From Thysanoteuthis rhombus (Eukaryota; Mollusca; Cephalopoda; Oegopsida; Thysanoteuthidae), in NCBI GenBank assembly GCA_963457665.1, contig OY735211.1, forward strand, positions 35,083,747 to 35,147,746: a DNA stretch of 64,000 nt, written 5' to 3'. The notes beneath the pieces were generated by a model. That model had not been told where the DNA came from. It ran no database searches and worked only from the letters and a program-made list of their open reading frames with translations. Positions 1 through 64,000 of the stretch are shown here, piece by piece. The first letter of the stretch is position 1. Each line of letters opens with the position of its first letter. Both the position numbers and the translations under genes were made by a program.

Positions 1-560
1 GTAATTAACTGGTAGTTCAGTTTAATCAAACTTTTATTTTTATTCATTTTAGTAGATGAAGCATTATTCTCACCTGGAACTTATTCTCTATTCAGATTCG
101 TGCTGTTAATTTATTTACTCAATGCTGAAGAGTACCCAGCCTGAGTATAGCTGCAATAAAAAGCAACAGCAATTAAGATGACAGTAAATAGTATCAAAAA
201 CATAATAATAATGAATTATAATACTTCATCAACTAAAATGGATTAAAAAAAAAATTACATGTAGAATGTCCTGCTTCATGTCTGATGTAATTGTATCTTT
301 CCCACTGGTGACGCTGGTTATTGTTTGATCCTAAGTGAAAAGTTAGAATTTTGAATGCTGATTTTCAAGGCAGCAAGCTTGGAACACAATCTCCCTCATC
401 CTCATTTCCCTTTATTGAACTTTGTATCAGACTAAGCTCAGCATGTATACATCATAGTTCTTTGCTTATACCCTTATCGAGGTTGTTGCAGGATGAGGTA
501 TATATAAGCAATCGTTAATGAAACCAACTTCTAGCTGCCCCAACCATTTGAAGCTTTCTT
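1..560. other. AT-rich DNA with a SINE tail
   Basis: No gene recognised. At about 413-445 there is a segment reading TATCAGACTAAGCTCAGCAT that matches the tail of a SINE family seen again near 17.2, 18.0, 58.0 and 58.15 kb. Its tRNA-like head is not recognisable here. Confidence 0.4.
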
Positions 561-564
561 TTGC

Positions 565-664
565 TATGGTACCAGGTATTCCCCAATGGTCACCAGACTG
601 GATGTGGCTCAACTTTGGTGATCTCATGAGAACTGGTGTATCCAACATGATTTGGCTGTAGCCC
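565..664 (-). pseudogene. 5S rRNA-derived pseudogene
   Basis: Read on the minus strand, the segment follows the 5S rRNA order. It starts with CTACAGCCAAATCATG, then CACCAGTTCTCATGAGATCAC, AAAGTTGAGC (the A-box region of the internal promoter), and ends GGGGAATACCTGGTACC. The stretch carrying the C-box (TTGGATGGG in 5S genes) is deleted, so it should not be transcribed by Pol III as a normal 5S gene. Recognition is from the conserved eukaryotic 5S sequence. It could be a retropseudogene or the head of a 5S-derived SINE; no shared body with the 12.77 kb copy is evident. Confidence 0.75.
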
Positions 665-905
665 CTTAGTCTTGGGGAGAGGTTCCTCAATCCAAGACCT
701 AGACATTGAGTACCAATTTTGATACTGTGGTATGAACTGACTGAGTATTGAACCAGGGCCTACTAAACTGCAGATTAGCACTCTACGACAGGGCCATGAT
801 GATAGGTAGCCCTAAGCCTACTAAATATCAGTTAGTAGCTTTAGAGTTAGAAAAGAATAATATCCTCAAAAAATGATACGAAACATTGAATTTCTTCTTA
901 TTAAA
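665..905. other. unassigned spacer
   Basis: No coding or RNA signal recognised. The stretch links the 5S-derived segment to the 3' end of a LINE fragment. Confidence 0.3.
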
Positions 906-909
906 ACTG

Positions 910-1545
910 ATTGTCATCATCATCATCATTATCAGTCTTCTAACGTCCATCGTTGGACATAGACCTTCCCCAGGATTTGCCACAATTCCCCATCATGGGT
1001 GTTACTGAGCCAGTATTTCCTGAATTTGTCTAGTTCATCTTTCCATCTTGTGTTCTGTCAGCCTCGGTTTCTTATGTAATATCTGGGGATCCATGTTGTG
1101 AGACGTGATGTTCATCATTTGTCTTTCATTCTTGCAACATGGCCTGCCTATTGCCATTTGAATTTTTTAAGTTTTTATGATGTCACAGACATCCGTTTTC
1201 TTCCTTATATACTGTGCTATCTTGTGATCTCTCCATGTAAGGTCGAGCATGATTCTCTCATGCGCAAATTGCATACTTCTCAGTTTGCAGGCCTGTCTCT
1301 CGGTTAGGTTCCATGTTTCAGCTCCATAAGTGACTATCAGGAGAATGCATTGGTTGTATACTCTTCTTTTTAGGATTATTGGGATCATCTGGTTTTTAAA
1401 AGTTGAGCTTGCTCTGCCAAAGGTTTGCCATCCGAAAGTGATTCTTTGCTTGATTTCCTCCTCTTTTGAGGATCTCATGGAGATTCGTTGTCCTAGGTAG
1501 ATGTAGTGGTCTACCTTGCCGAGTTTTGCATGGTTCGCACAATGA
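910..1545 (-). mobile_element. RTE-type LINE fragment, C-terminal part of reverse transcriptase and 3' end
   Basis: The minus strand encodes the post-catalytic end of a non-LTR reverse transcriptase protein. Recognisable blocks are VDHYIYLGQRISM, then ITFGWQTFGRASSTFKNQ, TYGAETWNLTERQ, a RDHKIAQYIRKKT block, GHVARMKDKW and finally WKDELDKFRKYWL. The order matches the C-terminus of RTE-clade proteins. The catalytic palm domain and endonuclease are absent, so this is a 5'-truncated copy. The frame needs at least one shift or stop near the GHVARMKD block. The 3' end at about 910-930 runs into an ATG/TGA triplet repeat, the usual tail of RTE elements. Two more copies of the same 3' end lie at 29.9 and 62.5 kb. 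Confidence 0.85.
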
Positions 1546-1734
1546 AAACTGATTGTAATTATAAGTAAATAAATTTTGTATTTTGATTCGATTGGAAGTG
1601 AATAAAATTCTTCGTAACAATCGGAGCTGGCACTAAGCTAAGCTAGGCAAACTGGGTGATCATCCCGCTAGCTAAAATCTGGGGGCAACACACTAATCTC
1701 TAGCTACAGATATGAAAAGCAATGAAGTTATAAA

Positions 1735-1990
1735 AAAAGCAGTGGCAAAGACTGATGACAGCTATGTCAAGAGAAAACTCTGTTGGTAGTGCTTCATTCG
1801 GAGAATGAGACAATTTTGTTCTCACAAGAAGCAATGACACTTTGAAGTGAGATGCAACTTGCACCCTCTGCTCTACTCCACCCCAACCATTCTACTCCTG
1901 TCTTGAAGGTGAGGTTACTCACAGGACAGACAAGGATGGAGGGTGGATGTGGGACTGGATGAGGGGAAGGTCGGGAAGACTAGGAGGTTG
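1735..1990 (+). repeat. interspersed repeat R4, copy 1
   Basis: A block containing CACAAGAAGCAATGAC, GCAACTTGCACCCTCT and GGTTACTCACAGGACAG matches, in reverse orientation, the block at 24.84-25.13 kb. The two share the order of these motifs over about 200 bases with many substitutions. Family and mechanism are not recognised. Confidence 0.6.
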
Positions 1991-2900
1991 TGTGGTATCA
2001 GGTTGCCTCCTTCCTTAACATTTTGATTGAACTGAAATTCATGGGTCATGATATAATTATGATATAATTTTAAGCTCTATTCTTGATTGGTCAATAAAAA
2101 AATTACCTAGCATAATACATTGTTCAAACACCTTCAAAAATTAGGCTTATATCTATGTATATAATACTTGAAGTCTGAATTTGTTTATATATTTGTGACC
2201 TTTAATTTGCATAAACAGTGCATTGTAGCAAGAAAGTGTACTAAAGAATGCAAAAGAAATCTAGTTGTGTGGGGTGAGTATTACTGTTCACACTTACCTC
2301 TATCTATATTATAATGATGGATTTGTCAAGGAAGATAAGTATTGAATGCTAATCATAGAGTACTTCTCATTGTACATTTATTTATTTGCAAGTCCATGAA
2401 ACATTCATTTTCATCCTGGTCTCATCAGATTTCTCTGAAAGAGTGACCCAGTTTTGTCTAATATGATACTAAAAGTCTTTTTTTTTATATATATAAACTT
2501 GTGATCTATATGAAGCCAAAATGGTGCACTGAAGCCAGAGATTCTGAATTAAGATACCCCTAAAATGTGTTTACCTAAAGAACGCTAAAAAATAATCCCG
2601 ATGATATTCAACTGTATGATGATATCCATACCTTATATGAATGAATCACCTTAGCCCATGCAAGTACCAGAACTAATTATCTAAAATAATTATCTCAGAA
2701 AAATATATCTCTTTTGTAAAAACTTATCTGAAAAATACCAGCACAAGATTTGGTTAGTCCAAAATAATCATAGAGAATCAAAAGAACATTTCTTTGGAAA
2801 AACAAAAAAAAAAATGGTTTTAGATTGTATATAGTGGTGAACTTTTGCAAATTTTCAAGCTTGTAACCCCCATGCCCTTAAAATGAGACCAGGAGTGCCT

Positions 2901-2902
<2 letters not shown>
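1991..2902. other. no feature seen
   Basis: AT-rich DNA with short poly-A and poly-T tracts. No credible exon, RNA or repeat family was recognised. Confidence 0.4.

Positions 2903-2936
<34 letters not shown>
2903..2936. repeat. (AC)n microsatellite
   Basis: About 16 perfect AC dinucleotide units, followed by short ATAC units. Confidence 0.97.
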
Positions 2937-2939
<3 letters not shown>

Positions 2940-4380
2940 TACACATTGATGCTCAAAGAGAGGAGGATCGATATCTCACTTGGCTGGTTGGACAGGCCAT
3001 TTGTGAGGTTATAGACATTTAATAATGCTGTGGTGTCTGCATTTGCATTTATTCTATAATGACCAATTTTCCAAGGGAAATGACTCTCAAATGTTAATCT
3101 AGAGTAGTCTAGCACCAATTTTCTCTCAAAGGGCAACTCAAGTTTGTCTTGTATTTTATAAAAGGAGCTGCTTAGTGTGTGTGAATTGGAATATTACAGC
3201 CGCTCGAATAACCTCATCTAACCTTGAGTAAGTACTTATCAATACTTATTGTGTAGGAAGGAGTGGTCACACATTGTGGGGCTGACCTTGGGTGCTGAAT
3301 ACCCTGGTTCCTAGCCCTGGTAAGAATGACTGTAGTGATGATGATGTGTTGATATATATCTTGCTAATTCTGGCTGTCTGGTAATACCAGTGGTTGTGGT
3401 GGTGATGGTAATGGTCCTGATAATAGTGATAATGGAAGCAGTCAGGTTGATAATGATTTACTTATGTAATACAGTACATGTCTGTATATATCTGTTTGTA
3501 ACATTTATCAAGGGGGATAACTATTAAATGCTAAAAATTTAAAGTCAATTCGAGAAAGGAGACAATCACAGGTTAAAAAAAGAAGAAAAATAAATTATTC
3601 CTTATTAAAAATAACTCCAATCAGAGAAGGATATGTTCTCTCTCTTTTACAGTCATTGATTTTTCTTGGAGAGTCAAATGGAATTAAATTTTTCAACTCA
3701 TTTTAAAAAATCAGTTGCTTAATGATGAAATAAGAATAAAAATTGAAATTACCTTTCAGCTGTTTGTCTAATTTTAATTAGATAAATTAATTCCAATATT
3801 TTTTGTTATATAGCGGATTTTTCACAGAAATCAAATCGCCCCCAATCCCCCTCCCCATTCAAATGATTTTCTTCTTCAAATTTCTGCAATAATAAAATTT
3901 CCTTGGCAAAAAAATGAAATAGAAATAGCTTGGAAAGAATCCTCAATTTTTTGAATATGTTATTGTGGTGAAATACAAATGTATTCTATTCTATTCAAAT
4001 AAGCTACCCAACAACAAACTAAAAAAAGCCACATTTCAGTTTTCCAGCATTTTGTTTTGCCATCCATTTGTCTCCATTTTGAATCACCATGCATTGGCCA
4101 TGTCATGTTACCAAATAAACATTCTAGTTGTAATATTTTTATGCATTTTTCACGATCAGACAATTGACCTCTTAGTGATCATTTACCAGTATGAAGTTAG
4201 ATCAAAGATGGTTGATTAGATAAGTAAGACAGAGAATTATCACAGGCTGGGTGGAGACAGACAGATGGTTGGCACAGAATATGGGGTTGGGGGTGCTTCT
4301 TAGTAAAAGTACCCTAATTTATGACCTTACATAATCATGATAAGAGCTTATCTTAACCTGCTGGAAGTGATGTGAAAAAA
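2937..4380. other. no gene seen
   Basis: AT-rich sequence. Short open frames on both strands lack recognisable domains and splice context. Confidence 0.4.
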
Positions 4381-4384
4381 CTTA

Positions 4385-4530
4385 GATTTGTTTTGTTTAC
4401 CTCTGCCTACAGTTGAAAGAGGTATATATATTCACTTGTGATTGTATGTTTGTCCACACAGTATCTCCAAATGTTCTCTATGAATTTCAGTGACATTTTA
4501 TGGAAGGATGGGCAATTGATTTATTAATTT
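4385..4530 (-). repeat. interspersed repeat R5, fragment
   Basis: Contains CTCTGCCTACAGTTGAAAGA and TGTCCACACAGTATCTCCAA, the reverse complement of motifs in the triplicated repeat at 18.36-19.21 kb and in the copy at 29.0-29.3 kb. It is a diverged single unit. Confidence 0.6.
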
Positions 4531-4805
4531 AATTTTGGGGCAGATCCAGGTATTTCTTACAATCACCTCCCCTGCATCCTTGCTATTTGTGGATTGATTT
4601 TTTTCAGTTTTTAGTGATAATGTTGTTGGCATAGGTATGGGCTCTTCGAGTTTGTTTTTGCCTTTGCCGGGAAGAACAATGTATCAAAACATAATTTAGT
4701 CATTATGTTTGATATTATGAACCTCCTTTATTTAAATGGTTGACAACATAAATAATGTTGGAAAATCTACATAAAAACATAAATAGAAATTATTAAAAAA
4801 TCATA

Positions 4806-5065
4806 TCAATAAGTTTGGTCAGGCACAGGATCAATGTCTCTTGGCCGTATGCCATGTTAGGGGTGATCAATTGAAAAACTGGGAAAAGAGTGGATCAATG
4901 AACAAGTTGCTTCTCTCCCCTTTTGTTGGGGAGTGATAACTAATAAGTCTGAGTTTTTCTAAAAGCAAGCATTAATGCTGCTGGAGACAAACTAATCGAC
5001 CAATTTAGCATAAACTTACATTGTTAATTGAACCCCTCACTAAAAAAATCACTTGGGAAGTTTTT
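4806..5065 (-). repeat. interspersed repeat R3, copy
   Basis: Shares the order GGGGTGATCAATTGAAAA, TGGATCAATGAACAAGTTGC, ACCAATTTAGCATAAACTTA with the direct copy at 5.59-5.83 kb. The end block AATTTAGCATAAA matches the reverse complement of the R3 copy at 28.8 kb. Probably an old mollusc-type repeat of unknown class. Confidence 0.6.
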
Positions 5066-5255
5066 CCAGACAAGGATTAGATATTTAAATTTTTAGCCCA
5101 CCAGCTCCTTTAGTGTAACCTGTATGCACAACGCATGTATACATACACTCATAGCCAGCCAGTCAGAATCACTTAAAAATAGATGAAGCCTATGTTGACA
5201 GTTTGGTTTGATGGTTTCTGGCACTATCCGCAAAGCTCGTCCCAGTCTGACGCTA

Positions 5256-5480
5256 AGTATTAGGTCGATGCAAAAGTTTCCAGCATTTTTTGACAAAATC
5301 TTTCATTCATATAAAATCATAACATCATTATTCAGTCATTAAAGTATTTTCCCTGACCTATGAACAACTTACACCACCTTTCTGGTAGATTCCGTCACGG
5401 AAAGACAATTTTGGTTTTGATGAACTCCTCAAAGTAGGGACAAGTGTTGTGATGCAGCAAAATCAATTTATACACCAGCC
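5256..5480 (+). mobile_element. mariner-type terminal repeat with adjoining remnant
   Basis: The segment begins TTAGGTCGATGCAAAAGTTT. This resembles the terminal inverted repeat style of mariner elements that start TTAGGT-G-TGCAAAAGT. About 60 bases after it (GACAAAATC to AGTCATTAAAG) are repeated at 39.3-39.4 kb. No transposase motif is readable here, so it is a terminal remnant or MITE. Confidence 0.5.
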
Positions 5481-5589
5481 AAAGTTTTAAAATTTCAGAG
5501 AAATAAATTTTTCCACTGTTCTATAATTAATTAAAATGTTATTTAATCAAGTACAGTAAAAAAAATTCAAAATATAAGCAGTACAAGCA

Positions 5590-5905
5590 TTCCAAGGGAA
5601 ATTATGAATCACCGCCAAACATATATCATGTGTTGGGGGTGATCAATTAAAAAGTTGTAAAAAGTGGTGATCAATGAATAAGTTACTTCTCTCACCTTTC
5701 ATTGGGCTGTGATTACAAAAAAAGGTCTGAATTTTCAAAAAAAACAAGCACGCATAAACTAGGGACCAACTTAGTGTGAATTTAAATTATATATTGAACC
5801 TAACCTCTAGAAACTAGTTTTGGTGGGGAATTTGAAAAAAAAAGAATTTCCCTACTCACTGAGGAGAGTGTGTCTGCAAAATTTCAAGTTTATACTATGA
5901 CCAGT
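5590..5905 (-). repeat. interspersed repeat R3, second copy
   Basis: Diverged direct copy of 4.81-5.06 kb, with GGGGGTGATCAATTAAAAAG, GATCAATGAATAAGTTAC and GGGACCAACTTAGTGTGAAT in the same order. Confidence 0.6.
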
Positions 5906-5924
5906 AGGGGCTTGGTGAAGTCTG

Positions 5925-5978
5925 CATACATAAGTACATACATACATACATATAAATACATACATACATATAAATGAA
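5925..5978. repeat. (ACAT)n microsatellite, imperfect
   Basis: Two runs of ACAT units separated by TATAAATACAT. Confidence 0.9.
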
Positions 5979-8178
5979 TAACCTAAACCAAGCAAAGTTG
6001 TTTAAACTGGTCTGTTGTTGGTTGTGATAAACAAACACTACTGACTTTTAAGTATTCAGAAGAAAAATAAAATTGTTGCTGTCCTCTGTAAAGCCTGCAA
6101 TGTGGTGTAAGGTGTATCTTGCAATGTGTTGGGTGTATTTGACAAAAACTAGAGTAGATTACTTAAGCGCAGGGGCTTAATTGGGAGCAATTGGTCCAAT
6201 TGGATTAAAGCTGTCCCAGTACCTTTGCATCTCTGAGCTGTATCTATTTACGCACAGACGTTGCATACAAATGTCAGGAGATGTCATTGTCTCTGTAAGT
6301 GTTCATACATTCACGCTTGCAAGAACACATGTTTATGTCTTATTGTGTCAAAATGACTTTCCACTTGAGTGTTAGGATATCTGACCTTTATATTGTCTGA
6401 AACATTTACTGCCAGTTTGGCTTTGTCCCAAAAGCTGCGTGTTTTACAACCCTGATAGAGAAATAATACCCACAATTTCATAGACAATTTCCTATTTTCA
6501 ATATGGGACAGCAAAGTAATTATTAATACATCATATAGCTGAGTTTAGGAAAATAATTATTTTCCCTCACACACAGAACTGACATATCTATCAAAAGAGT
6601 GAGTCCATGTTATGTATAGACAACGGTCTATAAGTAAAGACTCAATCTATCTATCTGCATATGTGCACACATGCACACATATAAGACTAACATACCTACC
6701 AAAAAGTGAGCCCATGTTGAATATAGACAGAGGCCTATCAGTAAACATTTGATCTACCTAACTATACACACATATATAAGGCTAACACACCGATCAAAAG
6801 AATGTGTCTACGTTAAATATAGGTGCACACACTCAGAGACTCATATGCGTGTACACGCATGTTTACTTACTTACTATGTTTGGTTTAGTCTGGCACAAAG
6901 CTCAAGTAGAGAGAGACAGCTAGGAAAGATCAAACTTGCTGGCAAATTTTTTTGTGAAACTACCTTGCTACTGTAGGTGAGAAGATGTTATGCTTGTTTT
7001 CCTTGGCATTCAGTTATGATTTTATGCAGGTGTTAGTCGTAAAATTATATTCACTCTTTTCTGGTGGTTGAATTAAGATCACCAGTTTGGATTCAAGTCG
7101 GTTAACCAGATTGTAGTGACGAGTACAACACTTGCAAGGTGACAAAGATGAAGGAAATTGATTGTACTTGGAGACTTTGAACAGGCATAGAAGATAGAAA
7201 TAAAGAAATGAAAATATGAATCAAGAAGTAACAATGAAAATAACAAAATATTTTCATCACTTCTGTTACAGTGTGCTGAAATGAAGAAGAGTACAATAGT
7301 GAAGAAGTTCACTATAGTTTAGATTGGTTTTCACTAAAGTTTGGCCAAACTTTGGAGTCATATTGATGTTGAGTTGAGGGTGGTGGATTATAGATTTGTC
7401 ACGTGAGTAGCGAATATTTGAATTGCTAAATTGATGAGTGTAGAGAATTTTATGTGTCGATGTGCATATGAGAAATGAAAGTGTGAATGGTGTTAGGAAA
7501 TCTGTTAACCTTAGGAACCACTGATTGAACCAGCAAAATCTTTCAGTATTTAAGGGCCAAGAGGGGCTCAGACAAGTTCAAGGAAGGGTTCTAGGAATGG
7601 AAAGTGTTTCTAATTCGAGGGAAAATATGGTCTTTTTTCTCCTATTTTTATTAGCTACTAAAACTTTCTTTTTCAATCCGCTCTATTAGTGAAAACAATT
7701 TTTCTCACCTAATCCTTTGAGCTTGAGAAAAAAAAAAAAAAAAAAGGGATTTTGAATACAATCAATCAGGCAGATAGGCCCTCTTCATCTGGAAAACTTA
7801 CACAATTTCTCTATCTCTGTCCATCAGGTACTAATACAAGCTCAGTAAATATGAACAAGTGATTCCTGTTTCTTCTTTAGTTAATCAGCCCCTTCTCAGC
7901 TATTAATAGTTTTCCAAAACCTGAACCACTTGTATTAAAATAACTCAATAAAAATAAACATACCTCCCCACCCTTGGTAGGCTTGACAGAGCAAACACCT
8001 CCAAAATACCATGGTCATTTATTTGCTCCTTTATAAGTACTTTTTATCCTCCACAGTAATGGTTGTGATTGATTTGGGGATGCTACCACTTGGGGGTGGC
8101 ATGAATAAAAGATAGAGAATTGTCTGGGTCAAGTTGACTAAGATTTACTTAACACTGTGCGAAGAGATAATGTTTGAA
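5979..8178. other. no gene seen
   Basis: AT-rich. Around 6.60-6.80 kb three loosely repeated segments carry TCTATCAAAAGAGTGAGTCC-like text (tandem diverged copies of about 80 bases). Open frames are short and without domains. Confidence 0.4.
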
Positions 8179-8179
8179 A

Positions 8180-8208
8180 CTTTTGCATCAACCTAGTATT
8201 TTAATCAC
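8180..8208 (-). mobile_element. mariner-type terminal repeat, isolated
   Basis: The minus strand reads ACTAGGTTGATGCAAAAGTT, close to the mariner-type end at 5256. The partner end was not found within the next kilobase. Confidence 0.4.
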
Positions 8209-9815
8209 TATAGATAATGAAATATCTGTTATTTATTATCAAAAATAGAAACAGACTTATCAACCTCGATGTCTCTGTCAGCTTATGAATAATACTCAAT
8301 AGAGATGTACAGAGGATTATAAAAACATCTCACAGAAAAGATTTCCCAAATCTTAATCAGAGGTTGCATGGAATGATAAACCGTATAATCATCTTCTGAT
8401 ACACACACACACACTTACACGCACATATATAAGGTTTCAACTTTTGATAACTTCTCCTCTATATAAAATATTAGATGAATTATAAATGGGAGCAAATTCA
8501 TTGAAAATACCACAAATTTGGAGATGCAAGAGGCCTAACAGTTGGCAGCATAGAAAATGGAATCGCTGATCCAAGTTCAAACTCTGGTTGACCCAGTTTG
8601 TGCTAACTTCTCACATATATCCAAACTGGGAAAGCTCAAGTCTGTCATAAAATCTAGAAAGAAGTAAATTATGATGAATTGCTCATGTAAAATAAAGGAG
8701 AATAAAGCAGACATACAAAATAGTGCAACTGCCTTCTCTAGCTTCCCACAACATTTCGAGTACAAGAAGGAGATTAAAGCAAACTAGTTATATGCACAAG
8801 GATCCTGAAAATTGGCACTTAATGATATGAAAGAACACTCTTTCCCGCTACAGTGACAAAATAAAGCTCAGGTCTTGGAAAGTGAGTTGATCCAAGAGTT
8901 GACATCGTTTCTAAAGCTGAGATATTTCAAGCACCACCTGGTACCACCATTAACTTTCCATTAACTAACCAGACCTACAGACCACACAACTGCAGGAGGG
9001 TGTCTAAGCTCTGAGGGCACAATATATCCAAGGAACATTGTAAAACATTTCTAAAAAAAGAATCTAAAAAAATAAAGTTAAAAAAATCAGTAAAATAATC
9101 TGAAAAAAAAATGGCAGTGTGTGTGTGTGGGGAGGAAGAAGTTGGATTGAGCGCCGCCTCTGCCTAAATGTAAAGGTTAATTATTTTTCGAGGTTCAGTA
9201 AACACATTCTGCTGTTGTAATTGAGTTATAAAACTGGTCACAATCTTCCTACTCTCATATCTACTAATTTGGCCTAGCGCCCAACTAAAATAAGCTTTGA
9301 AATAGTTTTAGGAAGAAAAGATATTTTTTTTAAAAAAGCATGAACGAGAAAGATGAAGAGATGGTGGTAAACGAAGGACAAAAATTAAAAGAGAAATATG
9401 AAAATGGAGATCGATAAAGAGATTGATAGATAGATAGATAAGTGTGCTTTCAGAGAAAGAACACGAAAAATGTGAAGACAGATAGACTCCGTTTTTTGTC
9501 AGCTGAAAATAAATGAATGGAGACTGTTCCAAATCCAAGGTTACTCGCTATAGCCTCAAGTGGAAACCAGGTGTGCTTTGTTTCATTACTTTCTCTTTTT
9601 TCGTCTCTTTCTTTCTTTCTATATCTGTGTCAGCCACTGCTGGATCATACAACACGTGGCTTTATTTGCAGACGTAAGGTCCCACTACTCGCCACAATAG
9701 TGTTAAACCAGAGAACAGTTAACACTTAGCCATCTTTAGGAGCTCGGTGTACTTTTGGCTGGGAGAATGTGCGTGTGTGAGAAACTAGTGACGTCAATGC
9801 ATCTATGTATTTTAA
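8209..9815. other. no gene seen
   Basis: AT-rich DNA with short A-rich and pyrimidine-rich tracts. No exon or RNA gene recognised. Confidence 0.4.
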
Positions 9816-9821
9816 GAGCGT

Positions 9822-10062
9822 TCGTTAGTAGCCTAATGGGTAAGACATCAACCCAGCAAGGCTGACATGACATTTTTATTTTCATCGTAGTCTCCAACTA
9901 GGTCATTGCAGTCACATCAATACCATCTGCCTGTAAAAAAAAAAAAAAAAAAAAAAAATTAATTAAAATTTTAAAAAAAAGAAAGAAAAGACAATATACT
10001 TAGTTCAGTTACAGAAATGGTGTCTTTGTTCTTCTTAGAAAAAAAAAAAAAAAGGTATTCGG
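9822..10062 (+). repeat. SINE S2 copy, tRNA-like head
   Basis: The left part has an A-box-like stretch TAGCCTAATGGGTAAGACA. The body has CCAACTAGGTCATTGCAGTC, then TACCATCTGCCTGTAA, a long A-run and CAGTTCAGTTACAG. The body is shared in order with the copy at 10.4-10.6 kb. A good B box is missing here, so this copy is probably inactive. Confidence 0.6.
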
Positions 10063-10399
10063 ACTCGTGGTGTAGCTATAGAGAGATTTTACTCCAACCC
10101 CCAGATGGATTTGGTTCCTTTGGGGGACTCCTCCAACTTTTAGTGAGATTTGATGAAATGAGAAAAATTTGCAATTGATAGACATGCAGTATCTCTTAAT
10201 TGGTGGGGGGAAAAAAGAAAAAAAGGAAACAACCCCACAGACTGAATTATGAAATTCATGTACAACTAAACGGATAGAAAGGAGAACAGACAGACAGAAA
10301 AACATAATCCTATGCATTTATCGCTCCAACTTTGTTAGCAGAGGTAAAGTATATCTGTTATTGCATAATGTCAGTAGAAAAGCAGTTAGTGAACAACTA

Positions 10400-10605
10400 T
10401 TTATAAAGTTTTTAGAGCCTCTCTTCCATTGAGGGCCCGGGGAGGGGGGGGTTCAAACAACCCCCACCCGCTCTGCCAACTAGGACACTGCAGTTGTAAC
10501 GATACCACCTACCTGTAAGAAGAAAGATGAAAAACATGCTCAGTTCAGTTACAAGAATGATCTCTCCTGTTTTTCTCAGGAAAAAAAGGTATTTGTAAAA
10601 GCACT
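10400..10605 (+). repeat. SINE S2 copy, second
   Basis: Contains a B-box-like GGTTCAAACAACCCCC, then CCAACTAGGACACTGCAG, TACCACCTACCTGTAAG and GCTCAGTTCAGTTACAAG. The shared body with the copy 500 bases upstream identifies the family. The A-box end is missing or diverged. Confidence 0.6.
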
Positions 10606-11805
10606 ACTACACCTGCCTGTAAAATCTTGATTAATGAATAGAGAAATAATCATGAAACTGAACTAACTGTCATTGATTTCAGATACAGATACTTTTTGCA
10701 AAAATTGGACCCATTTATTCCAGGCACGAATAGTTTGTCATTTCCTTATCATGTAGTTGCAACTAGTGACAAGCTTATTAGTGACATCAACTGATTTAGT
10801 AGGACTACAGTGAAATTTGAGCATTTGCATTTGGGTGCACAGTTTGTGTTAAATTCATTTCTTACTGGAAACTAGGACAAAACTCTCTGTGTTCCATAAA
10901 GTCTGCTAGAGGATTTTCCAGTGCCACCCCAACCCTTTCGGGTAATGAGGATGCTTTTAGCAAATCAAATGAATCCATATTTTAAAAATACACAGATGTG
11001 ATCTAAATGTAGGTGTTCAGTTTCCCAAGCTAATGTCTGCTACTGCTTCACAAAGAAAGAACGAATACCATTTTGTTCCCAACTTGAGATTCTGAACCAG
11101 TTTTTGGTTTATGCCACATTGCAGGCGCATCTTTCTTAACCATTTTTTCAAATTATTTTCTTCATCTGAAATACTTTGAGATACAAAAACCTAAAGAAGA
11201 AAATATTAAAAAAACAAGGTTTTTTTTTTTTTCTTCTTTAGGGGACTTTAATAAGGGTCCTTTTCAAAATCATCATTCGTCGTAGATTTGGTGACATTGA
11301 CATCTGTAGTGGACTCTGCCATGGGTCTAATCTATTGAACTACCGACTCTAAGAACTTACTAAGAAGAATTAACTACAATGTAATATTATTTGTAAGGGT
11401 GAAACCTAAGAGAAATCTACAGCATAACTCTTCCATGGGCCAACACCTACTGGACAATCGAGCATGTGCAAGAGCTTATAACGAGGATTACTTTAGAATT
11501 GTTAGTATAGCCTTTGGAGTATCTACATTAAAAACCAAAAGCCAGTGTTTTGCTAAAACTATCTCACTGACTCTTGAGTGCATTTGAAACAACAATTGAA
11601 GGTGTCATGCTTTAAGACAATGTAATGATATCATTTCAAATCTTTTTAACAATACTTTTTTCAAATCTGGATTACTTTCTAATGTTTTATCTCTGAAGAA
11701 TGTCAGACAAAAATGCTTTTTTCGGAACAATTTTATTTAGTTTCATGGCTAAATGCTTACTGATTGATGAGCCATGTTTATAATTCTTATGTACCTCAGT
11801 GAACA
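10606..11805. other. no gene seen
   Basis: AT-rich. Short open frames have no recognisable domains. Confidence 0.4.
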
Positions 11806-11809
11806 AAGT

Positions 11810-11960
11810 GAGAGAAGTAAAATGTATTTGGTTGCATCTTTCCGTTTTTCCATCTGTCTGTCCACAAGATATCTCCGGCAGTATTCAATGGATTTCAATG
11901 AAATTTTGTGATAGGTTGGGCAATGGGATAAGGAAGAAATGGTTAAATTTGGAGGCAGAT
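11810..11960 (-). repeat. interspersed repeat R5, fragment
   Basis: Contains CTGTCCACAAGATATCTCCG and GGATTTCAATGAAATTTTGT, the reverse complement of the R5 core (AAATTTCATTGAAATTC then GGAGATATTGTGTGGACAG) seen at 18.4-19.2 kb. Confidence 0.65.
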
Positions 11961-12766
11961 TTTTGATTGACGAATGTTCTCACATTTTTTTTTTTCATAC
12001 ATGAATCTTCGAGTAATAATATGAGGTAGCATACATGAGTGTAGTAGTCACCATGTAGTTTAAAGTGTTGAAACTGGATATTAGTGGGGAGAGTACTCAC
12101 TGGACATTGATGCACCTGTAGGTAAGTGTGGAGTGAAGATGTTTTCTTTGTACGTGCAATTGTAGTTGAATACTTGATGAGTGTATACAGTCTAATGTTA
12201 CCCATTTCTTCTTAGAGAGTTTCTGAAAATTGCTTGCTGGCTGGTCAACTGTCTTACTGACCTTTGTCTGTCTGTGAGTGCATGTCATGCAAGTAAATAC
12301 AAATGTATTTGTGAATCAATACAGCCCTACCATGAAAGACAGTGAAGGTTGCGACTGTCTGACTTAGTTACGTGCACCAGTTTCCTTTCATCATGTACAG
12401 GGTCGCTCCCAGCAAAAGTAAATTTCGCTTGCTGAAGGCTAGCCTGTGACTGGTCAATAATTCATCAATGTATCTTTTAATTCTATTTTTGAATTTTTTC
12501 TTTCCTAATTTGTAGGGAAATTCTTAGAGTCTATTTCATACAATTCTGTTCAACTTAATTTCAATGGCCCCAACAACTTCTCCAGCTTAGCTGGCAGAAG
12601 TAAAAAAAAAAACAATTTGCTGACTTACTATAAGTAGAAGAATGCATAGAGTCCTATCCCCGAGTCAAAATTCTTTTTTAAAATTCATAACAAATCAGGA
12701 TCCCATCAATAGAAGATAGAATTACAGCTTTTTGGCCTACAATCCTCTTCTCTAACTACTGCAAGA

Positions 12767-12883
12767 TGTTACAGCCAAATCATGATGGATAACCTGGTTT
12801 TCAAAGGATCACCAAAGTTAAGTTATGCCAACCTAGCCAGTACCTTGGATGGGTAACCAATGGGGAATACCAGGTACCTACCA
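12767..12883 (+). pseudogene. 5S rRNA-derived pseudogene
   Basis: The segment follows 5S rRNA from near its 5' end (TTACAGCCAAATCATG) through GGATCACCAAAGTTAAG to AGTACCTTGGATGGGTAACC and GGGGAATACCAGGTACC. The A-box and C-box regions of the type 1 Pol III promoter are still recognisable; the middle (intermediate element region) is diverged. Overall divergence from the conserved 5S sequence is high, so a working 5S gene is unlikely. It may be the head of an old 5S-derived SINE, but flanking sequence does not match the 565-664 copy. Confidence 0.8.
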
Positions 12884-13145
12884 TCTCCTAATCTTATTTT
12901 CTAACCTCTGAAAAACAGTTACAGATTCCTACATAAGGTTAAATTTTTATCAACTGATGACTTTTTTGTTGCATAACTCACTTTTACCTTGTATATTTGC
13001 ACGTATTATCCAAAGGTAAATAAATAGAATGATAAAGACTTTCAAGTTTCTATCCTCATGTCAAGTCGGTTAAGTTTATCTATCAATGTTCACTTTAGAG
13101 AAAAGAGAACTATTCATAAATCAGTTATGTCATTAAAATTCAAAC

Positions 13146-13150
<5 letters not shown>
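12884..13150. other. no feature seen
   Basis: AT-rich spacer between the 5S-derived segment and a TA microsatellite. Confidence 0.4.
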
Positions 13151-13151
<1 letters not shown>

Positions 13152-13189
<38 letters not shown>

Positions 13190-13190
13190 T
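13152..13190. repeat. (TA)n microsatellite
   Basis: About 18 TA units. Confidence 0.95.
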
Positions 13191-13320
13191 CACAATACAA
13201 ATCAGGAATACAATATAACATAAAATAATACAATATCCAATGTGTGATGGGTTTATTTCATAAATTGCTCAATAAATTCTATATCAAACATCAAGTTGAG
13301 TTAGAGTAGGGCTCAAAATA

Positions 13321-13420
13321 TGAAGTAAGGATTTGCTACACAAATACATTTATGTTTCTGCTTCTTGAAGCCCAAACAGGGCAGAAACATGAACGTGTTT
13401 GTGAAGCGAATCCTTACTTC

Positions 13421-13421
<1 letters not shown>
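13321..13421. repeat. foldback hairpin, 41-bp arms
   Basis: The left arm 13321-13361 (TGAAGTAAGGATT to TTTCTGC) and the right arm 13381-13421 are inverted copies that agree at about 36 of 41 positions. They are separated by a 19-base loop. A TA microsatellite follows directly. The arms could be terminal inverted repeats of a collapsed transposon, or a miRNA-precursor-like transcript. I found no coding content. Confidence 0.85.

Positions 13422-13463
<42 letters not shown>
13422..13463. repeat. (TA)n microsatellite
   Basis: About 19 TA units lying between the foldback hairpin and a SINE S1 fragment. Confidence 0.95.
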
Positions 13464-13466
<3 letters not shown>

Positions 13467-13615
13467 ACATTGCTCTTACTATTGAACTAAACAGTTACTG
13501 GTAATGCAAAGACCCAAATAACTGTTTCAACTCCAAATTTTCATTTTATTTATTCATGCTCTATATCTGCTGTATTTGTTTCTTCCAACACAACAATTAC
13601 GTTAATAAAAAAGAA
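13464..13615 (-). repeat. SINE S1 fragment
   Basis: In minus orientation it carries an A-box-like part (TTTAGTTCAATAGTAAGAGC) and the S1 upstream block (CAGTTATTTGGGTCTTTGC, then AAACAAATACAGCAGATATA). The B-box half of the tRNA head is missing and the TA microsatellite takes its place. Confidence 0.75.
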
Positions 13616-13619
13616 TACA

Positions 13620-13790
13620 TAATCCGACAGAATGATTATAAATTGTGTCGTATCATATTGAGACGCTTATTCAAAATGATCTCCCTTAATTACACGGTAA
13701 ATGTATCATTTGGCCAAGACAATGTAAATAGAATAAACAATTATGGAAAATAGGGTTGCTGTGACCAATAAGGTAGCCGTAGTTTCAGTA
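13620..13790 (-). repeat. SINE S1 3' half
   Basis: The minus strand reads GGCTACCTTATTGGTCACAG, then CCATAATTGTTTATTCTATT, TTGTCTTGGCCAAATGATAC and ATTTACCGTGTAATTAAGGG. These are the 3' part of S1, also seen at 15.0-15.1 and 34.7-34.8 kb. It abuts the previous S1 fragment head to tail. The B box is degraded. Confidence 0.75.
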
Positions 13791-13849
13791 TGTATATATA
13801 TGTGTGTTGATGAAAATGACAATTAGAAGGTGGGGAGAATAATTTGAGA

Positions 13850-13980
13850 GAAAAGCGGATGTTACATCTCACAAACTTTTATTATCACATAGGCATGTTT
13901 CGATGCATTTCGGTGGTTGCCAGTCATCTTTTTCAGAGAAACTTGCAATGGTTCAGAGAAAACTGTATGCTGTTTGATAT
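13850..13980 (-). repeat. Penelope-like terminal segment, candidate
   Basis: Contains GATGTTACATCTCACAAAC and GATGCATTTCGGTGGTTGCC. A related block lies at 32.94-33.05 kb, next to a Penelope-like reverse transcriptase remnant. Sequences of this style are common at ends of Penelope-like elements, so the assignment is inference. Confidence 0.4.
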
Positions 13981-14027
13981 TTGAGAAAGAAATAGGGATA
14001 TTTCTGTGTTATGGAATGACTATTAGG

Positions 14028-14129
14028 AGTGAGAGGGGAAGTGTTTGTATCTGTGTTGGTGAAGGTCAATCTTATTTCAAACCAAACTTGACTCTCACCT
14101 ACACTGATACAAACACCTCCCCTCTCACT
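14028..14129. repeat. foldback hairpin, about 40-bp arms
   Basis: The left arm begins AGTGAGAGGGGAAGTGTTTG at 14028 and the right arm ends with its inverted copy at 14129 (CACCTCCCCTCTCACT). The arms agree closely over about 36 bases and then weaken, and they enclose a loop of roughly 20 bases. An open frame of 112 codons runs through it, but that frame has no recognisable domain and part of it is the palindrome itself. Confidence 0.85.
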
Positions 14130-14439
14130 CCATTCGGTGGACTGTCTGAAATGAAGTTGGCATTTTCAATTTGTATTTGCGTTTTAGACAAGAATTCTTC
14201 TATTAACAAAAGTTCCGGTGAATCTTCAATTTTGAATTGTTCTGGTTGTGATTGAGGTAAATCTCTACTCCTCATTCACTTTACTAATGAATCCGATGAG
14301 ATGCGTCCTTTTTTCTAAAATGCAGAGTCTCTTTTCTCTCTTTCTTTACAATTCAAACTCCCAAATTCATGATGATAATGACTAATTTTCGATTGTGCTC
14401 ACATAAAAAATATAAGTTAACATGAAAAAAATGGAAAAC

Positions 14440-14670
14440 GCTTAGAGGACACATACATCTGCCAACATCATTGTCACAGAAAACCTTCTTGCAGAAAAGT
14501 CAATTGTGAAAATTCATGGATCTGTCTACAATTTTATTCACCTCTTGACCTATCCTTCCACCAAATTTCTATCAAATCCATAGAAACCTTTTGAGGTATT
14601 GTGTAACATGTAACTACGTTGGTAGGGAAGATAATTGTGCACTGATCTGCCACAGGATTTAATTACTTCT
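14440..14670 (+). repeat. interspersed repeat R5, weak copy
   Basis: Shares CTATCCTTCCACCAAATTTC and a following GAGGTATTGTGTAAC with the R5 core. Divergence is high. Confidence 0.45.
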
Positions 14671-14961
14671 TGTGTGGCCTAATCCCCAATCTTGTGAGAA
14701 ATTCCATTAAAACTTATCAAGAACTTTCCAAGAAAAAAGACCAAATATTCCACTTCTACTTTCTCAAGAAACATGCTGAAACCTGCAAGTTTTTTATGAG
14801 TCTATTGATTTATGATGATCACTTTTTCAAATTTTTCTCTTTTCTTTTCTTTTCTTTTTTCCTTCTTTGTTTCATTTACCTCTTCTTTGCATTTTTCATG
14901 CTTTCTTATTCTCACTTTTCTTCCCTCAGGGGCCCTTCTGACCCCCTATGATCCCTAGGTC

Positions 14962-14964
<3 letters not shown>
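14671..14964. other. pyrimidine-rich spacer
   Basis: T- and TTTTC-rich tract on the + strand. The open frame through it is low complexity. Confidence 0.5.

Positions 14965-14996
<32 letters not shown>
14965..14996. repeat. (TA)n tail of SINE S1
   Basis: About 15 TA units directly adjoining the S1 copy at 15.0 kb. The S1 copy at 34.8 kb also ends in TA repeats, so this is the element's own tail. Confidence 0.85.
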
Positions 14997-15001
<5 letters not shown>

Positions 15002-15310
15002 AATATACATGATTATAAATTGCATTATATTACATAGAAACTCTGATTTGAAATGTCATTGCACAGTGAATGTGCCATTTGGCCTTGACATTGTAAATAG
15101 AATAAACAATTAAAGAAAATGAGGCTGATGCAGGAATCATACCTGTGGCTGATAGGGTAGCCGCTTCAACATAGCGTTGCTCTTACCACTGAGCTAAACA
15201 GTCGAGGGTAATGTAAAGGCCCAAATAACTGTTTCAACTCCATATTCCCATCTTGCTTATCCATGGTCTATATCTGTTCAGTTTGTTTCTTTCAACACGA
15301 CAATTATGTC
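14997..15310 (-). repeat. tRNA-derived SINE S1, near full-length
   Basis: The most complete S1 copy. On the minus strand it has a 5' block (AAACAAACTGAACAGATATA, then GTTGAAACAGTTATTTGGGC), then a tRNA-like head at about 15122-15203, then an unrelated 3' body ending in a TA repeat. The head has an A box TAGCTCAGTGGTAAGAGC, an anticodon-type stem CGCT/AGCG around the loop ATGTTGA, a GGC/GCC variable arm, and a B-box-like GGTATGATTCC. The tRNA part lies about 100 bases inside the repeat, not at its 5' edge. Confidence 0.85.
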
Positions 15311-17125
15311 ATCGAGAAATAGATCATATATCCATCTCTCAATAACATGCATATATATCCCTGTAAATACCACTGTCAGTTGCCTTGTAACACTAAGATG
15401 GCCACTTTTTTTGTTCATATTCAAATGTTCAGACCAACTTCAACTTTCATATTTAGCATGCATCACCTCCAAAATGCTTTTGCATGAAAGGGTATAGAGA
15501 GGAAAAAAAAACTGCATACTCAAAGCAGTTTTTTCTAATTGTTTTCAAAATTTCTGTACATAAAGTGAGGGATCAATAAAGTGGGGGATCAGTTTTCTAT
15601 TGTTATCAAGTGATAAAATGATCTCTCCATGATTAATGCATCATGGCATAAAATGTCTCTGGCCATGAAGATGGGAGTTGGTTTCCTCTTTAACCAACCT
15701 CATTATTTTTTCTTATTTTTCTTCCATTTTTCTCCTCCCTTCCATTGTTATTTCCTTCAGCTAAATTCTGTCTTGCACTTTTCACCTTTCATGTTCTTGG
15801 TTTCCCTATTCGCTGATTTTCTTTTTTTTTCTTTATTTTTTATTTCCTCCCACTATATAGCTTAATTTACCTAAATTTTGTCTTGCACTTTTTACCTTTC
15901 TCATTCGCAGTTTCAATAATTTTCCTTATAACTATATTTCCTACATATCTTGCAATTTGTTTTTTTAACTGCTACTATGAGAAGAGAATAGCTAAAAGAA
16001 CAGTGCCAAAACATTCTCCCGTACACTTTCAACTGTACTATAGTCTTACAGAGCAACACCACTGCTTCGAACCTTTTTCATCCTTACAAATGGTGAACTC
16101 AAGTTTCATTGATTAGAACCCAGGCAGAGTCCATTACATGTTTGAATACATATCAAAACTTGCAATGAAGCTTTTCAACTAAATTATAGACGAATACATG
16201 TATCTTTAATTTTCCTGAAGGAATAAGAAAACCAGTAATACTATATTTGAATCTCAGTTAAAAATTGTGACCAATATTATCTTTCGTTTTTTACTCTTTT
16301 GTAGTATATTCATTATGTTTTAACACTCGTAAGCCATTTATAGAAATAGAAATCTGCCTTAAGTAGTCAAGGCAATTTCTCACAGAAAATTGCGTTTTAA
16401 CACAAGGAAACAGTTCAGATGCTATAGATACTGGAGAAAGTTTTAAGCTATATTTCCAACGAGTTCCATGAATCTGGAAGCAAAAAAAAGTTTTTTCATT
16501 TGGCAAAGATTACTGTTCATAATTTTAAAATACGGAAAACTGAAAAGGCTATCATTTAATACATATTTTATGTAGCGACAATGATCTGCTTCCAAATGAA
16601 GTGTGCATATTCACTTCATTGTTTCTGCCACTGTTGATGACAACCAACTAGCAAAATGTACTATTTACAATGGCGAGGAATTGAGAGTATGGAAGCCTGT
16701 TTGTGATGTAAGGTATAATTCATGCCTACTGCAGGAACTTTTAGAAATATATGTATATTTTTGTAATTATTCGTCATATTTTTGTTTGCCAGTTAAGAAA
16801 CAGACAAAAGAATTAAATTAAATCCTTCTTTGAATTTTATTGATATTCATTTATATATTTGGTCAGCCCATCAAGACAAATGTAACACAGGATCCTTTTT
16901 GTGTGAGATATGCACATACAACTCAAGGTCACATGACGAGTTATCCCTATTACTGCAAACATTCGGGCATACTTCTTACCCAGACCTCTCAGAGAAATGG
17001 GGAGGTGCTGCACATTGGGACAGATTCCAAAACCAAGGCTCTAGTTTTCAGTATCACTATCATCTTAATCTGAATATATATTTGGTAGACATAAAAGTAT
17101 TGTCAATGAATTTAAAGCTCCTGCT
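15311..17125. other. no supported gene
   Basis: Pyrimidine-rich around 15.7-15.9 kb. Two overlapping open frames at 16.83-17.13 kb have no recognised domain and no clear exon boundaries. Confidence 0.4.
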
Positions 17126-17128
17126 GTA

Positions 17129-17235
17129 GAGCAATGTTTACCAAAGTAGTCTTATAGGTCATTAAGAGTGCTACCCACCCACAATGTGCCCCAGGTATGT
17201 GGCCTCGAGCCAGACTAAGCAGTGAACTCAATTTG
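17129..17235 (+). repeat. SINE S3 copy, diverged
   Basis: Reads GAGCAATGTTTACCAAAGTA, then TAGTCTTATAGG and CAGACTAAGC. These correspond to GAGCAATGGTTAGCAAGC and GAGTCTTGCAGG in the 17.9 kb copy. Confidence 0.55.
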
Positions 17236-17904
17236 CTCTTAACGCTGATACAACTACTGAAGGGAGATAACTCCTAATTATAAATGTCGTCTGTGGTCGT
17301 TCATTCATTACTTGTCAGCGTTATCTTGTAGTTACAATTCTCAACTTAACATTACCGCTAGGCATAATTTTAATCCACTGGATTGTTTAGTGATGGTTTA
17401 ACGAGCTTTTTTTTCTAACTGCTTTCTCGTGTTCATTCGACTTTAGAATATGGCTGCAGTGTTAGGCAAGATATTGAATGACGAAAAATCCGATTGATTT
17501 CATTAAATTTAAATTACTTATCGAAATCTCTTCGACTCGGCATATTTTCGAAGAAGGGGAAGTATGATGAGGAATAGCACTTTTTCATTGTTCATTTGGA
17601 AACATTTTCAATTTTTATCATCAACTGAGTGGTGTGCTACTAATACAGTTCTGTTCACTCAAGCGAGCATAGTGATTTAGTAAGCGAAAGAGAAGGGGAA
17701 CACTGTTCCCACGCTTTCCCATAACACCATACCACCACTGAAAATCATAAGTTATAAACAACTAACTAAAAACGAAATACGATAAAAATTTCAAAAACTC
17801 AACTACAAGAACAGACCAAAAACTCGCTCATTGTTTTTCATCGTCGCTCAAATTACTTTGTTTATTATTAAGTCGGGCATCGTTGTAATAATTAAAGTAC
17901 TCGC
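17236..17904. other. no feature seen
   Basis: Spacer with slightly higher CpG content than average. No exon recognised. Confidence 0.35.
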
Positions 17905-18015
17905 ATCGCTGTGGAGCAATGGTTAGCAAGCAGTGAGTCTTGCAGGCAATTACTACTGGAGTTATTTCGATCCACACTTGTGACCTTGTACTGTAGTAAG
18001 CTAAATTTAGTAAAT
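17905..18015 (+). repeat. tRNA-derived SINE S3 copy
   Basis: Contains GGAGCAATGGTTAGCAAGCA, GAGTCTTGCAGGC, a B-box-like ATTTCGATCCACAC and the tail GACCTTGTACTGTAGTAAGC. Related copies lie at 17.1, 57.95 and 58.07 kb. Confidence 0.6.
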
Positions 18016-18359
18016 ATCAAAATTGGATTTTAAAAAAAAGGAAATTGAAGATTTCTTACTGGTTATTTTCGCTGGAATAATACCAGCAACGTTAGCCAAA
18101 TCAAGTTCTACTCAAATCACGAGAAAAAAAAAATCATTTTTATCATCGCATCTTCTAATTATAATCGTCTAGTGTAAATCAAAAAAAAAAAAAAAAAGGA
18201 AGAAAGAAAAAAAAAAGACGCAGAAATAGATTTTACCGATTAGACAGGCCAGTAGCCATACTTGTAAGAGTTTCTTCCCTTGCATTGAATCATGGCTAAA
18301 GTTTATATCAAAAGAAGTAGTTGAATTTTTCATAGTATCACTAATTTAAAAAAATTAGA

Positions 18360-19210
18360 AAGAAATCAGGGAGCGCATATCTCTTCAAACGCTATATGCA
18401 AATGAAAATCAGTTCATATGTAGCTACAGCAGGGAAGTTTACTGTGAAAGTTCCAATTTTCCATATTTCAAACAATTGTATTGAAACATGAAAAATATCT
18501 CTCAACAGAAGACAAAGAATCTAATTTAAGCAATACTTCCTTACATTATGGCCTATCCTTTCAGGAAATTTAATTGAAATTCATTAACAGCTTTTGGAGA
18601 TATTGTGTGGACAGACAGGCATAAGTGAATACATATGCCACTTCAAACTTCCATGGCGGATGTGAATTAGGTCAAACAATAAAAATTTGATAGTACTCAG
18701 AGATCACACACCTCTGCCAAAGCCAAAAACCAACTGAAAAATGAATGAAAATCAGTTCATATATAGCTACAATGAAGGGGAGGTAACTATCTTTCGATTT
18801 TCTATATTTTGGAATATTTTTTATCTCTTTTTAATATGAGAAAAATATCTCTCAATGAAAAATAATTCCTAGATACACCCCCAAATTTAATCGATTCTTC
18901 CTTATCTCACCACCCACCTGTTCGCGAAATTCCATTGAAATTCATGCAGAACTTTTGGAAATCATTGTGTAGACAATCATGAGTGCATATATAAATTTAT
19001 TGGGAGAAAATATTAAAAAAATTGTCTATAAAAAAAAAATTGTTGGATGCGCCCTTTAATTTATGCAAATCTTCCTTAGCCCATGCCCCCACCCTTCCAG
19101 ATAAAACAATTGAAATTCATTTGGAACTCACGGAGATATTGTGTGGACAATCAGAGAGACATAAGTGGATACATATACCTCTTCCAACTTCATTGGCAGG
19201 GGTAAAAATT
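18360..19210 (+). repeat. interspersed repeat R5, three units
   Basis: Three diverged direct units, near 18365-18660, 18690-18990 and 19000-19205. Each has AATACTTCCTTA-like text, an ATTGAAATTCAT core, GGAGATATTGTGTGGACA, an ATAAGTGGATACATAT block and CTTCCAACTTCATTGGCAG. The units at 18.4 and 18.7 kb also share GAAAATCAGTTCATAT. Single units recur at 4.4, 11.8, 14.5 and 29.0 kb. No coding capacity. Confidence 0.75.
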
Positions 19211-19680
19211 AATTGTACCTTATTCTGAGGTTACAAAAAAAAGTAGTTATATTGACCGTGCAGACATTTGATTCTAAAACTCACTGTAACCCATGGTATA
19301 ACAGACATGATTTATTGAACAAACACTGAAAAATTTTCAGTCGCTTTAATGATAGCATATGTAGTGATACAGTAAATTCTGCTGCCCCCTTGCCTTCTAG
19401 CACCCACCCCCACGAATTTTTTCTAGCGCTCCCCAGAGGGGGCTACTGTGGAATCATGGATCAAGAAAATAACGTCACCAAACTTTTGTTATGATTGTTT
19501 AAAATAATTGTTATGATTATTCCTAACAATTTGTGTCAAACAGGTCATACGCTTTCATAAATGTTTATTCTTGAACTGCCATTGCTCTACGCAAATGTTT
19601 ATCGTCGGCTTCGTTTTGGAAAGTTGGCTATTAAAAATTCTAAAAAAACTTGTATGAAGAGTTATCTCCCTTACATCCAT
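19211..19680. other. no feature seen
   Basis: Spacer with a short C-rich patch near 19.39-19.44 kb. No gene recognised. Confidence 0.4.
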
Positions 19681-19707
19681 CTGGTGACAACATTAAATTG
19701 TCACCAG
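19681..19707. repeat. perfect 10-bp hairpin
   Basis: CTGGTGACAA, a seven-base loop, then TTGTCACCAG. A perfect short inverted repeat of unknown role about 300 bases upstream of a Tc1 pseudogene. It could be part of a transposon end. Confidence 0.9.
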
Positions 19708-19991
19708 TTTCAATTAATAACATAACGGCAGTAAACTTATAAACTTATAAAAGGTATACCAGAGAATAGGTTAGCTTAGCTTAATTAATTCAATTTAGAT
19801 AACCAATTAAAAATAAGTGAAATCACATGATCAATTTAAACTTGGTCGCCTGCCATCACAATAACATTAAGAGACATCACAAACTCACACTGGTGAGCCA
19901 CAGCATTACGATCAGTGACATGTAACAGCTGGTCATGTTAGGGTTAGTGGTAAATTAGCAGGTAACCCAGCCCAGAGTACTTCATTTTGAT

Positions 19992-20775
19992 GTGTTTAAT
20001 GTTGCAGTTATGGGCAAGAAGGAAAATTTGTGTTACTATGATAAAGGCCAAATTATCATGGCCAGGAGATTAGGTCAGAGCATTTCTGAAATGGCAAGGC
20101 TTGATGGGTGCTCACATTCAGTTGTGGTAAGTACAGTGGTCAGGGAAGGGAAGAATCAACAACCCCCGACAAGGCATTGAGCAGTCAGAACTTATCAATG
20201 TGAGAAGTACATGGAGGCTTCACCAACCAAGTACATGATTTAATGCGGGTCAAATTGCAGATACTTTTAATCAAATTGAAGGAAAGAATATATCAAAACA
20301 CACATTACATTGATTCTTGTTCTGCATTGGACTGCATAATAGCAGGTCAGTCACAATAACTGGACCCTGTATCAGTGGAAGATCAACTGGTCAGATGAGT
20401 CACACTTTCTCCTGAATAAGATTGATGGAAAGGTGAGTATCATTTTTCTTAGGAGGTGATGACTCAAGGATGCTCTATGGGGAAACAACAAGCCTATGGA
20501 GGTAGTTTGACGTTTCAGGCATACTACCTTCCTCAGCATCATTGAAGACCAGGCATACCCCTTCATGGCAACAGTTTGGTAGTGGCATCTTTTCAACTGT
20601 ATTATGTGCCATACCACACTGTAAAAATTGTACAGGAACATGAAGAGGACTTCATTGTGTTACCCTGGCTACCAAAATCCCCACAGAGTTTATGTTGTTA
20701 CAACTCCACCACATAATTTGCAGCATTTGACGGACATACTGTTAGCATTTTGGCACCAGGTCTTTTTCAAGTGTG
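19992..20775 (+). pseudogene. Tc1-type transposase pseudogene
   Basis: The first open part (start near 20010) reads like the N-terminal helix-turn-helix of Tc1 transposases: DKGQIIMARRLGQSISEMAR followed by CSHSVVVST. Downstream in other frames are NWTLYQWK, WSDESHFLLNKIDGK (holding the first catalytic Asp), EDQAYPFMATV, CHTTL and PHNLQHLTDILLAFWHQV. The order matches a Tc1/mariner-superfamily DDE enzyme. There are stops and frameshifts throughout. The region of the second catalytic Asp (before CHT) is damaged, and the third motif (NSPDLNPIE type) is missing. It cannot encode an active transposase. Terminal inverted repeats were not identified with confidence. Confidence 0.85.
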
Positions 20776-20849
20776 TTAAAGGGAAAGCTGACCCCTAAAA
20801 GTAAAAGTGTCCAATATGCACACCAATCCTTGTGTAGAGTCTGTAGGGA

Positions 20850-21300
20850 ATCTTAACAATCACTTTATTTGAAATCGTTAACCACAGTTTTCTTCTGTTA
20901 ACCATTAACATAGGTTTCTTCAGTTTTTAAGTGATTCTGGCTAGCTATGTATGTATCTGTCATGCATATAGGCCGAAAGAGCTGAAAATTTAAACATTTA
21001 CTCATTATTATATCTAGAAAAAAAGTTTTTTTCAATATTTCAAAAATTTCTCTCCAAAATAAGTTCTTGCTATGTTGTAGTTGTTGTTTTTGTTTATTTA
21101 CTTGCTTGTTGTTTTTTATTTGTTTGTTTTTTTGTCTTTTTTTCGTTTGTTTATTTGTTTTTTCTTGGGAGGGCTCAATTTACACTGTAAGTTTATGCTA
21201 TATTGGTTCCTTAGTTTGGGTCCGGCAGCATTCGTATTTGATTTCTGGAAATTCAGACTTTCTAGTTTTGTTTCTTTGTTATCATCATAAGATACAGAAA
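20850..21300 (+). repeat. interspersed repeat R3, plus copy
   Basis: Shares GGTTTCTTCAGTTTTTAAG, then GCTGAAAATTTAAACATTTA, TATGCTATATTGGTTCCTTA and GTCCGGCAGCATTC with the copies at 28.6 and 52.6 kb. A T/TTG-rich tract near 21.08-21.17 kb interrupts it. Confidence 0.65.
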
Positions 21301-21944
21301 CTCCTAATCCTTATGCAACTCTTCACCTTGCTCAGTTTATGTGACATAATAAAAGTACAGGTATACCTTGATCAGTGTGGGTAATTCATTTTTTTTGTTA
21401 TGTTCAAGACCCCACTGTTTATGGTCTTATTTTATTCACATGTTTTTTTAAAAATTTTTTATACCTAGTTATATTGATTTGTACAGCAATACCTTGAAAA
21501 CCCACTCTTTTCAAAACTGCACTATTCCTGTATAAATGGTGGGAAAAAAAGGAGACAGAATTATAATAGTAATAGTAAAAGGTTTATTGTTGCTATTTCT
21601 AAATATACTAGTATACTCATGCCATACAAAATGGTAGCATTATTAAGTATATAGATAAAAACACATTGTGTTTCATATACCTGGATAAGAGAGGAAATTG
21701 TGCAAGGGAGGTAACCTACATAATCATATAAAAGAATTATGTCCCTCAGCATGACAGAAAACAAATAAATAAAAACTCATTGATAACTAGTATGAATGTG
21801 TCATTATAAACAGTATCAACAGTCTGTGTCAGGATGAGTTGTTATGATAACATTTCAACTGATGTTCATGAGAAATTTGAATATTGAGCATGATGTAGAT
21901 CAGAACAATGTGTATTAAAGAGTCTATGAACCGAAATGTAAATG
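21301..21944. other. no feature seen
   Basis: AT-rich spacer; no exon recognised. Confidence 0.4.
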
Positions 21945-22334
21945 CTTACAGATGAAACTTACCTGGCACAGGTTTCTGGCCCAATCTTCGGGAGCAAAGT
22001 GTAGTATCTGTTCCACGGCATAGACCGAGGAGTCGGTACTGACACTTGCCCGTTGAGTGGGCCGGAGATTGTGTGCAGGGTATCAAAGACCGAGTGCGCC
22101 GGTGCAAACGTTGGCCAATGAGGTTACACTGAGGCTGCGTTTGCTACGCGCAACGGGAGGCCTTTGGACTTGTCCTTAGGCACTCCCATCATTACTCGGC
22201 CCAGCTTTCGCAGGTAACTGCGTCGGCTGGAGCCAATTTTTGGCGGTAAGGTACTATTTCTTCCCACGTTAAGCCCGACCTTGTGTCACATATTGCTGTG
22301 GTGGGACAGTGATTAAATAGACTTACAGATGAAA
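21945..22334 (+). mobile_element. chimeric snRNA-derived retroposon (U1/U2/U4-like)
   Basis: An insert of about 364 bases is flanked by a perfect 13-bp direct repeat, CTTACAGATGAAA, at 21945-21957 and 22322-22334. The insert is GC-rich against AT-rich surroundings. It opens with ACTTACCTGGCA, the 5' end of U1 snRNA (splice-site-pairing part). AAAGTGTAGTATCTGTTC, matching the branch-point region of U2 snRNA, follows at about 21996-22012. A U4-like block at about 22094-22150 reads GTGCGCCGGTGCAAACG, then GGCCAATGAGGTTACAC and TGAGGCTGCG. A second U4-like block at about 22221-22246 (GTCGGCTGGAGCCAATTTTTGG) includes an Sm-type site. The tail near 22250-22320 is not recognised and has no A-run. 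The direct repeats argue for LINE-type target-primed insertion of a composite RNA. Alternatives are a template-switched one-off, or a SINE with an snRNA head. Confidence 0.75.
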
Positions 22335-24839
22335 GGACCTGTCTTTGTTTGAGCTGTTTATGAGAGACAACTGTCTGTTTAATTAGAATCTATCTTTTAT
22401 CTAAGTTGGGAGGATCCCCAGGCTAGCTCTGTGCAACTGTCTAGTTAAAAAATAAGTTTCTACTATGTTATGTTCTTATTGGCCAAAGTGATGGTGCATT
22501 TGGATTCACTTTTTTTGTGAAAAGTAAGAAAACTCTTTTGGAAACAGAAAATCAATCTCAAGCCTAAATAGAGGAAAGTTCCACTGCAAGCTCTTTTGAA
22601 CTCTGTTTTTTTATTACATAAATCAATGTTGCATATTTAGAGCTATTGATGAGCTATAATAATTTTATTTATTGTAGATCAATTGTCACAAGAACATTAA
22701 AAGAGCAAAAATCCCTAAAGTAGAGAAAAGGAGAAGAAGTTGAGGAAGCAATTTTCTCTTGAAGCAAAGAAGAGTAAAATGGTAGAGGAATAAAAAAAAT
22801 TTAAAAAGGGAGGGGCAAAGAAGAATGGTAGTAAAGAAAGAGTGAAAGAAAAAAAAGAAGAAACAATTATATTATAGAAAATAATGGTAGAAAAACGCAT
22901 GGGTGGGGTGACATAAAATAATGAGAACTTTTTTATTGAGTTAAATATTTTTTAACCAGTGAAATTTCCACAGGTATTGCTAGTATTAATTAAAAGAGGG
23001 AATGCTAGATACATAAAAGCGGTTACAGCTAATAATACAACTTGAAGCAATCCCGCATATAAAATATGGAATTGCCTGTATGACACTCATTGCTGTGAAT
23101 TGGTTGGTCTGGTTAATAAAACTTGAGAAGATTAATCAAGAAAGGTCTTTATAGAACTCGGACCAACTCGTCAAGATTCAAGGAATTCTATAATACAACA
23201 TATTGACAACAAGGAATCGACAATACAATACCATATTTAAATGTTCATTTTCTATTTTACAAGTACTATGAAATCAGAGTTTCCTTCTTTTAGGTTAGTT
23301 TGTTTTACAGGCCTTAGTCAATCCAGCTTTTTGGATGAAAATTAGCCTCAGTCCCTACCAAACTGAACGAGCATAGCTATTACAGTTTGCCGTATTTTTG
23401 TTTGCTAAAATAAGATTTTTTTTAAGCCCCTAACACAAACTAATCTTTGCCTTGACTGACTGACCGACTGTGACCCCTATCCATAACTAGGTAATAAGAT
23501 GATAATATCCAAGTTGCCAAAATATCCTTAACATTTTTATATTTTTCATTTCCTTTTTACTAATGGAAAAGTTCCATACTCAACCATTTGAATTAGTAAT
23601 CAATAGTTTTTATTGTCTTATGTATTTTCATCTCCAGAAGGCAATTTTTAAAAATAAATTGTCAAAAACTATAGAAAACGGCAATTTTTTAGAATGTTAT
23701 CTTTCAAGGAATGATTTGAAAAGAGTAGATATTTTACATTGGAAGTTTTTAGGTATAGTCAAGTACAAGTGTGTTGAACAAATTTCACCCGAACTTGGAT
23801 TTTTCTTTCTGAATTTTATGGAAACGTATTTCACCATCTCAACACTTGTGAGGCAATTCAATTTTTCATAGCCTTCAGACAAAACTTATACAAAGAGTAG
23901 AATATCTCTGTTTTGTGACTGAAAGAGTATATGTCACCCTAATTTGAAAAAAAATTCAATCTATTTATCCATTTACATTTTTACACCAGTTATGAGTTTC
24001 TGTACTTGAAATAACCAAATGTTTAATTCTCTTAACTGGTAAATATATTTTTAAAAAAACTCCCTTTTCCTGAGAAATCACATGGATGTAGTTGTAGAAC
24101 CCTAAGTCAGCCAGGTCTCCCTGGAGCCTATTTTTTACCATCTAAGCGCCTAACCTCAATTGACAGACAGCCAAATCAACTTTTTGAGTAGATGTGTATT
24201 CCCAAGGACAATGACTGTCACGCACACACACACGCATACCTTTGCATACTCATCAACTTATGTGCATGTGTATCAAAGTCAAACATGACAGCATTCACAA
24301 ACACTCATTTTTTATCAGTAGATAAAATACAACTCTGCACACACTCTTACATATGACTCAGAACTTTTAGTTTCACAAACATAATATGAATTTCTCAATA
24401 TCTGTCCGCCAATCAATTACTTCCACTACAACTTAGACCAAACTGTTCCACCAACCTCTTGTATTTTGCTCTATAAATGCACACTTTGTTATTCTATGTT
24501 ACACAGGGAGCATCTTTGTATCCATTTATGCTTTTTGACTCTTTGATTACTTACAACACCCAGGGTATAGTATATTGCTCATCAAGTAAGTATGCCCTTC
24601 TTAGCTACTTTGGCAATGAAAGTCTTATTGTAGCAGACTTTGGTCAATCACCTTAATCAATTGGAATCAGATAATTAATAACATAACACTGACCAAATAT
24701 TCTGTTGAAGGTTTGTCATCGTCATATTCGTTTCCTTCATCTCAGAATTTGTTACGAGTCACAGGCTTTGATCACTCAAACAGTTTATGCATCAAAATTT
24801 GTTAGGTATGCAAACAATCAGAGCCAGCGCCAACGTATT
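22335..24839. other. no supported gene
   Basis: AT-rich, with a purine-rich tract at 22.70-22.87 kb and a T-rich patch near 23.52-23.56 kb. Open frames of up to about 100 codons have no recognisable domains. Confidence 0.4.
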
Positions 24840-25130
24840 CAGCATCCTAGGCCAGTTCTTTCTATCACCCTCGTGCACTTCTTCTCCTGTCCTGCGAGTG
24901 ACCACACCTGCAGGACAGAGGAGGATAGACAACAGGATGGGGTGGTGCGAGAGAAGAGAGTGCAAGTTCCTCCTCACCCCAAAGCATTGTTACTTCTTGT
25001 GAAAACGGAATTTTCGCAATATTTTTATGAAATCCTTCCGACAAAGTTTTTTTTAGCAACATTGCTTGCTTGGTCTTTCTCTACAGCTCTTCTATTACTA
25101 AGTTGTCGCGTTTTTTGTTAGATTAAGAAA
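24840..25130 (-). repeat. interspersed repeat R4, copy 2
   Basis: On the minus strand it reads CACAAGAAGTAACAATGCTT, GGAACTTGCACTCTCT, CACCCCATCC and GTCACTCGCAGGACAG. This parallels 1.74-1.99 kb in order. The three overlapping open frames here are explained by this repeat. Confidence 0.6.
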
Positions 25131-28100
25131 CATCTTGGAAATTGTTCAGAATTTGAGTGGTGCCCCTAGATTCAAGTGCCCGGGGCGGTTGCTTGATTTG
25201 TCTTGAGTATTGCACCAGCCTGCAAACGATGCGGTCAAAAGTTTCAAGACAGATCGTTTGATAGTATCGTCCGAAATGAATGCACTCATGAATGTAATAA
25301 GAGTAATGTCCCTTTGGTCATATAGCCATGTGCAGTGAGCTTTTTTGACTATTAGTAAAACTTTAGTTGCTGGTCTCTGTCCCTCTTACTCAGTGGACAA
25401 AGTGGAAGAAGCTATAATAGTTGGGCGTTGGTAGGCAGGTGCTACAACCTCAAATTCTGCCTCTCCAACTCTACAACACTTCGCATTTTATCCAATGCCT
25501 TTGATATAAGGACCCAAACTACCCAATAGTCAACAACGAATAAATTACGTTCAACAGAATTGAACAGGTTGGCCTTTTTTTTCTCTTTCTTTTTTCTATC
25601 TTTTTCATCCAAATTCAGGTGACTGCAAAAATTTAATAAAATCAATTGATCTATTTTGTACCGATTATTCAACTTTTGATAGAATTCGTTTTCTTGGGCA
25701 TCTAGAATGGTTTCTTTGTACTCGGTTTTGACGTGATAGTTCGGTTTCGTTGTTGTTGTTATGTAATGTAAACAGAGTTTCACCTTCACCTTTTTTTTCA
25801 AGAGGAGAGATTAAAGTATGAACATTATTATTCTTTATTCGTACTATGGATACTTTTGTCAATAATACTTTAACTTTGAACTTTTTATTGTTTTTGTTTT
25901 TTGTTTAATTAACGACTGCATCCAGAAAAATCTGAAAGTTATTGATGAAAAAAAAATTGAAATAAAAAATGAAGGCGAGTCAACAGAGAAAATATTACGT
26001 TCTGAGGGTTTGGGTTTCAATTTTTATTTAAATTTGAATCAAAAACTGACTGGCATGTCTTAGTCTATATGAGAAAGCAATGAATGACAGTCGAAGTCAG
26101 TGTTTTACTTCGTGTGAACACGATTGTCCTTTAGTTTGAAATGATTTATTCAACTGAAGAAGTGAAGAATTTATAATTTGTTTTGTACTTTGAACACTAA
26201 AATTAAAAAGCCTTGTGTGATGTTTCTCTGATTTTCATTGTACTTTAAAAAACCGTATCATTCTGTATACGGTTCATATTTCTTTTAATCTTTACCATAC
26301 AGTTACGACCAGAGAAACTACTGAACGATGTTTTATTTATTCATTTCCTACCTGCTTACTGACCGGGAAAGTAGGTAGTTCCAAAATGATTGATAAAAAT
26401 TAGGTCATTCCTGACATTCCACTCTTGATTACAACTTGTCTAATTGCACACCGTGTTTTTTGAGATGCTACTTCTTAATTTCAGATTCTATAAACTCTTG
26501 AAAAAAAGTAGAATGTAGTTCCGTTTTATTTTGGATTTACCATAAATTCCATTTGTATTCAACTGTGTAATCTCGACAAAATAGTCCTTGTCCGAAACTA
26601 GCATTACGTCATTTGGAGAAGCCACGTGTTTTCGAAGAATGGAATCGTCGGTTGTAGGAACAAAGGGGAAGTATGTTATTGTCTTGTCAGGATTTCTGGG
26701 TCAAGATTCTGTTCAGTTTACATCGCCGTTTTCTTAGATAAATAAATTCTTTTTCGAGGTATTTTATGTACTTTCAGTCAATGTAACCTTCATTCCTTCT
26801 AGGATGTTATCAGCTATGCGAATAATTAGTTTTTAAGTTGTTTTTTTTAATCTTTTTTTATAGGAACGGGGGTGGTGGTGTTCTATTTACATTACAATGT
26901 TAATGTAACTTAATGCTAAACTGGATCCTCACTTTGCGTTCGTCATACGAAACTGTGATAGTGTGGTTATCTTTTTCCAGTGTTTATGTCATCATGGCAG
27001 TTTTTTCTCATGTGATTTGACGTTTGTTTTGTTTTTTTTAACTGTTTTTTTTCCAAGGAACCTGACCTTCACTTTCTTCGGTGAATTTCTTATTTTTGAG
27101 AATGATTAAGTTTTTATGCGTAAATACGGGTATTAGAAACGATGAAAGGAAAAATAAAAATAGCGGTCTGTTTTAAACTTGACCCATACCTAACCCTAAA
27201 CTTAACCCCTAAAACTGAGAACATGGAGAATATAAAATTGAAATAATACCACTATTTCTGGAATCGAGAATTTAAGAAGATGTACAGTTGATCTGGATCT
27301 TGTGAATGGTCAAGTTAAATTTCTCCTGGCAAGACATGGAATTTTAATATAGTTCAACACGATCATCTGCATTCCCCAATTGTCATTCAGCTAGTTTACA
27401 AAATATTTTCTCGTTGAACCCTCTCCTTTGGAGCATTTGACACAACTGCCTTGCTGAGTGCATTGAAGCCAGGACTGCTGGGGTTGTCCTTGAACAATAA
27501 CATGGATACCATGGGGTAGCTCATATCTTAATTTGTCTATAACTTCATGATTATAACGTAGAATGAATTGGCCAAAACGAAGATGAGAAGAGGGTTCGTA
27601 TTGACCGAAGAATAGTTGGAATCAATCTCATTTGTTTGAAACTAAAACTTGAACAGTTTGTGTCAATCTTCTCAGTGCAATAAAAGATTCTCAAAGTAAA
27701 CATAGTTTGCTTTGAAAAACAAAAACTAAAAAAAAGCTTAAATGGTCATGATTCAGATTAAGGAGCACAAACATTTGGTGCATATTGAAAATATACGAGA
27801 TGTAAATTGTGAGTTTTTTTAAAAATATAAACACAGCAAAAATAGTTCATTAATAGTAATTTTTTTCAAAATGTATTCGAGAAAACTCAAAATATTTTTT
27901 TAAATTGCAAAGGTTCACAATTAGACAATGTAAAAAGTGTGCAATAAATCTTAAAGATAGTAAGAACAGCTATTTGCAAATGTTAAATAATAAGGAGTCT
28001 TGTAGTATAAACTAAAAAAGACATATTTTACCCATTAGATGAAATTTTTATTCGCAAGCTAAGTGTATTAAGTAATTATCTTATTCATAATTGATCTTTT

Positions 28101-28535
28101 TCCTTGGAAATAGTGACAGTTCTATATTGATATTAATTTGTTGGCCTCCTCAATGTGTTGGGCTCCATGCCATGGTGTTTGTTGTTTGCGTATAGGCTAA
28201 TCTGATTGTGGTCATATAATTTCACTATGAGTAAATATCATTAGCTAAAAAAAAGCATTCTTTTGTATTCACATAACTTTTAACCATTATCAGTTCTTTT
28301 TAGCTATCACATGACTGTTGCTGAAAATAGCTCATTTCCAAAGCGAGTAGGTACTTCGAACTCATCTTTTTTTTTCTCAGAGAGAATGGGAGAGTAAGGG
28401 AGAGAACAGTGGTTAGGTTAGAGAGGGACTGATAAAAAAAGGGAAGATGTTTTTTCTGAGATCAAAGAAAAATAATGTAAATTTGACAAAAACCACCAAA
28501 CATAACACCATGAAATTTTCTGTGTACAAATGTAA
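25131..28535. other. no supported gene
   Basis: AT-rich. There is an 8-bp hairpin AACCGTAT/ATACGGTT at 26251-26274. Near 26.6 kb a CpG-containing patch has CACGTG- and ACGTCA-like words, possibly chance. A short telomere-like patch (CCTAACCCTAAACTTAACCC) lies near 27.19 kb. No exon was recognised. Confidence 0.35.
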
Positions 28536-28539
28536 CCAT

Positions 28540-28860
28540 GGGAAAGATTTTCAGCAAATCAGTTTTTGAAAATCAGTTCCTAAAATGTTTTTTTTTTTGT
28601 CAGCTAATCAATTTACAATTTTGTGTCCGCTCTGTAGAAACCGTCAACCAAAACCATCAAAATAGGTTTCTTCAGTTTTTAAGCAAGTTTGGGCTCTGTA
28701 TGCATGTACGGTGTGTACAATAGATAGAGGGCTGAAAAATCAAAGATTCAGTAAAAATTATCTAGAAAAACTCTGAAAATAAGTTTTAGGGGTGCGGGGG
28801 GTCAAATTTATGCTAAATTGGTCCCTTAGTTTATGGCTGCCAATAAGATTCTTTTGGTTG
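28540..28860 (+). repeat. interspersed repeat R3, plus copy
   Basis: Contains GTCAACCAAAACCATCA, GGTTTCTTCAGTTTTTAAGC, GGGCTGAAAAATC and TTATGCTAAATTGGTCCCTT, in the order seen at 20.85-21.2 kb. Confidence 0.7.
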
Positions 28861-28974
28861 TGTTATGAATATATTTTTCAATTTCAGTTCAAGTTTACAT
28901 AGACTTACAACAGACATTTTCTTACAGAAAAGTATAGGCCCATATTGATACCCAAGCTTTGCTTGTACCACTTC

Positions 28975-29320
28975 CCTCACATGGAAGCACTCAGAGAGCG
29001 CATACCTCTGCCTATACAATTGTTGATAAAAACTGATCAAAATAAGTCTATATATATATTTACAATGCAGGAGAAGTAACTGTAAAAATTTCCTTGATCC
29101 GCCACAAAACTTGACCAATTCTTCCTTACATAGTGGGGCAGGTAAATGTATAAAAAATTCCTGGTCCCCCTTCAAAATGTAATTACGTCTTCCTTAGCCT
29201 GTGGGCCACCCTTTCACAAAATGTCATTGAAATTCATTGAGAACTTTCGGAGACATATGGACAGACACACAGACATGAGTGATACGTATACCTCTTCCAA
29301 CTTTGTTGGCAGAAGTAAAT
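28975..29320 (+). repeat. interspersed repeat R5 copy
   Basis: Begins GAGAGCGCATACCTCTGCC and ends TACCTCTTCCAACTTTGTTG. It carries TCATTGAAATTCATTGAGAA in between, as in the units at 18.4-19.2 kb. Confidence 0.7.
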
Positions 29321-29925
29321 GATGAATTTTGTATTGACCCAGTGTCTGGATCAAAAATCAAAATAACAAAATGGAGAAATCCTAGTCTTATAATGAAGAA
29401 GCCTTTGTCATTTTCTTTCTCTGAAACAAACAGTAAGAGAGGAAGGCGTTACTGTGATCAAACAGACATAAAATGGACCAAGGCTTGGCTGCGTACCTGT
29501 TAGTTGGATGTAGGCGGCTGGTAATATCACTACTATTTCTACTACTTATGTTTCAGTTTCATTTTTTACTGAATTCTGTTGCCTTATTATTTTAAAATCA
29601 TTAAAAATAGAAAATATGAAGAGCTGTTGAAAATTAACTGAAAAAATTAATTTTGTTTGAGGTACTGTATGCATATTTTGTTTCATTTTTTTGTTTTATT
29701 TGCAATAAATACATTTATACTAAAATATGAATTTGTATAATAATCCTATAAATTTATGGAAACTGTACTACTAGTAAAATAATATGAAAAGGATTTGCCG
29801 TACAAATTCAGAATCTTTTTCAATATCTACAAGCATTTTTTTTAATCATCCATCTTGATTTGACTTGTCTTGTGACTCTGGCAACAATTGATTAACCCTC
29901 CGAGACATCATAGAATCTATATGAA
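29321..29925. other. no feature seen
   Basis: AT-rich spacer. No exon recognised. Confidence 0.4.
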
Positions 29926-29929
29926 AAAC

Positions 29930-30125
29930 TTAAATGGCAATGGCAGACAACTGATGGACATCATGATTCACATGCGAAACCGAGGCTGACAGAATACAAG
30001 ATGGAGAGATGAACTAGACGAATTTAGGAAATACTGGCTCTGCGACACCCATGATAGAGAATTGTGGCAGATCCTGGGGAAGGTCCATGTTCAACAACGG
30101 ATGATAAGACTGATGATGATGAAAA
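29930..30125 (+). mobile_element. RTE-type LINE 3' end
   Basis: The + strand reads the same C-terminal coding and 3' sequence as the LINE at 910-1545. It includes TGGAGAGATGAACTAGACGA, ACTGGCTCTGCGACACCCAT and GGGGAAGGTCCATGTTCAAC, ending in a GATGATGATG tail. Only about 195 bases survive, so this is a severely 5'-truncated insertion. Confidence 0.85.
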
Positions 30126-31630
30126 CCTAGACATATCAGGATGTTCATGTCTTACTCTTGGCTAGGGCCTTGTTGAGAATACAAAAAGCCCCTTCCAGGC
30201 AGAGTAATGTAATGGGACCCCTCCCCCATTAGAATTTGGATTTTATTTTTCAAATTAAATTTCAGGGCCCTCAAAATCAGAGGGCCTCTCCAAGCAACCG
30301 CTTAGTGTGGCCTTTCTCTTAACTAATCTGAACACAACTTAATTGGATGTAAGTTCGTTTGTTTTTGGGTTTTTTTTTTCTTTCTGATCATAGTTTTCAT
30401 TTTACACACAAGAATAACAAAATGTCTGCTGATGGGTTTTTTGGTTTTTTACCAGAAGAACTGATAAAAAATGAGAATATTAAAAAAAAAAAATTTATAT
30501 CCCTTCCTATATTCCAAAGGGTCACAGCATTACTTAGGTTAAAGTGTGTTTCAGTTTAATTTATCAACCCTTTTTTCATGAGTATATGACATAGTATTGC
30601 TGATGTAAAATCAGTATTGCTGGGAAACTGTAGGTCAATGGTTTTGAAACTTTGGGACCTTTGGGGGTCTGACAAATAATGTTCAGGGTTCCGCAGCTGT
30701 ATCCCCTCTGAACCTAACATTGTAAATCTTGTGGCAGGGAAAGAATATCATCCATCGCACAGCTATCAAAAAAACATTTTTTGTACTCAGATCTGTACCA
30801 TATATTAGAATTCAAATATTATCCATTTAGAATAAGTATGATTTTTAAAGGTCAAAAATTATTTAGTATTGTAGTTCATCGATTACAGTCTAAAAACTAA
30901 ATGTTAAAGTTAGGGGTCTTCCAAAATATTTCCTTCATTGAAGAGGTCCTTGATTTCTCTAAGTTTTGAAACTGATATAAAAATGCAATATATATATGTG
31001 TGTGTGTGTGTGTTTTGTGTGTAAGATTTTCAATTCTTTGATTCTAGGCAGAAATGCCGATCTATATATAAACAATCAGATTTTTTTAAATTTTTTTATA
31101 GTTACTATGCTCTTTGGTAGGAGCATTTTGAATTTTTATGAGGGATGGGGATCAACATTGTTTTTTGGTGCTTCGCCATGGATTCATGGTTAGCAAACTG
31201 GCATCCCTTACTACTGTAGTAAATTTGACCCTCACAAATGCTCCCACACTTGAGACTTGCACCATACTTGCAGTGTAAATAAGTAAAAGCTTGTTCTGAT
31301 TTATGCTGTCGACACACACAAATAATATCACATTTCCAAATAATTCTGAACACTGAAATATTGAAAGGTCCTTACAATGATTAGTTACTGTGTGGCAAGT
31401 ATAGAATTTAAAAAAAATTATAATGGCTCTATATCGCATTGAGAAGCTAGGAATTGGAAGGAACATAGTCAGCATTGGAATCGTTGTTCAGTTCAGAAAA
31501 ATGTCATTTTTAGACAAGATAGTCTCTAGCAATAAAAAATGGATTTATTCTGAGAATCTGAATCTCAGAAAATCATAGTTATGTTTAGGACTGTCTTCAA
31601 CAGCTCAATCTGAATGGAATGTACTGGGAG
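30126..31630. other. degraded repeats, no gene
   Basis: A segment at 30.63-30.98 kb is bounded by GGTTTTGAAACTTTGGG and the partly inverted TTTTGAAACTG. It may be a hAT-type MITE, but no 8-bp duplication is seen. A T-rich tract and a (TG)n run near 31.0 kb also occur. No exon recognised. Confidence 0.35.
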
Positions 31631-31639
31631 AAATTTTTT

Positions 31640-32060
31640 TTGTACGTTCAGTGGGACTCAAAGAGAATTCTGTATTTTAAATTGCTGGAAACTGGACTAA
31701 CTGTTACTGTACTATGCTATGGTAAGCAATAGGCTTCTTTGAATAATGCATTTAAGTAGGAGGGAACTTTCTCTTGGCAATGTAATCAACTTGTGATTTT
31801 GACAGCACTTGTCTACAAGGGGTAAATGCACTGTAGCAAATGATCATGGAGCTGGGATAGGAAGTTCTTCTACATCTCGTTTATTCTCCAGACCTTACAC
31901 CTTCAAACTATCACTCGTTTTGCTGCATTCAATGCCCCTTGTCTTGTCAGCAGTTCCAACTGTGTGACCTAATTTTTTAGTGGGGGGAGGATTTGGAGAA
32001 AAAAAAGAGAAAAATGTCTTTCTAGAAATGATTGCTACTAATTGTTTGTATTTCAGCCCT
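31640..32060 (+). pseudogene. mariner-type transposase pseudogene
   Basis: Fragments in more than one frame follow the C-terminal half of mariner transposases. VRWDSKRILYFKLLETGLTVT corresponds to the block after the first catalytic Asp. Later, EVLLHLVYSPDLTPSNYHSF corresponds to the conserved block that carries the third catalytic residue. In that block active mariners have SDYH; here it reads SNYH, so the third Asp of the D,D34D triad is lost. The central motif with the second Asp is not readable, and stop codons interrupt all frames. It is an inactive relic. Whether the mariner-type ends at 5.26, 8.19 and 39.31 kb belong to the same family cannot be told from this fragment. Confidence 0.75.
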
Positions 32061-32935
32061 TTAGCGCCATTTGTTGTACACATGATATGTTTATGGTTAC
32101 ATTTATACACACCAAAAATTTTATAGACTTAGAAAATTATATGAACAAAAGATTTTGTTAAAATGCTGGAAAATTTTACTACAGCATATAAGAATAATTC
32201 TACAGTAATCTATCTTGCATACAATTCTTAACTTGTATGAATATTGATTTCAAGATACTTGTTGTTGTCCATAGCAGTTGGCTGCTATAGTTTTTCTATG
32301 CAGTAAAAGAATAAAGTATTGGGCTTCTGGGATGGTTGTTCAGAAGAGATGTTGATTCCTTACTCAAGCTATGTTTGTACAGATCTTGTCTCAGTTTTAA
32401 GCCTATGAAAATTGATTTGTTCAACTTCTTACTATACCATTCCTCAGTCAAAACATACAACTTTACTGAGCAAATATATTAATCTGTAAGTTCAGATATT
32501 AACTGCTAGGTTGTCAAAATATCTCACGAGAAATTCTTTGTCTTCTGTCTGGTAGTGAATTCAATTCAAGACAAATTATAGCTTGTGATAAAGACAGAGG
32601 AAGCAATGATTGTCCTCAAGATGTCACTGGTATAATTATAAAAATATCGTGGTCCAAAGTGGTTAAGATGTCTTCAGGCACAAGTTTTAGTGAACAATGT
32701 GTACTTATAATAATGAATAATGTTATAATAATGGGTTTTTCACTAGAGTGTTCATGCTGTAGTTAGGAAATTGAGGTCTTTATTTAACATGTGAATACAT
32801 ACATGGAAACACATAATGGCTGGATCTAGTCTCTTTTGAAAAATTAAAATGAGCCATCTTTAAATTAGGGTCCCCCCAAAAATGATGGATATGTCCTAAC
32901 CGACAAAACTGAAGATCAGACTTCATGCTTGAGAA
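32061..32935. other. no gene seen
   Basis: AT-rich spacer. No exon, RNA or repeat family recognised. Confidence 0.4.
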
Positions 32936-33060
32936 AAACAGGTGTTACATTTCAAAAAATTTTTTTATTATCATTAAGATTGGACTTTATGCATTTCGCT
33001 GTCTTCCAGCAGCTTCACCATAAGACTTTGCAATAAAGAAAACTGGAGAGCAGCCTGTTA
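32936..33060. repeat. Penelope-like terminal segment, candidate
   Basis: GGTGTTACATTTCAAAAAAT and TTATGCATTTCGCTGTCTTC parallel the block at 13.85-13.98 kb. Its position next to a Penelope-like reverse transcriptase supports the call; the assignment is inference. Confidence 0.4.
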
Positions 33061-33370
33061 CAGGGCATGAGCTAAAATGAAATGAATGTTAGGACATCCA
33101 TGTTGGCCATGGAGGACAGAAAGAGAAGGGGATATCAGATGATCTGGATGTAAACTCAGGAGACCTTGTATACAAAATGAAAAACTAATAGCCAACCTCA
33201 ATGCAATACATTTTTTACTCAAAAATTCCAGTCAAGAAATTCCTATACCTACAAACAAACCTCCTCAGAAATTTAAAAAAAAACAAAATTTGCCCTTCCC
33301 ACGAATAAAATCATAAGATTTGCACCCACATCATTAACCAGTGTTTTACCTCCGGGAAGAAACACTGCAT

Positions 33371-33560
33371 TCAGAGTTGCGCTACTTGGTTGTCTAAGTT
33401 TGTTTGGTGGCTGTATAGGATCAGGGCATTGTCACTGTAGCAAAAATAAGTGGCTGTCTTGGGTATAATATTCATAAAAGGGCCAGATTCTATAAATTCT
33501 AGAAAAAGGCAGGCTAACATTCTGCTGATAGGGGACCCCATGGGTAAACCCATTATCAAT
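33371..33560 (-). mobile_element. Penelope-like reverse transcriptase, inverted 5' segment
   Basis: The minus strand encodes MGLPMGSPIS, LACLFLEFIE and YFCYSDNALI, then TNLDNQVAQL. The GLPMGSP motif followed by LFLE and a Y-x-D-D-type motif is typical of Penelope-like reverse transcriptases. The catalytic pair is changed (YSDN where two Asp are expected), so it is inactive. At about 33555-33570 the coding sense switches to the + strand, where the next part of the protein continues. This looks like a 5' inversion made at insertion. Confidence 0.75.
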
Positions 33561-34275
33561 TGCACACAACAAAGGGAATCCAACACCACATTATCTCTCC
33601 TTGACATCCTGCTACATAGGAATGACAACAATACTAAACAGTGTATCCTGCAAAGCTACAATGGCTGTATACATTGTTACTCTACCACACAGCTAAAATA
33701 AAATCAGGATTAGTCATAGGTTTTTACTCCACTATCTATAATATTTCATGTATAATGCTAGAAGGAAGTCACATGCAATCCATTGGACTGAAATAGAACA
33801 AAATAAAAAGGATGACGAAATACTGTAAGGTAAATCACACTATGCACACACTCAATCATCAATGATCTCAGCATAAACCTGAGTAAATTGAACATTCACA
33901 TTGCTATCAACACCCCCCTCCCGAGGCTGATGTTTATGCGATACCATGTAACAATTAAAGCAAGGTTTACATTGGTAGACATCTAGACCCCTCAAAAAAG
34001 GGTATGTGAACACCAGAAGACCCTAAAGCTTAACAACCATCTGAATACCTTAGTTGGACAACATAGAAACATAATTTCAACCAGCTAGAAACATACTTCA
34101 TCAAGAACATACATGACACCACAAAACTGAGGTATATTGAAACTGCCGATATATCTGAATACAAAATGATAGCTCAAAGTCTGGGACAATCTCATCTAGC
34201 TATGACCTTAAATAAACTAATTTTGAAACAATACCACATCAAAATTAAAGATAATCATAGACAAACTAGTGGGAT
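33560..34275 (+). mobile_element. Penelope-like element, downstream segment
   Basis: The + strand begins RESNTTLSLLDILLHRND, the block that follows the catalytic motif in Penelope-like reverse transcriptases, and then has YNGCIHCYS. Beyond 33.70 kb the frame is broken by many stops, but LVGQHRNIIS and LIDKLVGLDN can still be read. This is the 3' continuation of the protein whose earlier part lies inverted just upstream. No GIY-YIG endonuclease signature could be recognised. Confidence 0.6.
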
Positions 34276-34295
34276 TGGATAATACACAACACACA

Positions 34296-34565
34296 AATGA
34301 TCTCCAGTCATTACACAGTTAATGTATCACTTAGCCTAGACAATGTAAATAGAAGAGAAATGCCCACACACGCAAACACACACACATTCAAATCCAGCTA
34401 ATATCATACCTCCTTAGGAAAAGTAAATACATGTGAACACACACACTAATCACACAAGCACAAACATACAGCTCCACCAACAAATCCTACCCACATTAAC
34501 AGGTAATTTTAAGATATAAAATTCTCGGTCTATTCGTTTCTTTCAATGCAACAGTTAAACTACTG
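34296..34565 (-). repeat. SINE S1, inverted partial copy
   Basis: The left end 34296-34354 is an inverted copy of 34719-34777 and matches it at 58 of 59 positions. The right end (GTCTATTCGTTTCTTTCAAT, about 34528-34565) has the orientation of the 5' block of a minus-strand S1. The tRNA-like core that should lie between them is replaced by a CA-rich sequence. It therefore forms a head-to-head pair with the S1 copy that follows. Confidence 0.7.
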
Positions 34566-34860
34566 AAGAATTCGGTGTCGAAACTGTTATTTGGGCCTTT
34601 GCATTACTGACGGTTGTTTAGCTCAATGGTAAGAGCAACACTATGTTGAGGCGGCAATCCTATCAGTCACAGGTTCGATTCCTGCAGCAGCCCCATTTTT
34701 TTTTTTTTTAATCATTTATTCTATTTACATTGTCTAGGCTAAGTGATACATTAACTGTGTAATGACTGAAGATCATTTTAAATAGGAGTTTCTGTATAAT
34801 ATGATGCAATTTAAAATCATATATATATATGTATATAAATATATATAAAAATAATGTAAA
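34566..34860 (+). repeat. tRNA-derived SINE S1, plus copy
   Basis: Contains AACTGTTATTTGGGCCTTTG, the tRNA-like head, a T-run, then TTATTCTATTTACATTGTCT, the S1 body and a TA-rich tail. The B box GGTTCGATTCC is perfect and the A box TAGCTCAATGGTAAGAGC is good, so Pol III transcription is possible. It ends about 130 bases before the first recognised coding exon of the dehydrogenase. Confidence 0.85.
34612..34695 (+). ncRNA. tRNA-like head of SINE S1
   Basis: The acceptor arms GGTTGTT and AGCAGCC pair over all seven positions with two G-T wobbles, and the 3' arm is followed by CCA. The D arm is GCTC/GAGC. The T arm is CAGG/CCTG around TTCGATT. The anticodon-type loop is ATGTTGA, giving GTT in the anticodon position. 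The anticodon stem is weak here but is CGCT/AGCG in the 15.1 kb copy. The variable region is long (about 14 bases), unlike most tRNAs that carry GTT. I read it as a SINE promoter, not a working tRNA gene. Confidence 0.7.
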
Positions 34861-34989
34861 GGCATTGTAAATGATTTCACTATAGAAATGCATTGAAGAT
34901 CAAAAAGAGATTTTTAGTGGTTAAGAATTAATGCATGTATCACTGACGGACTAAGGCTATTACAGGTATCATTTTTTTTTACCCCCAGG

Positions 34990-35169
34990 ATGATTGGCAG
35001 AGTAGCAATAGTAACTGGTGCCAACTGTGGCCTGGGGTTTGAGGTCTCCAAACGTCTATGTGCCCTGGGTCACGATGTCATTTTGGCTTGCAGAAATGAG
35101 GATAGAGGAACAGCTGCTGTTGAAAAAATTTGCTCTGACCAGGAAGATGCACTGGCATCATATATGCAT
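34990..35169 (+). CDS. SDR gene, first recognised exon
   Basis: Encodes residues 1-60 with the nucleotide-binding TGANCGLG motif. An acceptor (T-run then CCCCCAG) ends at 34988, leaving one G before the ATG. The exon may therefore begin at 34989 as an internal exon. The donor is CAT|GTAAGT and the exon ends in phase 0. Confidence 0.88.
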
Positions 35170-38100
35170 GTAAGTACAATCTTTAATTGTCCGATATGAG
35201 AAATAATCTCTTCTAATACTAACTATGCATAAGTCACTAATTTGTGTGCATGTCAGTCTGTCTCTCTGTCTGAGCATCATGGCTGAAAGGAAATTCCCAG
35301 GGTTCTGATTTCTTGCATGAATATTGACTTAATGTTATTAATTGTGACATGGAAACTGTAAGTGTTCCAAAAAATATTTGTATTTTTCAAGAAAAGTTGT
35401 ATATGAGAGCGGTAGAGAATATCCTTATGACAGAGAAAGGATATTCATGTGTATGAGAGAGTGAGAGAGACTGTAAATATGTGTTGTGGAGAAAAAAATA
35501 ATCTCGTTAAGAGTGAAGCAAAACGTTGCTTTTTTTGCTGCTTTTAGTAGTCAGCATTGAAGTTTGTTTTTTGTTTTCTTTCTCTCTTTGATGTCAAAAT
35601 TGGAGGACACTCGTCAGATAAAATCAGTGTATAATAATGATAATTCCTAATTCCTAATTAATATCAAAGAAAAAAACAAATTTTTTAGTGTTGGAGAAAG
35701 AAAAAAGCTCGGTTTTCTGATGCTTATCAATTCTTGTCAATTACAAGTCTCTATTGAAGAATTGGAATTTGGTAAACATGACTTTTCACTGAACATGAGT
35801 TTTGTGTGGAATGTTTCAACCCATTAACTGCAAATGATGTGGATTTCTTTCAATGGAGTTCTATGGCTAACTCGGTCAAATTTCTGTTTCATTGTGATCT
35901 ATGGCAGCTCAGTTCTATCCGTGAGTAAGAGCTTTTATCTTGCAATGGATAATTAACTCTCTTTGCCACCTGCTACAATTGAAAAGCCTTATAATTTCTA
36001 TAATCTTACACTCTGTCTTCAGTTGTGCATGTAGTATTTGCTTGCATCTCACTCGTTTTAGTCAAATGTTTCAATATGTTAAAATGGCATTTCTCTTCCT
36101 ATAGCTTGATTTAGCTGATATGTCTTCAATACATGACTTTGTGGATAACTTCCATGAAACAGGCAAACCTCTGGATCTGCTTGTGAACAATGCTGGAGTG
36201 TTCCACACTACACCAGGTGCAAGGAGACTGACCAAAGATAATTTTGAAGCCACAATGGGAATAAACCACCTGGGTAAATTGGATTTTTGTCAGTTTTCTT
36301 GTAAGCTTAATATTATTGCTTCTTCTGTCCCATAATAGTTGTTACATTAGCATATATAAAGGTATATGTAAATGTAACAACTTTTATGGGACAGAGGTAG
36401 TTTAATTTTTTTTGATTGATTTTTTTTCCTTACAGTTACCATAATTATTTGCGTATCGTATGCACTTGTGTGTTGACTATAAAATCCTGGAAAAAAACAT
36501 GTATAACACTCACTGCCTTCTCTAAATATGTTGCATCTGTATTTAATCTTAGTCAAACTTTTTACCAAAGATTTTATATAATTCACATTGTGTTTTGAAG
36601 TATTGACATTTTCGTTTTTTATCTTAAATACAAAATTAATTGAAATTTTTAATTTTCTGTTCCTAAGTTGTTTTTTTCCTTGGCTTTGTTAGAAAGAAAA
36701 AGATCCAAATTTTGGTAAAAAGAAACTAAAAAACAAATTTTAATTAATTATCAAGTTGAATGGGACTGTTTTGAAGTCAGTTTTTTTTTTTTTTTTTGTT
36801 TACTTTTATTAGCGGCAAGACTTTAGTACATTGTCGTTGATAATCAACTGTTATTTCGATAAGTTAACATGATTATAGTCAAAAGTTGTATCTTGTTTAC
36901 AATATGAAACCTGGTAAAAAAAAGCATTCAACATTTAATGTTTTCTTTTATTTCACAAAGGCCATTTTTTGTTAACACACCTTCTGTTAGAAGATCTATT
37001 ATCCTCTGCAAAAGTTAATGGTGAATCCAGAATCGTGAACGTTGCATCTGCTCTGCATGACCCAGCTATCAAAGTCGGACGGCATGGTAAGTGCTTTGCA
37101 ATTTATCTAACTTGATTCTTTGTAGAATATCATCATATATATATATATATATATATATATGCTTTTCTTTGTAAAAAGTATACGTAGTTGGTTGGTTGAT
37201 CATTGTTCCAATGGGGGCTCTTCTTCCTGGTATGGAATTGAAGTTGTGTATCTCCTAGATCGCTTGCCAACCAAGGCTAGTGAGCATAATCTGCTCTATG
37301 CCAGTTATACAGTAAATTTCATCAAACCGGCTACCTGTAATCGAGTTCTTTCACTAATTCAGCACTGATTTCAAATTTCCTTGGCCACTGTAATTTCATA
37401 TTTCCCAGGGTACCACACCAACCTGCTGCGTGAGGAAAACTATGAAAGACAGAAGAAATTTGAAACTAGATAAAGTGCTGTTAAAGTATTTTAAGCATTG
37501 TGTAAGTGAATGTGCTGTAAGAACTTGGACTACATTATGAGTGACCACAGCAAAGGCTGCTGCCTTTAGTTCAAGCAGAATGCCTTTGCAGTACTTTGCT
37601 TCATTACAATTTTCAGTAGCTTTTCTTTTAATGTTTTTGTTACCTCACCTGCGTCCTCTTTAGCAAACTAACAATAATACAATGGAAATCATCATAATTT
37701 GCAGTTGAGCCATAGAGCTGCAGTGACTGAATTTTTTGCCACCCGCAGTTAATGGGTTTTAAGTTTTTACGGGGGTACATATTTGCGATTGGAGATAAGT
37801 TAGTTGGGCATAAGTTAACGATTGACTGTACTTAAAGTCTATTTCCAGTTCTCAGAATCCTTCAGAAAAATCACTTTGGTACATTTTTTTTCACAGAAAC
37901 CCTACCAATGGACTTGGATAACTTTTTTCTGGAAAAACCTGGAACCTACAATGGACAACAAGCTTACAAAAACTCCAAACTTGCAAATGTATTATTCACA
38001 TATGAATTGGCCGAAAGATTAAAGAAGACGGGAGTTACTGTTAACTGTGTTTGTCCTGGTAAGTACACTAACCACCTACGTTGTCCATTTGGACAATTAA

Positions 38101-38284
38101 AAATGAGCTTCCGTTGATTACTGTGTAGCTTTCTTTTAAAATATTTTGTAGTTATTTTCTATTTCTATTTTTTGAGATTCCAAAACATTATTTTGATTAA
38201 CCTTAGAAAATGAATTAAAAAGCATAGCTACAACTTAAGAATATAGATATTTTTTATTTTTTTATTTTTGATCATTTCTCTTTC

Positions 38285-38341
<57 letters not shown>

Positions 38342-41300
38342 GGAGGTGTAGTTTGGTGTTGCAGTTACTGGCATGAAAACAGGACTGGCAAACCATGTTC
38401 AAGTTTCCTCTGAGATTGTTTACATTCACTTTGTGTTGATGCCTTCAGGAAAAGCATGGATCCATTTGTCCGTCCTGCTATAGGTAAAGAGCTGTGCATT
38501 CGTAGCCTGTTAGCCCTATAATGCAGTCCATCTAAGAGAAGATTACTCTGACAGAAAAATAAAAACCACAGCTGGGTGGTTCCAGGCCTGGATAGAAGAG
38601 AAGGGTTTAACATAGGGCTAGCAACTCTATGCCATACAAACCTACTTGCAACTGAAACCACAGCAGAATGGTTGTAACCTTATGCTCCACAAGGAGTCTA
38701 CAAGAATAAACAATGTTTATATTAGTTGAGAAAGAGACTTGTACATAGACATTGATGTATATATCGTTTCCCAGTAACAACCTGTCCTTTGTAAGATTGT
38801 ATCAATTTTGCATTCTGACAGAAAAAGTCTGGAGCTTGGGTGTGAAACTAACAACTCAACCCTGTGAAAGCTACTTAAACTACTAAGTGACCCTATGCTC
38901 CATGAGGAGTCTACAGGAACAGACGGAACAAATTGGTTGACCTACTATTTCAATTGATGTAAATTATCTTTCTGTAAAATGTGTCATGTCAGAAGTACTT
39001 TTTATACCTGGCTTTTACATTGTTACACAAATGGTCAGAGAATGTTTTTACTTACTTTGTTTTTGCCCCTTTGTAGGATTTGTGCCTGAAACAGCTCTGG
39101 GGCGAGATCATGGAGTAGTCAGTAGATTCCTCTTAAATTATGTCCTCTATTACTTCCTTCGTTACAAGAATATTGCCAAGACAGTTGGTGAAGGAGCAGA
39201 TGCCATCATGGACTGTGCCACTAAAGCAGAAAATAAAGGTAATTAGAATATTAATTATCCTCCCTTTTTTTTCTTTTTCTGCATGTGTGCATTTGCTTGT
39301 AATTATTGATTGGTACAAAAGTTTTTAGCCTTTTATTTATTTTTTTTTTTTGACAATATTTTTTATTTATGTAAGTTCATAGTATCATTATTTAGTCATC
39401 AAAGACTTCACTCTCGCTTTCTATGATTTTCTACTAGTCTTCAGCTAAATTGTGAAAAGAATTGTTACTAGTTGGGAATTAATTAAACTGTTACTAACAG
39501 AATAAGGCTATTAGTTTTTTTTTTTTTTTTCAGTAAATTTTCTTACTATTTATCAGAATTTTTAGAACGATAACATTTTCTGAGCTTTTGCAATCTTTGT
39601 TCGTAGTGTCTATCTGCAAGGTGTTAAATACCCTTTTCTTTATCATTATTTTCATCTACATGGAACTGCACATGGACTGCATATAATTTCAATTTTGTAG
39701 AGTTTCTTAAATTAACTCTCATTGGAGATAATATCAGAAAGCAAACATTTTTATGAGTGTGGTGGAGAAATCCTCTTAAATTAATTCTGACTAATCACAG
39801 GTATTCTTTTTGTTTATTTTCATTATCTACTTGATAACCCTGTGACCTGTTAGATAACTCTTTCAGGAAAAAGTAGTGTAATCTGATGTGACCAGAATAA
39901 ACATTAAACTAAGACCAAATTGCGACTAGATTTTTTTTTACTCGCTTGCCAACAAAAATAAGGGAGGTTATCCTATGATTAGCATTTGATAATTACCTCC
40001 CTTGAACTCTTTTTTTTTTTCATTTGTTAGTTATTTTCCCCTTGTGAATGCTGAAGCTGACCACACATTATTATTAAGTTACAGAGCGGCCAGATTTTTC
40101 AGAGGTTCATCAATTCAAAATAGAGCTTTTATGTACTGTTTTAGTTAATTAGATTATATATATAGACAAACAAAATTAGAATTTTAGTATTATATACATT
40201 GTCCTTCAATTTGGGGGCAGGGCTAAGAATTGAAAATTGTATTGAAAATATTTGGGGGGGACAATTGAAACCCTTCTTTGTGTCCTTGATGCTCTCAGCA
40301 CTAGGGACCTGCTCAAGCCAATATTTTGTGGCCTGTACTGTAGGCTTGTTATACAACCTGCATGCTTAGGGGCCTACCTGTATCCTTTGCTCATAATATA
40401 TCTTCTTTTATAACCTTACCCAACCTATGTTTTCAAGGTTGATAATGTAGTAGTTTATTCAGATTAAGTGATTAGCATCTGACTCCAAGAATAAACTAAA
40501 CCGACAATCTTTCATTAAGTGTTGCCAGCCGAATCAACAATAGATGAAATCAGTTGTGGTAGGGCAGAAGTGACTAAAAATATCTGTTCCTAAATGAACC
40601 TAAATTTATATGGATTAGATTAAGTAGTAAAGACGGGAATACCATTGGATGTATTGATTGATAAATATTTATCTATATATTTTAATATTATTATTCAACA
40701 ATTTCTGCTCCCTCTCCAAATGAAAACAAGAAAACAAAATAAAGCAGTGCAGGTACTAGGTCCAACTGTGCCACCCACCTGTGAAGATTATTTTTTTAGA
40801 TTTTTTTAGTGTTCTTCTGATATATTACGCCCCCAGAACTCTATGTCTCCAGCAGTTGCAGGGATCAACAGGTCCTCCATGTTGCCTCTGAATAAAATAA
40901 ATAATATCAAAAGAATAATTAAAAAATTAGAATAAAAAACCTTCTTTCGAATTCTTCTGAGTATTTTAGGTTATACTTAAGAATCTGCATAATTATTATC
41001 TCAAATTCATATTTCATACTGAAGAAAAAAAAAATTAAACTCAACCGTATGTTAATTTAGATTTCGTTTTTTATCATGCTTTTTTTCACTGGCAGATATT
41101 GTTGTCTTTCTCTAACCATCGGCCATTTAAAAGAAATTTAAAAGATAAAATAAAATAAAATAAGTCAACATAATTTTACAAAAATAACTTCTTTGATGGA
41201 TTTGGGAGAACAATAGAATAAATATCATGAAATCAAATTTTACAAATGATTAGAAACATCCAACAGGGAATAAACATTTTTTTTTAAAGACATACTTAAA

Positions 41301-41850
41301 ATTTTCAAAATTTTGTTCTTGATTTTTCTTTCTTACCTTTGCTAGGAAGAAAAAAACATGAATTTTTGTCAAAAGAAATTAAAAACAAATTTCCATTAAT
41401 TATGAAGTAGATGTTTATTGTTTAGACTGTTTCAAAGTCAATATTCACTTTTATCGTTAATGTTTACTTTTATTAGAAAAACATCAATTGATTTTTTTCT
41501 CAGAAAATTAATTATTAACACTAATCGAGGTGAATGTTTTATCGAGTTGCTTTTTTCTATTTTTCTTCATTCATTTTGTCACTTTAATCTATTCAGCAGT
41601 GACAGGAAAATTCTTCAAAGAACGCAGAGAAGCTAAATCATCTGCAGAATCGATGGATGAGACTCTGAGACAAAAAGTCTGGGAGATGAGTGTTCTCTAC
41701 TGCCGCCTACAGAACAAGATCATACCTCCTCCTGTATTGGACATCCCCAAGAAAACGCGTGTCAGGATCTCTGTAACCCCATCACCTGAAGATGAAGATG
41801 ATGAAAGTGACCAACCAAAGTTATGTAATACAGGAAAGCTCAAAGCATAA
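34990..41850 (+). CDS. retinol dehydrogenase-like short-chain dehydrogenase/reductase (six exons)
   Basis: Joining 34990-35169, 36105-36273, 36961-37086, 37897-38058, 39077-39238 and 41597-41850 gives one continuous frame of 350 codons and a stop. All five introns have GT-AG ends. By homology it is an NAD(P)-dependent oxidoreductase of the classical SDR family acting on a retinoid, steroid or other lipid alcohol or carbonyl. The substrate cannot be told from sequence. Visible motifs are TGANCGLG at residues 9-16 (dinucleotide fold), the DLAD pocket at 62-65, NNAG at 88-91, Asn114, Ser146 and Tyr182-x3-Lys186 (catalytic tetrad), and PG at 212-213. The last 45 residues form an acidic tail (EDEDDESD) beyond the usual family end. 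Animal retinol dehydrogenases normally start with about 20-40 residues that anchor them in the ER membrane. Here the first Met is only eight residues before TGANCGLG and sits one base after a good acceptor, so a further upstream exon may exist. No AATAAA appears downstream before 43854. Confidence 0.92.
36105..36273 (+). CDS. SDR gene, exon 2
   Basis: Encodes DLADMSS through NNAGVF to the catalytic-tetrad Asn in GINHL. The acceptor is TTCCTATAG and the donor is GG|GTAAAT. It ends in phase 1, and the split Gly is completed by exon 3. Confidence 0.95.
36322..36397. repeat. palindromic MITE in intron 2
   Basis: The arms 36322-36356 and 36363-36397 are inverted copies over 35 bases with about four mismatches, around a six-base centre. 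The outer ends read TCTGTCCCATAA and TTATGGGACAGA. The whole unit is a near-perfect hairpin in the intron sense strand, so it would fold in the pre-mRNA. Likely a short Tc1-like MITE; a hairpin small-RNA precursor is a second possibility. Confidence 0.85.
36961..37086 (+). CDS. SDR gene, exon 3
   Basis: Encodes [12 protein letters not shown] and [11 protein letters not shown], which contains the catalytic Ser146. The acceptor is TTTCACAAAG and the donor is ATG|GTAAGT. The length of 126 bases is divisible by three, with phase 1 on both sides. Confidence 0.95.
37134..37162. repeat. (TA)n microsatellite in intron 3
   Basis: About 13 TA units. Confidence 0.95.
37897..38058 (+). CDS. SDR gene, exon 4
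   Basis: Encodes the active-site segment [20 protein letters not shown], with the YxxxK pair, then VNCVCPG. The acceptor is TTTTTTTTCACAG and the donor is CTG|GTAAGT. Length 162, phase 1 on both sides. Confidence 0.96.
38288..38339. repeat. (AT)n microsatellite in intron 4
   Basis: About 25 AT units, immediately before a SINE S4 copy. Confidence 0.95.
38340..38720 (+). repeat. tRNA-derived SINE S4 copy in intron 4
   Basis: The left part has an A-box-like TTGCAGTTACTGGCATG and a B-box-like TGTTCAAGTTTCC. The body has AAGCATGGATCCATTTGTCC, TGTTAGCCCTATAATGCAGT and CTTATGCTCCACAAGGAGTC. The same order is seen at 43.56-43.86 kb. The 3' block recurs at 38.87-38.93 kb. Confidence 0.75.
38870..38930 (+). 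repeat. SINE S4 3' end, duplicate
   Basis: CCTATGCTCCATGAGGAGTC followed by TACAGGAACAGAC repeats the 3' block of the S4 copy located 190 bases upstream. Confidence 0.6.
39077..39238 (+). CDS. SDR gene, exon 5
   Basis: Encodes [11 protein letters not shown], the segment after the PG motif that normally shapes the substrate site, and [19 protein letters not shown]. The acceptor is CCCTTTGTAG and the donor is AAG|GTAATT. Length 162, phase 1 on both sides. Confidence 0.95.
39313..39440 (+). mobile_element. mariner-type terminal repeat remnant
   Basis: GATTGGTACAAAAGTTTTTA is followed by a block from GACAATATTTTTTATT to AGTCATCAAAGACTTC that parallels 5.28-5.35 kb. Confidence 0.5.
40200..40360 (-). 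repeat. interspersed repeat R6, copy
   Basis: The minus strand holds a KDTKK-encoding stretch and GGACACAAAGAAGGGTTTCA, parallel to the copy at 47.52-47.69 kb. Class unknown. Confidence 0.45.
41597..41850 (+). CDS. SDR gene, last exon
   Basis: Encodes [20 protein letters not shown], the usual family C-terminal block, then [18 protein letters not shown] and a tail rich in Pro and acidic residues, ending in TAA. The acceptor is a tandem CAGCAG, so splicing at 41597 or 41600 would add or omit one Ala in frame. Confidence 0.95.
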
Positions 41851-43555
41851 TTCAAACCAGTGGTAAGAAACTAGAAGCACTAAGAACCAACAATACAAAA
41901 TGCTGTAATACTGAATTGTCTTTAAATTCATTATTCCTTGGGATCAGTATCAGATTAAGATTTTCTAGGCTCCTGAGCTACAAGTATTGTGAGCTCCCAG
42001 TAATATTTTCAAAATGAAAGAAAAGAAAAATTAATTTTCAATTTTTACTAACCATCATTCTAATGATGGCTCAAACCGTCTAACAATATATATGTATTCA
42101 GTAAAGTGTTTCTTTATTTTTTATCATCGTTATATTAATTGTAACCTTTTTAAAATAGATAATTTAGAGTACTTATACTTGGATTCAGCACTCTCAAACG
42201 AAATAACTTTTCACTCAATCTCTGGAGGACCTCCAGCTGGCGGAGACCCTTGTGCTGCAGCCCCTAAAGCCCATACCTTAATCTGGCATTGCTTGGAATA
42301 AGCCATTTTTGAATAATTGTCAGGTTATTTGAATCATAACTCTCACCTGTGATATTTTTGAATTCACTTCCAGGATCCATCAGAAAAGTGTGATACTGGA
42401 AGTAGAGTTCACATCAAAGAAACCTGACACATAATCAGAATACAGTAAATATGGTTTGCCAACCTCCTTCTGGTTCTGAAGAGTGGTTTTACATATAACA
42501 GGTTAATGTGATTAATTACCATGAGATTATATGAAAATATGTTCCCAAACCATAATATCTCCAAAAAGATCTGTGAATATCCTTGTCAATGCAATGTGGA
42601 CAAAAACAAAAATTTGACAAAATCAAGTTCCACAATCTTTCAAACATCTTTTAGTTTTACGCTAAAAGTCTATTACTACTGTTTGGAGTTGCTAGAGATT
42701 TTATATTTCATCGAAAGATGAGTAAATTTTCATTCACTCCTATTATTATGAATTTCTTTTTAATACTCAAATACTTCCATATCTTCCAATTCTTACAGCT
42801 TTAATAGTCTTTTTTGGCCTTGTCAGAAAAAAAACTACTTAAGAAAAACTTTACTATCATTCAAAAAAAAACTGGACTCCTTGAATACTTTGCCTCTTAT
42901 GAAGCCATCAAATGATCTAAACTAGCTGCCCATCCATAATTTAAGATGGCTGTAAATTGACAAGAAACATACTGTATTAAGTAATTAAAACTGGTAAAAA
43001 TGTCAATATTTTCAGCTGCTTGTCAGTTCCAATAGTTTTGTGGGCGCTTTGCTCCAATTTCAGTCTGTTGACCAGTTTTAAGAATTACAATTTATCAATC
43101 ATTTTATAATCAAAATGTCATTTTTTTCAAACCTTTGTCATGAATTCAGAGGCTAACTACTCAATGAAAACTACTTAATATGGATGGCTATCTTTCCAAG
43201 GAGTTAGCAATCACAGAAAGGGAAATATAATTATTTACTCATTTCTTCAAAAGTGTAAATTAAAGACAAAAATATTGTAAATATGATTTTTGAAAATGGC
43301 TTGTCAAGAGTGAAATTTTCCTCCCCTGCAAAAATTTGCAATATTCTGATATTTCTTTGAAAGAAGTCACTTCAGTGATATGGGCTTCAATTTTTTGATT
43401 AAAATTATCCAAAGTTTGATATAATAATCATTATTCAAATATAACTAGATCAAGGTATTTGTGGCTAATTTCTCTTTTTTTTTTCCTTTTAAAGAAAGTG
43501 AATATTATGACGTTTTGATTTGTACACCCAACAATTAAAAAAAATCTGGTGACAC
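41851..43555 (+). other. 3' flank of the SDR gene
   Basis: Probable 3' UTR and downstream DNA, AT-rich. There is no AATAAA in this stretch; an ATTAAA lies near 42.98 kb. A C/G-richer patch near 42.22-42.27 kb is not recognised. Confidence 0.5.
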
Positions 43556-43559
43556 TAAA

Positions 43560-43865
43560 AATGGAGGTGTGGAGTGGTTTAGCAGTTACTGGCACAAAAA
43601 ACATAATTGGTGAATTGAGTTTGAGTTCTGGCTGAAGCTGCTTATTCTCATGTAGCACTAATGCTCTTGGGGAAGGTACGAATCCACTTCTCCCTCCATC
43701 TTGGGGTAAATAGTTGGGCAGTAGGAGCCCTTTAGCCCTACAAAGCAGTTCATCTTAGACATGGGTCTAGCAACTCTACTCTAAAAAACAAAAAAAAAAT
43801 TACTTGCTACTGAAATTGCAATGCTGCCTTATGTTCCACAAGGATTTGACTGGAATAAAAAGAAA
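43560..43865 (+). repeat. tRNA-derived SINE S4 copy
   Basis: Has GGTTTAGCAGTTACTGGCAC (A box) and GAGTTTGAGTTCTGG (B-box region). Then come GTACGAATCCACTTCTCCCT, GAGCCCTTTAGCCCTACAAA and CTTATGTTCCACAAGGA. The order matches the intron-4 copy of the SDR gene. The first AATAAA downstream of the SDR stop lies here, at 43854. Confidence 0.75.
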
Positions 43866-44642
43866 GTATGAAAGAAACATTAAGAATGAATTTACCCAAG
43901 CACTTGAAAAACTAATTTTCTTGCTTCATTGAATTTTCTAATCATTTTTTAATCATTTAAGCCTACTATATGAACATACTTTATTATATTATCATTTGGA
44001 GAAAAAAATTTTTCAACTTATTTGATAACAGAGTATAGAAGATGTAAACAATCCCAGTTAAGGCCCTAAAAAAACTGTTCAATTTTCTGCCAAATAAAAT
44101 GAAAATAGGACCCACAAAATATTTCTCTAGAAATATACAAATTTTCTTATGACTCAAACATAAATCCATTTAAACTGATATATTATATACATGAACAGCC
44201 TGTTCATATTTTGGTTTTCATTTATATCAATTTAGTGTGTTAGATAACTAATCTATTTCCGGTATTTTTTTGTTTTTTGTTTTTTTTGTTTTTTTTTGTT
44301 TTTTTTTTTCAAAAATTATATCCGTGTCTTTTACATATCAAATTATGATATTTGCTGTATCTTTGAAATAATCTTCATATTTAATCAGGAAAGATTTCTT
44401 CTTTTTTTTTTTTTTTTTCATCAACTTACCTTGTTATTTCATTCATTACTTCTAGTTATCAATTACTATTGGAATTTTGAACCAATTTCTTTTTATTATC
44501 TGTAGTCCAATTCTACTTTTATATCTGTGATTGTAAGTATGATAGTTAAAAAAATTTCTATATTTGATAAAAAAAAATCTTTTCTCATTTAGGATGATAT
44601 GTTTTCTATATTCTTAAAAAAATTTAATACCGTCAACATTTT
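43866..44642. other. no gene seen
   Basis: AT-rich with poly-T and TTTTTTG tracts around 44.26-44.31 and 44.40 kb. A palindrome ATGAACAGCCTGTTCAT lies at 44191. Confidence 0.4.
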
Positions 44643-45022
44643 TTAACCTTTTTGCTGCCGTGTATGAGATGACTCGTCTTACAAGAGTAATTCCTCCAAA
44701 TGTCAAGAGACAAAACCCCTCTAGAAAGTGGAAAGAATGTTTACAAAATGCAAGACTGCAAGAGAGTAAATGTTAATATTCTGGCTATAAGGTGACCTTA
44801 TGTGTGGATCCATTTTTTTAGATATTTTATAATCATTTGAATTTTAACACATTTCTGTAAATATTACATTTTATTTGATAATCTGCTGTAAATATTAGTT
44901 GATTTGTAAGAAAATAGAAGCATTCTAAGTTTGCAATGAAGACTTTCTATTTCATCAATTTTTATGGAAAGAAACCCACACAGGTGTCACACTAAAAATA
45001 TGCTTGGCAGTAAACTGGTTAA
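44643..45022. mobile_element. piggyBac-type MITE, 380 bp
   Basis: The element is bounded by TTAA on both sides (44643-44646 and 45019-45022), as for piggyBac insertions. The ends are inverted repeats: TTAACCTTTTTGCTGCC at the left and TTAACCAGTTTACTGCC read inward from the right, agreeing at 14 of 17 positions. There is no transposase frame inside, so it is non-autonomous. Confidence 0.7.
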
Positions 45023-47280
45023 AGAAATTGCAATGTGTGACAAAGGAGTTTTCAATGTTTATTTTTTCTTCTGTCAATATAATTGAAGTATTAACTGTTT
45101 CAAGTGTATTTGTATGATATTCAGTCTCATATCTGCACTTGCCTAATTGGTATTATGGTAAAAGTATTAGTTCACTTCTTTTTTATTCATATTTTTATTA
45201 TTATATTCTCTAATCATGTTTAAATGATATTAACACTCATATTCTTTTATAATTCTTGACTTAATTACAATGTATTTAAGATTAGTGTTATGTGGAAGTT
45301 TGCAATGATTATTCTTTTATTGAGAATACTGTATCTTTTGTAAATAGAAAGATATGTAAGATTTCAAACTTGATTTGTTGAAGGTTTCTAGCATGAGAAT
45401 CCTAAAACATTTATTTTTATTCAACGTTTTATGAATGGTCTTGTCAATTTAAAAAAATGTTTTTTTTTCCCATTTAATGTTACTCTCAGGGTAGATTTGA
45501 ACTGCTGCATCAATCTTATTTCAATTATTTCCTTGCTATTTGCTCTACATTTCATGTGTGTATTTTTTCCCTTTAAAAAAAAAATTCTTGATCCTAACAT
45601 ATTGTGAAAAATTTTAAAAAATATTTTTGTAGTATTTTTTTTCTTTTTTGTAAAATAAAATAATATCAAATAGCCACATTGGCCAATGTGTAAAGTTTGT
45701 TTGCTGGTTTAGGTCAAGGGTTAAAGCAATGAACTGGTAGCAATGAGGTCTAATACTCTAATGTAAGTACTCTTTAATTGTATTTGGTACAACAAACTTA
45801 TCAAGAAAGATAAAGATCTTTCCGACCTTATTTTCCATGTAATTCATGTTGTAGAATTGTTTATAAGCTGCTGTTACAATAGCCTCTGAATTTTTAAACT
45901 TAGGAGATTAAAATCAATTTTGCTCAATGTAGTCATTTTATGTTTTCTAAAATATTGCATGCAATAAAGAAAAATTGGAAAAAAAACTTCATATTGATGA
46001 AACTGAAAAGTTATCCATTCTTATTTATAATAAATTTGTAATATCACTTTATTGGTACTTTTAAACATTCTAGCAGCATTTTCACTTACCCCTTGTTTCT
46101 GCTGTAAGATTTTTTTATTTTCAACTCAACTTAACCTTGCCTGAGATCAAATAACAAGCAAAGACATGTATATTTCTTGATTATATTTACAGCAAAAAGA
46201 GAATTTAAAAAATGCATGTCTGTTAATTGGTTAAGGACTTCCAACACAGCATTTAGCTGAATTAATCAATACTCATATATCTCTACATGGAGCTATTTAG
46301 ACTTTATTCCTTGCCTTTACCGTTGTCTCTAAATTAATATCATCGTTTCAAATATAGTGGCCTTTATTGATATATCAAATTCATGAAGGAAATCCTCGTT
46401 GTGCTATCCTGATCTTGAAAGCCAACCTTTGCCCTCCTCTATTTGCGGATTTATTCCATGTTTTTGTTTTTTGTCTTTTTCTACAAGGGGAGGTAACTTG
46501 TTAAATGACACTAAACTTCAAAAAATAAAAATAAAAGGCAATAAAAAATTTTATGTCAATATGAATTAATTTTCAGTGAAAAAAAGAGTCAGATTGCTAG
46601 GTTTCCATTGAGTTTTGGTCTTTTGAAATTGTATGGCCTCTGAAGTAACCATTTCTCTTCTATGTAATTATTTTCTTTCTGTTTTGGATACATAATATTT
46701 ACCTCAACAAATAACATTTTTCTTCTTTGTTTTAATTGTTAAGATTCAAAGAAAATATATGTATGGGAATAAAAGATTTTGAATTGAATGTAAACTTGTT
46801 TCATCTATTATCAGTTTTAATTTATGTCCAAATTTCTTAGCTAAAGCATTGTCATTGTTACGAATTTTTGACTAGTTTTTCTCTCTTATCATTTCATTGT
46901 TTTTATTGAAATACTTAGGTTGTTTTCACATACGCCACTGTTGAGTCAGCAGCATGAATGAAGCTTATTCTTTATTTCCGACCCATATTACTTCACTGTT
47001 TTATAAAACCGACCTTATTAAACATCCAGTTAATTATCTCCCTTATTATCACTGTCCCCATTAAAGGATCTTTTTTCTTTTTTTTTTCTCTTAACAATCG
47101 GCCACTTCCATCTCCTCTAATATTCAAAATAGTCATTCTGTGATCATACTGAATTGCCATTGTTTCTATATTCCTAAATCTCTTTCTTCTGATGACATCA
47201 TGACTGAATGATTTTCATTAAGAGGCAAAACAAACAATTATGAACAGAATCCTGTGGTTTTCATAATGAAGAAGTATCTA
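45023..47280. other. no supported gene
   Basis: AT-rich DNA; short open frames have no domains and no strong splice context. Confidence 0.4.
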
Positions 47281-47282
47281 CT

Positions 47283-47485
47283 TATATAATGTACAGTGGT
47301 TTTCTTTCTCTCTCTCTCTCTCTCACAATGGACACTTCCAGTTAGAGGTAACTATTTTGCCGATAAAGATATTTCCTATCCACTATTTGAAACAATGGAC
47401 TTTTTTACTGAAACAAATTCGGTAGTTTCTTTACAAAAAAGAAAATATGATATCATAGAAATTCAAACATATTTCATGGGGATTA
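47283..47485 (+). repeat. interspersed repeat R7, copy
   Basis: After a (CT)n run at 47309-47334 come AAAGATATTTCCTATCCAC and TTTGAAACAATGGACTTTT. These parallel AAAAATATCTCATACCCACC and TTTGAAACAATGGTCTTTTC at 54.19-54.24 kb. Confidence 0.5.
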
Positions 47486-47519
47486 ACTAGTGTTATATAT
47501 AAACTATTTATTTCTACTT

Positions 47520-47690
47520 TTATATCTACATTTGTTCCAAATTGTTTCAGACAATTCAGTTTCTTCTTTGTGTCCTTGACATTATTTAAACAAGGTTTTG
47601 GCTGATCCATTCTACAGCCTTCTGCAGGTATACTGTCTGTATGGAAAGAGTTGGGTCTCTTTTTCAGATAGTGTAAAGCCAAAAAGGAAA
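47520..47690 (-). repeat. interspersed repeat R6, copy
   Basis: The minus strand carries GTCAAGGACACAAAGAAGAA and an open stretch reading GCRMDQPKPCLNNVKDTKKK. It is related to 40.20-40.36 kb. Class unknown. Confidence 0.45.
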
Positions 47691-48485
47691 AAAAAAGATA
47701 GTAAACCGAAATTTCAAAGCCATGAAAGCAACAATGCTTGTTACATCAATTATTCTTTTTTCCCAGCTACTGCGTAGGTTGTTCCTATTTCTTAAGTTTA
47801 GATGTTTTTAGTGATGGACATAGTATGCATCTCAGATTTTTTTATTTTCTTAAGGCCTGGACTAACACCATTTGCTCTATATACCTTGCCAAAGAAAGAA
47901 ATACTTTCAGATTTGATTCCTGCATTTTGAAAACAGGACTTAGTCGCTACTCGCATGACTGTTGTAAAACCCAAGTTTATTTCTTCAGTTTTATTCAGAC
48001 ATTGAACATAGGACGTGGCAACACATAAAACTGTAATTAGAAAGTATTAACCAAGTCTGGAAGAGGCAATTATTTACATTACGACGGCGCCATATTTTGA
48101 AATATAAAACCCTGTAAAAAAGGCAGACAAGCAAAATAAGTCTAGTTGAATACAAAACTTGCTAAATAAAGTTGTTAGCATGAAATCAGGAAAGGAACAT
48201 AGTTGACCTCAACAAAGCTGATAATGATTCTTGCATGTCAGCCTGGATATACTTTCCTTTATTTAATTTTTTTTAATCAGGAAACCTGGGTATAAGTTAT
48301 TAGCACTAATCTATTAACTATTTGATAACTCACAAGAAGGAACATTTTAAATGTAACAGTTATATCAAAATCATTATTGCTTGCTAATGCAAGAGGACTA
48401 GATGTATAATGGCTGACCATCTCTAGTATAGTAAGCAATACATTACTAAACTCAAACATGCATACATGGATTGGCATAATGGAGT
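47691..48485. other. no gene seen
   Basis: AT-rich; no domain-bearing frame. Confidence 0.4.
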
Positions 48486-48489
48486 CTTA

Positions 48490-49960
48490 TTATCAGTACA
48501 ATAAGCATCCCTTTTGCAAGGAACCAGTGACTCATCTACTGAAGTAATTGGTTCAATTTCATCTTGTGTTTTGCTATGGTCAGCAATCTCTGAGGTTGTT
48601 GGTTAAGATTGAATCTTGAATTTCACACGATCTGTTCTGTAAATGACCCACTGGGACTCGATCTCCAAGTTACACTGTTGTCTCTGTGCTATTACAAAAA
48701 TCAAACATGAACACAAAGAATATTAACCCAAATGAGTTCTGCCTCTTCTACTATAAATTTGTACTTTGATTGTTTGACACAATACTTCAGAAGAACCACT
48801 CCAGCTGAGGACAACCATGTTGGAACAGAGCATTCACTCGTAGATTGTGCTAGAGAAATTAGGTAATCATTCATGTGGAGTAGATGCTGAAAGCAGAGTA
48901 CAATGCATCCTGTAGAATAATGAGTTGTAGGCAAGTGTCGTGAACCAATTGCAACGTTAATCCATTGTATCATTCATGCAGCCCTTTGCTGTAAGGTTTA
49001 TAAGGGGTGATTCGACAAGTGAAAATTCTAGGACTATACAAAAAGATTCTCTTACCTGAGTACCAGAAGGAAGTGCCTTAGTCTGAATGTATGCACATAG
49101 ACATACCAAAGACAGCAAATGGCTGGATGAAGCATTGGATCACTGATTGAGATAACCCGTCAGGATGAGCAAAAATGAGAGAATTAGTCTATTATGGTAA
49201 GTATATATTGGTTAGGAGAGGATGATGGCAGAGGTCCTTCAAAGTAAATACTGAGTTTCTTGAATGGTATGGATGCCCTCACTTGATATACATCAGGCCA
49301 ATGAAACCATAGTTCGCACTTGGCCCAAATAGGGCACAAAGTTGAAATTATTTTTACGCCTCTAACAAAGAATAGTAGATTTCTGGCTCTGACAACACAC
49401 GTAATGCCTGGCTGAGAAAGTGATTTGTGCAATTTCACTAATACATCAGATCAGAATGCCCTAGACAATGCATCTGCAGTAATATTTTCCTTTCCTGGGC
49501 AGTACTTTATATCGAAACTATAGCAGATAAGTTCAATTCTTCATTTTTGAATTTTATCATTCTTAATTTTACCAGACTGCCTGAAATCAAACATGAATGC
49601 AACTGATTTCTTATCAGTAAGAAGGGTAAAGTGGCATCCGCTTAGTGGAGGCTCTGCACAAGAGGAGACTCTACCTATCACATATGCCTCCTTTTCTATT
49701 GTGAAGTGTTTTTGTTTGCTAGCATTTAATATTCTTGAAAAGAGAGCCACTGGTCTACCAGTTAGATTCAAGATGGCAGTGGTAGTGTGATCAGAGATAT
49801 CTGTCTCTACAACAAAAGGAATGGTTCCATCAATAGAATGCCTCGCAGCATCTTCTATTTCAGCTTTCAAGCATTCACATGCTTTCTCAGAAATCTTGGG
49901 TAGTGGAAAATTCTTGGCTTGTGCGAGAAGGACAACCTTTTCAGAATATCTTGCTATACA
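48490..49960 (-). mobile_element. Ty3-type LTR retrotransposon remnant (RNase H and integrase)
   Basis: The minus strand reads the downstream half of a Ty3/gypsy-type pol in order. At 49541-49870 is an RNase H-type region (TIPFVVETDISDHTTTAILN, then PVALFSRILNASKQKHFTIE, then LLTDKKSVAFMF). Next is YCPGKENITADALSRA near 49450-49500. An integrase zinc-finger region with some of its His/Cys residues lost follows (LHKSLSQPGI to CPIWAKC). The integrase core follows in broken frames (FGMSMCIHSD, ITPYKP), and a C-terminal part near 48.7-48.8 kb reads SVPTWLSSAGVVLLK. Frames shift several times and stops intervene, so it is dead. Gag, protease, the main RT palm and LTRs were not found. Confidence 0.85.
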
Positions 49961-50159
49961 TCAGGAATAGTATGAGAACATATCTAGTATTTACCTAATA
50001 TACCTAAAATTTGAACACAGTTTTCCTCTGTTTATATACAACTTCCTTTTTATCATCATTCAAAAACTCATGGTAGCAATTAAACCATATTTCACCACAC
50101 ACCGTTTCACTAACACTGCCATCCACAATTCATTGCCACAATAACCAAAGACTTAATCC
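49961..50159. other. spacer between TE remnants
   Basis: No recognisable feature. Confidence 0.4.
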
Positions 50160-51140
50160 AATTGGATCATCATCATCAGGTCAAGAAGTCTTTTCAGATG
50201 TACCAGACACATTCCCTCCACCTTGTTCAGTCCTCCATCTCAGAAGGGAGATTCTGTGGAAGTCATCCAATGTCATCTGCCAGTTGATCAATGTATGTAT
50301 GTTGGGGTCTGCCAACTGAGGTCGTTCCCTGTGATGAATGCTCTAACTATATATCACTTGAAAGATCATCTTAGTTGTGACAATAATGACCAGCAAAGCA
50401 AAGTCTCCTCTCCCTTGTAGAGATTGTAATTGGAGCAAGACGTCCATATAAACACTTTTATATCTGGTGTTTTTTCAACTGATGTTGAGAACAGCTCAGT
50501 ACTCTTATGTATGCACCATCCAAACCAACTTATTGTTGCTTACTTAGTGTCCAATTTCCAGCGCTGTGAAGATAGATTCAACATTGGCTCCTAAGAACTC
50601 TCTTTTCAGCTTATTGAGAAGTGGTAATTTCCAGATTTTGTTCTGTTCTTATAGTTTGTCCCAGGCTTTTTCTTTGTGAATCTCAATGTCTCTTTTGGTA
50701 GAATACTGCTTAGATACACAAATTCATTGATTGATTTTTCAATCTTTCCATTAAGTTACTTAATTTCAACTTCTTGGTTGTAGCTAATGAATTCTGTTTT
50801 TCCTGCATTGATATAGCCAATTCCCCTGGTTGCACTTCGATACAGTGAAGCAATCTGGTCATTTCATTGATAGACTATGCCAATGATTCTGCTTTGCTTT
50901 CAAATACTATGTCAGTGATGGTTTGGGCAAGGGATTGTGGGCTCCTTGCTCTTGCTAGAGTGAAGCCAAGATTTTTGTTGAGGTCTGCAAATGTTCTGAG
51001 AGCATAGTCCAGACAGATGACAAGGATGAATGGAGCTATTGCATCTACTGGAAGAACACCTATCACAAGGTTGAAAAACTCTCCATCAGGTGAACTGACC
51101 ATGGAACGTTGACATTTTTTTTTTTTTTTGTGGGATGCCA
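50160..51140 (-). mobile_element. LINE reverse transcriptase, 3' half
   Basis: On the minus strand, SMVSSPDGEFFNLVIGVLPV then IAPFILVICLDYALR is the RT block normally reading GV-QGD-x-P-x-LF. It is followed by thumb-region text with stops, then RLCFAGHYC and GTTSVGRPQHTYIDQLADDI near the end, and a GATGATGATGAT tail at about 50.17 kb. The catalytic YADD region is lost or replaced. Coding sense on the other side of 51.15 kb is on the + strand, suggesting a 5' inversion. Confidence 0.8.
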
Positions 51141-51239
51141 TAGGCTAGGAATATATCTCCTCGAGTTAAATTGAGTTAGAGGCCTTAGGAAAGCAAACAA
51201 ACAGGAGAATAGCTATCAGGTTGTTCACTTGGATTCCAA

Positions 51240-51890
51240 TTCTGAAACAAGAACAAAATCAGTTACATCCCAGCAGAAAAAAAGCAACACCATCAGTAAA
51301 ATCTCAGATGAAACCAAGATCCTTGTGGAAAAATGCTGACATCACAAGCCACTGAAGACAACAAGAGAAAACATTGAAGAAACTGGACTAAACAAAATCA
51401 TCCAAGAGAAGATAAAAGAAGATACACAACAGAAGTCATCAAAACCATTCTCAAAAAAAGAAAGAACACATATAATTAGTGTGCTTGAAGAAAATAGAGA
51501 CTTAACAATGGACAGGGACTGAATTGTCAAACGTGCCTAAGAATTCTACAAAAATTTCCATTTCTCCGAACAAGGGACCCAGAACAATGAACAAAATATT
51601 CAATCTGTGAGTAACCGGTCAAAGATTTCCCAGAAGTTACTCCATGTGTGGTGAAGCTAGCCATCAAACAAACAAAGATAGAGAAAAACCCATGGACCAG
51701 ATAGCATCACCATCAACCAACTCAAAAAAGCTGATAAAGTAATCCCTGTGAAACTAGCCATTCTATCCAACTTATGCTTCAAACTAAGCAACGTCCTGGA
51801 AGATTGGAACAGCACCGTCTTAATGCTGTTATATAAAAAAAAGGAACTATCCGAATCACCAAAACACTATTGACCATTTCTATTTGTTAA
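51240..51890 (+). mobile_element. LINE reverse transcriptase, 5' segment in opposite orientation
   Basis: The + strand holds EFYKNFHFSEQ-like text, then HGPDSITINQLKKADKVIP near 51.69 kb and LLYKKKELSESPKHY near 51.83 kb. These are the N-terminal RT blocks (K-x-PGPDGI and LLHKKGD-x-NYRPI types). Several stops break the frame. It lies head to head with the 3' half at 50.16-51.14 kb, so the two may be one element inverted during insertion. I cannot prove they are the same family. Confidence 0.7.
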
Positions 51891-52610
51891 ATTAACTAAA
51901 AGAGAAAGCAGCAGAATTAAAAATGCTTTTAAAAAGGTTTATTGAACTAACAAAACCACACCATCTTGTTCAAGAGCATAAGTCAAGTTAGAGGTTATTT
52001 ATACAAGCTCAAGGGAGATAATTGTAGTAGAAGCTGCAGTAGTAATCAAGGAAGCTCTATTCATTATAGATTCTTCACATAGAAAATAATACCAAGTGTA
52101 TAACTTAATGTAAATATATATTTAATATCACCACAGCTGCTTTGTCTCAAAAATATATTTTGGCTGCTTATGTGCTCAAGATTTTGAATTGTCTATAATC
52201 ATTTTTTTGTGGTAGCATTTGGTCTTCAGTCATTTATCAAACCTTCTTACATATAGTGAGATCTTCATTGAATGAAGAGCTAAAAGCAATTTGTAATATT
52301 CAGATTAACATAGCATTGTTTCAATCATTTCAAGACTAATCTATTAAGGTACTTAATGCCTATATTAAAATGAAACCTCAGTATATATACGTCTCAAGTG
52401 TCTCAATAGGATCAAACTCATACAATATTCATTTATCTTAAAATGCTATATACTTTGGTCATTATTAAGTTTTACTTCTCTTTATTCTCATTTCCAGTTA
52501 TAAGTATTCTTAAAACATCTAAATCTATAACTGGATACTCAAGATAGATACAGACTTTTAAGATTTAGTTCGCAATAAATTCTCTCAATCGTGATGTCTG
52601 GAATGGTTTT
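51891..52610. other. no gene seen
   Basis: AT-rich; no LTR or exon identified. Confidence 0.4.
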
Positions 52611-52614
52611 TATA

Positions 52615-52780
52615 AGAAACAATAAACTGCCAACCAAAACCATCCACTGGTCAGCATAAGTTCTTCAGTTTTTAAGTGATTCTGCTTGCCTTACTATCTA
52701 TCTAAGAATGTGTCACTTGTACAGGCTGCACCAGTGTAGCTACAGGGCTAAGATTTCAAACATTTCCTCATTTAGCAGAC
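52615..52780 (+). repeat. interspersed repeat R3, short copy
   Basis: CAACCAAAACCATCCACTGG, GTTCTTCAGTTTTTAAGTGA and GGGCTAAGATTTCAAACATT follow the R3 order. A TTA-triplet microsatellite lies directly downstream, at 52.79-52.83 kb. Confidence 0.65.
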
Positions 52781-55640
52781 TTGTTGTTATTATTATTATT
52801 ATAATCATTATAATTATTATTACTATTATTTAGAAACTTGTGTGTTAGTGTATATCAAGGTGAAAGAGTTTTTTTTATATTAATGAAAGACCATTTTATC
52901 AAATGTTTCAGTTATGGGAAAATTCTTGTGATAATGTCCTGATATAAACTTAAATGTGATGTTGGGATGATAAGTCTGGATTTCTATTTATAGACTTATG
53001 TGACCATGATATCATGTGTAGGCTTTCTTAAATAAATACATCAAAACTTTCATTCACTTTAATGATTATACATGTATAGTGACATAGTGAATACTAAAAG
53101 TATATGTATATATTCATCAGAAATTATTTTACTTTTTTGCTTGCCAAATTATATTATTTTGCTTAATAACTGCCGGTTTGGGTGAATTAGTTTCTGTCAT
53201 AAAAAGAAAAAAAATTGTTAGATGAATGGAAATCAGATGGTGTTTAATTCACTTTCGTTTTAGAAAGCGATTTTAGTGACTTGGAGGGTTTTTTTTTTAC
53301 ACTCTCGAAAGAAAAGTGTTAAATGTGCATACACTGCTTAACAGAAAATAGTCATTCTTCCATTCACTCCCAACACTGACAAGATATATCCTTCTTATTC
53401 TCCTCTCCTCTCTACGAATGGTACACAGTCCTCATTCACTCTGCAATTAAACAGTTTTCCATCAGTGCCAAGCTGAAAAAAGCATACGCAAAATGTGTCC
53501 ATTTTACCATGAATTTACATGGCAAATCAACCCTCCACACCCCCCCCCCCCGAAAGAAAAAAATGAATAAAAATAAAAATGAAAATAATAATAATGAATA
53601 AATAAATCAAGAATTTTAAAAAATAAAAATAATATATCTGGGGTTATTTTCAAAAAACAATTTTCATTTACAGACAGACTTTTGATGGGTTTTAATAAGA
53701 TTTGTAAATGCCTTGCGAATTATTCTAATAGGTTAATATATCTATTGCAAATATGATATAAGAGTAGGATTTTTCACATAAATATGTTAAATCTCTTATT
53801 CACTATAATGATTATGCATATAATGACACAACAAATAGTTGAAAAATAAGGTAATGTCTTCCTCTTATAAGGTTTTACTGACAGCTCACGGGGAAATCCT
53901 TCTGACTTGTCGTGTCATAAAATCCTAGTCAGAATCCCCTGTCTTTTGGTGACAGGTGGCTTTCATTCCTCCTGTCTACCCACAATGCAACGGGTGCGTT
54001 TAAAGGCTGATTCCTACCCGTTCAATGTGTAGTTTCATCCAAACCACAACATATTTAGCCTGTGAACATTTATAACAGATATATTATTAAATTCAAAATT
54101 AGACCATCTACTCGTATAATGAGCTGTGGGATTTTCTTGATCCCTTTTCGTAACCATGGTCTCATCTCCTTGAAGATAAGAATTTCATTGATAAAAATAT
54201 CTCATACCCACCTTTTGAAACAATGGTCTTTTCTGGAGAAACTTCAGCAGTTTTTTCTTTTTATTATATATTTAACCTGGATTTCCCATAGGCGATGTGA
54301 GTTCTAGTCTCAACGAGAGCTTAATTTTTATTTCTGATCTGTGCTGTTTACTCACTGCCATGAATCGATGACCTGTGTTAAGCTGTGAATAGTAATCAAA
54401 AATTGATAATGATTGTTCAGTAGTTGTAGAAATTTAAATGTATGCGTGAATTTTTTCATGGGAATTAACTTGTAATTGAATATTTAATCAGTGTTCGGCT
54501 AGAAAATATACACAAAATAATAACTCAATTCAATATATAATAGCTCTCTATTACTGACTGTTGGACTTAGTACAGGAGTTGAAGGTCATTCACAAGGCTA
54601 TGAATCAATGGAAATCACCTTCATAACATCAATCTTTGAAAATGGATTTTGATGAATTGAGTTATGAATTTTTTTACCTAGAAGAAAATCTATACCAGCA
54701 GAGATTCCTGGCTTTACCCTGGGGGAAAATAACTTCAAATTTGATAACACAGTGAAAAATATGTTCTTAAATAGATTTTTTTCACTCAACACAGCTCATC
54801 GGAAAAAGATTATTATATTGATGAAATTAAGCTATTTTAATCCCAAATTTACCTCTGCTGAAATCCAATTATCATGGAAGTCATTACCACTTATAGTATC
54901 TTATTTTGCCTCGATTATCCCCATGTACATATTCATCTCCAAAAACGTAATTGTTTGGCTGCAAAATGGCTGGAAAAATGAAATTTGAATCCAATTTACC
55001 AAAATTTTAGCAATCAGACTGATTATTCTGCAAGGAAAATCAGGAAGAAAGGGTTTCACTGCATTCAAGAATAAATACAAAAGTTATTCATTGAATAAAA
55101 CAATTATTTTTATAATGTTCAGGCTTGATTTCTAGGTTACAATGGCTATAAGTTAAGGTTACTTCACCCTGATGTATAAAAGCATGAATAAGGTTTTCTG
55201 TTGAGCATTATCAAGATAACTTTAGATTGAGAGAAATCTTAAAAAAAGAGTTGCTATTCGAGTTTCTCTTGACTTAAAGTCTCACTGAGAGGTTCACTTG
55301 GTTTAAAAATGGTTTGTCTCACTTTCAGAAGAACCGGTTACTGAATAACTGATATAGATGAGAAAGAAAGACAATAGAAAATGTTCCTTTTGTTCTTTAA
55401 TACTAGTTTGTCTTTGAAAAAAAAAATCATCTATTTGAATTTCTATGCGATGACCTTTTTAGAAAGTAAACTACTGATTTCTTTTCAGTAGGAGAGTACA
55501 TTGTTTCAAATGATAGGTAGGAGATATTTTTATCGAAAAAATTGTTCCCATTAAGTGGAACAGTCCATTGTTACAGAAAGAGAAACAGAAACACACTGTT
55601 CATTATTATAAAAGATGTGTGTTTGTGGAGTCTCCTCAAG
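52781..55640. other. no supported gene; one R7 copy
   Basis: AT-rich, with a C-run of about 12 at 53.54 kb and A-rich tracts. The second R7 copy lies at about 54.16-54.26 kb. No exon recognised. Confidence 0.45.
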
Positions 55641-55689
55641 TCTCCATCTCTCTTCTCAGTATTCTCACCACCCACAGAAGTACTGTGGT

Positions 55690-56110
55690 CTGCACTATCT
55701 CACCAGATGTCTGGTGGTCATTGCCAAAGGCTGACGGCCATGAGGCTTCCCCAGGTGTCTAGCCCTCCTCAGTAGTGCTGTAGTTTGTGCTGTCCCAACC
55801 TTCCCCCACTTGCCTAACACTATGGAAATGTTCTTAAGAGCTGTTATGCCATTTCCAAAGATTGGAGGTTGTTAGTCTGTTATTTTCAGGACCCTCCTCA
55901 GTATTCTTGCAGATCTCAATAGTGCTGTGGTTTACATAGTCTAGTCCTTCCTCTTATCTCCTACAATCTGGACTTCAATGTCTTTGGCACTGTTCCAAGT
56001 GCACCTACTATTACTGTCACTACCCTAACCTTCATGTTCCGCACTTGTCATAGCTCCCGTACTAGATCCTGGTACTTTTCCTGTTTTTCACTCTCTTTCA
56101 TGTTCACTTT
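55690..56110 (-). mobile_element. LINE fragment, restriction-like-endonuclease type C-terminus
   Basis: The minus strand starts MKESEKQEKYQDLVREL, then VVTVIVGALGTVPKTLKSRL. After a frame change it continues toward ARILRRVL-like text, with further repeats downstream. The YQDL, VxPVVxGALGTxPK and ARILRxVL order is familiar from the C-terminus of non-LTR elements that carry a restriction-like endonuclease. There are several stops, and only this end is present. The upstream edge adjoins a TAT-triplet microsatellite at 56.12-56.15 kb. Confidence 0.65.
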
Positions 56111-56149
56111 GTGGTTATTATCATTATTATTATTATTATTATTATAGTC

Positions 56150-57260
56150 ATAGTAATACATTGTAGCATGGGTAAATTCTGCATGAGCTTATGAAAATAC
56201 AAATAATGAAGAATATCTAAACACTTTAAAATCATCAAATTCTGTATAAGTTAATATAGAATTTAATAATTTTAAAGGGTTTAAATATTCTTTAAAATTT
56301 TTATAATGAATCAATGTAAACCACATTTTGGTCCTCACAATGAATTTTTTTCCATCTAATAAGTGTGGATTTTTTTTGTTCATGGTATAATATAAGACAG
56401 AAAAAACAGCATCTTTTAATTTTTTTAGCTCTTAATTCTACCTGGATACAGATTTTGAATTCTGTGAAATTCAGAAAATATGATTTCTATGTAGAATTCA
56501 TTTTGTATGTTTACTAATTGTTTTTTACACTATAATTTTGACATGGTGGCCACTCCCTTTAGTTAGCTTGTAGTTGATGAGACAAATAAATATTCAAAAA
56601 TGAAATTTGCAATCATCATATAGTTTTGCTTCCAGACAGTAAAGTTGGACTCTTGTACAGAGAAAGAAAAGTATATGAGATGATATACAGTGTCCTGTAT
56701 TTGAAGAATCTAGGCCCAATGTCTGAGAAAGTCAAGATTTTTTTTCATCTGTTAGTCTTGGAAATAGATCTAAAGCAATTCTAATGAGTCTGTGCTGGTA
56801 CGCTTACTATGAGACCATCCCCTGGTTTACTGTATTTGATAATGTATCAAAAAAAATGTCTCAAAAGGTAAATGTTATCTTAATTATCTAACCCCTCATT
56901 AGCCAGAATTTATGAAGATGATAAATGAGAGAAATTCAGGGAAATACTTTTCAGAGAAGAAATATTCCATGATGGAAACAAAGAAGGGTCTTATATGCCA
57001 TCAAAAACTGTGAATTCTGAAGAAGCAGGCTGAATTCTGAACTTTTCCATTGATTTCTTCCTTTAGAAAAGTTGTTTTTTTCTTGATCTACTTACATCCC
57101 GAGATACTTGTTGTTTTTTTAACTCTCTATTTTCTTTCCTTCTTGTTATATAAAATAATTTTTATTGAATAAATTTTCATATTTTTCAAAATGACATTTT
57201 TGTCTCATTTTTTTCTTTTTTGAATATAAAGCAATCTAACATAGCCCTATCTGAAATAAG
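56150..57260. other. no gene seen
   Basis: AT-rich; no recognisable domain or RNA. Confidence 0.4.
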
Positions 57261-57653
57261 TACAGGATGTTTCATACAAGACACAACCTTATGGATAAGA
57301 AGGCAGAATTTTTGTGCACATAAATTTTATGCTACAATATTAGTTACATAGCAATGCTATACTCAGAGACAACAGTATTTAGCATTTGAAATGTTTGCAT
57401 CATGTACTAGTTCCATTCAAGCACCTATTCCTTTGTGGTATCTCAGCTATGTCATTTTCCAATTGAATAAAATGGATATGAATCTACATCCAGCCTAAAG
57501 GAAGTCACTTTCGACATCTATTGTAAAGTTGGCATGTATCTGTAATTAGCATCTCTTCCTAATTTGTACCTTCGAAAAATCGTTTTTAGATTTAAAATAG
57601 TTTAAATACAAGTTGTCAAAAAGATGATTGCATCGTTTTTGAAACACCCTGTA
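57261..57653. mobile_element. Tc1/mariner-type MITE, candidate
   Basis: The ends are inverted: TACAGGATGTTTCATACAAG at the left and TACAGGGTGTTTCAAAAACG read inward from the right. TA sits at each edge, as expected for a TA target. The flanks ATCTGAAAT are themselves inverted. No transposase was recognised inside. Confidence 0.65.
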
Positions 57654-57944
57654 TTTCAGATAAATCTGAGTGTCATGATGATTTAATTATGAATCACGAC
57701 TCTGAGAGAATGAAAAGGTCAAGTTCACAGCAAGCATGATATTAAACACATTTACAGTGAAATATTATCTTGATTTATTTTACAATGTGTTCAAATTTTT
57801 TGCCTTTGAAAATGTCAGTTATGATGACGGATCAAGAGTCTTTTATGCTTTGCCATTTGTACTTTACACAAAGATGCTTTTCAGGGAGCAACATACTATT
57901 AATTTTTGCATAGGTGCCTGCTGAAAAGTTATAGTTAACAAGCC

Positions 57945-58175
57945 AGTCTTGCAAAAAAGTAAGTTGTTCATATTGGGTGTTCTGTTATTCTGACCTTATG
58001 TCAGACTAAGCTAAGCTTGGTAAATATTTATAGAACATACTGCATTAGTACTTCCTGCAAGAAGATGGTTAGCAACCAAGTCTTACAGACTATTTGCTGG
58101 TATAGTAAGTTCTATCATCACTGGGAACTCAACTATACTAACCTTGTATCAGACTGAGCTTAGTATATACCAACT
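57945..58175 (+). repeat. SINE S3, two tandem copies
   Basis: The first copy reads GCCAGTCTTGCAAAAAAGTA, then GTCAGACTAAGCTAAGC. The second has GGTTAGCAACCAAGTCTTAC, then TGTATCAGACTGAGCTTAGT. Both match the copy at 17.9 kb. Confidence 0.6.
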
Positions 58176-59735
58176 AGGAATACTTGTAGTTTATGTATAG
58201 ATACATTTTTTTGCTTCATCTCTTGAACCAAATACCATCTTATTATAGAAAAGCCTTTGTCACTTTTTTCGTTTGGATGTATGTTTGTTGGATCGTGTCC
58301 TGTTAAAACCAATAGGAAGTGAGGAAGGGGGTAAAGCAAAGTTTGTGCCTGTGTGTGCGCGTACGCTAAAATACACAGCTTTGTGTATGTTTGTTCATGT
58401 CTACATCACAACTACTGCTGTCACTGTCTTTGTGGACAGAAAACAAGCCTGACTGCTGAGGAATCAAACTTTTCTCTTATTTTTCTTCTGACTGAAGATG
58501 ATTACTGCAACTTTTGTATTGTATATATGATAAATAAAAAAATTATGGAAATATTTTTTTCAGTATAAGGGTATTCATTTATTAGAATGAAATAAGCTCT
58601 TGTGTATCTGTAAGATGAAATTTCATAGATTTGTCATACTTGCCCATTTGGTATGAGAACCGGCTACCAATCACTGGGTTATGATTTCTAATTACTGTAG
58701 GGAATTGCTAATTTTATAGATATATTTATTTATTAAAATGAAATAAGGCCTTGCATAATTTAAGCATACATTTTGGTTTATATGTAAGACTTGTCAATTT
58801 AGCTCGGTCGATAAAAGACACGGCTACAAATCAATTGGTCATGGTTCCATTTTACAGAAGGAGAGACTCCACTCCAAAACGGGAGATGACTTTTTTTTTT
58901 TTGCTGTAACAAGAACAAGAAGGACAATCCTCATCAAATTTGGAGGATTTTTTTACCCTATTCTGTTGCCTTATTGTTCTGAAATCATTAAAAAATAATA
59001 CGATGAAATGTAGAAAATTGTAGGAAAAGGAAATTTCGTTTAGGGCTTGCGATCTTTTTTTTAAATTTTAAAACGTTATGCTAAAGTTATATTGATATGC
59101 ATTATCCATACGGAAGAGAGAAGAAGAGAGAAAGAAAGAAAGAAAACCAATTAGAAGAACGTCAGCTACGTCCTATATTTCGTCGACGATCCCAAGGAGT
59201 TCGGCGTTCGGCAGTGCAGTTGTCATCATCTTCTAAGTCTATAAGCGGTTACTGTCGGTAGTCACGTCACCAAAACCAGAAAGTGTAACCTTTCATTCCA
59301 GTTACAAGAAAATAAAAGACCAGACCAGCCAGTAAGAAGTAACAGCAGTAGCTGCTCAATTTCAACACAAATTTTTCATTTTGTTTAAAACTACAGGCTA
59401 CTGTTTTCTCATCGACACAGGAACAGACAAGAGTAAATCCCCCCACTCAAACACCATAGAGTCTAATTGTCCTGATTAGAAGCAACTCTTGAGCTTTTGT
59501 TCTAGGGGTATTCGTCGTTGGGGGACCTACAACGTTACAAATATTCCAACATTGCCATAGGTTGAACAACGAAAATTTTCCAATATGGGTGTGTATCGCC
59601 GCCGATGTTAAAACACAACTTTTCGATGCATAGCATTTGTCATTTTAACCTTTCCGTTAACCTGAGACAGATGGTAATAGGTAACTAGACAATCCGCTGT
59701 AACCATATTGTTAAAACAATAAACTATGGTATACC
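58176..59735. other. no supported gene
   Basis: AT-rich, with a (GAAA)n run near 59.13 kb and a CpG-richer patch at 59.16-59.25 kb. That patch could be an unrecognised 5' exon or promoter, but nothing confirms it. Confidence 0.35.
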
Positions 59736-59737
59736 AA

Positions 59738-60025
59738 GCTGTTGTTGTTTCAACCTTACTTTACGGACCCTGTGCCGTCGAGTCATCAAGCAGAAACTTC
59801 AAGCAATCATTAAGATTAAATGGAAGGACAACGTTATCAATCTTACAGTCCTCGAGAAAGCCCGAGTAAATAGCATCGAAGCCATAATCATCAAATCTCG
59901 GTTCAGATGGACAGGCCATATGAGTGGATACAGACTCCCGACGGGTCCTCTACAGCACTGGAAAAGACCAAGTGATTGTCCTCCTCGTCCACACGGGAAA
60001 GAACCCAGGTCGAAAATAATTTTGG
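59738..60025 (+). mobile_element. LINE reverse transcriptase C-terminal fragment
   Basis: The + strand reads VSTLLYGPCA, then after a frame change IKIKWKDNVINLTVLEKA, VNSIEAIIIKSRFRWTGHMS. This order (S-LLYG, then IKW-D-I-N-VLE-A, then I-R-WAGH) is the C-terminal part of a common invertebrate non-LTR element. At least one frameshift, no catalytic domain. Confidence 0.75.
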
Positions 60026-62444
60026 TTGCATTCAAATTAGCCCCCCCCCCATGAATTCAGATCGACATTTCGTAATCCAAAAGCTATGTTTACAGAGCCA
60101 CACTTTTTACGTATCGATTTGAGTTTATGTGGGTCCTTATCTAAACACAACAAAAATCAATTTCCATATGGGCTTTTTTTCTGCGTGGGTTTTTTTTTAC
60201 TGTGTTGGCCTTTTTCCTGTTCTCACTTTTTCTTGAGTGGGTCTTCTTTCTGGTACACTTTCTTTGTGGGACATTTTCGCGTGGGCTCCTTCATATGCTC
60301 ATTTTTGGGGAAGGAAGCCTTCTATCTATACTTACATAGACATGGACGACGTATTCCAGCCGCTCACAGAAGGAAAAAGGTATCACGCCTCATTATCTCC
60401 AACAACTGTCTCGGCGACCTAGTTTATGATCTTCGGATCACCGTTAACACATTGCGATATAATCTTAAATTCTATCATTTTTCTGAATCATTATCGATCC
60501 AGTATTTCTTCCACATAATTTTAGTTGCTTTTTATCGCAACTACACAAATCATTATTCTACAGTCGTCAGTAAACAGTGCTGATCAGAAACAACGAATAA
60601 GCTTCCGGCAAGATTCTTTTTTGCCTATCTGCACTCCTTGCTAACGGCCATAGAATGGCGGACTGGGTAGTTGCGACGAAAAACAATTGAAAGATTAAAG
60701 AAATACAAGTCAAACATAAATGACAAATGCAATTTCGGTGTCCCATCTCGAGATTTTTTGGGAGACATCACATGGATCGAATCGGGATAACTCCTACAAT
60801 GGAAAGTTGAAGCAATTATAAACTTTCCTTAGACAGTATTTATTCGGCAGTTACGTTGATTCATAGTTCACGTAAATTGTTATCCTTGTTTTCATACATA
60901 TCTGACGGATTAACTTCGCAACAAAGACATAGCTTTATTCCTGGCGTTGCTCGGAGAAATATAAGTATGCGAGAAAATACGTTCTTTAATATATTTCCTC
61001 CAGCACAACAAAACACTTGGAAAGAGAAGATTATTTACACATGAAAAAGAGCTGTTACTGAAAAAGAATATTTGAATGCACTAAACAAATGACATAGTGG
61101 TTCACTTTGACATGGCCTCTGGGTAAAAAGCATTTGTGCTTCCCCAATCGGGCGTAAGTATAAAAAAGCAAGTTTTTTTAAAGAGAATTTTTGTCTGAAA
61201 ACGTTTTTCAGGATTGCAGAACGTTTTACAGACAAATCAGAAAGAAACAATTTTTGCCCTTTAAGATATTACGTTTGGCTGAAAAAGGTATTTGAATCCC
61301 AAATCATCTTTTTGTGCCTAAGTTAACCTCACGTAAGAATTACAAATTGATTCCACCTCCCAGTGACCTTACGCTGATTACGGAGGCTGAAAATATTGTT
61401 GTATTTCATAGGAAACTCAACATTTGCAGGAAATTATTTCAGTTGGCTAGAAATTGCATGCTGTACTCTTTAATGGACTCTGGTGACCTCCAATAATCTC
61501 CAAGGTAAACTTGACACAGCATACGTCACAAGTGGACGTTTTGAGAGTCTTCATGACAAATGTAGGTCAACAGACCGAAATTAACAATTGTTCCTCAAAG
61601 GAAATAATCCACTTTGTATATTTTGAAATTCTCAACCAATATCTGCAGCATCGTAGGAGATGCCAATATCTAACGCGCATTTCTGCGAACATAGTTTGAG
61701 CAAATAATCGCCCACCACTCATGTACAAGAAAAAACGGAAATACCTCTTGTTAAAACAAGTTACGAAAGAGTCGTCTATCTTATACCATTCAGAGCTGAA
61801 ACGATTTGATACGGCAAACCGACAGGATACCCACGTCCATATGCCCCGTCTAAAATCTGTAAACCATTTTTCTCATGCTGGGTCCCCCAGGGTGCCAAGA
61901 AATTCTCATAACTTTCCCTTCCTGTTTATTTATTTTTTTATCACTATAAAACACGAATAAGGTGATATTTATAGAGTTGGTGAAGCCCCGAGCTATATAA
62001 AGATAGGGGGCCTTGATTGAAAAGATATGCCGGAAAATCTCACAAAACTTGAAAACGTGCATGACTTAATTTTTTGTGAGGCCTCAAGCTGTAGCTCATA
62101 TAGCTTATACTTAAATTCGGGACTACTTGCTATAATGTCTGTAAAAGCATACGAACAGAATCCATTGCATTGTAGTTGAGTGAACATTTGCCGCTCACAT
62201 TGAAGTTGATGGAAATATACATTGAAATATGAACAAATTGGAGCACACATCTTTGTTAATCAAATGTTAGCTATTTGCAAGTGTGTTTGTTGGATTCTAC
62301 CTAGGTTCTAATTAATGAAACTTCTGATTCTAAGACCTTAAAAAATAGAATCACATACGTTTTAATATTTTGAAGTTTTGTATAGGTGGAAAAAAAAAGA
62401 TCAGGCTCTATCAGCAGTAACGAGGCTTTTGCGATACTGTTGTT
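60026..62444. other. no supported gene
   Basis: The longest open frame here (165 codons, 60086-60583) starts in T- and G-rich low-complexity sequence and has no recognised domain. CpG content is somewhat higher than in the rest of the window. I do not call a gene. Confidence 0.4.
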
Positions 62445-62765
62445 CATGCACCGTACACTTGAAAAAATCATGCTCAACCTCATAAGAAGAGATCACAAGG
62501 CAGCACAATATATCAGGAAAAAAACCCGGGATATCATAGAGCTCATTAGAAAATTGAAATGGCAATATTGCAAGAATGGCAGACAACCGATGGATATAGT
62601 GACTCACAACATGGATCCCCAGAGATCACAGGCATAACCGAGGCCAGCAGAATACAGAATACAAGACAAAGTACTGGCTCCGCGACACCCATGATAGAAA
62701 GGTCTGGCGAATCCTGAGGAAGGTCTATGTCCAACAACGGACGATAAAAGACTGATGATGACGAT
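62445..62765 (+). mobile_element. RTE-type LINE 3' end
   Basis: The + strand encodes MHRTLEKIMLNLIRRDHKAA, QYIRKKTRDIIELIRKLKWQ and THNMDPQRSQ. The nucleotide continuation TGGCTCCGCGACACCCATGA, then AGGAAGGTCTATGTCCAACA and a GACTGATGATGACGAT end, follows. It is the same family as 910-1545 and 29930-30125. The middle has a deletion or frameshift before TGGCTCC. Confidence 0.85.
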
Positions 62766-63608
62766 TGGTTTGGCAGACAGTGAGTGAGAGAAGACCTTGG
62801 TGCAGTTCTCCTATCTTTCCTCGAACGGAACACGAGGAAGTACAAGGGGTTTTCAATCGTAGTAAAAGACCAATGAAACTAATATACTATTTGAAACACT
62901 TAGTCGGTACGTTTGGAAAAAGAGTATACGTGCATTAACGGGTTTTGGCTGTTTGTATATAAAAATGCAACAAAATTATATTTTGGGACCATGCATATGC
63001 TTGCCTGAATGTATGTACTTCTGTTTAGGAAATGTTTGTAAGGCGCATCAAATGGAAAAAAATGTCAATAAACTTACTGGATACACCAGAGAGAAAAATG
63101 TTCTGTTCTCTGCGTGATAAAAGATGATGTATTGTTTTGAGTAGCGAAGTGTCATGCTAATGTTGAAATGCCAAACATTTATTCTCATGTAAAAACGAAA
63201 ATTACATGAAAAATATGGCTCATGGCCTAAATTCGGGGAATGGGGAAGGTATATGTCATCACTATCTTAACATTGACTTGGCTTGTCACATTTACTAGAC
63301 GGTCTTTCCTCATTCGTTTCACCTCAAAATAGCATTGATACTACAATAGCATGTAGTCTACCGGACCCTGTTATTGGTCTTTGTAGGTCGCAGTTCCTCA
63401 TATTTTTTGCTAAGATCAAACTTCCCCGACTTCGATATCAAACTGATTGGCACTGATACTGTAGTCTGGACCCAAACCCTCTGTGTGTTCTTAGGTCAGA
63501 AATGAATTGATGAATTAGTATCTACTTGAGTGTGGGTTATGGCTTCTCCTTTGACTTGAATTAAATTGTTTTTTCTTTACACTACGACCCTATTTCAAGC
63601 TTTTAAAC
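62766..63608. other. no gene seen
   Basis: AT-rich spacer. No exon or RNA recognised. Confidence 0.4.
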
Positions 63609-63609
63609 A

Positions 63610-63690
63610 TAGGGGACATATTAGATATTAGGTTAATAATAAAAAGAGCTGATACTACACTTTTTTCTTAGCAAAAAAGGCCGATCTTCT
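63610..63690 (-). pseudogene. U2 snRNA 5' half, pseudogene
   Basis: The minus strand reads AGATCGGCCTTTTTTGCTAA, then AAAAAAGTGTAGTATC, then TAATATCTAATATGTCCCCT. It tracks roughly the first 80 bases of U2 snRNA, including the GUAGUA branch-point-pairing core and the following stem IIa and Sm-proximal text. The GGC pairing partner in stem I is damaged and bases are changed in the AAGATCAAG stretch. It follows an A-run of 11-12 at 63691-63702 that separates it from the chimeric unit. Probably a truncated retrocopy. Confidence 0.7.
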
Positions 63691-63702
63691 TTTTTTTTTT
63701 TG

Positions 63703-63893
63703 AGGCCCCAGGACGATTCCTATGCGCTGAGTAATGCCGAGCCTCAGTGATCCCTCATCGGCCACGACTTGGCACCGGCGCACCTGGGCTGATCGATCTC
63801 TCAGCCAAAAGGCTGCCAAAGTACAGCTCAACTTTGCAGCCCGAGGGCGTCAAAGAACATATACTACACTTTGATCTTAGCCAAAAGGCCGAA
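63703..63893 (-). mobile_element. second snRNA chimera (U2/U2/U4-like)
   Basis: On the minus strand, from high to low coordinate, the first part is a U2-like head (CGGCCTTTTGGCTAAGATCA then AAGTGTAGTAT; 63856-63892). Next comes about 40 bases of spacer. A second U2-like stem-loop I follows (GCCTTTTGGCTGAGAGATC; 63791-63815). Then a U4-like block at 63724-63784 reads GTGCGCCGGTGCC, TGGCCGATGAGG and CACTGAGGCT. It ends in a GC-rich stretch and an A-run of 11. The U4-like block closely matches the one in the 22 kb element, including GTGCGCCGGTGC, and the U2 core matches too. So both are copies of one composite family. No direct repeats were identified here. Confidence 0.75.
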
Positions 63894-63904
63894 AACCACA
63901 TTTT

Positions 63905-63960
63905 ACTGCGGACCACTGATACAACCCGGAGGACCGCACGCAATAGTAGTACCATCGCAT
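63905..63960 (-). repeat. possible tail of an upstream chimera unit
   Basis: The minus strand reads GGTACTACTATT, then GTTGTATCAGTGGTCCGCAG. This parallels the tail of the 22 kb element (GGTACTATTT, then GTGTCACATATTGCTGTGG). If real, two units lie head to tail. The match is weak and short. Confidence 0.35.
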
Positions 63961-64000
63961 TTATCATTAATATTTCTCTATGTAAATTCTAACTATTCAC

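Follow-up and report, generated by a model that had tools for sequence, protein, structure and literature searches.

Probable origin of the U1-derived head of a cephalopod SINE by insertion into U1 genes

How did the first nucleotides of U1 RNA come to stand at the front of a mobile element that also carries sequences related to other spliceosomal RNAs? The question is raised by a GC-rich insert (51–58% GC, against roughly 30% in its surroundings) in the window, that is, the whole 64,000-nucleotide stretch of DNA analyzed here. As the initial annotation had described, the insert of about 364 bases lies between identical repeats, which are exact over 13 bp, and lacks an A-tail (Table 1). The annotation had also recognized in it the U1 5′ end, a piece of U2, and two U4-like blocks, and had proposed that template switching during reverse transcription joined several snRNAs into a product that then became mobile. 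We consider it likely, with a probability of about 0.82, that the insert is one of the dispersed copies of a young SINE, that this SINE is moved by a LINE of snRNA genes, and that it gained its U1 head through insertion into a U1 gene and use of the U1 promoter.

The insert and its snRNA-derived parts

The snRNA-related parts of the insert were compared with the host's own U1, U2, and U4 genes, which are present in the 2.73-Gb genome. The head of the family, ATACTTACCTGGCACAGG, is identical to host U1 nt 1–18, with a score reached by none of 2000 dinucleotide shuffles, and the 19-nt stretch CAAAGTGTAGTATCTGTTC is identical to host U2, again with a score that 0 of 2000 shuffles reached. Both parts had been correctly read from the sequence, and the element is a SINE with an snRNA-derived 5′ head consisting of U1 nt 1–18 and 19 nt of U2. 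The claim of two U4-like blocks held for one of them: the segment at 22114–22146 resembles the 5′ stem-loop of host U4, weakly in the young-family consensus, in which 67 of 2000 shuffles reach the score, and its assignment stands through the older family described below. The second block was unsupported, its Sm-like run reading CCAATTTTTGG in the insert, AATTTGTG in host U4, and ATTTTTC in the older SINE family.

No U1, U2, or U4 was found above the Rfam thresholds in the window or in the insert, and the insert alone yielded nothing above threshold, its U4 score of 16.6 bits falling short of the gathering score of 46. Alignment to covariance models, which had been suggested as a check, fails on its own for U1 and U2 because the pieces present are only short. 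An ordinary SINE with a fortuitous resemblance to snRNAs would account for these Rfam results and for the weakness of U4 in the young consensus, yet the U1 and U2 matches exceed all 2000 shuffles and the former is accounted for by the residence of the SINE in U1 genes (see below), so that chance is a scarcely credible source of the similarity.

The whole insert folds better than its shuffles (z −6.05), but in a consensus fold of old and young SINE copies only 12 of 49 pairs have changed on both sides. A run of T acts against Pol III transcription, and the internal T5 run of the SINE would argue against full-length Pol III transcripts. The 3′ end of the SINE resembles the 3′ box of the host snRNAs weakly: when its last 26 nt were shuffled 5000 times, 0.6% of the shuffles scored as high, as did 1.8% of 1000 shuffles of the whole. 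Neither the fold nor this resemblance is taken as support here.

Table 1. Features of the SINE insert and of an older relative in the window
Feature	Position	Strand	Basis or remark
Target-site duplication (TSD), 5′ copy, CTTACAGATGAAA	21945..21957	+	Exact 13-bp repeat
SINE insert, 364 bp	21958..22321	+	2 differences from the consensus of the copies read
U1-derived head, ACTTACCTGGCACAGG, identical to host U1; first A shared with the repeat	21957..21972	+	
Older U2-derived head, remnant; 21995–22013 identical to host U2	21973..22013	+	
Region resembling the 5′ part of U4; U4 nt 5–60 in the consensus of the older family	22095..22146	+	
Sm-site-like CCAATTTTTGG with T5 run; differs in the older family	22233..22243	+	
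Predicted 3′ hairpin	22292..22313	+	Last 39 nt folded alone; the whole-insert fold pairs this stretch differently
3′ end TAAATAGA, resembling the AAATAAATA ends of older SINEs and the LINE	22314..22321	+	
TSD, 3′ copy; first bases CTTAC	22322..22334	+	
Old U2-headed relative sharing the U4-like body, 64% over 188 columns	63702..63876	−	

A young dispersed family and its older relatives

A search of the 2.73-Gb genome with the insert yielded 46 matches among the best 40 of 3642 candidates scored, mostly full length and with identities of 93–100%. The junction between the U1 head and the SINE, allowing at most one mismatch, occurs at 185 places in the genome (99 + 86), and the reversed control occurs at 0 + 1. 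The element is short, dispersed, and multicopy with shared ends, as expected of a SINE, and the proposal of a mobile family with snRNA parts and LINE-type insertion, together with the prediction of further copies sharing the junction, is borne out. The 185 junction places and the missing A-tail do not agree with a single chimeric snRNA retropseudogene of the LINE-1 type. A TSD was reported by script in 37 of 41 insertions, several of these being uncertain since they span only 6–8 bp or overlap the element. The 46 copies read differ from their consensus by a median of 0.82%, with at most three substitutions in 27 and none in 2; this sample leans young because its members were those scoring best against the window copy, and the family is perhaps still active.

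An older family was retrieved using as query a diverged relative that lies beside one of the young copies, giving 58 matches among the best 40 of 5159 candidates scored, 30 of which were made into loci. Its consensus, about 440 bp long, has a U2-like head at the 5′ end and AAATAAATAG at the 3′ end. Under a scoring softer than that applied to the young family, none of 2000 shuffles reached the score of either its U2 head (~42 columns) or its U4-like segment, which covers U4 nt 5–60. The U1 head is absent from all 30 aligned copies, and U1 similarity in the consensus is not significant, its score under the same softer scoring being reached by 367 of 2000 shuffles. The second copy at locus L010 is 92.6% like the window insert and begins exactly at the end of the U1 head. 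It could be a remnant of a stage preceding the head, or it may be a mere 5′ truncation, because four young copies also start at positions 13–18.

Several further features of the older elements were observed. On the minus strand of the window, at 63400–63950, an old U2-headed element ends in an A-run that is followed by further U2-like fragments. Columns 288–309 of the older-family alignment (A1) form a hairpin whose loop contains ATTGCACT, similar to U1 stem-loop II; one of its pairs has changed on both sides in 5 sequences. The stretch is missing from the young family. Judged by eye, many older copies adjoin CA-rich DNA, with a C-rich stretch before the U2 head.

SINE and LINE residents of U1 genes

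Stretches from one U1 array, chosen by array spacing, led to a 6.7-kb non-LTR element that cuts a U1 gene after nt 18 and is then followed by a whole U1 gene. The element has an open frame of 734 aa, 594 aa of which were compared with Pfam and gave no match. Its ORF2 contains an AP endonuclease and a reverse transcriptase (Exo_endo_phos, 1e-10; RVT_1, 2e-30), the nearest solved structure being the LINE-1 ORF2 protein (E 1e-69). In this particular copy, ORF2 is frame-shifted near its end; besides this query, 24 scored copies among 46 matches are 98–99% identical and have unbroken frames of 1060–1153 aa. When coordinates were compared by eye, 8 of these 24 copies end 1.3–1.7 kb before a U1 gene, and of five 3′ ends that were fetched, one lies before U1, one in a U4 gene (L107), one in a U3 snoRNA gene (L109), and two in sequence unnamed by Rfam, one of which carries an snRNA-like 3′ box (L110; the other is L108). 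Judging from its predicted enzymes and fixed sites, the candidate partner of the SINE is a target-specific LINE of the AP-endonuclease type. The 3′ ends of the LINE and the SINE have in common only an AT-rich terminus resembling AATAAATA and, when each is folded by itself, a short hairpin, and since they share so little, the LINE is a candidate rather than a proven partner. The expectation that the missing A-tail would point to other insertion machinery agrees with the use of the same U1 site by this LINE, on which the SINE would depend.

A match to the SINE tail only, 78% alike, was traced to its locus, where no reverse transcriptase frame was found. A sister LINE, about 73% identical in ORF2 and with 1152-aa open frames, was observed at three places (L111–L113), in all of which a similar Rfam-unnamed sequence follows it. 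At L093 (662–853), the LINE 5′ UTR holds two units, each starting with a copy of the U1 head.

Insertion into snRNA genes has precedents. Keno and Utopia are non-LTR retrotransposons of U2 genes, Keno having an AP-like endonuclease, and these two, Dada-U1, and Dada-U6 are the only snRNA-gene elements named in a paper of 2015 (PMC4640811). The LINE described here shares with Keno and Utopia the site-specific insertion into snRNA genes and differs from them in occupying U1, U4, and U3 genes. No non-LTR element of U1, U4, and U3 genes was met in the literature searched, and as far as that 2015 list goes, the LINE adds these genes to the reported non-LTR targets. Dada-U1 elements also target U1 genes, but are DNA transposons with 6–7 bp duplications and use a U1 site other than that of the SINE and LINE (PMC3706591).

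Forty U1 genes were read upstream, a non-random set comprising L041–L044, one gene each in L105 and L106, 15 genes in array stretches, and 19 listed others; five more array stretches contained no complete U1 gene, one of them, L093, holding only the 18-nt remnant. Directly upstream of the 40 genes lies a LINE 3′ end in 9 cases, a SINE 3′ end in 4, and neither in 27, and the SINE and LINE residents occupy the same U1 site. At C47:22390460-22390943, the U1 promoter is followed by U1 nt 1–18, the SINE, and U1 again from nt 1, so that 18 bp are repeated, and the promoter matches its counterpart at an uninterrupted U1 gene in 95 of 97 positions. In the other three SINE residents, U1 nt 1–15 are joined to CTTTTCTGG; the two junctions, at nt 18 and nt 15, therefore represent at least two insertions. 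Among the copies read, the nt 15 junction was seen only in U1-resident ones, of which one stands directly behind a LINE and another behind sequence that, by eye, looks like the promoter belonging to a different U1 gene. Identity between the C47 resident and the dispersed consensus is 95.4%. No resident was found that could be the exact parent of the dispersed copies: the presumed founder junction, with up to 3 mismatches allowed, gave 0 matches, and the residents read end differently.

The following course of events is proposed. An older SINE line that already had the U2-derived head and the U4-like body would have sent a copy into a U1 gene after nt 18, with the first 15–18 bp of U1 ending up on both sides. 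The U1 promoter, a Pol II promoter, would then transcribe the resident, yielding an RNA that begins with AUACUUACCUGGCACAGG and continues into the SINE. The LINE enzymes would nick GGTAAG-like sites and copy the SINE RNA there, and dispersed copies with a U1 head, mostly adjoining CTTAC(C), would result.

Alternatively, the reverse transcriptase might have jumped from SINE RNA to U1 RNA, with the fused family entering U1 genes only later. The head starts exactly at the 5′ end of U1 RNA, end-to-end joins are seen in multimers (see below), and 5′ fusions by template switching are known for other LINEs. Several observations nevertheless speak against a jump of this kind: the C47 locus has the order that insertion gives, with 18 bp repeated; the second junction, at U1 nt 15, was found only in U1-resident copies among those read; and the LINE produces the same arrangement in U1. 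We therefore regard it as an improbable source of the U1 head. Because residents occupy the site used by the LINE, because of the order at C47, and because the older family is head-less, the head most likely arose by insertion rather than by template switching. For U1, the template-switching model of the initial annotation is consequently not supported, the C47 resident explaining a head that the older family does not have; it may still account for the U2 and U4 parts, which are older.

Junctions, multimers, and the choice of target

Excluding the head-less copy at L010 from the 41 insertions counted leaves 40 for the junction count. The 3′ flank of the SINE starts with CTTAC in 25 of the 40 and with CTTACC in 12, against a background of 0.0006 CTTAC per base in the flanks. 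Inspected by eye, the 25 CTTAC insertions have the motif on both sides in 12 cases and on the 3′ side only in 8 (L003, L006, L007, L008, L010, L012, L025, and L040, with L006 lying in a microsatellite and being ambiguous), the 5′ side being unclear in 5. The remaining 15 insertions have no 3′ CTTAC, and by eye the same other target is present on both sides in 11 of them. At the 3′ junction of the insert in the window, CTTAC can belong to the target or to the copied RNA. The eight 3′-only insertions suggest that the SINE RNA terminates in CUUAC(C), as would a transcript running beyond the end of a U1-resident copy, and that a target need match only in part; the 3′ flank of the RNA would in this way set the target of the SINE. 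At the other end, uncontrolled counts over the 33 insertions with a complete 5′ end give A before the SINE in 30, TA in 22, and ATA in 14, which fits an RNA starting with AUAC, that is, with U1 nt 1.

U1 pairs with 5′ splice sites, and the junction motif corresponds to the part of U1 involved in this pairing. Conceivably, the SINE RNA could be guided to its insertion sites by base pairing of its U1 head, either to GGTAAG DNA or to 5′ splice sites. The LINE, however, is itself found in U4 and U3 genes, where its sites lack the complete motif, and the CTTAC seemingly copied from RNA in the eight insertions (with the ambiguity of L006) points to the 3′ flank of the RNA and not to the head. Guidance by the head is accordingly very improbable.

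Three multimers of 2 to 4 units were found, each with one outer duplication. In two of them (L028 and L035), the upstream units are 97.5–98.6% like the C47 resident and 94–95% like the dispersed consensus, and these arrays were probably copied, as the identities indicate, from SINEs stacked in a U1 gene. In the third (L018), the upstream units are not of the resident type.

The SINE in U1 genes recalls R2-like elements, which are read from the promoter of the host gene: in both cases an element sits in a multicopy RNA gene and here, too, is probably read from the host promoter. The difference is that 18 nt of host RNA have here become fixed in dispersed copies. Another parallel is offered by SINEU, the crocodilian SINEs headed by U1- or U2-derived sequence that Kojima reportedly described in 2015 and that are said to have added heads repeatedly and to have a partner LINE of the Tx1 group. 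The two are alike, as described, in being SINEs with a head derived from U1 or U2. They differ in that U1-resident copies here show a possible route of head gain, with a LINE using the same site, and in that a single lineage has accumulated U2, U4-like, and U1 parts in layers. In the literature searched, outside which the SINEU paper lies, the origin and role of snRNA sequence at the fronts of SINEs are unexplained. The present case affords an unusually direct view of head acquisition in a U1-headed SINE, and because resident copies, dispersed copies, and the likely partner LINE share one genome, promoter capture is directly testable.

More tentatively, and with the odds somewhat against it, snRNA genes may serve as nurseries in which a SINE takes up the promoter and first nucleotides of its target, earlier those of U2 and perhaps U4 and now those of U1, the read-through CUUACC at the 3′ end of the RNA then pairing with nicked DNA and setting the next target. 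If so, a single insertion would change head, promoter, and target all at once. Elsewhere in the window, two tRNA-like Rfam matches, at 34612–34693 (+) and 15122–15203 (−), resemble each other and are perhaps heads of tRNA-derived SINEs.
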